NCBI RefSeq assembly: GCF_029960785.1
Contig: NZ_JASBQE010000005.1
Coordinates: 62,001 to 126,000, forward strand
Reading direction: 5' to 3'
DNA: 64,000 bases
From: Polyangium sp. 15x6
GTDB taxonomy: Bacteria > Myxococcota_A > Polyangia > Polyangiales > Polyangiaceae
A program made the translations under genes and the position numbers. The notes under the pieces were generated by a model. That model was not told the origin of the DNA. It made no database searches and was given only the letters and a program-made list of their open reading frames with translations. Below are positions 1 to 64,000 of this stretch, one piece after another (position 1 is the first letter of the stretch; each line of letters opens with the position of its first letter).

Positions 1-966
1 CTGAAGGCCGCGTTCGAGCAGATCACGGCCGCGGCCGAGCGTGGCGATCGCATCACGGGCATCTCCACGGGCTACGAGCGGCTCGATTCGAAGACCGCGG
101 GCCTCCACGACGGTGATCTGATGATCGTCGCCGCGCGCCCCGGCATGGGCAAGACGTCGTTCGTCCTCAACATCGCCGTGAACGTCGCCTCGCCGCGCAC
201 GGTGGCCGCCGGCCCGGGCGAGCCGGACCATGGCTACGATCGGCAGGAGCCCGGCTACGGCGTCTGCGTGTTCTCGCTCGAAATGCCCCGTGAGCAGCTC
301 GCGAGTCGTATGGTCTGCACCGAGGGCCGCGTCGATCTCGGCAAGCTGCGCCAGGGCTTCTTGCAGCCGGACGACTGGCGCAGGCTCACCGAGAGCGCGT
401 CGTATCTGTCGACGCTCCCGATCTGGGTCGACGACACGCCCGCGATCACGCTCCTCGAGCTCCGCGCCAAGGTCCGCCGCATCCAGGCCGAATACAACCG
501 CTCGGCGGGGCCGGGCCAGCCCGACAGGCGCGTGGGGCTCGTCATCATCGACTACCTCCAGCTCATGAAGGGCCGCGACGGCGTGACCAGCCGCGAGCAG
601 GAGATCAGCGAGATCTCCCGAGGCTTGAAGCAGCTCGCCAAGGAGGTTCGTGTCCCCGTGATCGCGCTCTCGCAGCTCAACCGCTCCGTCGAGACCCGCA
701 CGAACAAGGACAACGGCAAGCGTCCTCAGCTCAGCGATCTGCGCGAGTCCGGCGCCATCGAGCAGGACGCGGACACGATCATGTTCATCTATCGCGACGA
801 GTACTACAACCCGGAGACCACGAACGCGAAGGGCATCGCCGAGATCATCATCGCGAAGCAGAGGAACGGTCCCACGGGCAAGGTGCTCGTGCGGTTCGCG
901 TCATCGTACACGCGCTTCGACAACCTCGCGCCCGGCGACTACCCCGAGATGGTCGACGACGAGTGA
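1..966 (+). CDS. dnaB: Replicative DNA helicase DnaB, C-terminal part (5' truncated by window edge)
   Basis: The frame is open from the first base, so the gene starts upstream and only the RecA-like helicase domain (321 codons) is present. DnaB is the hexameric ring helicase that unwinds DNA at the replication fork. Walker A is ARPGMGKTS, followed by the conserved FSLEMP, the Walker B-like IIDYLQLM, the ALSQLNRS motif and the DLRESGAIEQDAD block with IAKQRNGP near the C-terminus. These match DnaB in order. Between the Walker A helix and FSLEMP there is an extra stretch of about 19 residues, rich in Gly, Pro and charged residues, compared with E. coli DnaB as I remember it. It is too short for an intein. 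The first internal ATG at 121 lies at the start of Walker A and cannot be the true start. Confidence 0.96.
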   Translation: MKAAFEQITAAAERGDRITGISTGYERLDSKTAGLHDGDLMIVAARPGMGKTSFVLNIAVNVASPRTVAAGPGEPDHGYDRQEPGYGVCVFSLEMPREQLASRMVCTEGRVDLGKLRQGFLQPDDWRRLTESASYLSTLPIWVDDTPAITLLELRAKVRRIQAEYNRSAGPGQPDRRVGLVIIDYLQLMKGRDGVTSREQEISEISRGLKQLAKEVRVPVIALSQLNRSVETRTNKDNGKRPQLSDLRESGAIEQDADTIMFIYRDEYYNPETTNAKGIAEIIIAKQRNGPTGKVLVRFASSYTRFDNLAPGDYPEMVDDE

Positions 967-1006
967 CGTCCCAAGATCCGGCGCGTTCGCGCGTCGGAGG
1001 CTCATC

Positions 1007-2263
1007 ATGCCGCCCGGCTCCCCCACGAAACGCCTCGCGCTCGGAACCCTCCTCCTCGGCCTCGCGACGGGCCTCGCCGCCTGCGTCGAGCCCATCCAGA
1101 GCGGCGGCGTCGTCATGTTCGGCGGCGAAGGCGCGCGCATCGCCGCGATGTGCCGCTTTCGCCGCGGCACCGAGGGCAAGGCCGGGGTCTGCGCGCCGGA
1201 GCCGGAGGCACCCGCCCCGGTCACCCTCGCGCGGGTCGAAACGAATCCGAGGCTGTTCGTGGGCAAGCTCGTCGAGGCGAAAGCGGGTGACGTCCTCCTC
1301 GACAACGGCGCGATCGCGGCGGTGATCAGCGCCTCGGACGGCGCGCTCGTGGACGCCGGCGACGTCGAGGTCCGCGAGGACGCGCTCGGACGTGTCACGA
1401 CATGCCTCGGCGCGCCGCTCGGCTGCCTGACCGGCGTGACGATGAGCCTCTCGCAAGGGCGCGACGGATCGGCGCAGGTGCTCGCGCGTGGCCATGCCGA
1501 GGGCGATCCGCGCGTGACGATCGCCACGCGGTACATGCTCGTCCCGGGCGCGCGCGTGATCCTCGTGTCGACCCTGATTGCCTCGAAGGCCGACGAGCCC
1601 GTGGTGATCCCGAGCCTCGGCGACGTCGTCCAGTGGGGCGTGGCGGAGCCCGTGCCCGCGGCCGCCAAAGCGCCGCCGCCTCCCACGGCCGCCGTGGCCC
1701 AAGCCCCGTTCGTGGCTGCGCTCGGTCACTACGTGGCGTATGCGATCGCGCCTGCCGACGATCGACCCACGCTCGAGATCGAAGGCGCCGCGCGGACGGT
1801 GAGCCTCCGCTTCGGCCGGAACGTCACGCTGCCGCCCGGCGGCTCGGCGCGCTATGAGCGTCTCTTCATGGTGGCCCCGCGCGGCGACACCCTCGGCGTG
1901 GTCACCGAGCTCGCCCTCGTCCGCGAGGGGCGCGTCCCGGGCGCGATCGAGCTTCGTTTCGTGGATGAAGCAGGCAAGCCGATTCCTCCGCCCGCGGACG
2001 TGCACGTAGAGCTCCTGTCCCCGCGGGATACGCTCGTCCCCTTCCTCCGGATCGGACCTTTCGTCGAGGATGCCAGCGTCGCCGCCGAGGCGCCCCCGGG
2101 CGCGTACGAGCTCGATCTCCGCGGAGAAGGGCTGCGCGCGCTCGCCCGCGTCCCGATCGAGGTCAAGTCGGGCGAGGTGACGCAGGCGACGATCGCCGTG
2201 GGCGCAGAAGCTCTGCCCGTGCCCGCGCAGGGCACCCCCGAGGGTGGTACGCCCGCGCCCTGA
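1007..2263 (+). CDS. Lipoprotein of unknown function
   Basis: This 418-residue protein begins with a basic N-terminus and a hydrophobic stretch ending in a lipobox (LAAC, Cys about residue 26), so it is probably lipid-anchored. The body is rich in beta-type sequence. The segment around residues 80-130 alternates short hydrophobic strands (VLLDNGAIAAVIS...GALVDAGD) in a way that recalls the N-terminal module of some myxobacterial CehA/McbA-like proteins, but there is no PHP metal-binding domain. The C-terminal third has a beta-sandwich feel and ends in a Pro/Gly tail. It starts 40 bases after dnaB and could share its transcript. I do not recognise a specific family. Confidence 0.72.
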   Translation: MPPGSPTKRLALGTLLLGLATGLAACVEPIQSGGVVMFGGEGARIAAMCRFRRGTEGKAGVCAPEPEAPAPVTLARVETNPRLFVGKLVEAKAGDVLLDNGAIAAVISASDGALVDAGDVEVREDALGRVTTCLGAPLGCLTGVTMSLSQGRDGSAQVLARGHAEGDPRVTIATRYMLVPGARVILVSTLIASKADEPVVIPSLGDVVQWGVAEPVPAAAKAPPPPTAAVAQAPFVAALGHYVAYAIAPADDRPTLEIEGAARTVSLRFGRNVTLPPGGSARYERLFMVAPRGDTLGVVTELALVREGRVPGAIELRFVDEAGKPIPPPADVHVELLSPRDTLVPFLRIGPFVEDASVAAEAPPGAYELDLRGEGLRALARVPIEVKSGEVTQATIAVGAEALPVPAQGTPEGGTPAP

Positions 2264-2363
2264 CCGCGGCGGCTCCCCGGCCCGACCAAAGGAACTGGCA
2301 TCCGCGCGCGCCTCCGTCGTGGGTTCGTCCGCACGGACGTGCTACGAAAAAAAAGCGCGTTCC

Positions 2364-3119
2364 ATGGTGGATCGGCTCGGCAGAGAACGGCTCCTCGAAC
2401 TCACGCTCGCGGGCACGCCCCAAAGGGCCCTCGCGTCGCTCGCCGCTGCTTCGCCCGAGGACACGGCCGACCTCGCCGCGCTTCATGAAGACCTCGCGCT
2501 CCTCGCGCACGCCGCGCCGCCCGTGGAGCCGCCGAAGCGCTTGCGCGAGCGCCTCCTCGCGACCCGCCCAAGGCCACGCGGCCCGAGGCGCCCCGTGCTC
2601 GTGGTGCTCGACATGATCAACGACTACCTCACGCCTGGCCGCCCGCTCGAAGTCCCGCGCGCGCGTGACGTGGTCCCCGCGGTGAAGGAGCGCATCACGT
2701 GGGCGCGCGAGAAAAACGTCCCCGTGATCTACGTGTGCGATGCGCACGAGCCCGACGACGAAGACTTCCGCGACTGGCCGCGCCACGCCGTCGCCGGCAC
2801 CACGGGCGCCGAGGTGTGGCCCGACATCGCGCCTTCGCCGGGCGATCACGTCGTGCACAAGCGGACGTACAGCGCGTTCACGGGCAGCTCCTTCGGGCCG
2901 CTGCTCGACGAGCTCCACGCCGATCAGATCATCCTCACGGGCTGCTCGACCGAGATCGGCATGTTCGCCACCGCGAAGGACGCGCTCGAGCGCGGGTTCG
3001 TCGTGACGATCCCTCCCGACTGCCAGGCAGGCACGAGTGTCGTGGCCGAGCAGGTCACGCTCGTGACCCTCGCGGCGCTCGCGCCGTTCGAGCCACGTTA
3101 CCTCCGCGCCGCGCCTTGA
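2364..3119 (+). CDS. Isochorismatase-family cysteine hydrolase
   Basis: A 251-residue protein. From about residue 76 onward it carries the isochorismatase/nicotinamidase fold: the strand VLVVLDMINDY supplies Asp83, HVVHKRTYSAF supplies Lys166, and TGCSTEIGMFAT supplies the nucleophile Cys194. Together these form the Asp-Lys-Cys triad of the family. Members hydrolyse amides or ethers such as nicotinamide, N-carbamoyl compounds or isochorismate; the substrate cannot be read from the sequence. The first 75 residues are a helical, Ala/Leu-rich extension not needed for the fold. The ATG at 2364 was chosen because upstream codons in frame are Arg/Pro-rich and unlike the body. The next gene (Sua5-like) follows after about 40 bases. 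Confidence 0.85.
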   Translation: MVDRLGRERLLELTLAGTPQRALASLAAASPEDTADLAALHEDLALLAHAAPPVEPPKRLRERLLATRPRPRGPRRPVLVVLDMINDYLTPGRPLEVPRARDVVPAVKERITWAREKNVPVIYVCDAHEPDDEDFRDWPRHAVAGTTGAEVWPDIAPSPGDHVVHKRTYSAFTGSSFGPLLDELHADQIILTGCSTEIGMFATAKDALERGFVVTIPPDCQAGTSVVAEQVTLVTLAALAPFEPRYLRAAP

Positions 3120-3159
3120 AGAACCCGCGCGCCGCGTGCGAAGCGGCTCGCCTTGCTCC

Positions 3160-4164
3160 ATGATCGCCGCGCCCGTGATCCGCACCGAGCTCCTGCCCTT
3201 CGACCCACCGGCCGTCGCGCGCGCGGCCGCGCTCCTCCGCGGCAAGCGCCTCGTCGCCTTCCCGACCGAGACCGTCTACGGCCTCGGCGCGCGCGCCGAT
3301 GACGCTTCCGCCGTGCGTCGCATCTTCGAAGCGAAGGGTCGTCCCGCGACGAACCCGCTCATCGTGCACGTCGCCGGCATCGCCGAGGCGCGCGCGCTCG
3401 CGCTCGACTTTCCGCCCGTCGCCGAGCGCCTCGCCGAGCTCTTCTGGCCGGGCCCGCTCACGCTCGTCGTCACGCGCAGGCCGGGCGCCGTCGTCGACGA
3501 GGTCGCGGCCGGCGGACCCACCGTCGCGATCCGCGTGCCTGCCGCTCCCGTCGCGCGCGCGCTCCTCGAAGCGTGCCGTTTGCCCATCGCGGCGCCGAGC
3601 GCGAACCGCACGACCTCGCTCTCGCCGACGACCGCCGAGCACGTCCTGAAATCGCTCGGCGGGCGCATCCCGCTCGTGCTCGACGGCGGCCCTTGTCGGC
3701 ATGGCATCGAGTCCACGATCGTCGACGTCTCGCGCAGTCCTGCGGTTCTTTTGCGCCCGGGCGCCATCTCCCTCGATGAACTCTGCCGCCACGTCGACGT
3801 CGTCGATCCCGGGGCGATCACGGTCTCGCTCGACGAACGCGCGCCTTCGCCGGGCACCTCCGCGCGGCACTATGCGCCTCGCGCCACGCTCATCATCGTG
3901 CCTGCCGACGAGGCGCACGCCGAGATCGCAAAGCGCCGCGCGGCGGGCCTCGTCACGGGAGCCGCGCTACGTGCGCCCGGCGCCGCGCTCGATCCTCCCG
4001 TCGAGATCTTGCCCGCGGACCCCGAAGGTTACGCGGCCGCGCTTTATGCGGCGCTCCATCGGCTCGACGACGCTGGCTGCGAAAGCGTCGTGGTCGAAGC
4101 ACCTCCGGCAGGCTCTGCGTGGGCTGCCGTCCACGATCGCCTGCGCCGCGCCTCTTCGGCTTGA
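3160..4164 (+). CDS. sua5: Threonylcarbamoyl-AMP synthase, Sua5 type
   Basis: A 334-residue protein of the YrdC/Sua5 family, which makes threonylcarbamoyl-AMP from threonine, bicarbonate and ATP for the t6A37 modification of ANN-decoding tRNAs. The YrdC domain (about residues 1-205) shows the signature FPTETVYGLGARA, the KGRP(A)TNPLIVHV segment, FWPGPLTLVV, and IAAPSANRTT...SPTTAEHV. The length and a C-terminal alpha/beta domain (about 220-334) mark the long Sua5 form rather than the short TsaC/YrdC form. The ATG at 3160 was preferred; a GTG at 3136 in the same frame would add eight residues. It follows the hydrolase gene closely on the same strand. Confidence 0.93.
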   Translation: MIAAPVIRTELLPFDPPAVARAAALLRGKRLVAFPTETVYGLGARADDASAVRRIFEAKGRPATNPLIVHVAGIAEARALALDFPPVAERLAELFWPGPLTLVVTRRPGAVVDEVAAGGPTVAIRVPAAPVARALLEACRLPIAAPSANRTTSLSPTTAEHVLKSLGGRIPLVLDGGPCRHGIESTIVDVSRSPAVLLRPGAISLDELCRHVDVVDPGAITVSLDERAPSPGTSARHYAPRATLIIVPADEAHAEIAKRRAAGLVTGAALRAPGAALDPPVEILPADPEGYAAALYAALHRLDDAGCESVVVEAPPAGSAWAAVHDRLRRASSA

Positions 4165-4225
4165 GCGCGGGAATTGCTGACGCCTCCTCGTGGGTTGTGG
4201 CAAAACGAGGGAGTCGGCTCTTGGG

Positions 4226-5488
4226 ATGACGAAGCTCGTGGTTCGTTCGGATCAAAAGGGATCGCGTCTCGCGATGATGGGCGTCGCGGCGATCGTGCTC
4301 GCAGCCGCGACGCAGGTCCACGCGGGGCCGCTCCTCGATCAGCCGCCCAAGCTCTACACCTTCAAGCTCGACGACCCGTCCGCGCCGCGCCTCGGCCTCC
4401 TGCGCTCGTACCTCAACGCCGAGGTCGAGAGCCCCGGCCCGCTGCGCCGCTACATCTGGGGGCCCTTCGGCCAGTGGCGGAACGAGCCGTGGTTGCAACT
4501 CGCGTGGCGCCCCGCGCACGCCGAAGGCGACGCGGACGAACCCCACGACGAGCACGACGACCTCCACGCGTTCGCAACGAGCCGCGTTCGTCTCCTCGAC
4601 GCCGAGTCCGCGGCGCTCCCGTTCTTCCGCGCGGCCTCCGAGGGCGCGGAGCTCCTTCGCATCGAGCCCGACGTCCTGCCGTCCTGGTCGTGGAACGGCC
4701 TCGATCCCGCGCGCGCGCCGGCGTTCCTCGCGTCGACCGGACCGAGCTTCGCTTCGAACGGCTTCGACTCGCTCTGGGCCCCGCCGCCGAAGCCCGTCCG
4801 CGACTGGCGATGCCGTCGTCGCCCCGTGACCTTCGTCCGCGGTCCCGGCGAGCGCGACGTCTTCCCGCTCGTGCGTTGCGATGGATCCGTCGCGCCCGAG
4901 GCGCTCGATCGCCTCTCGCTCATGATGCGCCCGGCCGACGTCGCGCGCCCCGCGGATCTCCTCCCCGACGAGCCCGATCCCGAGGCCGCGCGCAAAGGTG
5001 AGTGGATCTCCGACGTGCGCCTCGTGCACCCGCGCCTGCTCTGGGCGCTGCAGCGCATCGCCGACTCGTTCCCGTGGCGGCCGATCTACATCTACAGCGG
5101 CTATCGCCCCGGCGCGAAGGTCGCGGGCACGAGCCACCACAGCATGCACGCGGCCGCGCGCGCCGCGGACATCCAGGTCCACGGCATCCCGAACGCCACG
5201 GTCTTTCAGCTCTGTCGCACCCTCGACGACGTCGGCTGCGGCTTCTATCCGAACAGCAAGTTCGTCCACGTCGACGTGCGCAGGCCCGGCACGGGACACG
5301 CGCTCTGGATCGACGCCTCCGGCCCCTCCGAGCCTCCGCAGTACGTCGACTCGTGGCCGGGCGTGCTCGAGAAGGGCGGTATGGCCTGGGCGCCTGCGCA
5401 CGCCACGCCTGGTGTCGTGGAGTGGTCCGGGCGACTGCCGTCCGGGGCGAGCATGCCTGCACCGCCGCGTTACGGCGGGCCTCCGTAG
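4226..5488 (+). CDS. Exported D-Ala-D-Ala/DUF882-type peptidase (M15-like)
   Basis: A 420-residue protein with an N-terminal signal sequence (hydrophobic segment followed by a VHAG cleavage-like site near residue 34). The C-terminal third resembles the DUF882/YcbK and peptidase M15 fold: YIYSGYRPGAKV, then SHHSMHAAARAADI with the His...Asp zinc ligands, and VHVDVR with the third His. This points to a zinc-dependent peptidase acting on peptidoglycan stem peptides in the periplasm. The first 250 residues have no motif I recognise. The ATG at 4226 gives a well-formed signal peptide; an upstream ATG at 4190 would add twelve residues and spoil it. Confidence 0.82.
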   Translation: MTKLVVRSDQKGSRLAMMGVAAIVLAAATQVHAGPLLDQPPKLYTFKLDDPSAPRLGLLRSYLNAEVESPGPLRRYIWGPFGQWRNEPWLQLAWRPAHAEGDADEPHDEHDDLHAFATSRVRLLDAESAALPFFRAASEGAELLRIEPDVLPSWSWNGLDPARAPAFLASTGPSFASNGFDSLWAPPPKPVRDWRCRRRPVTFVRGPGERDVFPLVRCDGSVAPEALDRLSLMMRPADVARPADLLPDEPDPEAARKGEWISDVRLVHPRLLWALQRIADSFPWRPIYIYSGYRPGAKVAGTSHHSMHAAARAADIQVHGIPNATVFQLCRTLDDVGCGFYPNSKFVHVDVRRPGTGHALWIDASGPSEPPQYVDSWPGVLEKGGMAWAPAHATPGVVEWSGRLPSGASMPAPPRYGGPP

Positions 5489-5550
5489 CGCACGCCTCGC
5501 GAGCCCGCGCGCGCGAGCCACCACGCGAAGAATTCGTTACGCTCCTCTTC

Positions 5551-6735
5551 GTGCGCGCTTTGCTTCGTGGGCTCTTCCTTGTCGGCGTGCCCCTCGCCGT
5601 CGCCCTCGCGCCGCTCGCGTGTGACGACAGCGGCTACCCTGTGATCATCGGTTTGCCGGGCGATCCCGGCGACGCTGGTCCCTCCTCCGACGGCGGCTCG
5701 GCCGACGCTTTCCCTGACGGCGACGCCGGTGATCCCGACGCGCCCGATGCACCCTCTGCGCCCGTCTGGATCGGCCTCACGCCGACACCCGTGGGCGACG
5801 GACCGCCGAAGCCCGCCGACGTGATCACGGCGCGCCTCGGCGCGCTCGCGCTCGGCGCGCGGGCCACGATGGTCAGGCGCACGCCGATGGAGCTCGCCAC
5901 GGAACAGGGCATCCAGGCGCTCGCCGACGAAGCCGCCTTCTTCAGCAGCCGCGGCGTCGTCCTCGGCTTCTCGCTCGTCGTCATCGATCGCGCCGCCCTG
6001 CACCTCCCGCCCGAGCTCGCGGACATGCCGTGGAACGCGCCCGAGGTCCTCTCCTTCGCGCACGCCTCGATCGACGCGGCGTTCTCTGCGCTCGGCCCCT
6101 CGGCGCGGTTCGTCGTCCTCGGCCGCGACGTCGACGTCCGCCTCGCGGCTCGCCCCGACGAGCGTGCGGCCTTCGAGCTCTTCGCGAGCGACGTGCTCGA
6201 CTACGTCCGCGCGCATCCGCTCGCCGCAGCGGACGTCCGCGCCGGCGTGGGCTTCTCGTTCGAGGGCGTGTCTGCTCCGGATCCCTCGTTCTTGCCGCTG
6301 CTCGACGCGAGCGACGTCGCGGTCGCTTCGTACCTCCCTGGCCTCGGCGGCGCCGAGGCGGGGCCTGCGAGCGACATCTCCGCGCATGCGGACACGATCC
6401 TCGCGCGTGCCGCGGACAAGCCCGTGGTGCTCGAATCCGTGGGGTATCCGAGCTCGTCCGTCGTCGGAGGATCGGAGGACAAGCAGGCGTTCTTTCTCGA
6501 GACGTTCTTCGGCGCGCTCGCGCCCAGGCGGGATCGCTTCGTGTTCGTGAACGTCGAAGCGCTGCACGACCTCGGTCCCGTCCGGTGCGGAGAGCGCGTG
6601 GCCGTCCTGGGCGAGCCTGCGGACGGACCCTACGCGGCTTATGCATGCTCGCTCGGGCTCTTCACCGAGCAGGGTCAGGAAAAGGCCTCCTGGAAAGCCT
6701 TTCTGAACGGCGCGGCCGCGTTCGCGTCACCGTGA
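5551..6735 (+). CDS. Lipoprotein with TIM-barrel-like hydrolase domain
   Basis: A GTG-started protein of 394 residues. The N-terminus has Arg residues, a hydrophobic stretch and a lipobox ending in PLAC, followed by an Asp/Gly/Pro-rich linker (about residues 30-80). The body has the alternating strand/helix rhythm of a glycoside-hydrolase-like barrel: VVLGFSLVVID, ARFVVLGRDVD, VRAGVGFSFEG, VAVASYLPG, KPVVLESVGYPSS followed by GGSEDKQAFF, and FVFVNVEAL. Glu in the VLESVGYP strand is a candidate catalytic residue. The frame stays open far upstream, but that extension is antisense-like Arg-rich sequence overlapping the preceding gene, so the GTG at 5551 is the likely start. Substrate unknown. 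Confidence 0.75.
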   Translation: MRALLRGLFLVGVPLAVALAPLACDDSGYPVIIGLPGDPGDAGPSSDGGSADAFPDGDAGDPDAPDAPSAPVWIGLTPTPVGDGPPKPADVITARLGALALGARATMVRRTPMELATEQGIQALADEAAFFSSRGVVLGFSLVVIDRAALHLPPELADMPWNAPEVLSFAHASIDAAFSALGPSARFVVLGRDVDVRLAARPDERAAFELFASDVLDYVRAHPLAAADVRAGVGFSFEGVSAPDPSFLPLLDASDVAVASYLPGLGGAEAGPASDISAHADTILARAADKPVVLESVGYPSSSVVGGSEDKQAFFLETFFGALAPRRDRFVFVNVEALHDLGPVRCGERVAVLGEPADGPYAAYACSLGLFTEQGQEKASWKAFLNGAAAFASP

Positions 6736-6756
6736 TCCGTGTTGTAAGGTATCCAC

Positions 6757-8811
<2,055 letters not shown>

Positions 8812-8834
8812 CCCGTCTTCCGAGCGCGTCCCAG

Positions 8835-8874
8835 AGGCTCCCCGCTCCCACCGAGCGGGGAGCCTTTTTCATTT
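8835..8874 (+). terminator. Intrinsic terminator of prkA
   Basis: A perfect 13-bp stem (8835-8847 pairing with 8853-8865) closes a five-base loop and runs into TTTTC and ATTTT. It lies 24 bases after the prkA stop and is a textbook rho-independent terminator. Confidence 0.93.
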
Positions 8875-9037
8875 TGCCGCGGTGCGGCGTGCGCCCCGCG
8901 CCACGCTCGAATACACGCGAAACATCGCGAAAACCCGTCGCTGCGCAGCTCCCTTCGCGCTACGCAAAACCCATTTCGCGGCATTTTTCGAGGATCTCCC
9001 CATTGGGACCTGGTCTTTTCCAGGTTATAGATCGTCC

Positions 9038-9472
9038 ATGCGACGCCTCGGCGCGCTCCTTGGTTCGTCCCTCTTCCTGCTGTTTTCCGCGGGCTGCGGC
9101 GGATACATCGGCAGCGCCCAGCGCGCATACCAGGACGGCCGTTACCTCGAAGCGGCCGAGAAGCTCGGCGATCACGAGGACGAAGTCGCCGACCTCTCGC
9201 CGCGCAAGCAGGTGAGTTACGGGCTGTATCTGGGGCTTTCCCTGATCATGCTCGGGGACCACGACGGCGCCGAGCGCTGGCTCGACTTCACCGAGCAGGT
9301 CGAGGCGCAGCGGCCCGGGACCTTGCGGCCCGACGAGAAGCAGAAGCTCCAGGATGCGCGTGGGCGCCTCGCCGGCATCGAGGAGAAGGCGAAGGAGCAG
9401 AGCGTGAGCGAGGAGCCTGCCCAGGAAGCGCCGCTCCTCCGCACCGTGCGTCAAACGGAACCCGCGCCTTAG
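9038..9472 (+). CDS. Small lipoprotein with TPR-like helices
   Basis: A 144-residue protein. The N-terminus [11 protein letters not shown] is followed by a hydrophobic run and a lipobox SAGC (Cys about residue 20). The mature part contains helix pairs such as [17 protein letters not shown] and [23 protein letters not shown], which look like one and a half tetratricopeptide-type repeats. This suggests an envelope scaffold or assembly factor, as small TPR lipoproteins often are. A short hairpin (ACCTGG/CCAGGT) lies in the 5' leader just before the ATG. The gene converges on the small minus-strand gene at 9479. Confidence 0.72.
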
Positions 9473-9478
9473 CAGCGG

Positions 9479-9757
9479 CTACGAAGCATCCTTTTCGAGC
9501 TTCGCGCGCAGGCGCGACACGCTCTGCTCGAGCGACGAGACGATGCGCCGGAGATCGCGCACCTCGTCCGAGGTCGCGAGGCCCATCGACTTCGCGAACG
9601 CTTCTTTCTGCTCCGTCGTGAACGTCGACACCCGCCCGGGCATGCTCATCGCCGTCATCACGAGCTTCATGAAGCGCTCGTCCTGCATGAGCTTCGCGAC
9701 CTGCGGGCTCGCCGCGAACTTCATCCCCTCGGAGACGATTCGATCCTTGATGGACAT
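9479..9757 (-). CDS. Small coiled-coil protein, unknown function
   Basis: A 92-residue protein, MSIKDRIVSEGMKF at its start, with an amphipathic N-terminal half and a C-terminal heptad pattern (VRDLRRIVSSLEQSVSRLRAKLEKD) typical of a coiled coil. There is no signal peptide, so it should be cytoplasmic. The layout recalls small accessory or phasin-like proteins with a helical body and oligomerising tail, but that is only a resemblance. It ends seven bases from the stop of the lipoprotein gene on the other strand. Confidence 0.7.
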   Translation of the reverse strand: MSIKDRIVSEGMKFAASPQVAKLMQDERFMKLVMTAMSMPGRVSTFTTEQKEAFAKSMGLATSDEVRDLRRIVSSLEQSVSRLRAKLEKDAS

Positions 9758-9929
9758 GGCCCGAGCGTAGCAGACCCGCGCGAGCTCCGGCGTTCAGCGT
9801 GGGCGGCCTCCCGTCCCCCGTCCTCCCATAAAGCGTTGGTTCGATTTGCGTTTCCGGTTACGTTTGTCAGAGTCCTGCAGAGCCATTCGCGCCGGATTTT
9901 TCCCGCGCGTGTGCTCGGGAGGGGAGCGA

Positions 9930-10373
9930 ATGCACTCGAACGGCGTCGCCAATCGCTGCGTACCGGGCGTTCCTGAATCCGACGACGATCCGCCGTCGAC
10001 CCAGCCCACGACCCAGCGCTCGGCCGACGCGTCGCCCGATTCCACGGTCCTGCTTTGCGTCCAGGTCACGCCTCCGGATGCGCGCATTTACCTCGACGAC
10101 GCGCTGATCTCGATCGGGCCGCATCGCGGGCGCATTCCGTGCGAGCTGCGCTGGCGGGTCTTGCGCGCCATTTCGCCGGGCTACGTCCCGTGGGCCGAGG
10201 TCATCATGCCCGTCACCGACATCACGGTGGCCGTGGCCCTCGGGCGCAAGACGCAATCGACGCCGCCGCCGCCGCGCCCGATCCGCGTCGTCCTCCGCCA
10301 GCCCGAGGAGCCCGCGCCGGAGTCGGCGCCTCCGTCCTCCACCGATCCGCTGGCGATCACCGTCAACTGGTGA
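9930..10373 (+). CDS. PEGA-like domain protein
   Basis: A 147-residue protein. The central part CVQVTPPDARIYLDDALI...GRIPCELRWRVLRAISPGYVPW has the strand pattern of a PEGA domain, a small beta-fold common in myxobacterial surface and kinase-associated proteins, although the usual P-x-G-A core is degenerate. The C-terminal quarter is Pro/Arg/Glu-rich. The ATG at 9930 is preceded by GGGAGGGGAG at a good distance, which decides the start; the frame is open further upstream without a better start. No clear signal peptide is present. A strong terminator follows. Confidence 0.7.
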   Translation: MHSNGVANRCVPGVPESDDDPPSTQPTTQRSADASPDSTVLLCVQVTPPDARIYLDDALISIGPHRGRIPCELRWRVLRAISPGYVPWAEVIMPVTDITVAVALGRKTQSTPPPPRPIRVVLRQPEEPAPESAPPSSTDPLAITVNW

Positions 10374-10385
10374 ATGCAATCTTTG

Positions 10386-10433
10386 CGCGCGGGAGCTCGG
10401 CGCGAAAGGCCGTGCCGAGCCCCCGCGCGTTTT
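10386..10433 (+). terminator. Intrinsic terminator
   Basis: A 16-bp stem with one A-C mismatch (10386-10401 with 10414-10429) and a 12-base loop is followed by TTTT. It ends the PEGA-like gene and separates it from the converging hydrolase gene. Confidence 0.88.
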
Positions 10434-10450
10434 CCCATGCCCGTAATTCT

Positions 10451-11494
10451 TCAATGGGCGGTGCGCGCGCCGAGCCACCGCGAGAGCAGCGGCCAGACCG
10501 TGTGCGTCGAGCGGCTGCCCATGATCAGATCGATGTGCCCTTGCGGGAATACGCGGTACGTCTTGTCCCCCGAGCGGCTCGATCGATACGCGGGCTCCAC
10601 CGACGCCGGCGGCGCGAGGTCGTCGCTCTCGCCTGCGACCACGAGCAGCGGCACGTCCATCGCCTCGAAACCCTCGACGAACCCGGACAAACCGCCCAGC
10701 CGGTGCCCGCTCTGCCGCGCCTCCGCCGCCGCGAGGAACATGTTCCGGAGCACCGTGATGCTGCCGCTATCCATCGCCAGCGACATGTGCTGCGAGAGCA
10801 CCACCGGCTCCATCGATCCGGGCCGGAAACCTCGGATCGGCAGCGGGAAAATGGGGCTCTCCACGAGCACGCGCGACAGCCTGACGACCTCGCCGATGGC
10901 GCGGAGCCCGAGCGCGCCGTGCCCGAACGACATGCGCCGGTCCACGGCGAGCAGCACGTGCCCCGCCAGCGTGAGCGGTAGCGAGCCGCGCGTGAAATGG
11001 TACGGGCTGCCGAGGGTCACGACGCCCGCCACCGCGCCGTGGGCGAGCGGCGCCGCCGCGTAACTGACGAGCCCGCCGAGCGAGTGCCCCACGAGGAAGA
11101 CCGGCCGTGGACCGGCGAGGCGCTGCACCTCCTCGAGCGCCCAGGGCACGTCTTGCTTCACGAACTCGCTCACGTCGGTCGGCCGCCGCGCGCCGAGATG
11201 TCGGGAACGGCCGTGACCGCGCAGGTCCAGGTTGAAGACGTCGAAACCCTCGCGGGCCAGGAAATTCGAGAGGCTCCGGGCGGGCAGATGCCAGGCGTAC
11301 CGATTTTGCCCGTAGCCGTGAATGAGCAGCACGCTCCCCCGCGTCCCGCCGAGCTCCGCCGAGCGCTTTCGTACCATCGCCAGCGGAATCCCCTCCTCGG
11401 CTCCGCCGCCCCGCACGATGCACAGCTCCTTCACGAAACGCCCGCGCGCGTCGCGATCGATCGCTTGTTCGACCCGGAGTTGGTGCAGGATCAT
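10451..11494 (-). CDS. Alpha/beta-hydrolase
   Basis: A 347-residue alpha/beta-hydrolase-fold protein. After an N-terminal extension of about 50 residues come VLLIHGYGQNRYAW (oxyanion region), DVFNLDLRGHGRS, the nucleophile elbow FLVGHSLGGLV, a mid-length cap region, and PLLVVAGESDDLAPP (acid) with the His in FPQGHIDLIMG. The triad is complete. Such proteins are lipases, esterases or acyltransferases; the substrate is not readable. On the coding strand GGAGGG lies five bases before the ATG at 11494, which fixes the start. It is divergent from the beta-barrel candidate at 11776. Confidence 0.88.
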   Translation of the reverse strand: MILHQLRVEQAIDRDARGRFVKELCIVRGGGAEEGIPLAMVRKRSAELGGTRGSVLLIHGYGQNRYAWHLPARSLSNFLAREGFDVFNLDLRGHGRSRHLGARRPTDVSEFVKQDVPWALEEVQRLAGPRPVFLVGHSLGGLVSYAAAPLAHGAVAGVVTLGSPYHFTRGSLPLTLAGHVLLAVDRRMSFGHGALGLRAIGEVVRLSRVLVESPIFPLPIRGFRPGSMEPVVLSQHMSLAMDSGSITVLRNMFLAAAEARQSGHRLGGLSGFVEGFEAMDVPLLVVAGESDDLAPPASVEPAYRSSRSGDKTYRVFPQGHIDLIMGSRSTHTVWPLLSRWLGARTAH

Positions 11495-11775
11495 CGGTAC
11501 CCTCCGATTACCTACAAGAATGTGCCGAGCATGCAACGCGCCGAGCACTTCCCGGGCATTCGGGACCCGCGCGCGCCTTCGTTTCCCCGGAAAACCGGGA
11601 GCTCGTGCGACGCGGACCCCGAAATGGGTGGCACGTGCACACCTTCAGGTGGGGCGGATCACTCCTCGGGCCTCTTGGTGGGTTTGGGCGTCGCGGGGGC
11701 TTTCAAGACGGGCGGGCTCGTGTACTGTCTCCGCGTCCTTCTTCTTCTTCGAACACACCGACGAAAGAGCGTCCC

Positions 11776-12681
11776 ATGTTCCAGAAGGCCCTGCTTGCAC
11801 GCTTCGCCCTCCTGACCCTTGGCGCGTCCCTCTTCGTGACCGGCACTGCGTATGCGCAGCCCTCCGAGGACGGGTTCGACAAGGACGCCGAAGATACGCT
11901 GGCCGGAAAGGCGAACGACAAGGAGGAGGCGGCGGCCGGCGACAAGATGCCGGGCGAGAAGGAGAAGAAAACGGCGGAGAGCGGCGACACCGGGATCTGG
12001 GACACGAAAGAGGATCCCACGAAGGCGTACCGCTACATCGGCCTCCGCTACCGCCACGCCATCGTCCCGAAGGGGATCTTGAACATCTTCCTCGACGGCG
12101 GCGCGACGGTGGGCGTGCCGATGGGGGGCCTCGAGTTCGGCACGCGGCGCGACAGGCTCGAATACATCTTCTCGCTCTCGTACGCCGACTACTCGAGCGC
12201 CGAGATGCTCGTCAAAGGCAAGGGCCAGCCGAACACGGCGTACGAGCGCGTGCAGAGTGATCTCGCCGTGATTTTCGGCAAGGTCGAGATCCTCTACGAA
12301 GTGCCGCTCGACAGCCGCAGCCGCTTCTCGCTCCTCTTCGGCGGCGGCGTGGGCATCGGCGGCGTCATCGGTGATCTCTATCGGCGGCAGGTCTACCCGA
12401 ACACGGGGAACGATCCCGCGGCCCCGTCGCAGTGGGGCGACTGCACGGCCCGAGGCGAACCGGACGGCATCTACTGCGCCAACGACAACGGCCACTTCGG
12501 CGACTACGCCGAGCCGAGCTGGGCGAGCGGCGGCTCGAAGCCGTTCATTTTCCCGTGGATCGCCCTTCCGCAGGTGAGCTTCCGCTACAAGCCCATGAAG
12601 ATGCTCCAGGCGCGCGCCGACGTGGGCTTCGCCATTAGCTCGGGCGTGTACTTCGGCGCCAGCATCGACTACATCCTCTAA
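11776..12681 (+). CDS. Secreted/outer-membrane beta-barrel-like protein
   Basis: A 301-residue protein with a clear signal peptide (MFQKALLARFALLTL..., cleavage after TAYA, about residue 25). An acidic/Lys-rich linker (about 26-75) follows. The rest shows alternating aromatic strands such as YRYIGLRYRHAIVP, RLEYIFSLSYADYSS, LAVIFGKVEILYEVP and RFSLLFGGGVGIGG, and it ends in SSGVYFGASIDYIL, an aromatic terminal strand as in outer-membrane proteins. Four Cys sit in a central loop around residues 220-240. It precedes the large regulator gene by 21 bases and may be cotranscribed with it. Confidence 0.8.
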   Translation: MFQKALLARFALLTLGASLFVTGTAYAQPSEDGFDKDAEDTLAGKANDKEEAAAGDKMPGEKEKKTAESGDTGIWDTKEDPTKAYRYIGLRYRHAIVPKGILNIFLDGGATVGVPMGGLEFGTRRDRLEYIFSLSYADYSSAEMLVKGKGQPNTAYERVQSDLAVIFGKVEILYEVPLDSRSRFSLLFGGGVGIGGVIGDLYRRQVYPNTGNDPAAPSQWGDCTARGEPDGIYCANDNGHFGDYAEPSWASGGSKPFIFPWIALPQVSFRYKPMKMLQARADVGFAISSGVYFGASIDYIL

Positions 12682-12702
12682 GGAAGAGGAGCCCAGGGAA
12701 CG

Positions 12703-15700
12703 TTGCAGCTCCCGCCCCGATACGAGCCTATCGCCCCCCTTGGAAAGGGCGGCGGTGGAGAGGTCTGGTCCGCGAAAGACCGCATCACCGGCGCGACCGT
12801 CGCCGTGAAGGTCCTCGCCGAGGGCGCGAACGAGGCGGAAATGCTCGCCCTCGTCCGCGAAGCCGTGGCGCTCTCCGGCCTCGAAGGCCTCGGCGTGCCG
12901 CGCATCCTCGGCTTCGGACGCCTGCCGAACAGCCGCCGCGCGTACCTCGTGCGCGAGCTCGTCGTCGGCAAGAGCCTGGCCGCGCGGTTCGCCGAACCCG
13001 ATGAGCCGCTGGAGATCCTCGCCGCGATCGCGCAGGCCGCCGATCAGCTCACGCGGCTGCACCGCGCGCTCTTGCTGCACGGCGATCTGAAGCCTGCGAA
13101 CATCATCGTCGGGCCGGGCGGTAAGGCGACGCTCGTCGACCTCGGGCTCGCGGCGAACTTCCGCGAAGGCGGCGAACGTCCGTCGGGCCTGACGCCGCGG
13201 TACGCCGCCCCGGAGCTGCTCTCGGGCGCGCCGCTCGGCGTGCGCGCCGAGATCTACGCGCTCGGCGTCACGCTGCGCGAGGCCCTCGTCGCGGTCGGGC
13301 TCGCCCTCGATCCGGCCGTCGTATCGGCGCTCGAAGAGATCGAGCGTCGCGCCACGGCGGTCGATCCGACGAGCCGCTTCCCGAGCGCGGACGAGCTCGC
13401 GAGCGCCATCCGCCGCGCCGCCTCCTTGCCGATGCCCGAGGCGTTCGCCTCGCGTGACGCGCTCGTCTGGCCGATCGTCGGCCTCGACGAGCACGCCGCC
13501 GCGCTCGACGCGCAGATCGAATCGCTGCGCTCGGGCGGCGGCATCGTGGTCACGGGCCTCGCGGGCGCGGGCAAGAGCACGCTCCTTCGACGCGTCGCGT
13601 GGTGGCTCGGCGTGAAGGGACGCGCCGTCGCCTGGGTCGAGGCCGGTGTCGCGCCCGACCCGGGGCACGCGATGGACCTCGAACTCGCGGGAGCGGGAGA
13701 CACGCAGGGCGCGATCGTCCTCGTGGATGACGCCGATCGCCTCGCCAAGCCCGACCTCACGCGCCTCGCCGCGCTGCGCGAGGCTGGCGCCCGCGTCGTC
13801 GTCACCTTCGACCCCGAGCGCCTGCCGAACCTGCCGGGCCCGACGCTCGAGCTCTTCGCCGTCCCGCCGCTCGACGAGTCGCGCGCGCGTGACCTCGTGC
13901 GCTCGGCGATCCCCTCGCTCGGCGACGTCGTCGCGGATCACGTCGCGCGTCGCGCGGGCCATTTGCCCGGCAAGATCCGCGCGATCGTCGAGGCGATCGC
14001 GCGCGCCCCCGTCGCGAGCCCCGCCGACGTCGATCGCCTCCTCGCCGAGGAGGACGAGCGCGGCACCGATCGTGAGCGCGCGATGAAGCTGCTCGATCGG
14101 GGCCACGTCGACGAGGCCGCCGAGGTGCTCGCGCGCCTCGAAGACGACCCTTCGCCCGCCGTCGCGATCGCCCGCGCGCGCCTCTTCACGAGCCGCGGCG
14201 ACGCCATGCGCGCGATCGCCGAGCTCGAACGCGTGCACGACGAGGCCCTCGCGGCCGACGCCGAGATCGCCGCCTCGTATTGCCTCCACGCCTCGCGCGC
14301 GCTCCTCCGCGCCGGCGACTATGCGGGCGCCGAGATCCAGGCCGGCGCCGCGGCCGAACGCACGGGCCTCTCGGCCGCCGCGGACGACGCCGCGCCGCTG
14401 CCACGCGCGGAAGGCCGCCGCGCGCTCGCCATGCTCGCGATCGCCGCGGATGCGCTCGCCGTCTCCGGCCTCGCGCAGAGCTTCTCCGCGCGGCACGAGG
14501 ACGCCAAGCGCACGCTCACGCGCGCCGTCCGCCTCGCGCGTGGGGTGGGCGGCGAGCCGCGGATCCTCTCCGTCGCGCTCGGCTCGCTCGCCTTCGCGCT
14601 CCAGCGCGACGACCAGCTCGACCCCGCCAAGGCCGCCTACGAAGAAGCCCTCTCCGCGGCGGAACAAGCTGGCGACGCGGGCAGCGTGGCCACGACGCGC
14701 TTGAACCTCGCGGGCATCGCCAAGGCGCAGGGCGACCTCGCGGCCGCGCTCATGCACCTCGAAGCGGCGGTCGACATGGGCCACCGCTCGGGCCGCGTCC
14801 CCACGCTTCGCCAGGCGCTCCTGAACCTCGCGAACCTCGAGCTCTACCTCGGCCGGCTCGCGCGGGCGCGCGTCTCCATCGACCAGCTCGCGCTCCAGCG
14901 CACCGAGCTCGGCCCGAGCCAGCGCGCGCAGCTCCTCTCGCTCGAAGCCGAGCACGCTGCGCGCTCCGGCGATCCCGCCGCGGCCGAGCACCTCTGCCGC
15001 GCGTGCGCCGAGAGCTGGGAGAGCCTCGGCCGGGGCGTCGACGCGGCCGAAGCGCGGCTCGAACGTGTCCTCGTCGCGCCCGTGACCCCCGGCGATGACG
15101 TGAGCGAGCTCGAAGCCGAAATCGATCGTGCTTCCGCGGCCCTCGGGGGCGGCTCGGCGCATCGCCCGCTCCTCTCGCTCGCGCGTGGCCGCGTGGCCAC
15201 GCTCCGCGGCGACGAACGACAGGCCGCGGCGCATTGCGAGGAGGCGCTCGAAGCGGCGCGCGCCTCGGGCCAGAAGGACTTCATCGCCCGCGCCCTCGAA
15301 GCACGCGCCGCCCTGCACGAGGACGGCGGCAAGCCCATGCTCGCGCGCCGCGATCGAGAGGCCGCGCTCGCCGTCCTCGAGGAGATCGCCTCCGTCTTGC
15401 CGCGTGACTTGCGCGAGGTCTTCTGGGACGACCCGCGCCGCCGCGCCTTGCGCGCGCTCTGCATGCCCTCCGTGCACACGCCGCAGCAGCAGGCCACGAC
15501 GGCCGCGTCGCCGAACGCCTCGCCTTCGAGCACCCTCGCGGCGATCCGCAAGGCCCCCACGGAAGAGCGCCTCGCGCGCATCCTGGAGATCAACCGCGCC
15601 ATCGCCGGCGAAGTCGACCTCGCGCGCCTGCTCGAGAAGGTCACCGATCACGCGATCGCCCTGCTCGGCGCCGAGCGTGGCTTCGTCATCCTGAAGAGCA

Positions 15701-17247
15701 CGCAGCCGCCGCGCGACGAGGCCGATCCTTCGGCGCCCTTGCCCTTCGCGCTCTCGGTCCACGCCTTCCGCGGCCGCGAGGGCGACGACGCACACGCGCG
15801 CTTCTCGCAGTCGATCGCCGAGCGTGTCGTCCACGTCGGCGAGCCCATCGTCACGGTGAGCGCGCGCGAGGACGCCCGCATGGCCGGGTATGTCTCGGTC
15901 CACCAGCTCATGCTCCAGTCGATCGCGTGCGTCCCCATCCGCGCGCGGGGCGGCGAGGTCATCGGCGCGCTCTACCTGGAGACGCGCCTCCGCCCTGCGA
16001 TGGGCTTCACGGACGAGCTCCCCACGCTCGTCGCGCTCGCCGATCAGGTGGCGATCGCCATCGAGACGGCGCGCCTCGTCGGCGAGAACGCGCGGCGCGC
16101 GCGCGAGCTCGAAAAGAAGAGCGCGGAGCTCGAGCGGGCGAACCACGAGCTCGAAGGGGCCCGCGCCGAGCTCGAAGAGCTGCTCGGCCAGCGCACTGAG
16201 GAGCTCAAGGCCACGAAGCGCGACCTCCGCTCGGCGCGCGCGGTCATCAAGGGCCATTTCGGCTACGAGGGCCTCGTCGGCCGCAGCGAGGCCATGCGCC
16301 GCGTCTACGCGCTCATCGACCGTGTGAAGGACACGGACATCCCCGTCCTCGTCGTGGGCGAGAGCGGCACGGGCAAGGAAGTCGTCGCGCGGGCCATCCA
16401 CAATGCCGGCCCGCGCGCCAAGAAGCCTTTCGTGGGCATCAACGTCGGCGCCATTCCCGAGCACCTCCTCGAGAGCGAGCTCTTCGGCCACATGCGAGGC
16501 GCCTTCACGGGCGCCGACCGGGATCGCCGCGGCCTCTTCCGCGAGGCCGAGGGCGGCACGATCCTGCTCGACGAGATCGGCGAAATGCCGCCGAAGATGC
16601 AGGCCGGCCTCCTCCGCGTCTTGCAAGAAAAGGTCGTCCGCCCGGTCGGCGGCGCGCGCGAGGAGCCCGTCAACACGCGCGTCATCGCCGCGACGCACCG
16701 GGATCTCGTGGCGATGACGGCGGCCGGCACGTTCCGCGAGGACCTCCTCTACCGCTTGCACGTCGTCGAAGTCCGCGTCCCGCCTTTGCGCGAGCGCATC
16801 GAGGACATCCCGATCTTGATCGACCATTTCCTCGGCATCTTCGCGGCACGTTATGGCCGGGAGCGCCGGAGCGTCTCGCGTGCCGCGCTTCGTCGGCTGA
16901 TGGGGCATGGCTGGCCGGGCAACGTGCGCCAGCTCGAGAACGTCCTCTTGAATGCGTGGGTCCTCTCCGATCAAGCGGAGCTCGAGCCCGAGGACTTCGA
17001 GCTCCCGGAGGCGCGCCTCGCCCCGCGCCCGCCTCCTCCGCCGGAGAGCCTCCGTGAAGGCCCGCGCAGCGCCTCGACCGAGCCCTCGCGCAAGCTCTCC
17101 TCGCTCGAGGCGCACAAGGCCGACGAGCGCGAGCGTATCCTCTCGGCGCTCCAGGCCTCGAACTGGAACCGCGTGAAGGCCGCGCGCCTCGTGGGTTTGC
17201 CTCGCCGCACATTTTACAGGCGCCTCAAGGAGTACGGAATCCAATGA
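12703..17247 (+). CDS. Ser/Thr kinase - AAA ATPase - TPR - GAF - sigma-54 activator fusion
   Basis: A 1514-residue multidomain regulator started by TTG. Residues about 1-240 form a protein-kinase domain: glycine loop LGKGGGGEVW, VAVKVL lysine near 34, HGDLKPANII near 126 and DLGLA near 148. A P-loop ATPase follows (GLAGAGKSTLL near 285). A long TPR-like helical region covers about 470-920, a GAF domain about 955-1126, and a coiled coil about 1130-1175. The sigma-54 activator AAA+ domain spans about 1185-1425, with Walker A GESGTGKEV near 1218 and GAFTGA near 1266. A Fis-type helix-turn-helix ends the protein (WNRVKAARLVGLPRRTFYRRLKEYG). The kinase has HGD instead of HRD and DLG instead of DFG, so activity is uncertain. 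AGGAAGAGGAG lies before the start. The next gene overlaps its stop. Confidence 0.95.
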   Translation: MQLPPRYEPIAPLGKGGGGEVWSAKDRITGATVAVKVLAEGANEAEMLALVREAVALSGLEGLGVPRILGFGRLPNSRRAYLVRELVVGKSLAARFAEPDEPLEILAAIAQAADQLTRLHRALLLHGDLKPANIIVGPGGKATLVDLGLAANFREGGERPSGLTPRYAAPELLSGAPLGVRAEIYALGVTLREALVAVGLALDPAVVSALEEIERRATAVDPTSRFPSADELASAIRRAASLPMPEAFASRDALVWPIVGLDEHAAALDAQIESLRSGGGIVVTGLAGAGKSTLLRRVAWWLGVKGRAVAWVEAGVAPDPGHAMDLELAGAGDTQGAIVLVDDADRLAKPDLTRLAALREAGARVVVTFDPERLPNLPGPTLELFAVPPLDESRARDLVRSAIPSLGDVVADHVARRAGHLPGKIRAIVEAIARAPVASPADVDRLLAEEDERGTDRERAMKLLDRGHVDEAAEVLARLEDDPSPAVAIARARLFTSRGDAMRAIAELERVHDEALAADAEIAASYCLHASRALLRAGDYAGAEIQAGAAAERTGLSAAADDAAPLPRAEGRRALAMLAIAADALAVSGLAQSFSARHEDAKRTLTRAVRLARGVGGEPRILSVALGSLAFALQRDDQLDPAKAAYEEALSAAEQAGDAGSVATTRLNLAGIAKAQGDLAAALMHLEAAVDMGHRSGRVPTLRQALLNLANLELYLGRLARARVSIDQLALQRTELGPSQRAQLLSLEAEHAARSGDPAAAEHLCRACAESWESLGRGVDAAEARLERVLVAPVTPGDDVSELEAEIDRASAALGGGSAHRPLLSLARGRVATLRGDERQAAAHCEEALEAARASGQKDFIARALEARAALHEDGGKPMLARRDREAALAVLEEIASVLPRDLREVFWDDPRRRALRALCMPSVHTPQQQATTAASPNASPSSTLAAIRKAPTEERLARILEINRAIAGEVDLARLLEKVTDHAIALLGAERGFVILKSTQPPRDEADPSAPLPFALSVHAFRGREGDDAHARFSQSIAERVVHVGEPIVTVSAREDARMAGYVSVHQLMLQSIACVPIRARGGEVIGALYLETRLRPAMGFTDELPTLVALADQVAIAIETARLVGENARRARELEKKSAELERANHELEGARAELEELLGQRTEELKATKRDLRSARAVIKGHFGYEGLVGRSEAMRRVYALIDRVKDTDIPVLVVGESGTGKEVVARAIHNAGPRAKKPFVGINVGAIPEHLLESELFGHMRGAFTGADRDRRGLFREAEGGTILLDEIGEMPPKMQAGLLRVLQEKVVRPVGGAREEPVNTRVIAATHRDLVAMTAAGTFREDLLYRLHVVEVRVPPLRERIEDIPILIDHFLGIFAARYGRERRSVSRAALRRLMGHGWPGNVRQLENVLLNAWVLSDQAELEPEDFELPEARLAPRPPPPPESLREGPRSASTEPSRKLSSLEAHKADERERILSALQASNWNRVKAARLVGLPRRTFYRRLKEYGIQ

Positions 17248-17552
17248 CGACAGAGCCCGGTAACCTCGCCGCATTCGTGGACGGCGTCGCGCTGCCCGAG
17301 GAGGAGGCGCGCGACCTCTGGAAGCGCTTCAGCGAATGGATGGGCGAGCACAGGGGCGACATGGAGGGGTTTGGCAAGCAGAACGGGTATACGCGGATCA
17401 CGCCCGAATATCGGGGCGGGCGGGCCGTGCTGGTCGCGTATACGAAGGAGCCGCCGCCCGCGCCGCCGCCGCAAAAGAAGCCGGCGGGGAAGGGGGGCGG
17501 AGGCGGAGGCGGTCGCCGCGGCGGCCGTCGCGGGGGCGGCGGGAGGCGATAA
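17244..17552 (+). CDS. Small protein with Gly/Arg-rich (RGG-like) tail
   Basis: A 102-residue protein whose ATG overlaps the stop of the large regulator gene (ATGA), implying translational coupling. Residues 1-70 form a small acidic/hydrophobic domain (AAFVDGVALPEEEARDLWKRFSEWMGEH...). The C-terminal 30 residues are a Pro-rich linker, a Lys/Gly stretch and then runs of GG and RRGG, the composition of RGG boxes that bind nucleic acid or drive condensation. The function is unknown. Coupling to the sigma-54 activator suggests a shared pathway, but the tail could also be a simple low-complexity expansion. Confidence 0.72.
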   Translation: MTTEPGNLAAFVDGVALPEEEARDLWKRFSEWMGEHRGDMEGFGKQNGYTRITPEYRGGRAVLVAYTKEPPPAPPPQKKPAGKGGGGGGGRRGGRRGGGGRR

Positions 17553-17629
17553 CGTCGTTCGGCGAGGAACGCCGCGCACGTCCGCGAAGGACGCGTCCCC
17601 GGTGAAGACGGACGTGGTATACGTTCGTT

Positions 17630-18535
17630 ATGGCACCTCCGGGCGAGACGAGCGAGGACGCCCTGCCTGAACCGCCCGTGACCCCATCGGCGGAGGCTTG
17701 GCGCGCCATGACACCCCAGGCTCGCGAGCGGTTCATCGACGAGGTCGTCGTAGCGTTCTCGGATCCGCGATGGAACGACGGGAACGGCCAGCCCCACAAC
17801 CTCGCCAAGCGGCGCGCGACCGAACGGCTCCGCCGGCACTTCGATGCGATCGGCCGCCGCATCTATCTGGCCGAGGAACTCAACGTCCTCTATCCCGGCG
17901 AGCGCGCGTTTTGCCCAGACATCCTGGCCGTCCTCGACGTCCCCCAGCCCGAGGACGACGAGCGGATGGCGTGGGTCGTGGCCGACGAGGGGCGGGGGCT
18001 CGACCTGGTCATCGAGGTCCTCTACGAAGGTCGCCGTAAGAAGGACCTCGTCGACAACGTGGAGCGGTACGCGCGCCTCGGGATCCCCGAATATTTCGTC
18101 TACGACCGCAAGAAGCAGCAACTCCACGGCTACCGCCTCCCGGCCCCGGAGGCGCGTCGATACCAGCGCATCGTGCCGCAGGCGGGGCGGTATGCCTCGG
18201 GCGTGCTGGGCCTCGACCTGGCCATCGAGAAGGGCAAGCTCGAGTTTTTCTACGGAATGGCCGCGATTTTCGGGACGGAGGACCTCATCGGGCGCCTCCA
18301 GGGCATGATGCAGAGCTTGGAGGCGAAGGCCGAGCAGGCCGAGGCGCAAGCGGAGCAAGCCCTCACGAGCCTGCAAAACAGCCTACTCGCCATCGTCGCG
18401 GCCCGGGGGATCCCGTGCTCGGACGACGACCGCGAGCGCGTCCGGTCCTGCGTCGCGCTCGAAACGCTCCAGCGCTGGCTCGTCCGGGCGGCCACGGTCG
18501 GCTCGATGGCCGAGGTTCTCGCGGAAAACGCGTAA
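17630..18535 (+). CDS. Uma2-family (DUF820) protein with coiled-coil tail
   Basis: A 301-residue protein. Residues about 50-205 match the Uma2/DUF820 restriction-endonuclease-like fold: LAEELNVLYPGE, FCPDILAVLD, LDLVIEVLYEGRRKKDLVDNVERYARLGIPEYFVYD. The conserved Asp, the IEV strand and the Lys/Asp residues of the PD-(D/E)XK-like core are all present. Residues about 225-255 form a heptad-rich coil (EAKAEQAEAQAEQAL). Uma2 proteins are abundant in cyanobacteria and myxobacteria; nuclease activity in them is mostly predicted. The gene is followed directly by a 42-bp tandem repeat. Confidence 0.88.
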   Translation: MAPPGETSEDALPEPPVTPSAEAWRAMTPQARERFIDEVVVAFSDPRWNDGNGQPHNLAKRRATERLRRHFDAIGRRIYLAEELNVLYPGERAFCPDILAVLDVPQPEDDERMAWVVADEGRGLDLVIEVLYEGRRKKDLVDNVERYARLGIPEYFVYDRKKQQLHGYRLPAPEARRYQRIVPQAGRYASGVLGLDLAIEKGKLEFFYGMAAIFGTEDLIGRLQGMMQSLEAKAEQAEAQAEQALTSLQNSLLAIVAARGIPCSDDDRERVRSCVALETLQRWLVRAATVGSMAEVLAENA

Positions 18536-18543
18536 CCGTCACG

Positions 18544-18797
18544 TCCGAACGCCGCGTGCAACGCGTGCAAACGCCATCGGTGACGTCCGAATGCCGCGTG
18601 CAACGGTTGCAAACGGCATTTGCACCGCTCCGAGACCCGTCTGCACGCGTTGCAAACGCCTCTCGGGGTGTACCGAACGCCGCTTGCAAGCGTTGCAAAC
18701 GCCTCTCGGAGTGTCCGAATGCCGCTTGCAACGCGTGCAAACGGCGCTTTGTACGCGCACATCGCGCCTTGCAACGGCTGCACGCGGGTTTCGTGAC
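18544..18797. repeat. Degenerate 42-bp tandem repeat, six units
   Basis: Six head-to-tail units of 42-44 bases start at 18544, 18586, 18629, 18671, 18714 and 18758 (the last is the most diverged). The shared core is TCCGAAYGCCGCNTGCAA followed by NCGNNTGCAAACG. Each unit contains the inverted pair TTGCA...TGCAA about five bases apart, so each could form a small hairpin or a protein-binding dyad. It fills most of the 380-base gap (18536-18916) between the Uma2 gene and the next gene. Several reading frames stay open through it because the period is close to 14 codons; I do not call it coding. Confidence 0.85.
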
Positions 18798-18916
18798 GCT
18801 CGCGGGTGAATCCTCCGTCGAGAGTGTGCTCCCGTAGCATGCTCGCCTCGGTCGGACCGTCTGCCTGGTCGCCGTATCACGACGTCTCGCACGTCACCCC
18901 TTATCTGGAGGTTTCC

Positions 18917-19582
18917 ATGTCTCATCCCCGCAAGATCCCGCCCACGCTGCCTCTCGACGAAGTAGAGACCGAGGTCTTTTTCACGCGCTCCGGCGTCAAG
19001 GCCGACCCCGACGCCCAGGATCTCCTATCGCTCACGGACGGCTGGCTCGAAAGAGTCGACGCGGTGCGGACGAAGGAACGGTCGGCGCGCGAGGCGCAGG
19101 CGGACGCGGACGCCGCGCGCACCATCGCCAATACGCGGCTCGACCGTGCTTGCCAGCGGTTCGGGGACGAGCTCCTTCTCGCCGTGGGCAAGGAGCGCGG
19201 GACGGCGCGGTGGACGCAGTTTTTCCCGGTCCCCGTCAGCAAATTCATCCGCCAGGCGTTGCCCAAGCAAGTCGCGCGCGTGATCGGATGGCTCGATTCG
19301 AAGGACCCCATCCTCGATAAGCACCGCGTGGGACTCGAACCCTGGGCGAAGGCGGCAGACGCCGCGCTCAAGAGGACCACGGCGATCGCCACGGTGCGCG
19401 GCGAGGCGCGCATCGGCCGCGAAGAGCTCGCCGAGCGGCTCACGCGCGACCGGGATGCATTGCACGATGCATTGTCGGCCCGTGCGCGGGAGCGAGGTTT
19501 GCCGCGTGATTGGGCGGATCAGTTTTTCCGGAAGGTGAGCCGGGCGGCGGAGGAGGCGGCCGAGGGGGCCGGGGAGGGGTAG
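18917..19582 (+). CDS. Hypothetical helical protein
   Basis: A 221-residue protein without signal peptide. It is mostly helical and charged (for example AVRTKERSAREAQADADAARTIANTRLDRACQRFGDELL), with a Trp/Phe-rich middle (ARWTQFFPVPVSKFIRQALP) and an Ala/Glu-rich C-terminus. I do not recognise a family. The ATG at 18917 is preceded by GGAGG at a good distance, which decides the start and excludes in-frame codons further up. It lies just after the 42-bp repeat tract and converges on the lipoprotein paralog array. Confidence 0.72.
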   Translation: MSHPRKIPPTLPLDEVETEVFFTRSGVKADPDAQDLLSLTDGWLERVDAVRTKERSAREAQADADAARTIANTRLDRACQRFGDELLLAVGKERGTARWTQFFPVPVSKFIRQALPKQVARVIGWLDSKDPILDKHRVGLEPWAKAADAALKRTTAIATVRGEARIGREELAERLTRDRDALHDALSARARERGLPRDWADQFFRKVSRAAEEAAEGAGEG

Positions 19583-19600
19583 CGGGGCTCGAAGCCTGGT

Positions 19601-20407
19601 TCAGGGCTTGGGGGCGGCGCTCACGAGGGTTTCGACGGCTATGGAGTAGTTGCAGCCGTTGGTGAAATTCTCGAAGTACCAGGCGTTCGTCACGAGAAGC
19701 TCGTCCACCTCGGCGCTCGTCCCGTTCGGGATCGAGACCGTGTTCCCCTGAGCGTCCTGCAATTGCATGGCGATGCGCTGCTTGCCGTCGCAAGTCCACC
19801 AATCCTTTTCACACTCACGCACGCCCTCCTCGAAGGAGATCCCTGCGGGATCGTTGTGCCCCACCGCGACCAGGAGCTCTCCGCCACGCTCGATGCGAAG
19901 CCGCGTGGCCAACGCGTCGAAGTAGCCCCCGCCGACCAAGTTGCGTATGAAGTCGATGTCGAGCGTGTCGCCGACGGCGACGGTGCTCGGCGAGAAACCC
20001 GGAGCGACGATGCCCAGGGTCAGCATCGTTCCCATCGCATCGACGACGTCGATCATGGTCTCCGGCGCCTCGAAATGCGGGCTGTTCTTGGGCATCGACC
20101 CCACTTGGGAAAGCGAAGCTAGGCAGGGCTCGTCGAGGGCCTTGGGGCGCACGGCCATCACCGTCGCTGCGCCCGTGAAGGCGTAGTCGGTATAGTGCTC
20201 GACAGACATGGCGCCGGGATGGGCCACGCACGCATACACCATCGCGGGCTCGGCGAGTTCCATGCAAGCCGGCAAGCCGGAGCCGCCGCCGGTGCCGCCC
20301 GCGCCGCCCGCGCCGGTGTCGCCGCCGTCGGTCGCGGTTCCGCCGTTGCATGCAAAGAGCGTGGAGAAAAACAGGGTCAGAAACGGTAAGCTCGTTCGAA
20401 TGTGCAT
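19601..20407 (-). CDS. Gly-linker lipoprotein, paralog 1
   Basis: A 268-residue predicted lipoprotein. MHIRTSLPFLTLFF leads into a lipobox FAC and a Gly/Thr/Asp-rich linker (GGDTGAGGAGGTGGGSG), after which a beta-rich domain begins. Landmark segments shared with its neighbours are FTGAATVMAVRPKAL, APGFSPSTVAVGDTLDIDF, RIERGGELLVAVGHNDPAG and SIPNGTSAEVDELLVTNAWYFENF. Conserved Cys residues (PAC, YAC, CEKDWWTC, GCNY) suggest disulfides outside the cytoplasm. GGAG lies seven bases before the ATG at 20407; an upstream in-frame ATG at 20431 is less likely. No known family is recognised. It is the most downstream member of the tandem array. Confidence 0.8.
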   Translation of the reverse strand: MHIRTSLPFLTLFFSTLFACNGGTATDGGDTGAGGAGGTGGGSGLPACMELAEPAMVYACVAHPGAMSVEHYTDYAFTGAATVMAVRPKALDEPCLASLSQVGSMPKNSPHFEAPETMIDVVDAMGTMLTLGIVAPGFSPSTVAVGDTLDIDFIRNLVGGGYFDALATRLRIERGGELLVAVGHNDPAGISFEEGVRECEKDWWTCDGKQRIAMQLQDAQGNTVSIPNGTSAEVDELLVTNAWYFENFTNGCNYSIAVETLVSAAPKP

Positions 20408-20446
20408 TGTTTCTCCTGTCGCAACCGGCATGCCGGTCGTCCTGGT

Positions 20447-21247
20447 TCAGGGCAGGGCGGCGGCGCTCACGAGGGTTTCGACGGCGATGGCGTAGTTGCA
20501 GCCGTTGATGAAATTCTCGAAGTACCAGGCGTTCGTCACGAGAAGCTCGTCCACCTCGGCGCTCGTCCCGTTCGGGATCGAGACCGTGTTCCCCTGGGCG
20601 TCCTGCAATTGCATGGCGATGCGCTGCTTGCCGTCGCAAGTCCACCAATCCTTTTCACACTCACGCACGCCCTCCTCGAAGGAGATCCCTGCGGGATCGT
20701 TGTGCCCCACCGCGACCAGGAGCTCGCCGCCGCGCTCGACGCGGAGCCGCGTGGCCGACGTGCCGCCGCCCAGGCCCTCGACAAACTTGTGCATGAAGTC
20801 GATGTCGAGCGTGTCGCCGACGGCGACGGTGCTCGGCGAGAAACCCGGAGCGACGATGCCCAGGGTCAGCGTCGTTCCCATCGCGTCGACGACGTCGATC
20901 ATGGTCTCCGGCGTCTCGAAATGCGGGCTGCTCTCGGAATGCGACCCCACTTGGAACTTCGAAGCCAGGCAGGGCTCGTCGAGGGCCTTGGGGCGCACGG
21001 CCGTCACCGTCGCTGCGCCCGTGAAGGCGTAGGCGTAGGTGTTCGGATCGACAACCATGGCGCTGGGATAGTCCACGCACACATACACCATCTCGGGCTC
21101 GGCGAGTTCCATGCAAGCCGGCAAGCCGGAGCCGCCGCCCGCGCCGCCCGCGCCGGTGTCGCCGCCGCCGGTCGCGGTTCCGCCGTTGCATGCAAAGAGC
21201 GTGAAGAAAAACAGGGTCAGGAACGGTAAGCTCGTTCGAATGCGCAT
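20447..21247 (-). CDS. Gly-linker lipoprotein, paralog 2
   Basis: A 266-residue copy of the same lipoprotein, with the same signal sequence, FAC lipobox, Gly-rich linker and domain. Over the C-terminal half it is almost identical in DNA to paralog 1, offset by about 846 bases (for example 20510-20740 against 19664-19894). They differ mainly in one segment (EGLGGGTSATRLRVERGG here; GGGYFDALATRLRIERGG in paralog 1). The intergenic DNA with its GTTTCTCCTGTCGCAACCGG-like block is duplicated too. This points to recent tandem duplication or gene conversion. Confidence 0.8.
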   Translation of the reverse strand: MRIRTSLPFLTLFFFTLFACNGGTATGGGDTGAGGAGGGSGLPACMELAEPEMVYVCVDYPSAMVVDPNTYAYAFTGAATVTAVRPKALDEPCLASKFQVGSHSESSPHFETPETMIDVVDAMGTTLTLGIVAPGFSPSTVAVGDTLDIDFMHKFVEGLGGGTSATRLRVERGGELLVAVGHNDPAGISFEEGVRECEKDWWTCDGKQRIAMQLQDAQGNTVSIPNGTSAEVDELLVTNAWYFENFINGCNYAIAVETLVSAAALP

Positions 21248-21286
21248 TGTTTCTCCTGTCGCAACCGGAATGCCGGACGTCCTGGT

Positions 21287-22102
21287 TCAGGGGACGGCGG
21301 CGGCGCTCACGAGGTACTCGACGGGAATGGCGAAGTTGCAGGAAAAGGCCCCGCTGCCGTTGTACGTCTTGAAGTATGCGGCGTTCGTCACGAGGAGTCC
21401 GTCGACCTCGGTGCTCGTCCCGTTCGGGATCGAGACCCCGTCTCCCTGGGCATCCTGCATCTGCATGATGATGTCCTCCGTGCTGCAAGCGTCCGACGCC
21501 CTGACACATTCACTCGCGCCCTGCGCGAAAGCGAGCCCTGCGGGGTCGTTCTGTCCCACCGCGACCAGGAGCTCTCCGCCGCGCTCGATGCGAAGTCGCA
21601 AGCCTCGCGTGCTGGCAATATCGATATTTCCCAGCGTCTCGGTCTGAAAGTCGATGTCGAGCGTGTCGCCGACCGCGACGGTGCTCGGCGAGAAACCTGG
21701 AGCGCGGACACCCAGCGTGAGGGGTGCGCCCGTCGAATCGACGACGTCGATCACGCTCGTCGGCGGCGCGAAGCCATATTCCGTGCGCCATGAGAGGCAG
21801 GGCTCTTGGGACTCCCAAGGACGCACTGCCGTCACCGTCACGGTGCCCGTGAAGATGTAATGAGGGGCGTACATCGGACCTTGGGGCGTGAGCATGGGAG
21901 CATGCACGCACGCAAACACCGACGCCGCGTCCGCGTGTACCTCGCAAGCCGGCAAGGCCGAGCCGCCGCCGGTGCCGCCGGTGCCGCCGCTGCCGGCGGT
22001 TCCGCCGCCGCCGGTGCCGCCGTCGGTCACGGTTCCGCCGTTGCATGCAAAGAGCGTGAAGAAAAACAGGGGGAGGAGCGGTAAACTCGTTCGAATGCGC
22101 AT
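21287..22102 (-). CDS. Gly-linker lipoprotein, paralog 3
   Basis: A 271-residue, more diverged member of the array. It keeps the signal sequence and FAC lipobox, a longer Gly/Thr linker, YIFTGTVTVTAVRPW, APGFSPSTVAVGDTLDIDF, RIERGGELLVAVGQNDPAG and SIPNGTSTEVDGLLVTNAAYF, but differs in the loops, for example around ETLGNIDIASTRGLRL. Its order upstream of the two near-identical copies suggests the array grew by successive duplication. Function unknown; surface location inferred from the lipobox. Confidence 0.78.
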   Translation of the reverse strand: MRIRTSLPLLPLFFFTLFACNGGTVTDGGTGGGGTAGSGGTGGTGGGSALPACEVHADAASVFACVHAPMLTPQGPMYAPHYIFTGTVTVTAVRPWESQEPCLSWRTEYGFAPPTSVIDVVDSTGAPLTLGVRAPGFSPSTVAVGDTLDIDFQTETLGNIDIASTRGLRLRIERGGELLVAVGQNDPAGLAFAQGASECVRASDACSTEDIIMQMQDAQGDGVSIPNGTSTEVDGLLVTNAAYFKTYNGSGAFSCNFAIPVEYLVSAAAVP

Positions 22103-22142
22103 TCTTTCCTCGCTTTGCTATTGAAATGCCAGTCGTCCTGGT

Positions 22143-22633
22143 TCAGGGCATGGGGACGGCGCTCACGAGGTATTCGTGGGGAAGGGCAAAGTTGCAGGGG
22201 TCGTTGCCGGAGGAATAGGTGGTGAAGTACCTGGCGTTCGTCACGAGGAGCGCGTCGACCTGGGCGCTCGTCCCGTTCGGGATGATCAGATCACGGTGTC
22301 CGGCGCTTGGGCCGAGTACCACCCGACGCCACTGCCGCTCGTGCAAGACTCGGCACCCGCGGGACGCACGGCCGTCACCTTCACAGCACCTGTGAAGGCA
22401 TAGGAAGGGATCGGATCGATGGGCACCGCATTGGGATGAGACAAGCACGCGAACACCGTCATCTCGTGCGGCATGCAGATTGCGGAAGCGATGCCGCCGC
22501 CGCTACCGTCGGGGTAGCTGTGACCGCTACCGGTGCCGCCGGTGCCGTCGATGCCGCCGATGCCGCCGGTGCCGCCAGCGCCGGTGTCTCCGCCTCCGGG
22601 CACGGCGCCGTTGCATGCGGTGTGAAGTGGCAT
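22143..22633 (-). pseudogene. Decayed fourth copy of the Gly-linker lipoprotein
   Basis: On the minus strand a possible ATG at 22633 is followed by TACNGA, the Gly linker, PHEMTVFACLSHP, SYAFTGAVKVTAVRP and QAPDTVI, and then a stop at 22286-22288. The family's C-terminal segment IPNGTSAQVDALLVTNARYF...NFALPHEYLVSAVP continues in a different frame down to 22143. In the intact copies about 100 residues separate the two joined segments. The gene therefore has an internal deletion plus a frameshift, and its signal peptide is also eroded (most of the hydrophobic run is missing). Confidence 0.78.
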
Positions 22634-22751
22634 GGTTACGGCAGGTGCAACCGTCATGCCGGGACGAACGACCCTCCGCAGAGCACCCTCGACCTCGGAT
22701 GCGTTGTCAGCTTGTGCCGGAATGGCCATGTTTGGCACAATGCTTGTCCCG

Positions 22752-23513
22752 ATGACGACCCCCCCCTCGACCCACGACGAACCCATCGACTTCACCCAGC
22801 TCGATCCGAGCGCCCTGCCGGCCGAGCTCGTCGCGCACGCGCGCCTCGTCTGGGCCGATCGCGTTCGCACGGAGTACAGATCCATCCAGATCGCCGCCCG
22901 CTTCCTCACCGAGGCGCTCGCCGCCGGCGAGCCGCTCGACGTCGTGCGCCGCATCAGCGAGACCATCGACGAAGAGCGGCGCCACACCGAGCTCTCCCGC
23001 CGCATGTGCGAGGCACTCGGCGGCCCCGTCCCTTCACCGCGCGACGTTGCCGCGCCGCTCGAGGACCTCCACGCGGTCCCGATCGAGGAGCGCGTGCTCG
23101 CGACGGCCATTTCGTTGTTTCTGGTCAACGAGACATTCTCCGTCGGGTACATCGAGGACCTCCTGTCGCGCGCGGAGCACCCCGTCACGCGCGCCGTGCT
23201 CGCCTCGATCGCGGGCGACGAGGCGGAGCACGAGGCGTTTGGCCCGGAGCTCGTTTCCCGATGGCTCCGCGACCTGCCCGCGGGCAAACGCGCCGCCTGG
23301 CGCGGCTTCACGAGCCGGCTCGTGCGCGCGCACCTCGACCGAGCCGAGCAGGTCCTCGCGCGCACCCCGCCGGAAAAACACGATCTGGTTCATTGGCCCG
23401 AGCCCGACCGCGCGCACCTCGGCCTGCACGGCGAGGTGCGACTCGCATTGCTTTGCAAACGGACGTACGAGGAAAAACTCGCGCCCACGCTGGCCAAGCT
23501 CGGCCTCGGCTGA
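22752..23513 (+). CDS. Ferritin-like diiron protein
   Basis: A 253-residue soluble helical protein with the four-helix-bundle diiron pattern E...ExxH...E...ExxH: Glu41 (TEYRS), Glu75-RR-His78 (DEERRHTEL), Glu127 (VNETFS) and Glu157-AE-His160 (GDEAEHEAFG). The spacing matches ferritin-like oxidases or hydroxylases rather than storage ferritin, which is shorter. A substrate is not evident. The ATG at 22752 gives a sensible N-terminus; the frame is open upstream into the decayed paralog, which is not expected to be coding. It stands alone, 150 bases before the polyamine gene set. Confidence 0.85.
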   Translation: MTTPPSTHDEPIDFTQLDPSALPAELVAHARLVWADRVRTEYRSIQIAARFLTEALAAGEPLDVVRRISETIDEERRHTELSRRMCEALGGPVPSPRDVAAPLEDLHAVPIEERVLATAISLFLVNETFSVGYIEDLLSRAEHPVTRAVLASIAGDEAEHEAFGPELVSRWLRDLPAGKRAAWRGFTSRLVRAHLDRAEQVLARTPPEKHDLVHWPEPDRAHLGLHGEVRLALLCKRTYEEKLAPTLAKLGLG

Positions 23514-23663
23514 ACGACCCGCTCCCGCGCCCGCCCCCACGCACACGCCCGCCGGGTCCGTCCGCGTCGGTCCCTCGTCCGCCCTCGCGCCCTTTTTTCT
23601 CCCGCCGCGGCCCTCTTCCCGGGTAGACTGCCCGCCTTCCGAGGGGAGGAGAGGGCCCGCGCA

Positions 23664-25130
23664 ATGAAACGCTATCAGATGCTCATCGGTGGGAATTGGG
23701 TGGACAGCGTCTCCGGTCAGACGCGCGAGCTTCGCGACCCGGCCAATGGCGAGATCGTCGCCACGGTCCCCGAAGCCGGCCGCGAGGACGCTCGCGCGGC
23801 CATCGACGCGGCGCGCGCGGCATTCGACAAGGGCCCCTGGCGCAAAACCTCCGCGCTCGATCGCGCCAAGCTCCTCTTCAAGCTCGCCGAGGCCATCACC
23901 AAGGAGGCCGACGCCCTCGCGCGCCTCGAGGTCCAGAGCTGTGGCAAGCCCCTCGCCGAGGCGCAGTTCGACGTCGCCGACGCCGCCAACTGCTTCGAGT
24001 TCTACGGCGGCCTCGCCACCAAGATCGCCGGCGAGACCATGAACGTCCCGGCGAACAGCGTGAGCTTCGTCGTCCGCGAGCCCGTCGGCGTCTGCGGCCA
24101 GATCATCCCCTGGAACTACCCGCTCCTCATGGCCGCCTGGAAGCTCGCGCCCGCGCTCGCGGCCGGCAACACCTGTGTGCTCAAACCGTCGGAGCTGACG
24201 CCCCTCACGGCCCTGGAGCTCGGCCGCATCGTCACCGAGGTCGGTTTTCCGCCCGGCGTCGTCAACATCCTCACCGGCCCCGGCGCCGGCGCGGGCGAGG
24301 AGCTCGCCGAGAGCCCGCGCGTCGACAAGGTCGCGTTCACCGGCGGCACCGTCACGGGCCGCAAGATCCTCCAGGCCTCCGCGACCAACTTGAAGAAGGT
24401 CACGCTGGAGCTCGGCGGCAAGAACCCGAACATCGTCTTCGCCGACGCCGATTTCGAGGCTGCCGTCGACGGCGCGCTCTTCGGCGCCTTCGCGAACCAG
24501 GGCGAGGTTTGCTCCGCGGGATCACGCCTCCTCGTCGAACGATCGATCCACGATCGCCTCGTCGCCGCGATGGTCGAGAAGATCCCGCGCGTGAAGGTCG
24601 GCCATGGCCTCGATCCCGCGACGAAGATGGGCCCCCTCGTGTCGGCCGCGCATCGCGACAAGGTCGAGTCCTACGTCCGCATCGGCCTCGAGGAGGGCGC
24701 GCGGCTCGCCTGCGGCGGCAAGCGTCCGTCGGATCCCGCGCTCGCGAGCGGTCACTTCCTCGAGCCCACGATCTTCGTCGACGTCAAGCCCTCGATGCGC
24801 ATCGCGCGCGAGGAGATCTTCGGGCCCGTCCTCGCCGTGCTCCCCTTCGACACGGAGGAAGAGGCGATCGCGCTCGCGAACGACACCGAGTACGGCCTCG
24901 CGGCGGCGGTCTGGACGAAGAACCTCACGCGCGCGCACCGCGTGATCCGCGAGCTGCGCGCCGGCATCACGTGGGTGAACACGTATCACCCGACGTTCAA
25001 CGAGATGCCCTGGGGCGGCTACAAGCAGAGCGGCACCGGGCGTGAGCTCGGGCTCTACGGCATCGAGGCGTATCTCGAGACGAAGCAGGTCAACATCAAT
25101 CTGGACGAGGCCCCGCTCGGCTGGTACTAG
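23664..25130 (+). CDS. NAD-dependent aldehyde dehydrogenase, probably for aminobutyraldehyde
   Basis: A 488-residue aldehyde dehydrogenase. It shows the N-terminal strand YQMLIGGNWVDS, cofactor segment PWNYPLLMAAWKLAPALAAGNT, LKPSELTPLTAL, FTGGTVTGRKI, the catalytic-base region LELGGKNP (Glu249), nucleophile Cys283 in GEVCSAGSR, and EEIFGPVLAVL near the C-terminus. The family is that of betaine/4-aminobutyraldehyde dehydrogenases. The following gabT-like, aldehyde dehydrogenase and PotDBCA genes favour oxidation of 4-aminobutyraldehyde (from putrescine) to GABA, although betaine aldehyde remains possible. A GGGGAGGAGAG Shine-Dalgarno precedes the ATG. A hairpin plus T8 tract overlaps its stop codon. 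Confidence 0.92.
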   Translation: MKRYQMLIGGNWVDSVSGQTRELRDPANGEIVATVPEAGREDARAAIDAARAAFDKGPWRKTSALDRAKLLFKLAEAITKEADALARLEVQSCGKPLAEAQFDVADAANCFEFYGGLATKIAGETMNVPANSVSFVVREPVGVCGQIIPWNYPLLMAAWKLAPALAAGNTCVLKPSELTPLTALELGRIVTEVGFPPGVVNILTGPGAGAGEELAESPRVDKVAFTGGTVTGRKILQASATNLKKVTLELGGKNPNIVFADADFEAAVDGALFGAFANQGEVCSAGSRLLVERSIHDRLVAAMVEKIPRVKVGHGLDPATKMGPLVSAAHRDKVESYVRIGLEEGARLACGGKRPSDPALASGHFLEPTIFVDVKPSMRIAREEIFGPVLAVLPFDTEEEAIALANDTEYGLAAAVWTKNLTRAHRVIRELRAGITWVNTYHPTFNEMPWGGYKQSGTGRELGLYGIEAYLETKQVNINLDEAPLGWY

Positions 25131-25144
25131 CCGACGTTTTTTTT
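25117..25144 (+). terminator. Terminator/attenuator-like hairpin inside the polyamine operon
   Basis: TCGGCT (25117-25122) pairs with AGCCGA (25129-25134) around a six-base loop and is followed, after CG, by eight T residues (25137-25144). The stop codon of the aldehyde dehydrogenase lies inside the hairpin, and the gabT-like ATG follows 12 bases after the T tract. The stem is short, so partial termination is more likely than full. Confidence 0.6.
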
Positions 25145-25156
25145 GGGAGAGACCGC

Positions 25157-26485
25157 ATGCGGATCGAATTGAAGACCGAGATTCCGGGGCCTCGGAGCCG
25201 GGCGCTCATGGAACAGCGTCGCGCGGCGGTCGCCCGGGGGCCGTTCCACGGCACGCCCATCTTCGTGGCGAAGGCGCACGGCGCGGTGATCGAGGACGTC
25301 GACGGCAATCGACTCCTCGATTTCGCCTCCGGTATCGCCGTGACGAACCTCGGCCACACGCCCGAGGACGTCGTGCGGGCCGTGCAGACGCAGGCCGAGC
25401 GGTTCCTGCACACGAGCTTCAACGTCGTCCCGTACGAGGGCTACGTCGCGCTCTGTGAACGCCTGAACCGCATCACGCCCGGCGCTTTCGCGAAGAAGGC
25501 CTTCCTCGCGAACAGCGGCGCCGAGGCCGTGGAGAACGCCGTCAAGATCGCCCGCGCCCACACGAAGCGTCAGGGCGTCGTCGTCTTCGACCACGCCTTC
25601 CACGGCCGCACCTACCTCGCGATGACGATGACCAGCAAGGTCGGTTATCGGCAGGGCTTCGCGCCGTTCGTCCCCGAGGTCTACCGCACGCCGTTCCCCT
25701 ACGCCTATCGCTCGCCCGAGCCCGACGCCTCCGCGTGGGCCATGCGCGAGTTCTCCGAGCTCGTCCTGCACCACGTCGGCGCGAACAACGTCGCCGCGGT
25801 CGTCATCGAGCTCGTCCTCGGCGAGGGCGGCTTCATCGACGCGCCCGCGGCTTTCGTCCGAGAGCTCGCGAGCTTCTGCAAAGCGCACGGCATCGTCCTC
25901 ATCGTGGACGAGATCCAGACCGGGTTCGGCCGCACCGGCAAGCTCTTCGCGTGCGAGCACTACGGCGTCGAGCCGGACCTCGTCACGCTCGCGAAGGGCC
26001 TCGGCTCGGGCCTGCCGATCTCCGCGGTCGTCGGGCGCGCCGAGATCATGGATGCGCCCGTCGAGGGCGCGATCGGCGGCACGTTCGGCGGCAACCCCGT
26101 CGCCTGCGCGGCCGCGCTCGCCGTGCTCGATCGCTTCGAGGCCGACGGCGGCGCGCTCCTGAAACGCATCCACGCCGTCGGCGAGACCATCGGTGCGCGC
26201 CTCTTCGCGTGGAAAGAGCGTTTCCCGATCATCGGCGAGGTCCGCGGCATCGGGCCCATGCGGGCCATCGAGCTCGTGAAAGATCCCCACACGCGGGAGC
26301 CCGACAAGGCCTCGGCCCAAGCGCTCGCGAAGTACTGTTATCAGCACGGCGTCGTCGTCCTCGGCGCTGGCACGTACGGCAACGTCATTCGCCTCGCCCC
26401 GCCGCTCACCCTCGAAGACACGGAGCTCGACGAAGGGCTCGTGGTCCTCGAAGCGGGGCTCGCAGAACTCGGGAGGAGCGCATGA
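25157..26485 (+). CDS. gabT: 4-aminobutyrate aminotransferase (class III, PLP)
   Basis: A 442-residue class-III aminotransferase. Key segments are DVDGNRLLDFASGIAVTNLGHTPEDVV, FLANSGAEAVENAVKIARAHT, the pyridine-binding Asp in LIVDEIQTGFGRTGK, and the PLP Schiff-base lysine (about Lys280) in TLAKGLGSGLP, followed by GTFGGNPVACAAALAVL. The length and motifs fit GabT, which converts GABA and 2-oxoglutarate to succinate semialdehyde and glutamate. Its neighbours, two aldehyde dehydrogenases and a polyamine transporter, support this substrate. The gene overlaps the next by four bases (ATGA). Confidence 0.93.
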   Translation: MRIELKTEIPGPRSRALMEQRRAAVARGPFHGTPIFVAKAHGAVIEDVDGNRLLDFASGIAVTNLGHTPEDVVRAVQTQAERFLHTSFNVVPYEGYVALCERLNRITPGAFAKKAFLANSGAEAVENAVKIARAHTKRQGVVVFDHAFHGRTYLAMTMTSKVGYRQGFAPFVPEVYRTPFPYAYRSPEPDASAWAMREFSELVLHHVGANNVAAVVIELVLGEGGFIDAPAAFVRELASFCKAHGIVLIVDEIQTGFGRTGKLFACEHYGVEPDLVTLAKGLGSGLPISAVVGRAEIMDAPVEGAIGGTFGGNPVACAAALAVLDRFEADGGALLKRIHAVGETIGARLFAWKERFPIIGEVRGIGPMRAIELVKDPHTREPDKASAQALAKYCYQHGVVVLGAGTYGNVIRLAPPLTLEDTELDEGLVVLEAGLAELGRSA

Positions 26486-27933
26486 GCCGGCACTTGCTCT
26501 TCATTGACGGCGCGTGGCGGGAGTCGTCCCGCACGCACACCATCAAGTCCCCCTACAGCGGCCGCATCGTCGCGGTCGCGGAGGAGGCGGACGACGCGCT
26601 CATGGAGCGCGCGCTTTCCGCCGCGAAGGCCGCGCAGACGCGCTTCCGCAAGACGAGCCGGTACCTGCGCAGCCGCCTCCTCGCCGCGATGGCGCGGCGG
26701 ATCGACGAGGATCGCGCGAAGTTCGTCGCGGCGATCGTCGACGAGGCCGGCAAACCCGCGGCGCTCGCGGACGCCGAGGTGTCTCGCGCGATCACCACCT
26801 TCATCGTCGGCGCCGAGGAGGCCAAGCGTTACGGCGGCGAGGTCTTCCCCGTCGACATCGACGCGGCGGGCCGCGCGTACGAGCCGGGCACGAGCCTCTT
26901 CGTCCCGCGTGGGCCCGTCCTCGCGATCACGCCCTTCAACTTCCCGCTGAACCTCGTCGCGCACAAGGTCGTGCCTGCGCTCGCGATCGGCGCGCCCGTG
27001 CTCGTCAAGCCGGCGCCGCAGACCCCGGGCGCCGTCCGCCTCCTCGGCGAGGTCTTCGAGGCGGCGGCGAACGAGGTCTCCGAGAGCCGCGAGACCATCC
27101 CGCTCGCCGCGCTCCAGACGATCACCGCGCCGAACGAGGTCACGGGGCGCGCGATTCGTGACCCGCGCGTCGCCGTCGTCAGCTTCACGGGCAGCGCCTC
27201 CGTCGGCTGGAGCATCCAGGGCATGGCGCGCGGCAAGCGCACCGTGCTCGAGCTCGGCGGCAATGCCGCGGTCATCGTCCACGGCGGGGCCGACCTCGTC
27301 CGCGCTGCTTCCCGCGTCGCGTACGGCGCTTTCGCGTATGCCGGCCAGGTCTGCATTTCCGTGCAAAACGTCTGGGTCGAGGAGAGCGTCGAGGAGGCGT
27401 TCCGCGGCTTCCTGGTCGAGGAGGTCGCTCGCATCAAGACCGGCGATCCGCGCGCCGAGGGCGTGCTCGTCGGCCCGGTCATCGACGGCAAGGCGGCCGA
27501 TCGCATCACCACGTGGATCGACGAGGCGCAGAAGTCGGGCGCGAACGTCCTTTGCGGCGGCAAACGCGAGGGCAACCTCATCCAGCCGACGGTGATCGAT
27601 CGTCCGGGCGAGGCGCTCGCGATCGTGCGCGAGGAGGTCTTCGGCCCGGTGCTCAACCTGCTCACCTATCGCGACGTCGGCGAGGCCATCGAGGCGGTCA
27701 ATCGTTCCAAGTATGGCCTGCAGGCGGGCGTCTTCACCGACAGCTTGCGCGTCTCGCGTCGCGCGGCCGAGGATCTCGAGGTCGGCGGCGTCATGATCAA
27801 CGAGGTCCCCACCTATCGCGCCGATCACATGCCTTATGGCGGCGTGAAGGAGTCCGGCCTCGGCCGCGAGGGCGTTCGTTACGCGATGGAAGAGTACAGC
27901 GAGCGCAAGACCGTCATTTCGTACCGGGGATAG
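26482..27933 (+). CDS. Aldehyde dehydrogenase, probably succinate-semialdehyde type
   Basis: A 483-residue NAD(P)-dependent aldehyde dehydrogenase, translationally coupled to gabT. It shows FIDGAWRESS, the cofactor segment ITPFNFPLNLVAHKVVPALAIGAPVLVKPAPQTP, FTGSASVGWSI, the catalytic-base region LELGGNAAVI (Glu257), nucleophile Cys291 in GQVCISVQ, and EEVFGPVLNLL. Some features (PFNFPLN, NAAVIV, GQVCISVQ) recall the semialdehyde/lactaldehyde branch rather than the betaine aldehyde branch. The position after gabT suggests oxidation of succinate semialdehyde to succinate. GGGAGGAGCGC precedes the ATG at 26482. Confidence 0.92.
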   Translation: MSRHLLFIDGAWRESSRTHTIKSPYSGRIVAVAEEADDALMERALSAAKAAQTRFRKTSRYLRSRLLAAMARRIDEDRAKFVAAIVDEAGKPAALADAEVSRAITTFIVGAEEAKRYGGEVFPVDIDAAGRAYEPGTSLFVPRGPVLAITPFNFPLNLVAHKVVPALAIGAPVLVKPAPQTPGAVRLLGEVFEAAANEVSESRETIPLAALQTITAPNEVTGRAIRDPRVAVVSFTGSASVGWSIQGMARGKRTVLELGGNAAVIVHGGADLVRAASRVAYGAFAYAGQVCISVQNVWVEESVEEAFRGFLVEEVARIKTGDPRAEGVLVGPVIDGKAADRITTWIDEAQKSGANVLCGGKREGNLIQPTVIDRPGEALAIVREEVFGPVLNLLTYRDVGEAIEAVNRSKYGLQAGVFTDSLRVSRRAAEDLEVGGVMINEVPTYRADHMPYGGVKESGLGREGVRYAMEEYSERKTVISYRG

Positions 27934-27962
27934 ACCCGTCCGTGGGGATTGGAGGATTCGCG

Positions 27963-29114
27963 ATGATTCGTATGTCTTCGTGGGTATCGGCGGCGGGCCT
28001 CGCCGTGCTCGGGATCGCTTCGCTCGGCTGTCAGGGCGAGAAGAAGCCGGAGGGCGCGGCGCCGACGGGGAGCGCGGCGCCCGCGGTGCAGAAGCCGGCC
28101 GACCCTGCCGAGAAGTTCAAGGGACAAACCCTGAACCTGCTCACCTGGGAGGGGTATGCCGATCCCAAGTTCACGAAGGGGTTCGAGGAGAAATACGGCG
28201 TCACCGTCAAGTACACGTATTTCGGTTCGAGCGACGAGCTCGTGGCGAAGCTCAAGTCGAGCCCCGGCGTGTACGATGTCGTCTCGCCGTCCTCGGACGT
28301 CGCGTATCCCCTCGTGCAGGGCGGCCTCGTCGATCCGATCGACACCACGAAGATCTCGAGCTGGGGCGACCTCGCGGACGCGCTGAAGAACCTCGACGAC
28401 GCCAAGAAGGACGGCAAGCAATACGGCGTCCCCTTCACCTGGGGCCCCGATTACCTCATTTACGACGCGAATGTCGTGAAGGAGGAGCCGAAGAGCTGGA
28501 AGGTCTTCTACGACGCGCAATACAAGGGCAAGGTCACCCTCTGGGACGACATCTCGAACATCTATCTCGTCGGCCAGATCATGGGGCTCGACAAGACGAA
28601 CCCGGCGGCGCTCTACAACATGACGGACGCAGAGCTTGCGGAGGCGAAGAAGAAGCTCGTCGAGCTCAAGCCCCAGGTGCGCAAGTACTGGGCGACCGCG
28701 GGTGAACTCAACGATCTCTTCAAGAACAAGGAGGTCGTCCTGGCCGTCGGCTGGCCGCTCACGGTCGGCACGCTCAACAAGGAGGGCTTGAACCTCAAGG
28801 GCGTGATTCCGGAGGAGGGCGCGACGGGCTGGATCGATCGGCTCATGATCACCTCGTCGTCGAAGAACAAGGAGCTCGCGCTCGCGTACCTCGATTACGT
28901 CACGACGCCGAAGGCCCAGGCGCTCGTCTTCGAGGCGACGGGCGGGTATTGCGTGGCGAATGCGAAGGCCAAGGAGCACATGTCCGAGGACCTCAAGAAG
29001 AGCCCGTGTGTCACCGAGGGCGAGACGTACTTCAAGCGCCTCAACTTCTGGCAATACGTGAAGGAGCGCAAGAAGTACAACGAGCTCTGGAACGAGGTGA
29101 AGAGCGCGAAGTAG
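27963..29114 (+). CDS. potD: Spermidine/putrescine ABC transporter substrate-binding lipoprotein
   Basis: A 383-residue lipoprotein (lipobox SLGC near residue 22) followed by an Ala/Pro/Gly linker and a PotD/PotF-like periplasmic binding domain: LNLLTWEGYADPKFTKGFEEKYGV, YDVVSPSSDVAYPLVQGG, GVPFTWGPDYLIYD, WKVFYDAQYKGKVTLWDD and KKYNELWNEVK at the end. PotD binds spermidine or putrescine and delivers it to the PotBC channel. GGAGG lies before the ATG at 27963. Family assignment is strong; which polyamine is preferred is not readable here. Confidence 0.93.
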   Translation: MIRMSSWVSAAGLAVLGIASLGCQGEKKPEGAAPTGSAAPAVQKPADPAEKFKGQTLNLLTWEGYADPKFTKGFEEKYGVTVKYTYFGSSDELVAKLKSSPGVYDVVSPSSDVAYPLVQGGLVDPIDTTKISSWGDLADALKNLDDAKKDGKQYGVPFTWGPDYLIYDANVVKEEPKSWKVFYDAQYKGKVTLWDDISNIYLVGQIMGLDKTNPAALYNMTDAELAEAKKKLVELKPQVRKYWATAGELNDLFKNKEVVLAVGWPLTVGTLNKEGLNLKGVIPEEGATGWIDRLMITSSSKNKELALAYLDYVTTPKAQALVFEATGGYCVANAKAKEHMSEDLKKSPCVTEGETYFKRLNFWQYVKERKKYNELWNEVKSAK

Positions 29115-29124
29115 GCGAACGAGC

Positions 29125-30051
29125 ATGGATACGGCGCCCGCCGCGAAGGCCACGGTTCACACGCAAAACCCGCCGAAGAGGCGGGCGCTCCTGTTCCTCG
29201 TCCTGCCCCCTGCGCTCTGGCTGCTCTGTTTTCTCGTCCTGCCGTACCTGGGCCTGTTCATCCAGAGCTTCCTCGGCTCGGATGACCTCGGAAACGTCGT
29301 CCTCGAGCCCACGCTCGACCCGTGGAAGGCCTTCTTCACGAAGACCCTCTACCGGAGCACGCTGCTCTACACGTTCAAGATCGCGCTGACGGTCACGAGC
29401 CTCTCCGTGCTCTTCAGCGTGCCGCTCGCGTACTTCATCGCGTTCAAGGTGCGCCGCTGGAAGGAGCTGCTCTACAGCCTCATCATCGTCCCCCTCTGGG
29501 TGAGCTACATCGTCCGCGCGTATGCGTGGAAGATCATCCTCGGCCGCGAGGGGATCCTGAACTCCTTCCTGCAATGGGCGAAGATCACGGACGCGCCCGT
29601 CGAGGCCTTTCTCTATAGTGAATGGGCCATCGTCATCGGCCTCGTCCACATCTACACGCCGTTCGTCCTCATGCCGGTGTACACGGCGTTCGAGCAGATC
29701 CCGCGCTCGCTCGTCGAGGCGTCGAAGGACCTCGGCGCCGGCCGCCTGACCACGTTCTTCCGCGTCGTCTTGCCGCTCTCGCTCCCCGGCGTCATCGCGG
29801 GCGGCACGTTCGCGTTCGTCCTGACGCTCGGCGATTTCCTCGCGCCCGTCCTGCTCGGCGGCACCGACAACCTCATGATCTCGAACGTCGTGCAGAACCT
29901 CTTCGGCACCTCGAACGATCGCCCCCTCGGCTCCGTCGTCGGAATCGTCCTGCTCGTCGTGGTCGTGGCGCTCCTCGAGACGACGTCCCGCGCCGAAAAA
30001 TCGTTCGCGAGCCTCGAATCGGGCCGCGGCCGCCTCGGAGGCGCGCGATGA
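29125..30051 (+). CDS. potB: Polyamine ABC transporter permease, PotB/PotH type
   Basis: A 308-residue inner-membrane protein with about six hydrophobic helices. The N-terminal segment LFLVLPPALWLLCFLVLPYLGLF is typical of PotB. The permease coupling motif is seen in SLVEASKDLGAGRLTTFFRVVLPLSLPG (EAA-loop), and YIVRAYAWKIILG and FLAPVLLGG are PotB-like. It starts ten bases after potD and ends with an ATGA overlap into the next permease gene. Confidence 0.93.
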   Translation: MDTAPAAKATVHTQNPPKRRALLFLVLPPALWLLCFLVLPYLGLFIQSFLGSDDLGNVVLEPTLDPWKAFFTKTLYRSTLLYTFKIALTVTSLSVLFSVPLAYFIAFKVRRWKELLYSLIIVPLWVSYIVRAYAWKIILGREGILNSFLQWAKITDAPVEAFLYSEWAIVIGLVHIYTPFVLMPVYTAFEQIPRSLVEASKDLGAGRLTTFFRVVLPLSLPGVIAGGTFAFVLTLGDFLAPVLLGGTDNLMISNVVQNLFGTSNDRPLGSVVGIVLLVVVVALLETTSRAEKSFASLESGRGRLGGAR

Positions 30052-30836
30052 CACGAAAATTCGATTTGCCGACGCTCTTCGTGGGCGCTGCGGCGGCGTT
30101 CGTCCTCGCGTTCATCTACCTGCCGATGGTCGTCGTCGTCGTGTATTCGTTCAACCCCGACGCGGTGAACGTCTTCCCGATGCGCGGCTTCTCCCTTCGC
30201 TGGTATCGCGTGCTGCTCGAGGACGAGCAGCTCGTGTCGGCGCTCCGCATCAGCCTCCTCATCGCGCTCGGCGGCACGTCGATCGGCCTCCTCCTCGGCG
30301 TGCCCGGGGCCATCGCGCTCGCGCGCCACGAGTTCCCGGGCAAACGTATCCTCGAACGGATCGTCCTTTTGCCGCTCACCTTGCCGGGCATCGTCACGGG
30401 CGTCGCCATGTTGAGCTTCTTTCCGCTCATCGGCGTCCCCGTCTCGCTGCTCGCCGTCCTCATTGGCCACGGCACGTTCCTCATCGCGATCACGCTGACG
30501 CAGGTCTATGCGCGCCTCCGGCGCCTCGATCCGTCGCTCGAAGAGGCCTCGGCGGATCTCGGCGCGCCGCCGCTCACCACGTTTTTCCGGGTCATCCTGC
30601 CGAACATCAAGACGGCCATCATCGGCTCGGCGCTCCTCTCGTTCACGCTCTCGCTCGACGAGATTCCGGTCACGTTTTTCCTCATCGCGGGCGACAACAC
30701 CCTCCCCATTCAGATCTGGGCCATGATGCGCCGGGGCATTTCTCCCGAGGTCAACGCCATCTCGACGCTCGTCTTCGCCGGATCGATCGGCCTCATCCTG
30801 CTCGGCACCGCGCTCGGCGGCCGCGACAAGGAGTAA
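30048..30836 (+). CDS. potC: Polyamine ABC transporter permease, PotC/PotI type
   Basis: A 262-residue inner-membrane protein with six hydrophobic helices (FVGAAAAFVLAFIYLPMVVVVVYSFN first). The EAA motif is LEEASADLGAPPLTTFFRVILPNIK, and LSLDEIPVTFFLIAGDNTLP matches PotC. It pairs with PotB to form the channel. The ATG at 30048 overlaps the potB stop, so the two permeases are likely made in equal amounts. Confidence 0.93.
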   Translation: MTRKFDLPTLFVGAAAAFVLAFIYLPMVVVVVYSFNPDAVNVFPMRGFSLRWYRVLLEDEQLVSALRISLLIALGGTSIGLLLGVPGAIALARHEFPGKRILERIVLLPLTLPGIVTGVAMLSFFPLIGVPVSLLAVLIGHGTFLIAITLTQVYARLRRLDPSLEEASADLGAPPLTTFFRVILPNIKTAIIGSALLSFTLSLDEIPVTFFLIAGDNTLPIQIWAMMRRGISPEVNAISTLVFAGSIGLILLGTALGGRDKE

Positions 30837-30841
30837 TCGTT

Positions 30842-31912
30842 TTGGGCATCGTGGAGCTACGCAAGGTCGTCAAGCGCTTCGGCGACGTCGAGGTCGTCAA
30901 GTCGCTCGATCTATCCATCGAGAAGGGCGAATTCCTCACCTTCCTCGGCCCGAGCGGGTGCGGCAAGACCACGACGCTCCGCATGATCGGCGGCTTCGAG
31001 CTGCCCACCTCGGGCGAGATTTACCTGGGCGGCCGCGAGGTCTCCGCGCTCCCGCCCTACAAGCGCGACGTCAACACGGTCTTCCAGAGCTACGCCCTCT
31101 TCCCGCACATGAGCGTGCGCCAGAACGTCGCTTATGGCCTCGAACAGAAGCGCCTCCCCAAGGCCGAGATCGAGCGCAAAGTGACCGAGGTCCTCGCCAT
31201 GGTGCGCATGGACGCGTTCGCCGCGCGCAAGCCTCGCGAGCTCTCCGGCGGCCAGCAGCAGCGCGTCGCCGTCGCGCGCGCGATCGTCAATGGTCCTTCC
31301 GTGCTCCTGCTCGACGAGCCCCTCGGCGCCCTCGACTTGAAGCTCCGCAAGGAGATGCAATTCGAGCTGAAGAGCCTCCAGCGCAAGCTCGGCATGACGT
31401 TCGTCTACGTCACGCACGACCAGGAGGAGGCGCTCACGATGAGCGACCGCGTCGCGGTCATGAACGGCGGCCGGATCGAGCAGATCGACGCGCCCGTCGC
31501 CATTTACAACCGCCCGAAGACCCGATTCGTCGCCGATTTCATCGGCGAGACGAACCTCCTCGCGGGCGAGGTCTTCCGTGACGGCTCCGCGCACGCGTTT
31601 TCCCTCGGGAGCGCGCGCATCCCGATCGAGCCCGACGCCGTCCTCGAAGCGGGCCACCGCATTTCTTTGAGCGTACGCCCCGAAATGGTCACCGTACGCA
31701 AAGCGGGCGACGGCGAGGCCGAGGACGTCGCGCTCCCCGGCACGGTCGAGGAGACCGTCTTCGTCGGCTCCGTCTGGAAGACCGTCGTGCGCCTCGCGGG
31801 CGGCGAGCGTGTCGTCGCCACCGAGCCGCCGGCCACGCACGGCCATATCGAGCAGGGCAGCTCGGTCGTCGTTGGTTGGAATCCCAAGAGCGCTGTCGTC
31901 CTGGAGGCTTGA
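30842..31912 (+). CDS. potA: Polyamine ABC transporter ATPase
   Basis: A 356-residue ATPase with Walker A GPSGCGKTTT, Q-loop FQSYALFPHM, signature LSGGQQQRVAVARAI, Walker B LLLDEPLGALD and switch His in VTHDQEEALTMSD. The C-terminal part (about residues 240-356) is the TOBE-type regulatory domain of PotA/MalK-like subunits (GETNLLAGEV..., ISLSVRPEMV). The start is TTG at 30842, with AAGGAG at the end of the previous gene as Shine-Dalgarno. The Ser/Thr kinase gene starts nine bases after its stop. Confidence 0.93.
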   Translation: MGIVELRKVVKRFGDVEVVKSLDLSIEKGEFLTFLGPSGCGKTTTLRMIGGFELPTSGEIYLGGREVSALPPYKRDVNTVFQSYALFPHMSVRQNVAYGLEQKRLPKAEIERKVTEVLAMVRMDAFAARKPRELSGGQQQRVAVARAIVNGPSVLLLDEPLGALDLKLRKEMQFELKSLQRKLGMTFVYVTHDQEEALTMSDRVAVMNGGRIEQIDAPVAIYNRPKTRFVADFIGETNLLAGEVFRDGSAHAFSLGSARIPIEPDAVLEAGHRISLSVRPEMVTVRKAGDGEAEDVALPGTVEETVFVGSVWKTVVRLAGGERVVATEPPATHGHIEQGSSVVVGWNPKSAVVLEA

Positions 31913-31921
31913 CGGGACATC

Positions 31922-32965
31922 ATGGAGCTCCAGCCTGGTCATCTCGTCGCGGGGCGCTTTCGTGTCGTGCGATTCCTCGGCGAGGGCGCGGTCAGCGCCG
32001 TGTACGAGGCCGTCGACGACGTGCGTGGCCATCGCGTCGCGGTGAAGCTCCTGCACCGCGAGCTCTCCCAGAACACCGAGGTCGTCCAGCGATTCGAGCG
32101 CGAGGCCGAGGCCGCGAGCCGCATCGGCTCCGATCACATCGTCCTCGTGCATGGCGCGGGCGCTTCGCCCGAGGGACGATTCATCGTCCTCGAATACCTC
32201 GACGGCGGCACGCTCGCCGACCTTTTGCGCAAGCGCCGCCCGCTCCCGTCGGAGGAGGCCGTATCCCTCGTCCTCCAGCTCCTCGCCGGCCTCTCGAAGG
32301 CGCACGCGCTCGGCATCGTGCACCGTGACTTGAAGCCGGCGAATCTTTTCCTCGTGCCGGGCCGGGAGGGCAGCGAATTCCTCAAGATCCTCGATTTCGG
32401 CGCCTCGAAGCTCGCGAATGCGGACCAGGACCTCACGCGCACCGGAGCCATGGTCGGCACGCCGATGTACATGTCGCCGGAGCAGATCCGCAGCTCCGAC
32501 AAGGTCGACCCGCGCACCGACATCTATGCCGCGGGCGTCATCCTCTACGAAAGCGTCACGGGCAAGGTCCCGTTTGACGTGAGAAATGCCGTCGAGCTCG
32601 CGTTCCGCGTGGTCTCGCAGGATCCGCCGCCGCCCGAGACGCACCTGCCTTCGCTCGATCCCGAGCTCTCGGCCATCATTCGCCGCGCCATGTCGCGCGA
32701 CCCCAACGCCCGCTTCCAGACCGCCGCCGAGATGTATGAAGCGCTCGGCGACTGGCTCAAAAAGCGCGGCCTTCCCCTCCCGTCGCACACGCGCGCGGCG
32801 CCCGCGGCCGCGCCTGTCGCCGCGTCTGTCGCCGCGCCGACGGCCGCGGCGGTGGCCCTCCCGAGCGCGGCGCCGGCGAGGTCGCGGACCATTCTGCTGT
32901 ATGTCGTTGGCGCATTGCTCCTCGTCGCGGCGATCGTGCTTGCGCTCCACGCTGCGGGGGTTTGA
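31922..32965 (+). CDS. Membrane-anchored Ser/Thr protein kinase (PknB type)
   Basis: A 347-residue protein. The kinase domain occupies about residues 12-275 with GEGAVSAVYEA, VAVKLL, HRDLKPANLF, LDFGASKL, MVGTPMYMSPEQ and DIYAAGVILYE, so it has all catalytic residues. An Ala/Pro-rich linker (about 285-320) precedes one transmembrane helix (TILLYVVGALLLVAAIVLAL) at the very C-terminus, leaving only a few residues outside. There is no sensor domain outside the membrane. It directly follows potA and may be in the same transcript; whether it controls the transporter is unknown. Confidence 0.93.
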   Translation: MELQPGHLVAGRFRVVRFLGEGAVSAVYEAVDDVRGHRVAVKLLHRELSQNTEVVQRFEREAEAASRIGSDHIVLVHGAGASPEGRFIVLEYLDGGTLADLLRKRRPLPSEEAVSLVLQLLAGLSKAHALGIVHRDLKPANLFLVPGREGSEFLKILDFGASKLANADQDLTRTGAMVGTPMYMSPEQIRSSDKVDPRTDIYAAGVILYESVTGKVPFDVRNAVELAFRVVSQDPPPPETHLPSLDPELSAIIRRAMSRDPNARFQTAAEMYEALGDWLKKRGLPLPSHTRAAPAAAPVAASVAAPTAAAVALPSAAPARSRTILLYVVGALLLVAAIVLALHAAGV

Positions 32966-32980
32966 CCGGGAACATCCGGA

Positions 32981-33003
32981 CCGCCCTTTTTTCGGGAGGG
33001 CGG
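32981..33003 (+). terminator. Hairpin after the kinase gene, possible terminator
   Basis: CCGCCCT (32981-32987) pairs with AGGGCGG (32997-33003). The T run lies in the loop, not after the stem, so termination strength is doubtful. It lies 16 bases after the kinase stop. Confidence 0.4.
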
Positions 33004-33039
33004 GGGTGCCCTGCTTTCTCTGCGTGGTACACTGCGCTC

Positions 33040-33687
33040 ATGCGCTCTCTCGCGACCGCCGAGATCCTCCCGCCGGCACCCATGACCCTCGACGAATGGG
33101 CGGATATGGACGAGGACGAGCCGGGCGAGCTCGTCGATGGCCACCTGGAGGATGAAGAAGTGCCGGACAATCTGCACGAGGCCGTTGCAGCATGGCTTTT
33201 CCGCATGCTCGGCGTCTGGGGCGCCGAGCGCCGCGCTGCGGTCTTCGGCGCTGAACACAAGCTCGGCGTTTCCAAGACACGCGGACGCAAGCCCGACGTG
33301 TCCATGTATGCCCCCGGGACGCGCCTCGGACGCGGCTCTCTCTCCCGCACCGCGCCTTTGCTCGTCGTCGAGGTCCTCTCCCCGCGTCCCCGCGACGTCC
33401 GGCGTGATCGACTCGACAAGCGCTCCGAGTACGCCCGCTTCGGTGTCAAGCTCTACCTGCTCGTCGACCCGGAAGCGCGTGTGCTCGAGCTCTACGAGCT
33501 CGGCGCGGATGGTCGTTACGTCCTCGATGCCGCCGTCTCCGAGGGAAAGCTGAGGCTCCCTGGATGTGAAGGACTCGAGCTCGACCTCGATGCCTTGTGG
33601 GCCGAGGTCGCGTGGATCGTCGGCGAAGAGCCCGAGGAACAAGAGGCGCGCGAAGCGGCGACCGAAGGCGACGACGACGTCGTTTGA
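33040..33687 (+). CDS. Uma2-family (DUF820) protein
   Basis: A 215-residue Uma2 protein: MTLDEWADMDEDEPGELVDGHLEDEEVPDNLHE at the N-terminus (the Glu-rich opening is typical), then RKPDVSMYAPG, LLVVEVLSPRPRDVRRDRLDKRSEYARFGVKLYLLVDPEARVLELYEL. The Asp, Glu-x-Leu and Lys residues of the PD-(D/E)XK-like site are present. It has no coiled-coil tail, unlike the Uma2 protein at 17.6 kb, and the two share only the fold. The ATG at 33040 gives a normal start; an acidic tail ends the protein. Role unproven in this family. Confidence 0.88.
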   Translation: MRSLATAEILPPAPMTLDEWADMDEDEPGELVDGHLEDEEVPDNLHEAVAAWLFRMLGVWGAERRAAVFGAEHKLGVSKTRGRKPDVSMYAPGTRLGRGSLSRTAPLLVVEVLSPRPRDVRRDRLDKRSEYARFGVKLYLLVDPEARVLELYELGADGRYVLDAAVSEGKLRLPGCEGLELDLDALWAEVAWIVGEEPEEQEAREAATEGDDDVV

Positions 33688-33725
33688 CCCCCACGCCTCT
33701 CTCGTGATGTGATGTCATCCGCCCC

Positions 33726-34502
33726 ATGGCGGAGCCTGCCCGACGCCTCCAGCCGATCGACACCACCGCGGAGATCGAGACACCCGAGCACGTGCGGTTC
33801 CATTACCCCGTCGCCGGCCCTGCTCGCCGCGTCGTCGCCTGGGTCCTCGACTGGCTCATTCGTGGCGCCATCCTCGTCGTCTTCGCCATCTTCGCGCTCA
33901 TGGGCGGCCTCGCCGTCGGTGATGCCATCTCCGACCTCTCGGTCGGGCTCCTCCTGGTCATCCATTTTCTCCTCGAGTGGACGTATTACACGCTCTGGGA
34001 AATCGCCTGGAATGGCCGCACCCCGGGCAAACGTGCGCTCGATCTGCGGGTCGTCTCCGTCCACGGCCATCCCTTGCGCATTGGCGACAGTTTTCTCCGC
34101 AACCTCCTCCGCGCCGCCGATTTCCTCCCTTTGGGGTATGCCATCGGCCTCGTCGTGATGGCGCGCGACGGCCGTTTTCGGCGCCTCGGCGACATGGTCG
34201 CGGGCACGATGGTCATCGTCGAGGAGCGCCGCGCCGTCGCCACCACGCTCCGCATCGATCCTCCCCCCACCCCGAAGGAGCTCTCGAGCCTCCCGCAGCG
34301 CCTCCCGCTCTCCGGCGACGAACTCGAGGCCATCGAGCTCTTTCTTCGCCGCAAAAATGGCCTCGGCCCTGCGCGTGAGGAAGAGCTCGCGGCCATGGTC
34401 GCGCCCATCTTCGCGAGCCGCATGGGGATCCGGAACAAGGACTCCGCGCGCCTCCTCGCCTTGATTCACGCGCGCGCCAGCGAGCGCAGGAGGCCTCTGT
34501 GA
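33726..34502 (+). CDS. RDD-family membrane protein
   Basis: A 258-residue membrane protein and the first gene of a six-gene coupled operon. The RDD domain is recognised by PARRVVAWVLDWLIRG (the Arg...Asp pair), a hydrophobic helix, TLWEIAWNGRTPGKRALDLRVV, and the third helix with RFRRLGDMVAGTMVIV. RDD proteins are inner-membrane proteins of uncertain transport or regulatory role. The C-terminal 80 residues are cytoplasmic and charged. It overlaps the next gene by four bases (GTGA). Confidence 0.88.
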   Translation: MAEPARRLQPIDTTAEIETPEHVRFHYPVAGPARRVVAWVLDWLIRGAILVVFAIFALMGGLAVGDAISDLSVGLLLVIHFLLEWTYYTLWEIAWNGRTPGKRALDLRVVSVHGHPLRIGDSFLRNLLRAADFLPLGYAIGLVVMARDGRFRRLGDMVAGTMVIVEERRAVATTLRIDPPPTPKELSSLPQRLPLSGDELEAIELFLRRKNGLGPAREEELAAMVAPIFASRMGIRNKDSARLLALIHARASERRRPL

Positions 34503-35464
34503 AGAGCCAGGACGAGATCGTCGCGGCGCGCCAGGTCGATTGGCGCGAGCTCGAAACCATCGTCTCGCGCGCCGAGGCCCTGCACCACCTCGACGGCCCC
34601 TCCATTTCCCGCGCCGCCGCGCTGTATCGGTCCCTCTCGGGCGACCTCGTCCTCTGCCGCGCCCGCTGCACGCCCGACCTCGTCGCGTACCTCGACAACC
34701 TCGCCGGCCGCGCGCACAGCGCCCTTTATGGTGCCGAACCTTTCCGCATCCCGGCCTTCTGGTCCCTCCTCACCCGCGACTTCCCTCGCACGCTCCGCAA
34801 GAACGCCTCGTTTTTTGCCCTCTCCTCCGCGCTCTTCCTGATCCCCTGCGCCATTGGCATCGTCCTCGCGCTCTTCGTCCCCGACGCCGCCTCGCAGATC
34901 CTCCCGCGCAGCATGCTCGACGGCATGGCCGACATGTATTCGAAGGGCTTCGACGAGGGCCGCGGCGAGGGGGCCGACTCCGCGATGGCCGGGTTTTACG
35001 TCCGCAACAACGTCGGCATTGCGTTCCGTTGCTTCGCGACCGGCATCTTCTTCGGCCTCGGCAGCGTCTTTTACCTCATCTACAACGGCCTCAACATCGG
35101 CATGGTGACTGGCTGGGTCACTGCGGCCGGGTTTGGCCGGAACATCGGCACGTTCATGTGCGGGCATGGGCCCTTCGAGCTCACGGCCATCGTCGTCGCG
35201 GGCGCGGCGGGGCTCCGCATGGGGTATTCCCTCGTCATCACGCGCGGCCGCACGCGCCTCGGCTCGCTCCGCGAGAGCGCGCCCGACATCGTTCGGCTCG
35301 TCGTGGGCGCGGCCGTCATGCTGCTCATCGCCGCGGGCATCGAGGGATTCTGGTCCCCCTCGGGCGCGCCGCCGCCCGTCAAATGGACCGTCGCCGCCCT
35401 CTTCTCCTTGCTCGTCACGGCTTATTTCCTCTTCGCCGGCCGTGAACGCGGGAGGGCTCGTTGA
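34499..35464 (+). CDS. SpoIIM-like (stage II sporulation protein M family) membrane protein
   Basis: A 321-residue protein of the DUF95/SpoIIM family. An N-terminal helical part (WRELETIVSRAEALHHLDG...LYRSLSGDL) is followed by several transmembrane helices: FALSSALFLIPCAIGIVLALF, the polar helix NNVGIAFRCFATGIFFGLGSVFYLIYNGLNIGMV typical of the family, FELTAIVVAGAAGLRMGYSLV and a last pair. Such proteins often accompany MoxR/DUF58 genes. The start is GTG at 34499, overlapping the RDD stop codon. It has no link to sporulation that can be seen here. Confidence 0.88.
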   Translation: MKSQDEIVAARQVDWRELETIVSRAEALHHLDGPSISRAAALYRSLSGDLVLCRARCTPDLVAYLDNLAGRAHSALYGAEPFRIPAFWSLLTRDFPRTLRKNASFFALSSALFLIPCAIGIVLALFVPDAASQILPRSMLDGMADMYSKGFDEGRGEGADSAMAGFYVRNNVGIAFRCFATGIFFGLGSVFYLIYNGLNIGMVTGWVTAAGFGRNIGTFMCGHGPFELTAIVVAGAAGLRMGYSLVITRGRTRLGSLRESAPDIVRLVVGAAVMLLIAAGIEGFWSPSGAPPPVKWTVAALFSLLVTAYFLFAGRERGRAR

Positions 35465-36261
35465 ACCTCGGCGACTCCGCGATCGTCCTGCGCCCCCGCA
35501 GCCTCACCGAGGTCATGGACCTCGCGTTTCGCATCTGCTTCTCCCTCGCATTCTCCCTTTACACGCGGCTCACCCTCTTCGCCATCGTCCCGCTCCTCGC
35601 TGGATGCCTCGCGCTCCGGTATACGCTCGATGCCCCGTGGAGCCTCGTCTGGCTCGCCGCCTTTCTCACCGTGCCCTTCGTCGAGGCCCTCTTCACGGTC
35701 GCCGTCAGCCAGATCATCTTTTCGCCCACCATCACCCCGCGCGCCGTCTTCGCCCTTTTTCGCAAGCGGTTCGGCGCGCTCCTCGGCTCGTTCGTCATTC
35801 GTACCCTCGGCCTCGTGATCGGCACCCTCACGTTGTTTCTCCTCCTGCCATTCGTCGGCATTCGCCTCCTGCTCCTCGACGAGGCATGCCTGCTCGAAGG
35901 CCTCTCTGGCTCTCGCGCGTATGACCGCGCCCAGCGGCTCGTCTCGATGCGCACCGGCGACGCGTTCCTCGTCCTCCTCATGCTCCTCGGCGCGCGATTC
36001 GGTGGTGTCCTCACGGCCGAGCTCCTCTTCGACGGGCTCGTGAACGACCTCCTCCAGTTCGGCCGACCTTTCGGCTGGCTCTTCGAGGACGGCGGCTCGC
36101 CGGCGGCCCTCGCCGGGTTTTTCCTGGCTGTACCGTTCGTCGCCACGGCGCGGTTCCTTTATTACATCGACACCCGCACGCGGGAGGACGGCTGGGACAT
36201 CCAGCTTCGTTTCACGGCGATCCGCGCTCGGGCCGAGCAGGAGCGCAGGAGGGCCGCGTGA
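35461..36261 (+). CDS. Multi-spanning membrane protein of the MoxR operon
   Basis: A 266-residue protein with a TTG start overlapping the previous stop. It has several hydrophobic helices (LAFRICFSLAFSLYTRLTLFAIVPLLAG, LVWLAAFLTVPFVEALFTVAVSQII, LVIGTLTLFLLLPFVGIRLLLLDEACLLE, and two more). The LRPRSLTEVMDLAFRI opening and the LLDEACLLEGLSGSRAYDRA motif are reminiscent of glycerophosphoryl-diester-like/DUF975-type membrane domains, but I cannot name a family with confidence. Its place between SpoIIM and DUF4129 genes suggests a role in the same envelope complex. Confidence 0.85.
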   Translation: MNLGDSAIVLRPRSLTEVMDLAFRICFSLAFSLYTRLTLFAIVPLLAGCLALRYTLDAPWSLVWLAAFLTVPFVEALFTVAVSQIIFSPTITPRAVFALFRKRFGALLGSFVIRTLGLVIGTLTLFLLLPFVGIRLLLLDEACLLEGLSGSRAYDRAQRLVSMRTGDAFLVLLMLLGARFGGVLTAELLFDGLVNDLLQFGRPFGWLFEDGGSPAALAGFFLAVPFVATARFLYYIDTRTREDGWDIQLRFTAIRARAEQERRRAA

Positions 36262-38606
36262 TCAAGTTCGTCCTGCTCCTCTCGGCGCTCGGCGCGAGCC
36301 CGGTGTACAACGCCGACGATCGGGTCCGCGAGGTCCTCACCGACGCCCGGTATCGATTCTGCCACGAGGACGATTATCCCCTCGGCGACGACGAGCGCGC
36401 CTTTTGCTCGCTCATCGACGACGAGAGCGTGCCTTGTCCGTCGCTCCCCGCGGCTTGCCGCAAGGAGCCCGCGCCGATCGAAAAAGGCGGCCCGCCGGCT
36501 GGCATCTCCCCGAGTTGCAAGGCAGGGTCCCGCTGTTTGGCCGGACGATCCTCCGGTCGCGACGATCGCACGGCCGTCCGCCGATTCGAGGGATCTTCCG
36601 GCAGCGCCTCCGGCGATGGGACGCCCGGCGCGGGCGGGACGGGCACGGGGAGCGGCCCCGGCGGTGACGGAAATGGATCGAGCTCGGGCACACCAGGGCA
36701 GGACAACTCCGGCGGCGAGCAAGGCCCGAATGGCAGCGGGGACGCGTCCGGTCCGGGCAAACCCGGCGCACAGAACGGCTCGGGCAAACCCGGTGGACAG
36801 GACGGTCCGGGCAAACCCGGCGACGCGCCCGGCCAGAGCCCCGGCGGCGGGGAAGGGAAGGGGCAGGCCGAACCAGGACCCGCGAATCCCCCGCCGCCGC
36901 CCGAGCCCGTGGATCCGGCCATCGGCAGCGCCGCCAGCGGCTTCGCGCGCATCCTCTTTTTCGTCCTGCTCGGCGGCTTCATCGCCTTCATCGCGTGGAT
37001 GGTCCTGAAAAACGTCCTCTCCGAGCGCGACGCGCCCGAGGACGAGCCCCCGCCCGACGATCTCCCCGCGAATGCCCCGGGCGAGCGACGACACGCGCCC
37101 CGCGGCCCCGTGGAGACCGACGTCGCCCGCCTCCTCGCCCGCGCACGCGCGGCGGCCCAGCGCGGCGCGTTCGGTCCCGCGATCGACGACGTTTATGCCG
37201 CGCTCCTCCGGCGCCTCGACGGCGACGGCATCATCGAGATCCACGCCTCTCGCACGAACGGCGATTACGTGCGCACCTTGCGCCGCGAGCGGCCCGAGAT
37301 CGCCGCGGACGTGCGGAGCATCGTCGCCGACGTCGAGAGCGTCCAGTTCGGCTCCCGCGCGCCCTCGGCCGAGGCCTTCGCCCGCATTCACGACCGCGTC
37401 GTCCCCCTCGTCTCGCGCGCCCTCGGCATTCTCGTGGTGCTCCTTGGCCTCTCCGCGACCGTCTCTTGCGGCCGCGTCGCCGCGCTGGGCGAATCCGACG
37501 GCGTCTTCCGCGGCGACACCTCGCCCTCGGGCACGCACGCGATTGGCGCCATGCTCTCGGCCTATGGCATCGAGCTCCGCCATCGCCGCGACCCTCTCGA
37601 CAAACTGCCCGACGAGGACGACGCGACCCTCGTCCTCCTGCCGGACCTCGACGTCTCGGCCGCCGATTTCCGCCGCTTGCAATCCTGGGTCGAGGCGGGC
37701 GGCGATCTCGTCATCGCGGGCGTGCAAGGCCTCCCCGGCTGGACCGGCGCGTCCCTCGAACCGGATTCCATCGTCGACAGCGAAATCGTTCCCTCCGCGG
37801 CCTATGAATCCCAGTTCGGTGAAATCTCCCTCGCCGTTCCCCGTGGGCCATCGCTCACGCTCACGGATGCCGATCGCATGCTGGGCCGTGGCGTCGGCGC
37901 GTACGCGTCCTTCAAGCAGGTCGGCGACGGGCGCGTCATCGTCCTCGCCGACGACAAACTCTTCACGAACGTCGCCTTGACGGCCGGCGACAACGCGGCT
38001 TTTTTGATCTCCCTCTTCCGCCCGCTCCACCGCGAAGTCGAGCTCTGCGACGCGTGGACCTCCCTCGGCGCCGACACACCGCTCGAAACCCTGAGCCGCG
38101 CGCGCCTCCTGCCCATTCTCCTCCAGCTCCTCTTGCTCCTCGGCCTCTTTTTCCTCTGGCAGGGCCGCGCCTTCGGCGTCCTGCGCGATCCGCCCGCGAA
38201 TCGCCGCCGCGCCTTTGCCGATCACGTCCGCGCCCTCGGCCTCGCTTATGCCCGCGCCGGCGCCTCGCGCCACGCCCTCGGCCTTTATGCTGCGTGGGCC
38301 GTCGAGCGCCTCCGCGAGCGTGTCCCGCGCGAGGGCCGCCATGGTTTGTCCGGCCTCGCCGAGGCCATCGGCGTCCGCGTCGGCAAATCCACGGGCGAGG
38401 TCATGCACGTCCTCGTCGAGGCCACCGAGGCGCAAAAAGAGGCGGCCCCCGCGTCCCTCCGCTCCGGCGACGTTTCGCCCCGCGGCCGCTCGCGGGGCAA
38501 GGACCGCGCCCAGGCCGCGTCCGATTTCGCCGTCATGCGCCACCTCGACCATTTCCTCGCCCAGACCTCCCGCGAGCGCTCCCGCAAGAAGACCCGAAAA
38601 GCATGA
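36258..38606 (+). CDS. DUF4129-DUF4350 fusion membrane protein
   Basis: A 782-residue protein, GTG start overlapping the upstream stop. It has an N-terminal signal-like segment and a short Cys-containing domain (about 1-90). A Gly/Pro/Ser linker (about 95-215) follows, including a 27-bp repeat, then a transmembrane helix near 230-252. Next comes a DUF4129-like domain (about 285-385: ARAAAQRGAFGPAIDDVYAALLRRL...RTNGDYVRTLR) and a second hydrophobic segment near 388. A DUF4350-like domain (about 405-570: GTHAIGAMLSAYGIELRHRRDPLDKLP...ATLVLLPDLDVS...VEAGGDLVIAG) is followed by another transmembrane helix near 617-640 and a cytoplasmic Arg-rich tail. In other bacteria these two domains are usually on separate proteins next to MoxR genes. 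Confidence 0.85.
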   Translation: MIKFVLLLSALGASPVYNADDRVREVLTDARYRFCHEDDYPLGDDERAFCSLIDDESVPCPSLPAACRKEPAPIEKGGPPAGISPSCKAGSRCLAGRSSGRDDRTAVRRFEGSSGSASGDGTPGAGGTGTGSGPGGDGNGSSSGTPGQDNSGGEQGPNGSGDASGPGKPGAQNGSGKPGGQDGPGKPGDAPGQSPGGGEGKGQAEPGPANPPPPPEPVDPAIGSAASGFARILFFVLLGGFIAFIAWMVLKNVLSERDAPEDEPPPDDLPANAPGERRHAPRGPVETDVARLLARARAAAQRGAFGPAIDDVYAALLRRLDGDGIIEIHASRTNGDYVRTLRRERPEIAADVRSIVADVESVQFGSRAPSAEAFARIHDRVVPLVSRALGILVVLLGLSATVSCGRVAALGESDGVFRGDTSPSGTHAIGAMLSAYGIELRHRRDPLDKLPDEDDATLVLLPDLDVSAADFRRLQSWVEAGGDLVIAGVQGLPGWTGASLEPDSIVDSEIVPSAAYESQFGEISLAVPRGPSLTLTDADRMLGRGVGAYASFKQVGDGRVIVLADDKLFTNVALTAGDNAAFLISLFRPLHREVELCDAWTSLGADTPLETLSRARLLPILLQLLLLLGLFFLWQGRAFGVLRDPPANRRRAFADHVRALGLAYARAGASRHALGLYAAWAVERLRERVPREGRHGLSGLAEAIGVRVGKSTGEVMHVLVEATEAQKEAAPASLRSGDVSPRGRSRGKDRAQAASDFAVMRHLDHFLAQTSRERSRKKTRKA
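36752..36832 (+). repeat. 27-bp tandem repeat in the linker coding sequence
   Basis: GGGCAAACCC recurs at 36755, 36782 and 36809 with a 27-base period, giving three nine-residue GKPG-type units in the DUF4129-DUF4350 linker. In-frame expansion or loss would change only linker length. Confidence 0.85.
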
Positions 38607-39568
38607 ACCTGTCCCTCTTCCGCGACACCTTCGATCGCATCCGCCGCGAGGCGGGCAAGGTCCTCCTCGGCCAGGACGAGATCATCGAGACCACGCTCCT
38701 CGCGATCCTGGCCGGCGGCCACGTCCTCATCGAGGGCGTCCCCGGCCTCGGGAAAACGCTGCTCGTCCGCACCCTCGCCCATGTCTTCGGCGCGAGCTTC
38801 CGCCGCATTCAATTCACGCCCGACCTCATGCCGAGCGACGTCACCGGCGGCAACGTCTTCGACCAGAAAGAGGACCGCTTCGTCTTCCACGAGGGCCCGG
38901 TCTTCACGCAGCTCCTCCTCGCCGACGAGATCAATCGCGCCCCCGCGAAGACGCAAAGCGCCTTGCTCGAAGCCATGCAGGACCTCGCCGTCACCACCGA
39001 CGGCGTCACGCGCCCCCTGCCCGAGCCTTTTCTCGTCATCGCCACGCAAAACCCCGTCGAATCGCAGGGCACCTATCCCTTGCCCGAGGCCCAGCTCGAC
39101 CGGTTCCTCGTCAAATTGCACGTCCGTTACCCCGGGCCCGCCGTCGAAAAGCAGATCCTCCGCCACCACGTCGACGGCTTCTCCGCGGCGAAGCTCGATC
39201 GCGCGGGCATCGAGCGCATCGCCTCCGCCGACGAGATCCTCGCCATGCGCGCGGCCCTCGGCGCCGTCCGCGTCGACGACGGCATCATCGAATACATCAC
39301 CGACATCGTCGCCCGCACCCGCGCCCACCGCGCCGTTTACCTCGGCTCCTCCCCGCGCGGCTCGATTGGCCTCCTCGGCTCGGCGCGCGCGCGCGCCGCC
39401 AGCGAGGGGCGCGATTTCGTCACCCCGGACGACGTCAAGGCCCTCGCCCCCGCCGTCCTGCGCCACCGCTTGATCCTCCACCCCGACGCCGAGATCGAAG
39501 GCACGAGCGCCGACGATTGCGTCGAAGACATCCTGCGCGAGGCGAAGGTCCCGCGCACGGCGGCCTGA
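38603..39568 (+). CDS. moxR: MoxR-type AAA+ ATPase
   Basis: A 321-residue MoxR ATPase with Walker A EGVPGLGKT, FTPDLMPSDVTGG, Walker B LLADEINRAPAKTQSALLEAMQ, sensor 1 VIATQNPVESQGTYPLPEAQLDRFL, and the C-terminal lid with SPRGSIGLLGSARARAA. MoxR proteins act as chaperone-like ATPases for VWA or DUF58 partners; here the DUF58 gene follows seven bases downstream. The ATG at 38603 overlaps the preceding stop (ATGA). Confidence 0.95.
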   Translation: MNLSLFRDTFDRIRREAGKVLLGQDEIIETTLLAILAGGHVLIEGVPGLGKTLLVRTLAHVFGASFRRIQFTPDLMPSDVTGGNVFDQKEDRFVFHEGPVFTQLLLADEINRAPAKTQSALLEAMQDLAVTTDGVTRPLPEPFLVIATQNPVESQGTYPLPEAQLDRFLVKLHVRYPGPAVEKQILRHHVDGFSAAKLDRAGIERIASADEILAMRAALGAVRVDDGIIEYITDIVARTRAHRAVYLGSSPRGSIGLLGSARARAASEGRDFVTPDDVKALAPAVLRHRLILHPDAEIEGTSADDCVEDILREAKVPRTAA

Positions 39569-39575
39569 CATCGAC

Positions 39576-40895
39576 ATGGTCCCCTCGCGCGCGCTCGTCC
39601 TCCTGTTCGCGGGGCCGCTCGTCCTTTCTTTTCTCACGCTCCTCGACCGGGGATTGATCCTCCCCATGCTCCTCACGGACGGCGCGATCGTCCTGCTCGC
39701 GCTGCTCGACGCCCTCCTCGCGCGGCGCCGCTTGGTCTCCGTCGTCCGTCGCGCCCCGGCCGTGCTCTCGATTGGCCGGCCAAACGTCATCTCCCTCGAC
39801 GTCCGCTCCCTCGCGCGGCGCAAGCTCCACGTGCGCGTCCAGGAGGAGCTCTTCCCTTCTTCCGAGAGCGAAGAGCTCCCTCTCGAAGCGGAGCTCCCGC
39901 CGCGCGGACACGCGACCCTCAAGTACCGCGTCACGCCCTCCCGCCGCGGCGCCCACGTCCTCGGCGACCATTACGTCCGTTATCCTTCGCCCCTCGGCCT
40001 CTGGATTCGCCAGTACCCCATTTCCGCGCGCTCGCCCGTCAAGGTGTACCCCGACCTCGAAGCCGTCCGCGGCTACGAGCTCCTCGCGCGGCAGGACCGC
40101 GACCCCGCCGGCGTGCGCGCGTCACGTCGCCTCGGCGGCGAGAGCGAGTTCGCGCGCCTGCGCGAGTATCGCCGCGAGGACGAATATCGCAGCATCGACT
40201 GGCGGGCCACGGCGCGCCGCAAGAAGCTCATTGCCCGCGAATACCAGCTCGAGAGCGACCAGAACGTCGTCTTCCTGATCGACGCCGGCCGCCTCATGAC
40301 GGCCGAGTTCGCGAACCTCTCGCTCTTCGATCACGCCCTGAACGCGACGCTCATGCTCTCGCACGTCGCCTCCCGCGGCGGCGACAAGGTCTCCATGATG
40401 GCCTTCGCCGAGGAGATCCTCGCGTATGCCCCGCTCACGGGCGGCGCCCGCGCGACGCGCAAGATCATGCAGGCCGGCTACGACATCGAGCCCGACCTCG
40501 CCCCCACGAATTACCGGGCGGCATTCGAGGCGCTCGCCGTCCGCGTGAAAAAGCGGACGCTCGTCGTGCTCTTCACGCAGGTCGTCGACGAGGTCGCCGC
40601 CGCCGAGCTCGAAAAGCTCATGCGTGGGCTCATGCCCCGCCATTTGCCGCTCCTCGTGCTCCTGCGCGACGTCGACGTCGACGCCCTCGCCCTCGGCCAT
40701 TCCGGCGAGGCCGCGGCGCTCTCCGGCGTCGGCCCCTACCTGCGCGGCGCGGCCGCCGAGATCCTATCGTTTCGCGATAAACTCGTGCGCCGCTTGAAAC
40801 AACACGGCGCACTCGTCCTCGACGTCGCGCCCGGCGACCTCACGCCCGCGCTCATCAATCGTTACCTGGAAATCAAGGCCCGGCACCTGCTGTAA
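39576..40895 (+). CDS. DUF58 protein (MoxR partner)
   Basis: A 439-residue protein. Two hydrophobic segments at the N-terminus (LVLLFAGPLVLSFLTLLDRGLILPMLLTDGAIVLLALLDALL) anchor it. The DUF58 core is recognised by the GGESEFARLREYRREDEYRSIDWRATARRKKLIAREY block (about 185-222), and a VWA-like fold follows (VVFLIDAGRLM...). The MIDAS-type DxSxS is replaced by DAGRL, as is common in DUF58. It closes the coupled operon that starts at 33726. A five-hairpin element lies directly after its stop. Confidence 0.93.
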   Translation: MVPSRALVLLFAGPLVLSFLTLLDRGLILPMLLTDGAIVLLALLDALLARRRLVSVVRRAPAVLSIGRPNVISLDVRSLARRKLHVRVQEELFPSSESEELPLEAELPPRGHATLKYRVTPSRRGAHVLGDHYVRYPSPLGLWIRQYPISARSPVKVYPDLEAVRGYELLARQDRDPAGVRASRRLGGESEFARLREYRREDEYRSIDWRATARRKKLIAREYQLESDQNVVFLIDAGRLMTAEFANLSLFDHALNATLMLSHVASRGGDKVSMMAFAEEILAYAPLTGGARATRKIMQAGYDIEPDLAPTNYRAAFEALAVRVKKRTLVVLFTQVVDEVAAAELEKLMRGLMPRHLPLLVLLRDVDVDALALGHSGEAAALSGVGPYLRGAAAEILSFRDKLVRRLKQHGALVLDVAPGDLTPALINRYLEIKARHLL

Positions 40896-40904
40896 TGGGG
40901 GGAT

Positions 40905-41025
40905 CCACGGCGTAGCGCCGGGGTTTCACCCCGGACCCGACCAGGGGCTATCCGCCCCTGGACCCGGACCAGCGCAAGCGCTGGACCCGGGGTCGACAGC
41001 GCGCGATGCGCGCTGTCGCAAGGGG
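40905..41025. repeat. Array of five hairpins with GGACCC linkers
   Basis: Five stem-loops follow each other in 110 bases: 40908-40912 with 40916-40920; 40918-40924 with 40928-40934; 40941-40948 with 40954-40961; 40969-40975 with 40978-40984; 40995-41004 with 41008-41017. GGACCC occurs between consecutive hairpins (40933, 40960, 40983). The first two share bases and exclude one another. The element lies between the converging stops of the DUF58 gene and the gene at 41026. It has no T tract but could stop transcription from both sides or be a dispersed repeat family. Confidence 0.8.
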
Positions 41026-41775
41026 TCACGGCGCCGTCGACGTCGCTTGGCCTTCGGGCGAGGGGGCCGGGTAGCGCCTCGCGAGCGCGTGGAGGGATTC
41101 CAAGAGCGCGTTCGCCCGCGGCTGATCGCCGGGGGCCCCATGGCGAAGCACCCAAGCGATTGAATCCGCCACGGCGGCGAAGGTGGTCGAGCAGGCCCCG
41201 AGCGCTGCGCGCCGCCTCTCGCTCGGCCGTCGCCCCTTGCCCTGCCCGTGTCCGATCGCGTCGGCCAGCGCGTCCGTCGTCTCCTCGATTTCGGTGATCA
41301 CCTGTTCGAGCCCGAGCAAATGAATGTCCACGGCGTGCGGAGCTTCCTTGGCGAGCTGCACCTGCGTACGACCGTAATCGACCTCCTGTTGATATCGGAG
41401 CTTCGTCTGTCCGGTGCCTGCGCCGAGCAAGAAGGCCTTTTGCAGACGTGCCGCGGCCGCGCGTTTCTCGGGATCCTTGTCGTGGCTCGCCGCGAGGAGG
41501 AGGCCGCCGAGCTTCTTCTGCGTCCCATCCCACGCGCCATCGGAGTCTTTCGCCGTGTCCGCTCCGCCGCGGGCCGAGCCGAGCTCGGCGAGCGCCCACG
41601 CGACGCGCAGCTTCCAGATGACCTGCAAGGGAGCGTCGCACAAGGGTTTGGGTGCGGCTTGGCCGCCGCCCTCGTAGTCCGTCGTATCGATGAGCGCCCA
41701 CGCGCCCTGCGACAGCTCCAGCGCGAAGCTTTGAAACCCCTCCTCCGGAACGTGCGCATAACTCGGTTCAGACAT
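41026..41775 (-). CDS. Hypothetical cytoplasmic protein
   Basis: A 249-residue helical protein without signal peptide: MSEPSYAHVPEEGFQSFALELSQG..., IWKLRVAWALAELG, AAARLQKAFLLGAGTGQTKLRYQQEVDYG, VDIHLLGLEQVITEIEETTDALADAIG, and a Pro/Ser-rich tail. On the coding strand GGAGGAGATGGGGCG precedes the ATG at 41775 and decides the start. The family is unknown to me. It is divergent from the lipoprotein nuclease cassette and separated from it by 130 bases, so a functional link is possible but not shown. Confidence 0.72.
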   Translation of the reverse strand: MSEPSYAHVPEEGFQSFALELSQGAWALIDTTDYEGGGQAAPKPLCDAPLQVIWKLRVAWALAELGSARGGADTAKDSDGAWDGTQKKLGGLLLAASHDKDPEKRAAAARLQKAFLLGAGTGQTKLRYQQEVDYGRTQVQLAKEAPHAVDIHLLGLEQVITEIEETTDALADAIGHGQGKGRRPSERRRAALGACSTTFAAVADSIAWVLRHGAPGDQPRANALLESLHALARRYPAPSPEGQATSTAP

Positions 41776-41905
41776 CGCCCCATCTCCTCCGTAAGGGACG
41801 GTACATGACACGCGTTCGCCTGTAAAGATGTCTGCCGTTGCTCGGATGGCCGCCCCGCTGATGGGGGTGAGGGTTGGACCATTTCCGAGGGGACAGGAGA
41901 TGTCC

Positions 41906-43054
41906 ATGCAACGGTCGACTCTTTGGGCTCGCCTTTGGCATTGCCTCGTCACCGCGTTCGCCATCCTGTGTTTCGTTTTGCTCTCGTCCGGATGCGCCTC
42001 CTCGCGCGATCCCACCATGGCTCGGATCTTCGAGGCGCCGAACGTCATCCACGTCTGCGTGCGCCCGCCGAACGTGCCGAAAGACAAGCGAATCTGGGGG
42101 GTCACCGCCGACGGCGCGCCCTTCTTCGGGGTCCGGGAGGTGGATCTCGCGAGGCGCGAAGGCAGCCCCGTTTTTGTGTTCGATGTTGAGTCGCCTTCAG
42201 CGAGCGCGCGGCTCTTGCCGATTCCGTACAACAAGCTCGAATGCCCGGCGAGGACCCCGCCACCGAAGCCCAGCGTCGCCGCGGCGAAGGTCGACGCAAA
42301 GGAGAAGACCGAGCCCGAGGAGGCCGCGAAGGCCGAGCCGCAGAAGCCGCTACCGCAGCCGATTCCGCGCGAAACGTCCGCGGTGGAGAGGCGCGTCGAG
42401 GCGTACCGGTGCACGGCATACGCAGAGCCAGGCCAGACGCGAAGGCGCAGCGGCTCGGGCGCGCGGACCTGCACGAGGGTCCTCGTCCACCGGGCCCGCA
42501 CGGAGCCCGTCGTCGCGGAGAGCCCCCGCGAGGTCGAGCCGCCCGCGCCAGCCGATCCGAGTCAGGTGCCTCCGGGTGAAGTATGGGTGTATGAGGACGG
42601 GAGGCAAACCCCGGAGGAGATGGCTCGGCTCGACCGAGCCTACGAGTGCCTCCAGGGCGTTTGCCATGCCAGGCACAAGAACTTTCAGAAGGACAAGAAC
42701 AAGCCCGCCGGGACGCACAACGGGCAGTCGTTGTCAAGCGGAGGGAAGGCACCTTCGGCAGGCGGGGGCGCGAAGACCACGACGGTCAAGACGACGACGC
42801 GGCCTGCCTCCCAGATCGATCGAAATGCATTCAAGGCGCAACGCGAGGCGTTTTGGAAAGCAGAGGCGAAGAACAACCCCGGCAAGTATAGCCCTGAAAA
42901 CCTCGAAAAGATGCGTAATGGTCGTGCTCCCACCGGCACAGACGGTAAACCCATGGAGCTGCACCACGTCGACAGGACACCCGAAGGAGGGGTGCGCCCC
43001 ATGAGCAGAACAGAGCACCGACTAGGAGAAAACTACAAGAAAAACCATCCGTAG
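41906..43054 (+). CDS. Lipoprotein with C-terminal HNH/ENDO VII-type nuclease domain (candidate SitA-like toxin)
   Basis: A 382-residue protein. An N-terminal hydrophobic segment ends in a lipobox (LSSGC, Cys30). Residues 40-115 form a small domain and 115-250 a Pro/Glu/Lys-rich stretch with three further Cys. A low-complexity linker (KAPSAGGGAKTTTVKTTT, about 281-298) follows. The last 75 residues carry AFWKAEAKNNPGKYSPENLEKM, then ELHHVDRTPEGG (His353, His354), RTEHRLGENY (Glu370, His371) and KKNHP at the end. This pattern is like HNH/ENDO VII toxin domains with an LHH-type core. A variable lipoprotein front with a C-terminal nuclease is the design of SitA toxins that Myxococcus passes by outer-membrane exchange. 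AGGAG lies before the ATG at 41906; an ATG at 41900 is also possible. Two small genes follow. Confidence 0.75.
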   Translation: MQRSTLWARLWHCLVTAFAILCFVLLSSGCASSRDPTMARIFEAPNVIHVCVRPPNVPKDKRIWGVTADGAPFFGVREVDLARREGSPVFVFDVESPSASARLLPIPYNKLECPARTPPPKPSVAAAKVDAKEKTEPEEAAKAEPQKPLPQPIPRETSAVERRVEAYRCTAYAEPGQTRRRSGSGARTCTRVLVHRARTEPVVAESPREVEPPAPADPSQVPPGEVWVYEDGRQTPEEMARLDRAYECLQGVCHARHKNFQKDKNKPAGTHNGQSLSSGGKAPSAGGGAKTTTVKTTTRPASQIDRNAFKAQREAFWKAEAKNNPGKYSPENLEKMRNGRAPTGTDGKPMELHHVDRTPEGGVRPMSRTEHRLGENYKKNHP

Positions 43055-43063
43055 GAGAGCATC

Positions 43064-43348
43064 ATGGCAACGGAAGAGATCTTCGAGAGCTGCGTTCGAT
43101 CCGCAGGCGATCTCGCGGGCGTGTTCGAGTACGACGGGGAGACGGGCTACTTCTACCTGTACGCCACGGGGGCCGCCGGCGAGGCACGAGTCCTCGATGC
43201 CATTCATGTCGTATCCGGCGAGCCCAATTTCGCGGCTTCGGATATCGTGATCGAGTGGGACCGAGGTGAGACACGCGTTGGCTTGACCATTCGTGGCCAA
43301 CTGCGGGCGTCGTTCGACACTACGAACATGGCCAATACGATCCCATAA
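43064..43348 (+). CDS. Small protein after the nuclease, candidate immunity protein 1
   Basis: A 94-residue acidic protein starting nine bases after the nuclease stop with TAGGAGAG before its ATG. It contains GVFEYDGETGYFYLYAT...VLDAIHV and a beta-rich C-terminus with no signal peptide or membrane helix, so it should stay in the cytoplasm. The DGETGYFY segment recalls a widespread family of small proteins found beside toxins (DUF2251-like), though I cannot confirm this by alignment. Position directly after a nuclease-toxin gene is the main reason for the immunity proposal. Confidence 0.68.
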   Translation: MATEEIFESCVRSAGDLAGVFEYDGETGYFYLYATGAAGEARVLDAIHVVSGEPNFAASDIVIEWDRGETRVGLTIRGQLRASFDTTNMANTIP

Positions 43349-43376
43349 GTGAGGAGCAAGGGAGCAAGACTGACCC

Positions 43377-43661
43377 ATGAAATGGCCTTTTGCAGATCCT
43401 CCCAACGTCGCGGTCTTCACGAGCAAGAGGATATTGTCCGGAGAGGCGTGGACAGCGTATGTCAGCCACGACGAGGACGACGGAGCATGGCAATTCCACG
43501 CGTCGAATGGCCCGGCACCCGAGGCAGAAGCAGCGGTGGTGAGCCTTCGGTCGATTGTTGACGCAGACCCGACCATTGCCTCGCTTGCCGACTTGCCACT
43601 GGGGGGGTGCGCATGGAGAGACCGCGTGGGTGCGCCATGGAACAGGAAAAAGAATGAGTGA
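43377..43661 (+). CDS. Small protein of the toxin cassette, candidate immunity protein 2
   Basis: A 94-residue soluble protein, 28 bases after the previous gene with GGAGCAAGAC before the ATG at 43377. Its sequence (WPFADPPNVAVFTSKRILSG, VSHDEDDGAWQFHA, then AVVSLRSIVDADPTIASLADLPLGGCAWRD) resembles small cytoplasmic proteins of the DUF2185/Imm33-like type that occur in immunity loci. That is from memory, not alignment. It does not resemble the 94-residue protein before it, so the cassette has two different small followers. Confidence 0.68.
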   Translation: MKWPFADPPNVAVFTSKRILSGEAWTAYVSHDEDDGAWQFHASNGPAPEAEAAVVSLRSIVDADPTIASLADLPLGGCAWRDRVGAPWNRKKNE

Positions 43662-44114
43662 CTGAGCCCCGTCGTGGGTCACCCTACGCCGCGATCGCGC
43701 GCGGAAGGCCAACGGCCCATGTTCCATCCGACCAACAAGTCCCACCTCCCATCCTCGCGCCCCGCCGCGCGCCCGCCCGGCATCGTCGTCCCACGCCTCC
43801 CGGACCACCTCGCAGCGCACACACGCGCCGCCTGCGCCATCCCGCGTCGTTGTCCGGCGCCGCAACGATGCCCGTCACCCTCGTTCCCCCGCCGCAGCGT
43901 CGAACGTCGCCGCGCGCAACTCGCCATGACGACGCAAGGCACCGTCACGCCGCTTCCTTCGCGACGCCTTCCTTCGTGATCCTCACGAAATGACGATTAA
44001 GCGGGTACTCGACGGAGACGTTCATCGACGTCCGTCGGCGTCGATTCGTCGAACGACGAACCACGTCTCGGGCGCCGGCCGAAGACAACGGTGCGGCTCG
44101 GCGGTGCGGGCCTT
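43662..44114. other. Gene-free stretch
   Basis: About 450 bases between the small cassette gene and the YceI gene. Short open frames occur on both strands but are Arg/Pro/Ala-rich, lack Shine-Dalgarno sequences and look like composition artefacts. I see no terminator, RNA gene or repeat except a few short CGACG-type dyads around 44005-44060. Confidence 0.6.
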
Positions 44115-44777
44115 TCAGCCCTTCTTGCGCGGCGCCTTCAGCGTGAGCTTGAGCAGCACGTCGTCGCGGATGAGGTCGTCCGGCTTGCCCGCGATCGTGA
44201 TGTTGAAGTCCTTCCGGTTGATGGAGAACTCCGCGGTGCCCGTGGCGGCGTCCGGCGTGATCGTGATCGTCACGGGGAACGTGATCGACTTCTTCACGCC
44301 GTGGAGATCGAGATCGCCCGTGACCGTGTGCGTCGCGCCGTTCGTGCCGCCGGCCTTGATCTCCGTCGACGTGAACGTCGACTTGGGAAACTTCTCGACG
44401 TCGAAGAAATCGGCGTTCTTCAGGTGCTTGTCGAGGTCTTCCGCGTCCGTCTTGACCGACGCCGTCTCCACCTCGAACGAGATCTTGCCGCCCTCGGCCT
44501 TGCCGTCCGCGAGCGTGATCTTGCCGGCCATTTTCTCGAACTTGCCTTCGTGCTTGCCGGTGACCTTCGAGCCGATGAACCCGACCGTCGAGCCCGCGGC
44601 GTCGACGGCGAGCGTCTCCTGGACCGCCGCGGCGTTCGCGGGCTTGGCGTCCGCCTGCGCCGACGAGGCCGGGGCCACCGTCGCCTTGGGCTTGTCCTTG
44701 GCCGGATCCTCGCAGGCCGCGAGCGAGAGCAGAGCGGGCACGGCGGCGGCGAGAACGACAAATCGAATCGTGCGCAT
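44115..44777 (-). CDS. YceI-family lipoprotein
   Basis: A 220-residue lipoprotein (lipobox LAAC near residue 22, then a Lys/Ala/Pro linker). The YceI lipocalin-like beta-barrel begins near residue 55: STVGFIGSKVTGKHEGKFEKMAGKITL, SFEVETASVKTDAEDLDKHLKNADFFDVEKFPKSTFTSTEI, VTGDLDLHGVKKSITFPVTIT and RKDFNITIAGKPDDLIRDDVLLKLTLKA. YceI proteins bind isoprenoid or other lipids in the periplasm. The long linker and lipid anchor are less usual, as many YceI proteins are free. It is divergent from the LysR gene. Confidence 0.92.
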   Translation of the reverse strand: MRTIRFVVLAAAVPALLSLAACEDPAKDKPKATVAPASSAQADAKPANAAAVQETLAVDAAGSTVGFIGSKVTGKHEGKFEKMAGKITLADGKAEGGKISFEVETASVKTDAEDLDKHLKNADFFDVEKFPKSTFTSTEIKAGGTNGATHTVTGDLDLHGVKKSITFPVTITITPDAATGTAEFSINRKDFNITIAGKPDDLIRDDVLLKLTLKAPRKKG

Positions 44778-44863
44778 GGTCGGATCGTCCCTTCGGGGTT
44801 GTTTCGAGGCGGTACCATGCGCCCTGAACGGACGCTTGATTAGGGGGGCGGCTCGGGTAACAC

Positions 44864-44881
44864 TGTTCGCCAGGGCGAACA
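44864..44881 (+). promoter_or_regulatory. Perfect 18-bp palindrome at the LysR start (candidate operator)
   Basis: TGTTCGCC (44864-44871), AG, and GGCGAACA (44874-44881) form a perfect inverted repeat ending four bases before the LysR ATG, in the 108-base intergenic region shared with the divergent YceI gene. LysR proteins bind such dyads to control themselves and a divergent gene. Confidence 0.65.
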
Positions 44882-44885
44882 ATCG

Positions 44886-45794
44886 ATGACGGCGGCGCTC
44901 GACGATGTGGTCTCCATGGCGGTCTTCGCGCGGGTCGTGGAGGCGCGGTCGTTCACGGGCGCGGCGGCGCTCCTCGGCCTCTCCAAGTCGGTCGTGAGCG
45001 CGCGGATCTCGGGGCTCGAAGAGCGGCTCGGCGTCAGGCTCTTGCATCGCACCACGCGGCGCCTCTCGCTCACGGAGGAGGGCGCGCGGCTCTACGAGAC
45101 CTGCGCGCGGCTCGTCTCCGCGGCGGACGAGGCGCAGGGCGTGCTGGAGAGCGCCTCGGCGGAGCCCGAGGGCCTCGTGCGCGTCACCGTACCGGTGGGG
45201 ACCGGAATCCTGCAGTTTCCGAGCATCCTGCGCGAGCTGCACGAGCGATATCCGCGGCTCGTGATCGAGCTCTCGCTCTCGGAGCACCGCGTCGACATCG
45301 TCGCGGAGGGGTACGACGTGGCCATTCGTGTCGCCGACACCCTCGAAGACTCGGCGCTCGTGGCGCGCCGGATCGGCTCGGTGCGGATGATCGTCTGCGC
45401 GTCGTCCGCTTACCTCGAGCGTCGCGGGACCCCGGTCTCCCCGCGGGATCTCGTGCACCACAATTGCCTGCGTCTCTCGCCGGTCCGGCGCGAATGGTCC
45501 TTTCGATGCCCCGGCCGCCGCACGCAGGTCGTGCCCGTCACCGGGACGCTCATCACCGACAACATCGCCGTCTTGCGCCAGGCGGCGCTCGACGGTATCG
45601 GCGTCGCGCGGCTGCCCTTGTCGTACGTCGCGGCCGATATCGAGGCGGACCGGCTGCGCCGTGTCTTGCCGGAGCACGCGCTTGGCGAGACGAACGTCTT
45701 CGTGGTGCACCCGTACCAGAGGCACATGCCGACCAAGGTGCGCGCCTTCGTGGATTACGTGGTCCAGCGGTTTCGCAGCGCGAGCGACGAATAG
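44886..45794 (+). CDS. LysR-family transcriptional regulator
   Basis: A 302-residue LysR regulator. The winged helix-turn-helix lies at about residues 8-67 (FARVVEARSFTGAAALLGLSKSVVSARISGLEERLGVRLLHRTTRRLSLTEEG). The effector domain follows (RVTVPVGTGILQFPSILRELHERYPRLVIELSLSEHRVDIVAEGYDVAIRVA...), most like the AaeR/CrgA-type branch. The palindrome directly before its ATG suggests autoregulation, and the divergent YceI lipoprotein is a likely target. The methyltransferase gene follows on the same strand after 36 bases. Confidence 0.94.
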   Translation: MTAALDDVVSMAVFARVVEARSFTGAAALLGLSKSVVSARISGLEERLGVRLLHRTTRRLSLTEEGARLYETCARLVSAADEAQGVLESASAEPEGLVRVTVPVGTGILQFPSILRELHERYPRLVIELSLSEHRVDIVAEGYDVAIRVADTLEDSALVARRIGSVRMIVCASSAYLERRGTPVSPRDLVHHNCLRLSPVRREWSFRCPGRRTQVVPVTGTLITDNIAVLRQAALDGIGVARLPLSYVAADIEADRLRRVLPEHALGETNVFVVHPYQRHMPTKVRAFVDYVVQRFRSASDE

Positions 45795-45830
45795 CCGACG
45801 CTTCCCGCTAGCCCTGTCGTCGTTCTCGCC

Positions 45831-46619
45831 ATGTCCTGGAAAAAATACCTCCTCCTCCCGCAGCTCCTCTCGTACGCCGCGCGCGCCCCGCGCGACCCGG
45901 CGAAGGCGTGGGACCGCTTCTGGAGCGGCATCCGGCGCACGGGGAACCAAGGGGAGGTGCTTTGGGACACGGAGGATCCCCGTGAAATCGAGGAGATCCT
46001 GAATCGCGTCACCTCGCATTTCGCGCCCGAGCTGCCCGTGATCGACATCGGCTGCGGCAATGGGAGGTTTTCGCGGCTCCTCGCCGCGCATTATTCCAGG
46101 GTCGTCGGTCTCGATGTGTCGAGCCACGCTATCGAGAAGGCGCGCGAGGAGTCCGCCGGGATGGAGAATCTCTCCTTCCACGTCGCCGACGTCAGCGTCC
46201 CGTACGCGCTCCGATGGCTCGTGGACGAGCTCGGCGAGGCCAATGTCTTCATGCGCGGCGTCCTGCACGTCCACGATCCGAAGCGCCGCGCCGTCGCGAT
46301 CGAGAACATGCGCGGCGTGCTCGGCGCGCGGGGCGTGCTTTATCTCTCGGAGAGCAGCATCGACGGCGATCCGCTCGATCACATGGTGCTGCAGGGCGCG
46401 ACCCCGACGTACATGCCCGAGCCGGTGCGCAGGGTCGTCGCCGCCGGCGTGAGGCCGCCGTCCCGCTTCGGCGACGCCGAGGTGCGCGAATACTTCCCCG
46501 GCGCCGCATGGGAGATCCTGGAGAGCGGCCCCACGGTCATGTACACGCTGCCGCTGCGAACGCCCGATGAAATCGAGGCGCTCCCGAGTTATTTCGCGCT
46601 CGTGCGCCGCCGGGGATAG
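45831..46619 (+). CDS. Class I SAM-dependent methyltransferase
   Basis: A 262-residue methyltransferase. SAM motif I is VIDIGCGNGRFSRLL (about residues 62-77), motif II begins at VVGLDVSSHAIEKA, motif III at FHVADVS, and the post-motif FMRGVLHVHDPKRRAVAIENM has the helix that often carries substrate contacts. The N-terminal WDRFWSGIRRTGNQGEVLWD is family-typical of small-molecule methyltransferases. The acceptor is unknown. It converges on the FAD-monooxygenase gene, with three bases between their stops. Confidence 0.9.
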   Translation: MSWKKYLLLPQLLSYAARAPRDPAKAWDRFWSGIRRTGNQGEVLWDTEDPREIEEILNRVTSHFAPELPVIDIGCGNGRFSRLLAAHYSRVVGLDVSSHAIEKAREESAGMENLSFHVADVSVPYALRWLVDELGEANVFMRGVLHVHDPKRRAVAIENMRGVLGARGVLYLSESSIDGDPLDHMVLQGATPTYMPEPVRRVVAAGVRPPSRFGDAEVREYFPGAAWEILESGPTVMYTLPLRTPDEIEALPSYFALVRRRG

Positions 46620-46622
46620 CGC

Positions 46623-48878
46623 CTACTTCATTCGAGGCACGTACCGCTCCACCGACACGTACTGGTTCGGCCACCGCATCACGTATCCCTGCTCCGCCGC
46701 CGCGTGCCGCGTCCAGTAGGGATCGAACAGGTGCGCCCGCGCCAGCACGCAGAGATCCGCCCTCCCCGCGGCGATGATGCTGTTCACGTCGGCATAACTC
46801 TGGATGTTGCCGACGGTCATCGTCGGCACCTTCGCTTCGAGCCGCACAAGCTCGCTGAACGGCGTCTGGAAGAGCCGCCCGTACACCGGCCTCGCAGACG
46901 GATCGGTTTGCCCTGCCGATACATCCACGATGTCGACCCCGTGCTCCTTCAGCGCCACGGCGAGCTCGATCACGTCCTCCGGCGTGATCCCGCCCGGCGC
47001 CCAGTCCGTCGCCGAGATACGCACGCTCGTCGGTTTGTCCTTCGGCCACGCCGCCCGCACCGCGTCGAAGACCTCCAGCGGGAACCGCAGTCGATTCTCG
47101 ATCGGTCCGCCGTATTCGTCGGTCCGCCGGTTCGTGATCGGCGAGAGGAAGCTCGCGAGCAGATACCCGTGGGCCATGTGCACCTCGACGAGGTCGAAGC
47201 CCGCCTCGTCGGCAAGCTTCGTCGCTGTCACGAAATCGGCCTTCACGCGGTCCATGTCGTCGCGATCCATCGCGCGTGGCACGGGGCTGTGCGGCAGGTA
47301 CGGGATCGCGGACGCGGCGATGAGGGGCCATCCGCCCGATTCGAGCGGCTGATCGATGCCCTCCCACATTCGCTTCGTCGATCCTTTGCGGCCGGCGTGG
47401 GCGATCTGCACGCCGATCTTCGCCGTGGAGAACTGGTGCACGAATTCGGTGACTCGCCGCCACGCGGGCGCGTGACCCGGTCGATAGAGGCCGGTGCATC
47501 CAGGCGTGATCCGACCTTCGGCGCTCACGTCCGTCATCTCGGCGATCACGAGCCCCGCGCCGCCGACCGCGCGGCTGCCGAGGTGCACGAGGTGCCAATC
47601 GTTCGGCTCGCCGTCCTCCGCCGAGTACTGGCACATCGGCGAGACGACCACGCGATTGTCGAGGAGCAGCTTGCCCAGCCGGTACGGCGTGAACATCGGC
47701 GGCGGCGGCTCCTTGCTCTCGATCCGCACGCCCGATTGCGCCTGCGCCTTCGCCGCGACCCACGCGTCGACTTCGCGCACGAGCGCCGGATCCCGCACCT
47801 TCAGGTTCTCGTGCGTCACGCGCAGGCTCCGCGTCAGCATGCTGAAATTGAACTGCAGCGGCTCGAGATCCATGTATCGCTCGGTGTTCTCGAACCACTC
47901 GAGGCTCACCTGCGCGGCGCGCTGGAGCGTCTCCACCTTCGGCCGCCGATCCGCCTCGTACGCGGCGAGCGCGTCCTGGAGGCGCGGGTGCGCGTCGAGC
48001 GCGTCCGCCAGGCTGATCGCGTCCTCCAGCGCGAGCTTCGTCCCGGAGCCGATGGAGAAATGCGCCGTATGCACGGCGTCCCCCACGAGCACCACGTTCT
48101 CCCAGGAGAACCGCTCGTTGTAGATCGTGGGAAAACTCCGCCAGACGCTCTTGTTCTTGAGCAGCCGGTGCCCCGCGAGGCGCGGCGCGAAGAGCTTCTC
48201 GCAGTATGCGAGCGTCTCGTCCTCGGTCGCCCGATCGAGCCCGGCGCGGCGCCACGTCTCCTCGCGGCACTCCACGATGAACGTCGATCGTTCGGGCTCG
48301 TAACGATAGGCGTGCACCCGGAAGAGGCCGTGTTCGTTTTCGTCGAAGTAGAACGTGAACGCGTCGAACGGGAACGTCGTGCCGAGCCAGACGAAGCGGT
48401 TCGGCCGGCCGTCGATGCGCGTGCCGAAGTGCGGCTTGTAGAGGCTCCGCACCGCGCTGTTCACGCCGTCCGCCGCGACCACGAGATCACTCGCGCGCCG
48501 GATCGCCTCGAAGTCCGTGGCCTCGTGCTCGAACCGGAGCACGACGCCGAGCTCCTCGGCGCGGGCCTGCAGGATGGTGAGCAGGCGCTGGCGGGACAGG
48601 CCGCTGAAGCCGTGCCCGGTCGAGACGAGCCGCTCGCCGCGATAGAACGTGTGGATGTCGTCCCAGTGCGCGAGGCTCCTCCGGATCGCGTCGTAGACCG
48701 GCCTGTCGACGCCCTCCAGGTTGTCGAGCGTCGCGTCGGAGAAGACCACGCCGAAGCCGAAGGTGTCGTCCGGCCGGTTGCGCTCGAGCACCACGACTTC
48801 GCGCGAAGGATCGCGCTTCTTGGCCAGGATGGCGAGGTAGAGGCCGCTGGGTCCGCCGCCGATGCACGTGATCTTCAA
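46623..48878 (-). CDS. Fused FAD monooxygenase / old-yellow-enzyme oxidoreductase (salicylyl- or 2-aminobenzoyl-CoA type)
   Basis: A 751-residue two-enzyme fusion. Residues 1-385 form an aromatic-ring FAD monooxygenase: [12 protein letters not shown] (6-15), ADGVNSAVR and [22 protein letters not shown] (from 266). Residues 394-751 form an old-yellow-enzyme reductase of the YqjM kind: [25 protein letters not shown], and [15 protein letters not shown]. This arrangement is that of 2-aminobenzoyl-CoA monooxygenase/reductase and the annotated salicylyl-CoA 5-hydroxylase/oxidoreductase family. The start is TTG at 48878, with GGAGGA seven bases upstream on the coding strand. No CoA ligase or ring-cleavage gene is adjacent. 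Confidence 0.92.
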
Positions 48879-48996
48879 CGTCGATCCTCCGGTTCCTGCG
48901 CGGAGGGGAGACCACGATGGCGAAGACGTCAAGGGGTAGGACGCCGAAGGCGATCCGCAGCCCCGAGCGCGGACGGGTATGGTAGACGCTGAAGTC

Positions 48997-50355
48997 ATGA
49001 CCCGGTGCGTTGCGCTCGCCACCTCGCTTGCCGCGCTGTCAGCCTCATGTGCCTCCGCGCCGGTCGCACAGAACAGCGGAAAACCCGCGCCGTCGCCCGA
49101 GCCGCCCGCGGTCGTGCAGGCGCCCGCGCCCCGCGAGCCCTCGCCGCTCGTCAGCGTGAGGGATCCGTTCAACGTCCCTGCGAACCCTTCGATCGACGGC
49201 GACATCGCCGAATGGGGCTCGCTCCTGCCGTCCCCGCCCGTGGGGAAACCGTCTCCCGCTGATCCGAATCCACGCGAGGCGCCCTCGCACCTCGCGTTCG
49301 CGCTCACGAAGGATGGCGCGTTCGTCGCGGCGGAGCTCGCCGAGCTCTCGAAAGACGGGATCTGGCTCGCCTTTGGGTTTCCTCCCTCGACGCCCGCTCC
49401 CTCGTCCGGCGCCGAGGCGCACGAGGCGCGATTCGAGCGGATGTTCCGGCTCGACAAGAAGGGCCTTTTCCAGGTGAACGAGGGTGGCGCGCTCGTCCCG
49501 GTCCCGAACTCCGTCACATCCATGGCATTCACACCGCGTGGAATGACCATCGAGGCACGGATCCCCGTCGCGGCGTATCCCCGCGCGTCGGTCGCGCCGA
49601 TTGCCGGGGCGCGGGTCCAGGCCATCGCCGCGACGACGTCCGCGCCCCCGAAGATCGACACCGCAAAATGGATCGACGTCGCCGCGCCCGAGCCCGTGGA
49701 GTTCGAGCCGCACGCCGCTCTCCGCGCAGCGGTCTACCGGCAGAACCTCGCCGAGCGAAGGCCGTTCGGCCTCTCGTATTCCCCCGCAGACCCAGGCCAC
49801 TTCGAGACGGTCCGCCACCCAGGCAAGGACACCTCCTCCGTCGTGACCTCGGAGCACGCTCTTTACGTGTTCGAGCGAAAGCTCGGCGATGTCGAGATCG
49901 GCCATGCGTCCGCCGTTTTACCCTCCGTCGCAATCTTCAAGGGGGGCGCGTTCGTGGATCTCATCGACGTCGCGGACATCGGAGAAGAGCCGATGGGTAT
50001 CGTCGAACGAAACAAGCAGATCCACATCTTCAGTTATTCGCAGACGGACACGCTCGACGCCGCGGGCACCCAGGCAGGATGGTCGGTCCTCGCGGTGGAC
50101 GAGAATGGCACCGTTCTGTATCCGTTCAACGGGGAGACGGGGGTCGGCCGCTGGGAAAAGGTCTACGAGATCCATTCGGACAAATTCGATTGGTTCGGCA
50201 TGCGCGGCGTGCCCCGCGAGTATGCGGACGAGGAGACGCCGCGGGCGATCGAGATCCTGTGGCGGTTCGACAAGCAGTTCGGCGGCTACATGCCGACGAC
50301 CCGCCCGCTCACCACGCTGCCGCCTCCGAAGCCGAAGCCGCGCAAGAAGCCTTGA
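48997..50355 (+). CDS. Lipoprotein with carbohydrate-binding-like N-terminal domain
   Basis: A 452-residue predicted lipoprotein (lipobox SASC near residue 18; long Ala/Pro linker after it). The segment [14 protein letters not shown]...[19 protein letters not shown] is the pattern of CBM9/DOMON-like beta-sandwich domains that bind sugars or haem on secreted proteins. The rest is beta-rich ([32 protein letters not shown]) and could include beta-propeller-like blades, but I cannot name it. The tail is Pro/Lys-rich. It is divergent from the FAD-monooxygenase gene. Confidence 0.75.
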
Positions 50356-50413
50356 GCCGAAGGCCGGAACAGCGGCCTTGCGGCGCCCGCGTGACTTTGC
50401 CATCCTGCGGGCC

Positions 50414-50980
50414 ATGAACGGATCGCCCCGCCTCCTCCCGCTCCTCGTGATCGCCGCGCTCGGTCTCGCGGCCTGCAAGGATGACAAGCCCGCGTCGACG
50501 AAGGCCGATCCGGCAAACCCTCACGCCGAAAACGAGTCCAAGCCGCTCGAACCGGGAGATGCCGCGCCCGACGTGACGCTGAAGCTCACGGACGGCAAAG
50601 AGGTCAAGCTGTCGAGCCTCCAGGGCAAGCAGGTCCTCGTGTATTTCTATCCGAAGGACGACACGCCGGGGTGCACCATCGAGGCGCAGGGCCTGCGCGA
50701 CGGCTGGGCCGATATCCAGGCCGCCGGCCTCGAGGTGTATGGCGTCTCGACGCAGGACGCCGAGAGCCACAAGGCGTTCATCGAGAAACACAAGCTGCCG
50801 TTCCCGCTCGTCGTGGACACGGACGGCGCCGTGACCAAGGCGTTCCGCGTGCCGACGCGGCTCTCGTTCGCCGCGCGGCAATCGTTCCTGATCGGGAAAG
50901 ATGGGAAGATCAAGCACGTGTGGCTCGAGGTGGATCCGAAGGAGCACGCCTCGACCGTGATCGCCGCCGCGAAGAGCTGA
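50414..50980 (+). CDS. Lipoprotein peroxiredoxin (BCP/AhpC-TSA type)
   Basis: A 188-residue protein with a lipobox (LAAC near residue 21), a Lys/Asp/Glu linker, and a thioredoxin-fold peroxiredoxin: APDVTLKLTDGKEVKLSSLQGKQVLVYFYPKDDTPGCTIEAQGLRD. Cys87 in TPGCT is the peroxidatic cysteine. The usual second cysteine of Bcp proteins, five residues on, is Gln here, so it looks like a 1-Cys type. FLIGKDGKIKHVWLEVDPKEH ends the fold. Anchoring to the envelope would put it in the periplasm, where it could remove peroxides. It converges on the lipoprotein gene at 51043, with a shared hairpin between. Confidence 0.9.
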   Translation: MNGSPRLLPLLVIAALGLAACKDDKPASTKADPANPHAENESKPLEPGDAAPDVTLKLTDGKEVKLSSLQGKQVLVYFYPKDDTPGCTIEAQGLRDGWADIQAAGLEVYGVSTQDAESHKAFIEKHKLPFPLVVDTDGAVTKAFRVPTRLSFAARQSFLIGKDGKIKHVWLEVDPKEHASTVIAAAKS

Positions 50981-50987
50981 CATGAAA

Positions 50988-51016
50988 AAGGGGCCCGGCG
51001 TATGCCGAGCCCCCTT
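50988..51016 (-). terminator. Terminator between converging genes
   Basis: AAGGGGCCCGGC (50988-50999) pairs with the GCCGAGCCCCCTT region (51004-51016) apart from an A-C mismatch. Read on the minus strand it is followed by TTTTT, so it serves the gene at 51043; on the plus strand it has only a weak T-containing end and may act in both directions. Confidence 0.75.
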
Positions 51017-51042
51017 CGCTCGTTCTCGGGTTTTACGCCGGA

Positions 51043-52179
51043 TCAATCCTGCGGCACGCCGTTCTTCGCAAGCTGATCGAGCGCTGCCTTGTACTCCGCG
51101 GGCACATCCGCGAGGGCGGGCACGCCGAGCTCGGACAAGGATGCCTGGAACAGGCCGCAGCTCGCGAGGTCGCCGTCCGAGACTGCGCCGTCCTCCATGC
51201 CGTTCGTCGAGGTCTTGAACGACAGATAACTCTGCGCGAGCGCGTTGTCCCAGCACTCGATCGCGTCCGCGACCTGGCCCGAGGTGAGATCGCCGCCCGA
51301 GGCCTGCGCCTCGGCGCGGCCCTGGCCCTCGTTCACGAACGCGAGGCGCACGCCGACGTCCTCGGGCTTGGTCTTCGCGGGATCCTCGTGCACGTCGAAT
51401 GCGCTCTTCCAGTCGATGAAATCGACCTTGTTCGTGCCGTCGTCGAGGCGACCGTACAGGTAATCGAGATCCGCGGGCTGCGCGTCGGGTTTGTCCTTGG
51501 AGACGAAGCCGCGCAGGGCCGCGAAGACGAGCGTCAGGTCCCCCGTGTCCGTCGTGTCCTTGCCGTACACGGCCACGAAGCGGCCGCGGTCCATCGGCAT
51601 GTTCGCGCCGTTCGGGTTGTTCGCCGTCTCGAACGCGTGATTCGCCTCGAAATCGAAGAGCGTGATGCCCGAGCCGTGCTCCTTCGTGTCGGGATCCGGG
51701 TTCGCCCCGCCCCAGATGACCGGCACGAGGCCCGCGACGTCGTTGTCCTTGCCGCGCAGGATCGCGTAATGGTAGCGGAACTCCTCCCCCTCGCCCGCGT
51801 CTTTGATGTACGCGGCGATCGTCCCGAACCCATCCTGGGCCATGTACGGGCCCCAGAAGAACTCCTTCGTGTCGCTGTTGTATACCGTGGGCTCGATGCT
51901 CACGATGAACTCGAGCGATTCGATGATGTATCCGACCGAGCCGTTGATCCCGAGCGCGATGTCCGCCGATCCGACCGGATAAATCGCCGGATCGCCGACC
52001 TTCGCGCCGCTTTGGGCCTTCGGCGACGAAGCCATGATCTGCGTCTCGCTGGGGACGGCCGCGCGGTATTGCGCGAGCAGCGTTTGATCGATCGTGTCCC
52101 CCCCACCACCGTCGCCGCCGCCGCAGCCGACGATGCCCACGGACAGCGCAATGCCAGCGTACTTCGCAAGTGCCTTCAT
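51043..52179 (-). CDS. Lipoprotein of unknown function
   Basis: A 378-residue predicted lipoprotein (MKALAKYAGIALSVGIVGC, then a Gly/Asp run). The mature domain is beta-rich with many acidic residues and the segments VGSADIALGINGSVGYIIESLEFIV, FFWGPYMAQDGFGTIAAYIKD, RYHYAILRGKDNDVAGLVPVIWGG and RLAFVNEGQGRAEAQASGG. No family is recognised. The ATG at 52179 has GAGGGGAA upstream on the coding strand. It looks like an envelope or secreted protein and stands alone on its strand. Confidence 0.75.
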   Translation of the reverse strand: MKALAKYAGIALSVGIVGCGGGDGGGGDTIDQTLLAQYRAAVPSETQIMASSPKAQSGAKVGDPAIYPVGSADIALGINGSVGYIIESLEFIVSIEPTVYNSDTKEFFWGPYMAQDGFGTIAAYIKDAGEGEEFRYHYAILRGKDNDVAGLVPVIWGGANPDPDTKEHGSGITLFDFEANHAFETANNPNGANMPMDRGRFVAVYGKDTTDTGDLTLVFAALRGFVSKDKPDAQPADLDYLYGRLDDGTNKVDFIDWKSAFDVHEDPAKTKPEDVGVRLAFVNEGQGRAEAQASGGDLTSGQVADAIECWDNALAQSYLSFKTSTNGMEDGAVSDGDLASCGLFQASLSELGVPALADVPAEYKAALDQLAKNGVPQD

Positions 52180-52323
52180 GTCGCAGTTCCCCTCGTTAAG
52201 AAATGCCGGCGCTCGCGCGCCAGCATCGAGAGGAAATCGCGAATGCGAACGACTGTCAAGCCCCGAGCAGGCGATCGATATGGCTCCTCCGCGATGGCGT
52301 AAAGGACTACGCAGCGAAGAGCT

Positions 52324-54564
52324 TCAGATCGGGAAGAAATGGCGAAACCATGCCACGATCACCATGCGGTAATGCCACGCGAGCGAAAGACCGAGTACAA
52401 GGAGGGCGAGCGCGAGCACGATGCGGCCCACGGGCGCCCGGTCCTCGCCGGAGACGAAGACGGGCAGGACGCGGAGCTCGCGTACGCTGCCCCGCGGCAA
52501 CGGCGGCACGCGCGTGAAGCGGAGGCTCAGATTCCGCCGGAGGTAAATGCGGACGTTGAACGCCCAGCCCGACGCTTCGAGCAGCGCGGAGACGTCACGC
52601 TTGCGGAGCTTGAGCCAGCCGAGAAAACCCGAGACCGTCATCACTCCGAGCGCGACGCCCGCCACGGCGAGCAGGGCATTCAGCGGGTTCGTATTCGAAA
52701 GCGTCTGCAGCGCGAACGCCGCGGCCGAGCCGACGGCCGCGAATGCGATGCCGCCGCCCACGATCGATCCTTGCGTCCCCGGTGCCACGAGGGGCGGCGC
52801 GGCGGGCGCGATCGGCGGCGGGGGCGGCGGGGCCGGCGGGGCCGCGGGCGGGCTCTTCGGCGGCGCGAGATGCGTGTCGACGCGATCGGAGACGCTCTTC
52901 TCCATGGCGTCGAGCTTGGTGCCGAAGAGCTTCGCCATCTTGTCGCCGACGAAGTCGCGCAGCTTCACGAAGGGCGTGAGCGCGGCTTCTTGAATGGAGA
53001 TCGGCTTGACGATCACGTCCGTGACCTTCGCGTCCCATTCCTTGCCTTCACGATCGTAAAACACGCCGCGCTTGCCCACGGAGATGCCGCGGCGCGAGCC
53101 CGAGGTCACGCCGGCGGCGACGTGCATCGTCTTCCGTTCGTCGCCCTCTTTGCGCGTCAGGTCGACGTACGCGACGAAGATGTTGCTCGTCTCCGCGATC
53201 GGCCGGTGCTCGGCCTTGTCGAGGACGCGCACGCAGAGGTTGATCTCACGGCCGTCGAGGACGAGCGTGCCGACCTCGAACAGGCACCGCTCCCCGGCGG
53301 AAAAGAGCGCCGGAAAGCTCACCATGTTGTTCGCGAGATCCAGGATCCACCGCTGCAGGAGCGCGAGCTTTTCCAGATCGGAGAGCCCCACGAGCTCGGC
53401 CGAGGCCTTCGCATCTTCGTTCACGAGCGCGCGCAGCGCCGCGGGCAAGGGCCCTTCGAGCAAGGCGCGGAGCTCCGCGCCCGCGAGCCCACCCGGCAAA
53501 GGCGCGGGTTTTTTCGATTGCCACGCCCGGTACGGCTCGAAGAGCGCGCGGACCCGCTCCCAGCCCTTGCGATCGAGCCTCCGCACGGGCCCCGGCTCGC
53601 CGAGCGCGCGCGGCAAGACCTCGACCGAGAGCCGCCGCGCCTCGTCCGCGAAGAGCGGATTGACCCCCGCTTCGAGGTCGAGGATACCCGAGCGGTCCGG
53701 CGGCCCGAGCGCGGCCTCGCGCAGATAGCCACGGATGGCCGCGGGATCGTTCACGTCGAGCGCCGCGAGCCGCTCCGGCTTGACGGCGAGCCGCTCCTCC
53801 GCGACCGGGCCTTGTCCCAGCAGATCACATTGCGCGAAGAATTGATCGAGCTTGCCCGCGAGCCCATCCACGACTTCGAACGCCGCCGCGGTCGCTTCGC
53901 CGAACGGCAGCACGAGGCTCGTCTCCGCGCCTGCGCGGAGCGTGCCTGTCGCTTCCCACGCGAGCTCCGCGTGGCCGAGCGCGAGGAACGCGTCGAGCTT
54001 CGCCACGCTCACGCCCATGTCGCCCGAGAGATCCATCACGCCGCCCGTCGCCTCGACGATCAGCGACGCGAGGCGCGCGAGGGCCGGGTCCTCGATCTGC
54101 GTGGGCGCCACGATTCCATCCCCGTTCGGGGATTTTCGAGCATATCCGTCGCGAAACGCGCGAATGTCGGCGAGCGAGAGCGTCGCGCCCGGCCCTGCGG
54201 CCTGGCCGCTCGCCTTGATGCGTTTTTTCGCGAGTGCGCGGAGGCGCGCCGCGTCGGGCTGCGAGGGGTCGAGGTCGTCGATGTGAACGGTATCGGTCCG
54301 CTCGGCGATGCGGCTCGTGTTCCGGAGGCGGGCGCGCAGCCAATCGTGCGCGGCGAGCAGCTCCTGCACGCGAACGCGCCCGTTCCCGTCGATGTCGACG
54401 TACCGGAGCAGCGCCTCGTCGCAGAGGAGCTGGTCGATCGGGACGCTCGTCGAGGACCAGCGTGCCGCCGGGAGCGCGTGGATCTGCGCGAGGTCCTCGG
54501 CCGTCTCCAGCTTGAGCTGAACGAGGCCGCGATAGTCGCTGAAAATGAGGGGCGCTTTTGCCAC
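52324..54564 (-). CDS. Large protein with EF-hand-like motif and C-terminal membrane helices
   Basis: About 746 residues. Near the N-terminus, YVDIDGNGRVRVQEL has the spacing of a calcium-binding EF-hand loop; a second region near KSPNGDGIVAPTQIED also has a D/N-x-D pattern. The middle (about 150-560) is helical and of unknown fold, with segments such as RWILDLANNMVSFPALFSAGERCLFEVGTLVL. A Pro/Ala linker (about residues 590-625) leads to two hydrophobic segments (IAFAAVGSAAAFAL and LLAVAGVALGVMTVSGFLGWL) and a last one near the C-terminus (IVLALALLVLGLSLAW). The start is uncertain: a GTG at 54564 seems reasonable and one at 54633 would add 23 Arg/His-rich residues. Function unknown. Confidence 0.72.
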   Translation of the reverse strand: MAKAPLIFSDYRGLVQLKLETAEDLAQIHALPAARWSSTSVPIDQLLCDEALLRYVDIDGNGRVRVQELLAAHDWLRARLRNTSRIAERTDTVHIDDLDPSQPDAARLRALAKKRIKASGQAAGPGATLSLADIRAFRDGYARKSPNGDGIVAPTQIEDPALARLASLIVEATGGVMDLSGDMGVSVAKLDAFLALGHAELAWEATGTLRAGAETSLVLPFGEATAAAFEVVDGLAGKLDQFFAQCDLLGQGPVAEERLAVKPERLAALDVNDPAAIRGYLREAALGPPDRSGILDLEAGVNPLFADEARRLSVEVLPRALGEPGPVRRLDRKGWERVRALFEPYRAWQSKKPAPLPGGLAGAELRALLEGPLPAALRALVNEDAKASAELVGLSDLEKLALLQRWILDLANNMVSFPALFSAGERCLFEVGTLVLDGREINLCVRVLDKAEHRPIAETSNIFVAYVDLTRKEGDERKTMHVAAGVTSGSRRGISVGKRGVFYDREGKEWDAKVTDVIVKPISIQEAALTPFVKLRDFVGDKMAKLFGTKLDAMEKSVSDRVDTHLAPPKSPPAAPPAPPPPPPIAPAAPPLVAPGTQGSIVGGGIAFAAVGSAAAFALQTLSNTNPLNALLAVAGVALGVMTVSGFLGWLKLRKRDVSALLEASGWAFNVRIYLRRNLSLRFTRVPPLPRGSVRELRVLPVFVSGEDRAPVGRIVLALALLVLGLSLAWHYRMVIVAWFRHFFPI

Positions 54565-54783
54565 GTGGTGACGCTCTTGCCACGGTTTTTCGGTACCGGC
54601 AATGTTATGACGCTTGAACGTGGGCGGATTCACCGGTCTCAGGTCCAGTACGTCACGTCAGGTGAGATCCGTACACGACACACGTGGGGGTATCTCCAGG
54701 CTGGATATTTCGCGGAATGCACGGCAGGGCAGGGCGAACGCGGGGAATGGATACGAACGCGACGCCTCGATCGCGCTGTTTTC

Positions 54784-54812
54784 TTGACTTTCGGCCCTGC
54801 GTCTCGTAATGC
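54784..54812 (+). promoter_or_regulatory. Sigma-70-like promoter just before the cupin gene
   Basis: TTGACT (54784-54789) and TAATGC (54807-54812) are 17 bases apart. The predicted start site near 54819 would lie only a few bases before the ATG at 54823, where no Shine-Dalgarno is visible, so the message may be leaderless or nearly so. Confidence 0.45.
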
Positions 54813-54822
54813 GCGCATAACC

Positions 54823-55629
54823 ATGCCCAGCGAACCCCGCACGTTCATGCTCCCGGGCCGGCCCACGGCCGTGGGGGCTCTGCGCGCCGAGCGTCGCATC
54901 GGGCGACGCGTCGCAATGGGCGCGTGCCTCACTGCGGCCCTCGGCGCTCTGGCCCGGTACACCCTCTTCTCGGGCGCGGCCGCGTCCACCGAGCGTCGCG
55001 CTGCGGAGAACGTCTTTCATGCCGCCCGTGAGGCCTCGCGTGCCCTCGCCGAGGGCCGACTTTCTCCCGCGACGTGGCAGGAACTCGTGGAGCAAGCTTT
55101 CCACGGCGTCTCGCAAGAAGAGATCGCCCGCGCCATCGACATCGAATCGCTCCTCGCGCGCGCGCCCGCGGCGAGCCGCGGCGCCGCGGTCGTACCGTTC
55201 TCGACGGCGCTCCCCGGGGACGAAGGTCCGCGGCTCGTGACGAAGCTCTTCGTCCTGCGCGCCGGCCGCGCGAACCCGCCGCACGCGCACGACAACATGG
55301 TTTCGGTGCATTACGTGCTCCGGGGTCGATTTCACGTCCGCCATTACGATCGCGTGCGCGACGAGCCCGGCGGTATCGTTCTCCGGCCCACGATCGATCG
55401 GATCCTCGGCCCGGGAGAGGCGACGAGCATCTCCGACGAGCGCGACAACGTGCACTGGCACGTCGCCGAGACCGACGGCGTCCTGCTCGACGTGCTTTGC
55501 GCCGATCTCGAAGGCCGGCCGACGGACACGCACCTCGTCGATCCGGTCCGCGCCGAGCTCCTCGAAGGAGGCCTGCTCCGCGCGCCGCGCCTTTCCACCG
55601 TGGGAGAGGCGCTCGAGCGATTCGGCTGA
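54823..55629 (+). CDS. Cupin-domain protein with N-terminal membrane anchor
   Basis: A 268-residue protein. After a basic N-terminus comes a hydrophobic segment (VAMGACLTAALGALARYTLFSG) that could be a signal anchor. The C-terminal part is a cupin barrel: PPHAHDNMVSVHYVLRGRFHVRHYDRV holds cupin motif 1 with His residues, and VHWHVAETDGVLLDVLC looks like motif 2. Enzyme or sensor role unknown. The promoter-like pair close to the ATG suggests a very short leader. A 366-base gap without a clear gene follows. Confidence 0.78.
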   Translation: MPSEPRTFMLPGRPTAVGALRAERRIGRRVAMGACLTAALGALARYTLFSGAAASTERRAAENVFHAAREASRALAEGRLSPATWQELVEQAFHGVSQEEIARAIDIESLLARAPAASRGAAVVPFSTALPGDEGPRLVTKLFVLRAGRANPPHAHDNMVSVHYVLRGRFHVRHYDRVRDEPGGIVLRPTIDRILGPGEATSISDERDNVHWHVAETDGVLLDVLCADLEGRPTDTHLVDPVRAELLEGGLLRAPRLSTVGEALERFG

Positions 55630-55995
55630 GGGGACGTTCCCGACGATCCCCACGCCGCCGCGGCGTCCGGGCCGGCCGCACCCGTTCGCGCGGGGCGCGC
55701 GGCTCCGTCCTCGATTCGGGCGCGCGGCGCACGCGGGGCGGTATGGTTTCTCATTGCACGGCGCGCGTATGTCCGCGGACCGAAATACGTTCGCGGCCGT
55801 GGTGCGTAGCCGGCGTGCGACCCCATATCGCACGCTCCCGAACGACCACGGCGCGTCACCCTCGCGGCCGCTACCTTGCAATGCTCCGGGGCGCGCGGCC
55901 CGCCGGCGAGCCGCTGCTTGATGTAATGAGACGCCGGCCCTTCTCGCGTCGATGTTTGGCGCGAGAGGAGGCAGAGAACCGAAAAGGGGGTTTTC
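55630..55995. other. Gene-free stretch upstream of the Gly/Tyr-rich gene
   Basis: I find no convincing coding region here. A hairpin at 55942-55966 (TCTCGCG pairing with CGCGAGA, loop of 11 bases) lies about 30 bases before the next ATG, so it is in the 5' leader of that gene. The Shine-Dalgarno AGGGGG lies after it and remains free. Confidence 0.6.
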
Positions 55996-56727
55996 ATGAA
56001 GAAGTCGCTCGGGATCCTTTCCGCCGCATTCGCTTCTGCCATGCTCCTCGCCGCTTCCGGGCAGGCACTCGCGGGGACGGGTGATTGGGGCATCGACGAC
56101 GATAGGTTCGGTGCTGGATATTACGGCGGATATGGATACGCCGGAGGCTACCGCGGCGCGTATGGATACGGATACCGCGGGTACGGCCCCCGCGGCGGGT
56201 ACTACGGCGGCAAGGGCCGGATCTTCGACTGGGGCGGCGGCTACGGCTACGGCGGCTACGGGCCTTACGGCGGCGGCTGCGCCCCCGGCGTCGACTGCGG
56301 TTTCCCCGGCCCCGGCCCCGGCCCCGGCCCCGGCCCCGGCCCCGGCGGCGATCTCGTGTTCGGTGATGTCGACGTCTGCTTCGACGGCCAGCAGATTTTC
56401 TGCCGTTTCGCGGTCGACGAGTGCCTGGAGGACGAGATCGAGCTCTACGCGTTCCTCACGGGCGGCGCGACCTGCGGCGGCGCCGGCGGCGGGTGGTACG
56501 GCAGAGACGCGTACTTCAGTGACGTCCAAGTCGGCGGCTACTACGCCACCCCGCTCCAGGGCAACATCTGGCAGGGCGCGATCGGGCTCAATGACTACTA
56601 CGGTGATTTCTGCGACGGCGCCGGCGCCTACGCGGGCGGCCTCGATTTCCGCCGCATGAGGCTCTACATCGCCGGCCGCGAGTTCGCCTTCAACGACATC
56701 GGGCCCTGCGGCGCCGGCTGGGACTGA
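55996..56727 (+). CDS. Secreted Gly/Tyr-rich protein with Gly-Pro repeat
   Basis: A 243-residue protein with a signal peptide (MKKSLGILSAAFASAMLLAASGQALA). Residues about 38-95 are a Gly/Tyr/Arg low-complexity stretch (YGGYGYAGGYRGAYGYGYRGYG). A (Gly-Pro)n run follows at about 104-117, encoded by a CCCCGG microsatellite (56306-56345). The C-terminal half is a small Cys-containing domain (DVCFDGQQIFCRFAVDEC... and DFCDGAGAYAGGL... GPCGAGWD) that probably forms disulfides. The design suggests a surface or matrix protein. The length of the repeat is likely to vary between strains. Confidence 0.8.
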   Translation: MKKSLGILSAAFASAMLLAASGQALAGTGDWGIDDDRFGAGYYGGYGYAGGYRGAYGYGYRGYGPRGGYYGGKGRIFDWGGGYGYGGYGPYGGGCAPGVDCGFPGPGPGPGPGPGPGGDLVFGDVDVCFDGQQIFCRFAVDECLEDEIELYAFLTGGATCGGAGGGWYGRDAYFSDVQVGGYYATPLQGNIWQGAIGLNDYYGDFCDGAGAYAGGLDFRRMRLYIAGREFAFNDIGPCGAGWD

Positions 56728-56769
56728 TCGAAGGCGCCTCGGCCTTCCGCAAACCCGAAGACCCCCCGT

Positions 56770-56800
56770 GGTCCCCGAGCTCGCGCTGGGCTCGGGGACC
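56770..56800 (+). terminator. Hairpin after the Gly/Tyr-rich gene
   Basis: GGTCCCCGAGC (56770-56780) pairs perfectly with GCTCGGGGACC (56790-56800) around a nine-base loop. There is no T tract, so it may stabilise the message end or help rho-dependent termination rather than act alone. Confidence 0.6.
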
Positions 56801-56907
56801 CTGGGAAGGCGCACCGGCCCGGGTCCGTCCGCTCGTTTCACCCGAGCGGGCGGACTCGACGTCCGAGTTCGGTGACGTGCGCCCCGAAACCGACTAGAAC
56901 ACGCGCC

Positions 56908-57396
56908 ATGACGCAGCGCGCCCCCCGCGTGGGGATCATCATGGGCAGCACGAGCGATGCGCCGACGATGCGAAAGGCGGCCGAGATGCTCGATCGCCTG
57001 GACGTGCCGTACGAGATGCGCGTGGTCAGCGCGCACCGCACGCCGGACCTCCTCTTCCGTTACGCGGAAGAGGCCGAGGCGCGCGGGCTGCAGGTGATCG
57101 TCGCCGGCGCGGGCGGCGCCGCGCACTTGCCCGGGATGGTGGCCGCGAAGACCGTCCTGCCCGTGCTCGGCGTGCCGATCCTCTCGCACGCCCTGCATGG
57201 GCTCGACTCGCTGCTTTCCATCGTGCAGATGCCGGGCGGCATCCCGGTCGGGACCCTGGCGATCGGGGACGCGGGCGCGAAGAACGCCGCGCTCCTCGCC
57301 GCTTCCATCCTCGCGCTCACCGACGCATCGCTGCGCGAGCGCATCAAGGCCTTCCGCGCGGAGCAGACCCGGGCCGCGCTCGAAAGCGAGGTTTGA
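56908..57396 (+). CDS. purE: N5-carboxyaminoimidazole ribonucleotide mutase
   Basis: A 162-residue class I PurE, the purine-pathway enzyme that converts N5-CAIR to CAIR. It shows [70 protein letters not shown] and the [12 protein letters not shown] segment with the conserved Asn/Ala tail. The length fits the bacterial enzyme. It precedes purK by four bases. The ATG at 56908 is the natural start; an earlier in-frame codon at 56872 adds a poor N-terminus. Confidence 0.97.
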
Positions 57397-57400
57397 CGAC

Positions 57401-58570
57401 GTGACCTCTCGCGGCCCCATTCTCCCCGGACGCACCGTGGGCATTCTGGGCGGTGGACAGCTCGGCCGCATGTTCGCGATCGCGGCGCGGCGCATGGGCT
57501 ACCGCGTGCACGCGCTCGACCCGTCGCAGGACGGGCCCGCGGGGCAGGTCGCGGACGTCGAGGTCGTCGCGCCGTACGAGGACGTGGACGCCGCGCGTCG
57601 CTTCGCCGAAGGGGTCGACGTCGTGACGTTCGAGTTCGAAAACGTCCCCTCCGAGACGCTCGCCGCCGTCGCGGAGCGGAGGCCCGTGCACCCTTCGCCC
57701 GCCGTGCTCGATACGTGCCGCCACAGGCTCCGCGAAAAACGTTTCCTCGCGAAAGGTGGCTTTCCGGTGGCGGGCTTCGCCGAGATCCGGACGGAGGACG
57801 AGCTGCGAGAATCGCTCGTTCGTCTCGGCACACCGGCGATCCTGAAGACGGCGGAGTTCGGATACGACGGCAAAGGCCAGGTCCGGATCGACGCGCCCGA
57901 GGACGCGGGGCGCGCGTTCGCGGCGCTCGCCGGGAAGCTCGGCGTGCTCGAGGCGTTCGTCCCGTTCGCGTGCGAGCTCTCCGTGGTCGTCGCGCGCTCG
58001 CGCGAGGGGGACATCGTGCCCTTCGAGGTCGCCGAGAACCGGCATGCGCGGCACATTCTGGACGTCTCGCTCGCGCCCGCGGGCGTGCCCGCGGCGGCGC
58101 GCGCGCGCGCAACGGAAGTCGCCTCGGACATCGCGAAGGCGATCGACCTCGTGGGCGTGCTCGGCGTGGAGATGTTTTACCTGCCAAACGGCGACATCGT
58201 GGTGAACGAGCTCGCCCCGCGGCCGCACAACTCGGGGCATTACACGTTCGACGCCTGCGTGACGAGCCAGTTCGAGCAACAATTGCGGGCGGTCTGCGGT
58301 TTGCCCCTCGGCGAGCCCACGCTGCTCCGGCCCGCGGCCATGGCGAATTTGCTCGGGGACCTCTGGGCGCACGGCGAGCCGCAATGGGAGCGGGCCGCGG
58401 CGTTCCCGGACGTGAAGATTCATCTGTACGGAAAGACCGAGGCGCGCCCGGGTCGGAAGATGGGGCACCTCGTCGCGATGGCCGAGACCGCGGAGAAGGC
58501 CGCAGAGCGCGTGCTCGCGGCGCGCAGCGCGCTCGTCAGCGGGCGATCGGGGGCAGACCCGGGCCCGTGA
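57401..58570 (+). CDS. purK: 5-(carboxyamino)imidazole ribonucleotide synthase
   Basis: A 389-residue ATP-grasp enzyme that makes N5-CAIR from AIR, bicarbonate and ATP for PurE. It begins RTVGILGGGQLGRMFAIAARRMGYRVHALDPSQDGPAGQVAD, with FEFENVP, TPAILKTAEFGYDGKGQ, ELSVVVARSREGDIVPFEVAENRH, EMFYLPNGDIVVNELAPRPHNSGHYT and the C-terminal HLYGKTEARPGRKMGHL. The GTG at 57401 is the start. Its 3' end overlaps the converging lipoprotein gene by 35 bases, which is unusual. Confidence 0.97.
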   Translation: MTSRGPILPGRTVGILGGGQLGRMFAIAARRMGYRVHALDPSQDGPAGQVADVEVVAPYEDVDAARRFAEGVDVVTFEFENVPSETLAAVAERRPVHPSPAVLDTCRHRLREKRFLAKGGFPVAGFAEIRTEDELRESLVRLGTPAILKTAEFGYDGKGQVRIDAPEDAGRAFAALAGKLGVLEAFVPFACELSVVVARSREGDIVPFEVAENRHARHILDVSLAPAGVPAAARARATEVASDIAKAIDLVGVLGVEMFYLPNGDIVVNELAPRPHNSGHYTFDACVTSQFEQQLRAVCGLPLGEPTLLRPAAMANLLGDLWAHGEPQWERAAAFPDVKIHLYGKTEARPGRKMGHLVAMAETAEKAAERVLAARSALVSGRSGADPGP

Positions 58571-60272
58571 GCAGGTGGCGGACCCAGGCCTCGTTCGCCT
58601 CCTCGGTCCTGCCTGCCGCTTTCTCCCGCGCGTGGTCGTCCGCGTAGCTCTGGACGTACCCGGCGTACCAGACGAACACCTGCCCGCGGATCTTCTCGAC
58701 CGCGCGCGTGGCGAGCGCGGCCTCGATGTCCGCGTCGGACGGGACGCGCAGAGGATCCCCCGCGGCGACCTCCCGACAGCGACCCGACTCGGCGCGGAAG
58801 GTCTCGTCCGTCGCGCGCGTCGTGATCGGATCGGGCGGCAAGGTCACGGGGTTCGCGTCGCCGAGGACGTGGGCGCGGAGCGCGAGCGAGGTGGCGGCGC
58901 TCCACGTGTGCTGCTCGACGCCGTAGTTGTGCGTGCAGATGCGATCGACGAGGATCGTCGTGGGCGTCCTGCGGAGCTCTGCGACGGCGCGGTCCCAGGT
59001 GTCGCGCTCGTTCGAGACCTTCTGCTGCGCGTCCGTGAGCTCCTGCTCTCGGCGGTCGAGCTCCCGTTTCGCCTCGTCCTCGCGGCTCTCCGCGTCCCTC
59101 CGGGCGCGGCGCGCGTCGTCGTACCGATCCGACTCGGCCTTGCAGTCGGCGGGCGGCTTTTGCGTCGCGCGGCACTGATCGAGCTCGCGGTCCAGGCGCT
59201 TCTCGTCGGCCTTGGCGCGGTCGTGGGCGTTCGTCGCGAACGAGAGGGCGCGGCGCGCGTCCTCGACGATCTTCTTCGCGCGGCGGACGTTGCTCTCCGC
59301 GGCGCGCGCGCGTCGCTCGGCCTCGTCGACCTCGCGCGAGGCGGCGTCGTAGGCGGGGTTCGGGAGGCGATCGGCGCCGCACACGTAATCGCAGGTGCGA
59401 GCTTGCGTGGCGACGTCGTGGCCGCGGTTGATGGTGTCGAAGGCAGCCTGGATGCGTACGCCGGCGGCGTTCTGCGGCGGCTCTTGAGCGGTCGCGGCGA
59501 CGAGCCGCGCGCGCGAGTCGCCCTTCCACCGGAGGAGCTCGGACTCGACGAGCGTGGAGACGCCGCTCGCCTTCGTGTCCGCGGGTTTTTCGATCACGAG
59601 GTAGAAGCGGAGCTCGTCTTCGAGCGCGCGGCGGATCTCCTCGGCACGCGGCTTCGCGTCGCGGAAGCCGGGGCGGGCGCCCTCGACGTCACGGAACGCG
59701 AGCAGGGCGTTGCCGCGTTTGCCCGCGTCGGCGTACTTGAGGGCGCGGTCGTAGGCGCGCGTCGCGATCCGGTCGAGGACGCGGCCTTCGAGGGCGGCCG
59801 CGGCCTGATCGTTCGGGTCACACTGCCGCGCCGCGCGCGCGAGGGCGAGGGCCGCGTCGTCGTGGCCGCTCGCGAGCAGCTCCTCGGCTCGCTTGAAGAC
59901 GGCGGCGCGCGCCTCGACGTAGGCGCGGCGCGCGTCCTGGTTCACCGGCTCGAACGCGACCGCGTCGCGCGCGAGGAACAGCGCCTTCTCGAGCTCCCCG
60001 CGCGAGAGCGCCTCGCGGCTCTCGACCGTGCGCGCTTCCGACTGCTTGCGCCGCGCGTTCGCGAGCCTGCGCTGAGCCTCTTGCTCGTCCGGATCGATGC
60101 GCGTCGCGCGCTCGTACTCCGCGGCCGCCGCGTCCCAGTTGCCGGCGCGGGCGAAGGCGTCGCCACGCTCCAGCGCGTGCTTGTAGGCGCGTCCGCAGCC
60201 CGCCGCGGAGAGCGCGAGGGACACGGCGAGGAGCAAGGCAGGGAGGGCAGGGCGACGGGAGAGCCTTCGCAT
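58536..60272 (-). CDS. TPR/coiled-coil lipoprotein
   Basis: A 578-residue lipoprotein (Cys near residue 26 in SAAGC). The N-terminal third shows tetratricopeptide-type repeats (AYKHALERGDAFARAGNWDAAAAEYERATRIDPDEQEAQRRLA, then ALFLARDAVAFEPVNQDARRAYVEA). The middle has a long coiled coil (ASREVDEAERRARAAESNVRRAKKIVEDARRAL, RYDDARRARRDAESREDEAKRELDRREQELTDAQQKVSNERD), and the end is a folded region with two Cys. It resembles envelope assembly or secretion accessory proteins, but no specific family. It overlaps purK's 3' end by 35 bases. Confidence 0.82.
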   Translation of the reverse strand: MRRLSRRPALPALLLAVSLALSAAGCGRAYKHALERGDAFARAGNWDAAAAEYERATRIDPDEQEAQRRLANARRKQSEARTVESREALSRGELEKALFLARDAVAFEPVNQDARRAYVEARAAVFKRAEELLASGHDDAALALARAARQCDPNDQAAAALEGRVLDRIATRAYDRALKYADAGKRGNALLAFRDVEGARPGFRDAKPRAEEIRRALEDELRFYLVIEKPADTKASGVSTLVESELLRWKGDSRARLVAATAQEPPQNAAGVRIQAAFDTINRGHDVATQARTCDYVCGADRLPNPAYDAASREVDEAERRARAAESNVRRAKKIVEDARRALSFATNAHDRAKADEKRLDRELDQCRATQKPPADCKAESDRYDDARRARRDAESREDEAKRELDRREQELTDAQQKVSNERDTWDRAVAELRRTPTTILVDRICTHNYGVEQHTWSAATSLALRAHVLGDANPVTLPPDPITTRATDETFRAESGRCREVAAGDPLRVPSDADIEAALATRAVEKIRGQVFVWYAGYVQSYADDHAREKAAGRTEEANEAWVRHLLTGPGLPPIAR

Positions 60273-60358
60273 TTCGATGGAACGACGCTCCTCGACGTAT
60301 GGAATTCGTCCGCGCGGGCGTCAAGAACTTGCGTCGGCACCGCCGCGGGCGCGGGGAT

Positions 60359-61117
60359 TCACGCCTGCATCCGTGAGAACGAGCGCACCGCGAGGGTACC
60401 GAGCAGGGCGAGCGCCGCGAGCACGACGCCCGCGTCGAGCGGGATCGGGAAGTGGTGCACGCCGACGCAGAGGCCCCGCGTTGCGTCGACCGCGTACGAC
60501 ATCGGGTTCAGCCGCACCACGGCCGCCAGCGCGGGCGGCAGGCCCTCGAGCGGGTAGAGCGCGCCGGAGAAGAAGAACACCGGCTGGATCAGGAAGTTCA
60601 CGATCCCGCCGAAGCCCTCGAACGTCTTCATGCGCGACGCCACGGTGATCCCGAGCGCGCTCACGGACATGCCGAAGGCGACGAGCACGGGGATCGCGAG
60701 GAGCGCGCCGAGCGGATCGATCCGCGCGCCGAAGAGCGGCGAGACGAGGAGCACCACCGAGACCTCCAGGAGCGCGGTCACGCTCGCGGAGATCATCTTC
60801 GCGAACACCAGCGTGGCGCGCGGGACGGGCGCGACGAGCAGCTCCTTCAGGAAACCGAACTCGCGATCCCACACGATCGAGACCGCGGAGAACATGCTGG
60901 AGAACAGCACGGCCATCGTGGCCACGCCGGGCACGAGGAAGGAGACGAAGTCGACGCCGATCGCGCCCGTGCCTACCGCTCGCCGCAGCCCGAAGCCGAC
61001 GGCGAGGATCCAGAGCAGCGGCCGCACGAGCGTCGCGACGAGGCTCTGCCGGTCGCGCAAGAACTTCACGACGTCGCGGCGGGCGAGGTGGTAGACGACC
61101 TCCGCGCGCATGCTCAT
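60359..61117 (-). CDS. ABC-2 type transporter permease
   Basis: A 252-residue membrane protein with about six hydrophobic segments (LVATLVRPLLWILAVGFGL, VSFLVPGVATMAVLFSSMFSAVSIVWDRE, LEVSVVLLVSPLFG, LGALLAIPVLVAFGMSVSALGITVASRM). Typical of the ABC-2 family are the EFGFLKELLVAPVPRATLVFAKMI segment and MKTFEGFGGIVNFLIQPVFFFSGALYPLEGLP. Such exporters move polysaccharides or lipids, or give drug resistance. It overlaps the ATPase gene by four bases and forms a complete transporter with it. The cargo is unknown. Confidence 0.92.
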   Translation of the reverse strand: MSMRAEVVYHLARRDVVKFLRDRQSLVATLVRPLLWILAVGFGLRRAVGTGAIGVDFVSFLVPGVATMAVLFSSMFSAVSIVWDREFGFLKELLVAPVPRATLVFAKMISASVTALLEVSVVLLVSPLFGARIDPLGALLAIPVLVAFGMSVSALGITVASRMKTFEGFGGIVNFLIQPVFFFSGALYPLEGLPPALAAVVRLNPMSYAVDATRGLCVGVHHFPIPLDAGVVLAALALLGTLAVRSFSRMQA

Positions 61118-62091
61118 CTCCGCCGCGCCATGGCGCGCATCGTGTCGCGCCCGGCTTCGCCGTTTCCGTTCCGGATCTGACGACCCGTGAGCGCGAGGAA
61201 CACGTCGTCGAGCGTCGGGCGGCGCACGGCGATGCCCGTGACGGCGACGCGCACGTCGGACACGAGACGCACCACGAACGCCTCGCCGTCCTCCACACGG
61301 AAGCAGAGGCCCTCCTCCGTCCGGTCCGGCGTGAGGCCGTAGCGCTCGGCGAGCACCGCGCAGAGCGCCGCGGGCTCGTTCGTCCGCACGAACACCACGT
61401 CCTTTCCCACGGCGCGCTTCAGCGCCTCGGGGCTGTCCTCGGCCACGATCCGCCCGTGATCGATCACCGCGATGCGATCGCAGTTCTCGGCCTCGTCCAT
61501 GTAATGCGTCGTCAGGAACAACGTCATGCCGTTCCGGTCGCGCAAGCCCCGCAGCACCTCCCAGGTGGCTTTCCGCGTCTGCGGATCGAGCCCGGTCGTC
61601 GGCTCGTCCAGGAAGAGCACGCGCGGGCGATGCACGAGGCCGCGGGCGATCTCGAGCCTGCGCTTCATGCCGCCCGAGAACGTGCGCACCAGATCCTTCT
61701 TTCGCTCCGAGAGCTCCACGAACGCGAGGGCCTCGTCGAGGCGCGCGCGGCGCTCGGCGCGGGGCACGCCGTACACGACGGCGTGCAGCTCGAGGTTCTC
61801 CTCTGCCGTGAGACGATCGTCGAGGGACGGATCTTGAAAGATCACGCCGATCGATCGCCGCACGTCCTCGGGGCTCTTCGTGACGTCGAAGCCGGCGAGG
61901 CGGAGGGCGCCGCTCGTCGGCGCGAGCAGCGTGCAGAGCATCTTGATGGTCGTGGTCTTGCCGGCGCCGTTCGGCCCGAGAAACCCGAATATCTCGCCCT
62001 CCTTCACGGAGAAGCTCACGCCGCGGACGGCCTCGACGTCGCCGAAGCGCTTCGAGAGGTCACGGACCTCGATCGCGGGGGAGGGGTTCAT
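61114..62091 (-). CDS. ABC transporter ATPase (ABC-2 exporter partner)
   Basis: A 325-residue ATPase: LSKRFGDVEAVRGVSFSVKEGEIFGFLGPNGAGKTTTIKMLC (Walker A GPNGAGKTT), Q-loop FQDPSLDDRLTAEEN, signature FSGGMKRRLEIARGLVHRP, Walker B VLFLDEPTTGLDPQTR and switch LTTHYMDEAENCDR. The DrrA-like branch and the downstream ABC-2 permease mark it as an exporter subunit. The C-terminal part from about residue 225 carries the usual DrrA-type extra domain. Its ATG at 62091 follows a GGGGGAGGGG tract on the coding strand. The cargo is unknown. Confidence 0.94.
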   Translation of the reverse strand: MNPSPAIEVRDLSKRFGDVEAVRGVSFSVKEGEIFGFLGPNGAGKTTTIKMLCTLLAPTSGALRLAGFDVTKSPEDVRRSIGVIFQDPSLDDRLTAEENLELHAVVYGVPRAERRARLDEALAFVELSERKKDLVRTFSGGMKRRLEIARGLVHRPRVLFLDEPTTGLDPQTRKATWEVLRGLRDRNGMTLFLTTHYMDEAENCDRIAVIDHGRIVAEDSPEALKRAVGKDVVFVRTNEPAALCAVLAERYGLTPDRTEEGLCFRVEDGEAFVVRLVSDVRVAVTGIAVRRPTLDDVFLALTGRQIRNGNGEAGRDTMRAMARRR

Positions 62092-62430
62092 CGTGCGCGG
62101 ATAGGCCGGGGGGGGCCGTCTTCATACGCCCTGCAAGCCGAGGGCCGCAAGGGAAGGCGCGCGGAACGCCCGGGGCGCGCGACGTTACCGGAGGGGCGTC
62201 CGCTCGTAAAGCGGAGGCGCGCCGCGGTCGTCCCCTGATTATGACGAACAATGTCCTACCTCGATTCCGCCGCTTTTTTCGGGGTAATCGCGGGACGCCG
62301 TTCGCCATTGCGGAACGCTATGTCGAACAATGTCCGACCAGCCCGAATCGTCAATGGACAATCGCGTCGAATGGGCGCACATTGGACGAACCAATCGCGA
62401 CGCGGTCGCGACGAATCGGAGGGCTTGGGC
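62092..62430. other. Intergenic region with related TTGT/GGAC motifs
   Basis: No gene is seen in these 339 bases between the divergent ABC exporter and VWA genes. It is less GC-rich than its surroundings near the middle. CGAACAATGTCC occurs at 62245-62256 and again at 62324-62335, and related half sites occur at about 62353 (CAATGGACAATCG) and 62382 (CATTGGACGAACC). The first two are imperfect palindromes GGACA-T-TGTTC on the opposite strand. It could be an operator region for either gene. Confidence 0.6.
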
Positions 62431-63507
62431 ATGATCGACAACAGGATCGAGGTCGTCTTCTCTTTCGACACCACCGGCAGCATGTACCCCTGCTTGACGC
62501 AGGTTCGTCGCAAGGTCGGCGAGACGGTGCGGCGATTGATGAAGGAGATCCCGGGCATCCGGATCGGCATCATCGCCCACGGCGATTATTGCGACGCCGG
62601 CTCGACGTACGTGACGAAGGCCCTCGACCTGACCGACGACGGCGACGCGATCGTGCGTTTCGTGGAAAAGGTCGGCCCCACGGGCGGCGGCGATGCGCCC
62701 GAGTGTTACGAGCTCGTTTTGCACGAGGCGCGGTCGATGTCGTGGACCAAGGGGTACACGAAGGTCTTCGTCCTCATCGGCGACGACGTGCCGCACGGCC
62801 CGAACCAGAACCCGAAGAAGCTCGATTGGCGCAGCGAGGTCGACGCGCTCGGCGCGGCCGGGATCCCGGTCTACGGCGTGCAATGCCTGGGTCGCCGTCA
62901 CGCGACGCCGTTCTACGCGGAGCTCGCGCGGAAGAGCGGCGGCTTCCACATCGGCCTCGACCAGTTCGCCTACGTGACCGACATGATCCTCGCGGTCTGC
63001 TACAAGCAATCGTCCGACGAGAAGCTCCAGGATTACGAGCGCGAGGTGAAGAAGCAGGGCCGCATGAACCGCGGCCTCGACAAGATGTTCGGCACGATGA
63101 TGAAGCGCGAGGCGTCCGCCGAATACGGCGACACCGACCTGCGCGCCGTGCCGCCCGGCCGATTCCAGGCGCTCGAGGTGGACCGCGACATGCCGATCAA
63201 GCAGTTCGTCCTGGAAAACGGCCTCACCTTCAAGGCGGGCCGCGGCTTCTACGAGTTCATGAAGACCGAGACGATCCAGGGGCACAAGGAGGTGGTGCTC
63301 ATGGATCGCAAGACCGGCGATCTCTACAGCGGCGAGCGCGCCCGCGAGATGCTCGGATTGCCGCCCGGCGCGACCGTGCGCATCAAGCCCGCGAGCCTGG
63401 AGAAGTACGTCGTGTTCGTGCAGAGCACCTCGTACAACCGCAAGCTCATCGGCGGCACGCGCTTCCTTTACGAGGTCGAGGACTGGGCCAAGGCCGAGGC
63501 CGCCTGA
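62431..63507 (+). CDS. VWA (von Willebrand A) domain protein
   Basis: A 358-residue soluble protein with a VWA domain at the N-terminus: VVFSFDTTGSMYPCL supplies the metal site (DTTGS in place of DxSxS), and Thr/Asp in GPTGGGDAPECYELVL and VFVLIGDDVPHGPN supply the rest. Residues about 190-358 contain a second domain with KGYTKVF, MKREASAEYGDTDLRAVPPGRFQALEV, FKAGRGFYEFMKTETIQGHKEVVLMDRKTGDLYSGERAREMLG. There is no signal peptide. GGAGGG precedes the ATG at 62431. VWA proteins often act in metal-dependent protein complexes or with MoxR ATPases; its partner is not adjacent. Confidence 0.88.
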   Translation: MIDNRIEVVFSFDTTGSMYPCLTQVRRKVGETVRRLMKEIPGIRIGIIAHGDYCDAGSTYVTKALDLTDDGDAIVRFVEKVGPTGGGDAPECYELVLHEARSMSWTKGYTKVFVLIGDDVPHGPNQNPKKLDWRSEVDALGAAGIPVYGVQCLGRRHATPFYAELARKSGGFHIGLDQFAYVTDMILAVCYKQSSDEKLQDYEREVKKQGRMNRGLDKMFGTMMKREASAEYGDTDLRAVPPGRFQALEVDRDMPIKQFVLENGLTFKAGRGFYEFMKTETIQGHKEVVLMDRKTGDLYSGERAREMLGLPPGATVRIKPASLEKYVVFVQSTSYNRKLIGGTRFLYEVEDWAKAEAA

Positions 63508-63552
63508 AACGCCCATCCGCCGCCGCGGACGCATTTCAAGGCTCGGGCTGCA

Positions 63553-63610
63553 TGCCTCCTGGGTCGGCGCCGGACGTGCTTACGTCTGCCGAAGACCGTC
63601 CCAGGAGGCA
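63553..63610 (+). promoter_or_regulatory. Strong 5' leader structure that can hide the ribosome-binding site
   Basis: TGCCTCCTGGG (63553-63563) and CCCAGGAGGCA (63600-63610) are perfectly complementary. The right arm contains the AGGAGG of the next gene (ATG 63614). Inside the loop are TCGGC/GCCGA (63564-63568 with 63588-63592) and GACGT/ACGTC (63573-63577 with 63582-63586), so the whole leader can form a stacked stem. This would block ribosome entry unless opened. It could also act as a terminator for the VWA gene, but no T tract follows. Confidence 0.7.
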
Positions 63611-63613
63611 AAC

Positions 63614-64000
63614 ATGCGCCGAAACCTCTTCCTGATTTCCGTGATCGCTGGTTTTGGCGTGGTGGGGTTCATCCCTTCCACGGCCCGGGCTGGCCTTTCG
63701 TTGAACGCCGACATGAACGTGGGGGTCGTGACGAGCGGCGGAGGCCCCGTCGGCGACGTCGGCAGTGGTATCGGCGGCCGGATCGGATATCGCGCGAACC
63801 TGGGGCCGTTCGCGATTACCCCGGAGCTCGGGGGATCCTACCTGCGCTTGAATGCGGTCGAGACCCCGATGCGCGGCGTCGCGGGGGCGCGCCTTTCCTT
63901 GCGCGGCGTGGTGCAACCCTCGATCTTCGCCCATTACGGGATCGCGATCGTGCAGCGGGATGTCCGCGGACCCACGTACGACCTGGGCGGAGCGGTCGAT
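63614..64000 (+). CDS. Predicted secreted/outer-membrane beta-barrel protein (3' truncated by window edge)
   Basis: The first 129 codons of a protein with a signal peptide (MRRNLFLISVIAGFGVVGFIPSTARA). The mature part alternates polar and aromatic or hydrophobic residues in short strands separated by Gly turns: LSLNADMNVGVVTS, GSGIGGRIGYRANLG, FAITPELGGSYLRL, GVAGARLSLRG, SIFAHYGIAIVQRDV, YDLGGAVD. This is typical of an outer-membrane beta-barrel. GGAGGCA lies before the ATG and is the arm of the perfect inverted repeat described above. The stop is beyond the window. Confidence 0.78.
   Translation, partial: MRRNLFLISVIAGFGVVGFIPSTARAGLSLNADMNVGVVTSGGGPVGDVGSGIGGRIGYRANLGPFAITPELGGSYLRLNAVETPMRGVAGARLSLRGVVQPSIFAHYGIAIVQRDVRGPTYDLGGAVD

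Follow-up and report, generated by a model that had tools for sequence, protein, structure and literature searches.

Control of read-through transcripts in insertion sequences such as IS10 and IS50 provides a parallel to the arrangement considered here; a literature search on read-through transposase RNA returned nothing useful and no paper for the IS10 or IS50 case. A closer system is the I-TevI gene of phage T4, in which, according to passages of PMC2988022, a stem hides the ribosome-binding site only in transcripts that come from an upstream promoter, while the RNA made from a nearby late promoter lacks enough of the stem. The present locus lies in a 64-kb window, the whole stretch of DNA that was analysed (G000:C231:62001-126000), from a 13.4-Mb genome of the genus Polyangium, family Polyangiaceae. 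Like I-TevI and similar T4 genes (as presented in passages of PMC2988022), it has a promoter, here a candidate, within a hairpin that may hide a Shine-Dalgarno (SD) sequence, and the T4-type hallmark of a gene's own start inside the hairpin would be matched if transcription begins at the predicted position, 63591, which falls between the arms. Unlike the T4 case, the Polyangium one is chromosomal and sigma-54-type, has an arm that is not found in all relatives, and is only predicted. If gating by the stem were true, the locus would be a chromosomal, sigma-54 counterpart of the phage T4 control, and an envelope protein would be placed strictly under its own activator.

Another group of comparators consists of RNA thermometers and SD-hiding riboswitches. 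As in these, the SD is paired within a stem; unlike them, the Polyangium stem stays closed up to 70 °C in the folding model, has no Rfam match, and has an arm that is not conserved. With respect to the promoter, the sigma-54 consensus is TGGCACG-N4-TTGC(T/A), as given in parts of PMC7910581 and PMC9765219. The Polyangium element resembles the sigma-54 promoters of pilA and MXAN881 in Myxococcus xanthus (parts of PMC9765219) in having GG and GC ten bases apart and GTGCT in the -12 element; it differs from M. xanthus sigma-54 promoters in its -24 element, which reads CGGCGCC or CGGCGTC and not TGGCACG, with scores of 9.05 or 6.2 bits. Consensus sigma-54 sites of Polyangium itself are located, in many cases, 24–34 nt before an SD-bearing start.

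The barrel gene and its inverted repeat

The gene that follows the repeat (forward strand, 63614 to 64000 and continuing past the window) encodes a barrel-like protein of 174 aa with a signal-peptide-like start; a family alignment comprises 21 members with 25–90% identity to its product. Eleven of the 21 match Pfam OMP_b-brl at E≤0.01, the 63614 product itself, scored as a partial sequence, reaches only E 0.029, and its identity as a barrel, which rests on the family, is likely. A profile search for a relative of solved structure gave a single, implausible match to an antibody light chain (E 0.005), which was rejected, and no paper on the gene was found among the best matches of a literature search. 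Upstream and co-directional is a VWA-domain gene (62431–63507, forward strand; Pfam VWA_4, 1.1e-6), the start of which was picked from its SD and conservation. In each of the six Polyangium species compared, the barrel gene follows the 3' end of this VWA gene, which is a possible source of read-through RNA.

An earlier note on this DNA had described a leader in which a perfect 11-bp inverted repeat, its arms 36 bases apart, holds the SD of an outer-membrane-type gene, and this description is accurate. The left arm, TGCCTCCTGGG (63553–63563, forward strand), which by prediction falls before the transcription start, and the right arm, CCCAGGAGGCA (63600–63610, forward strand), are perfectly complementary, and the latter includes the SD AGGAGG (63603–63608), followed by the start codon of the barrel gene at 63614; GGAGG is found in six of six species. 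Further stems that had been placed within the loop are also recovered, in that the minimum-energy fold of 63540–63640 (-50.4 kcal/mol) combines full pairing of the arms with extra stems between them. Shuffles of this segment (n=200) have a mean of -34.2 kcal/mol (sd 3.6) and none was equally stable, giving a z of -4.5. Arm length alone is unremarkable, because the GC-rich window has seven perfect inverted repeats that are 11 bp or longer and have a loop no larger than 60, vs 2–9 (mean 5.2) in 12 Markov-1 sequences used as composition controls. The unusual part of the repeat is that one of its arms is the SD. In the source genome, freeing the SD in an RNA with 80 nt upstream costs 14.3 kcal/mol, a value that was never reached when the sequence preceding 63591 was shuffled 200 times. 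A multi-copy element was considered and rejected: the leader (134 nt) has one match within its own genome, and the 17-nt box described below, allowing up to two mismatches, does not exceed its reversed control in number (63 vs 114 occurrences).

A conserved promoter-like box in the loop

Six Polyangium genomes were compared, namely the source of the window (G000) and five others (G001–G005) that carry the barrel gene at 84–90% protein identity and in a conserved gene order; a search for related loci returned two, in P. fumosum and Polyangium sp. 6x1. Among 17 upstream stretches comparable in all six, the leader is the least conserved, with 0.30 of its positions invariant vs 0.45–0.93 elsewhere, in a comparison based on crude gene calls that includes some stretches that are really coding. 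One block in this poorly conserved leader, at -49 to -33 (CGGCGYCGGAYRTGCTT; window 63565–63581), has 14 of its 17 columns invariant. This conserved box, CGGCGCCGGACGTGCTT (63565–63581, forward strand), contains a sigma-54-type -24 element (GG at 63566–63567) and -12 element (GC at 63578–63579), and the GG-N10-GC spacing is present in six of six species.

The left arm has fared differently: it is intact in two of the six Polyangium genomes (G000 and G004) and reduced in two more (G003 and G005) to seven pairs at the base followed by mismatches; G001 lacks the arm, and its G002 counterpart is not complementary. As judged by alignment, what all six species preserve is the promoter-like DNA box in the loop, not the left arm. 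Since that box is what evolution keeps, transcription from the gene's own promoter probably begins too far downstream for the hairpin to be included. Start sites placed from the box would give Polyangium leaders of 21, 23, or 24 nt, and this varying spacer between box and start fits a promoter because promoters permit such variation. In the source genome the predicted start, 12 nt past the C of the -12 element, would produce a 23-nt leader (63591–63613, forward strand), and the left arm would therefore be absent from the gene's own mRNA. A transcription start downstream of 63563, which the earlier note had weighed as the event that would remove the left arm from the mRNA, is now the more likely case, with 63591 predicted from the conserved box. 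No myxobacterial map of transcription starts was found among the best matches of a literature search.

How well the box matches sigma-54 promoters was assessed with a matrix built from 12 M. xanthus sites in Table 1 of PMC9765219 (a source drawn on in part), several of which are only putative there. Four species have the box at 9.05 bits, and G003 and G005 have it at 6.2, against 9.7 for the weakest training site; of the 163,000 positions that make up 81.5 kb, 38 equal or exceed 9.05 bits. The match to the consensus is moderate. Among 26 six-way upstream alignments comprising 3018 windows, the box is the only conserved sigma-54-like site, with none in the antisense scan, under cut-offs (a floor of 6.2 bits for each of the six species and of 9 for one of them) that were derived from the box itself. 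RpoN is encoded once in the genome (PF04552, E 1.2e-64).

Other kinds of promoter were also considered. A sigma-70-type promoter at TTACGTC (63580–63586) was rejected, as its bases differ in G003, G005, and G002, and a sigma-70 scan of 63300–63750, made with one consensus, found no site; an ECF-type promoter was set aside for a misfit in spacing that was judged by eye only. The strongest rival reading holds that the box is some other promoter or operator (ECF-type, primary-sigma, or a regulator's site) and that the repeat arose by chance in GC-rich DNA and does nothing in RNA. The seven such repeats in the window, against 2–9 in controls, would suit it, as would the moderate sigma-54 score in Polyangium and the lack of covariation, but the sigma-54 spacing is kept in six species, strong sigma-54 sites precede nine homologues, and the sigma-70 scan with its one consensus was empty, the ECF type having been judged by eye only. 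This reading is unlikely without being negligible.

The reading that we favour, and hold to be reasonably probable, is a sigma-54-type promoter with flanking arms that may mute the translation of read-through RNA. Under this proposal the leader would mainly be a promoter region, its -24/-12 promoter occupying the loop of the repeat (63565–63581). If sigma-54 is indeed used here in Polyangium, its RNA polymerase, activated by an enhancer-binding protein, would start at about 63591 and make an mRNA with a 23-nt leader; its AGGAGG would be freed for about 1 kcal/mol, and the mRNA would be translated normally. The left arm, being upstream of 63591, would reach RNA only through any transcription running in from the VWA gene, and in such RNA the 11-bp stem would cover the SD; the barrel protein would therefore come mainly from the gene's own promoter. 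In this way a speculative switch is replaced by a testable promoter and start site. The case also illustrates that, if only a single genome is read, complementary bases on either side of a promoter box can be mistaken for an RNA switch.

Accessibility of the Shine-Dalgarno sequence

The computed cost of opening the SD differs between the two kinds of RNA. For read-through RNA with 150 nt upstream, it is 16.5 kcal/mol in G000, 16.8 in G004, 9.9 in G003, 9.8 in G005, 9.1 in G002, and 9.6 in G001; for RNA from the predicted start, it is 1.0, 0.4, 3.6, 1.4, 1.7, and 0.9 kcal/mol, respectively. Forty SD-bearing starts of the region, the barrel gene included, have a mean of 5.5 kcal/mol (sd 2.7) at 150 nt upstream and 4.6 (sd 2.1) at 23 nt, and two of the other 39 (9.4 and 9.2 kcal/mol, the highest) reach the lower Polyangium values. 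In the source genome an RNA with 54 nt upstream needs 3.2 kcal/mol, and lengthening this to 60 nt, which brings in the left arm, raises the cost to 14.6.

When everything upstream of the predicted start was randomised in 80-nt RNAs (n=200), the observed cost was reached by no shuffle in G000, G004, or G001, by seven in G003, by eight in G005, and by 190 in G002. In G001 the box itself pairs with the start region, and shuffles that keep the box average 9.1 kcal/mol vs 9.6 observed. In G002 the cost is 1.3 kcal/mol with up to 80 nt upstream and rises to 7.4–9.4 only with 100–150 nt. Within the limits of the folding model, hiding of the SD in read-through RNA would be strong in two species; in three others it would be moderate, and in the last it is doubtful. 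The SD of the predicted mRNA is not wholly free because of weak pairing, its unpaired probability in G000 being only 0.19 at 37 °C. The model for this short RNA has the SD becoming less open with warming, up to 60 °C, an odd-looking trend that was not relied on.

These calculations also bear on the switch proposed in the earlier note, by which the stem keeps translation off until it is opened by a ligand, a factor, or heat. The first part stands in the model, where the SD would be locked whenever the RNA includes the left arm (unpaired probability 0.000–0.001 from 20 to 70 °C); opening by any of the three agents found no support. Heat opening lacks support, the modelled SD remaining paired up to 70 °C. 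A ligand-responsive, structured RNA is likewise disfavoured: no Rfam family matched at E≤1 across 63000–64000, none of the 23 pairs of the proposed structure is altered on both sides in the six-sequence alignment, pairing cells amount to 82.0% in the alignment vs 81.4% in shuffles, and RNAalifold on the six sequences returned no compensatory pair. It is therefore improbable that the main mRNA starts upstream of 63553 and that a regulatory leader is opened by one of these agents. Such a leader would be in keeping with the perfect arms, the z of -4.5, the SD within one arm, and the very large energy needed to open the SD of G000 and G004, but the left arm is lost in G001 and broken in G002, compensatory change and an Rfam match are both lacking, the SD remains paired at 70 °C, and a conserved promoter-like box occupies the loop. 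As for the broader claim that the barrel protein is under translational control, a form that depends on the start site is still conceivable. It is very improbable that the stem is the transcription terminator of the VWA gene, for although it is strong and begins 45 nt past that gene's stop codon, a T-run is absent, a terminator scan of 63300–63750 found none, and two genomes of unchanged gene order have the stem either absent (G001) or disrupted (G002).

Returning to the sigma-54-type promoter, we regard promoter activity as the main function, and on the modelled energies gating by the stem is possible. That hiding of the SD matters to the cell is rather doubtful.

Sigma-54 sites upstream of barrel homologues

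When 183 genomes of the order were searched with a profile, 40 of them yielded a total of 44 matches at E≤1e-6, and the scan took in the upstream region of every match. Nine of the 44 homologues are preceded by a site scoring 12 bits or higher (G102, G062, G104, G109, G008, G033, G121, G110, and G126); all nine are from genera other than Polyangium and they are not all independent, because G104, G109, and G110 share one genus. Control positions within these loci, of which 11 in 339,594 reach that score, set the expectation at about 0.4 such sites. The remaining 35 of 44, the six from Polyangium included, fall below 12 bits, and one of the 44 antisense scans reached that score (G110). Smaller earlier scans, of 22 and 24 of the 44 loci, gave an agreeing picture.

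In the eight strongest homologues, the predicted transcript starts lie 2–4 nt ahead of an in-frame ATG or GTG. Additional start codons are found in G102 and G008, each with an in-frame GTG immediately before the predicted start, and in G110, with an ATG 27 nt past it. A four-base SD word is absent from seven of the eight, and the exception, G033, has a GAGG that lies outside its predicted mRNA. As a special mark of leaderless homologues, absence of the SD was judged weak and rejected, since 18 of the 36 other homologues, at starts chosen by the analyst, are also without the four-base word. Longer leaders are predicted for G126 (16 nt), for G101a (14 nt), and for the six Polyangium genes (21–24 nt, with GGAGG).

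Possible short-leader sigma-54 sites in the Polyangiaceae

A similar pattern extends beyond the barrel family. In seven genomes of other genera, TGGCAC-N5-TTGCW followed by ATG at 4–34 nt gave 69 matches, a few of them counted twice with two ATGs following, and 35 of these fell at 11–15 nt, that is, in five of 31 lengths. Across 108 related genomes, all those of the family, in which matches are not independent events and ATG is a motif and not a confirmed gene start, TGGCAC-N5-TTGCT followed by ATG at 11–15 nt occurs 193 times in 102 non-Polyangium genomes and four times in the six from Polyangium. The corresponding counts are 59 and six with ATG at 41–45 nt, and 12 and two for the reversed 11–15 nt pattern. 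SD-led sigma-54 genes also exist outside Polyangium, because the sigma-54 pattern with GGAG before ATG occurs there 101 times (15 in Polyangium). Taken as motif counts, these figures suggest sigma-54 mRNAs with leaders of 1–5 nt outside Polyangium. In four Polyangium genomes TGGCACACGCGTTGCT recurs, followed by an ATG at a distance of just 5 nt: at G000:C232:71270-71293, and at similar places in G002, G003, and G004.

Leaderless mRNAs are described as common in Leptospira (parts of PMC5243855) and as occurring in Sinorhizobium (parts of PMC3616915), and in Deinococcus-Thermus they arise from -10 elements that adjoin ORFs (parts of PMC12340547). Leaderless mRNAs driven by sigma-54 in myxobacteria were not found among the best matches of a literature search. 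It is tempting to join the two sets of observations, such that translation in the barrel family would be tied to sigma-54 transcription in two ways: outside Polyangium through sigma-54 promoters with leaderless mRNAs, which would be common in the family, and in Polyangium through a 21–24-nt SD leader together with a stem that is present only in read-through RNA and does the same job. This joint reading is speculative and on the unlikely side. If the leaderless sigma-54 pattern in sister genera were confirmed, SD-less recognition of start codons would become testable in myxobacteria.

Other features of the window

Two further features of the window are worth recording. The leader of the VWA gene (62347–62430) has long blocks that are identical or nearly so in the six Polyangium species, and includes ATTGG-N5-CCAAT (62381–62395) and TCGCGAC-GCG-GTCGCGA (62395–62411); these blocks could represent an operator, a promoter, or an RNA element. 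Finally, a perfect 13-bp hairpin with a 5-nt loop is located at 8835–8865, 23 nt beyond a called gene that ends at 8811, and may be a terminator.
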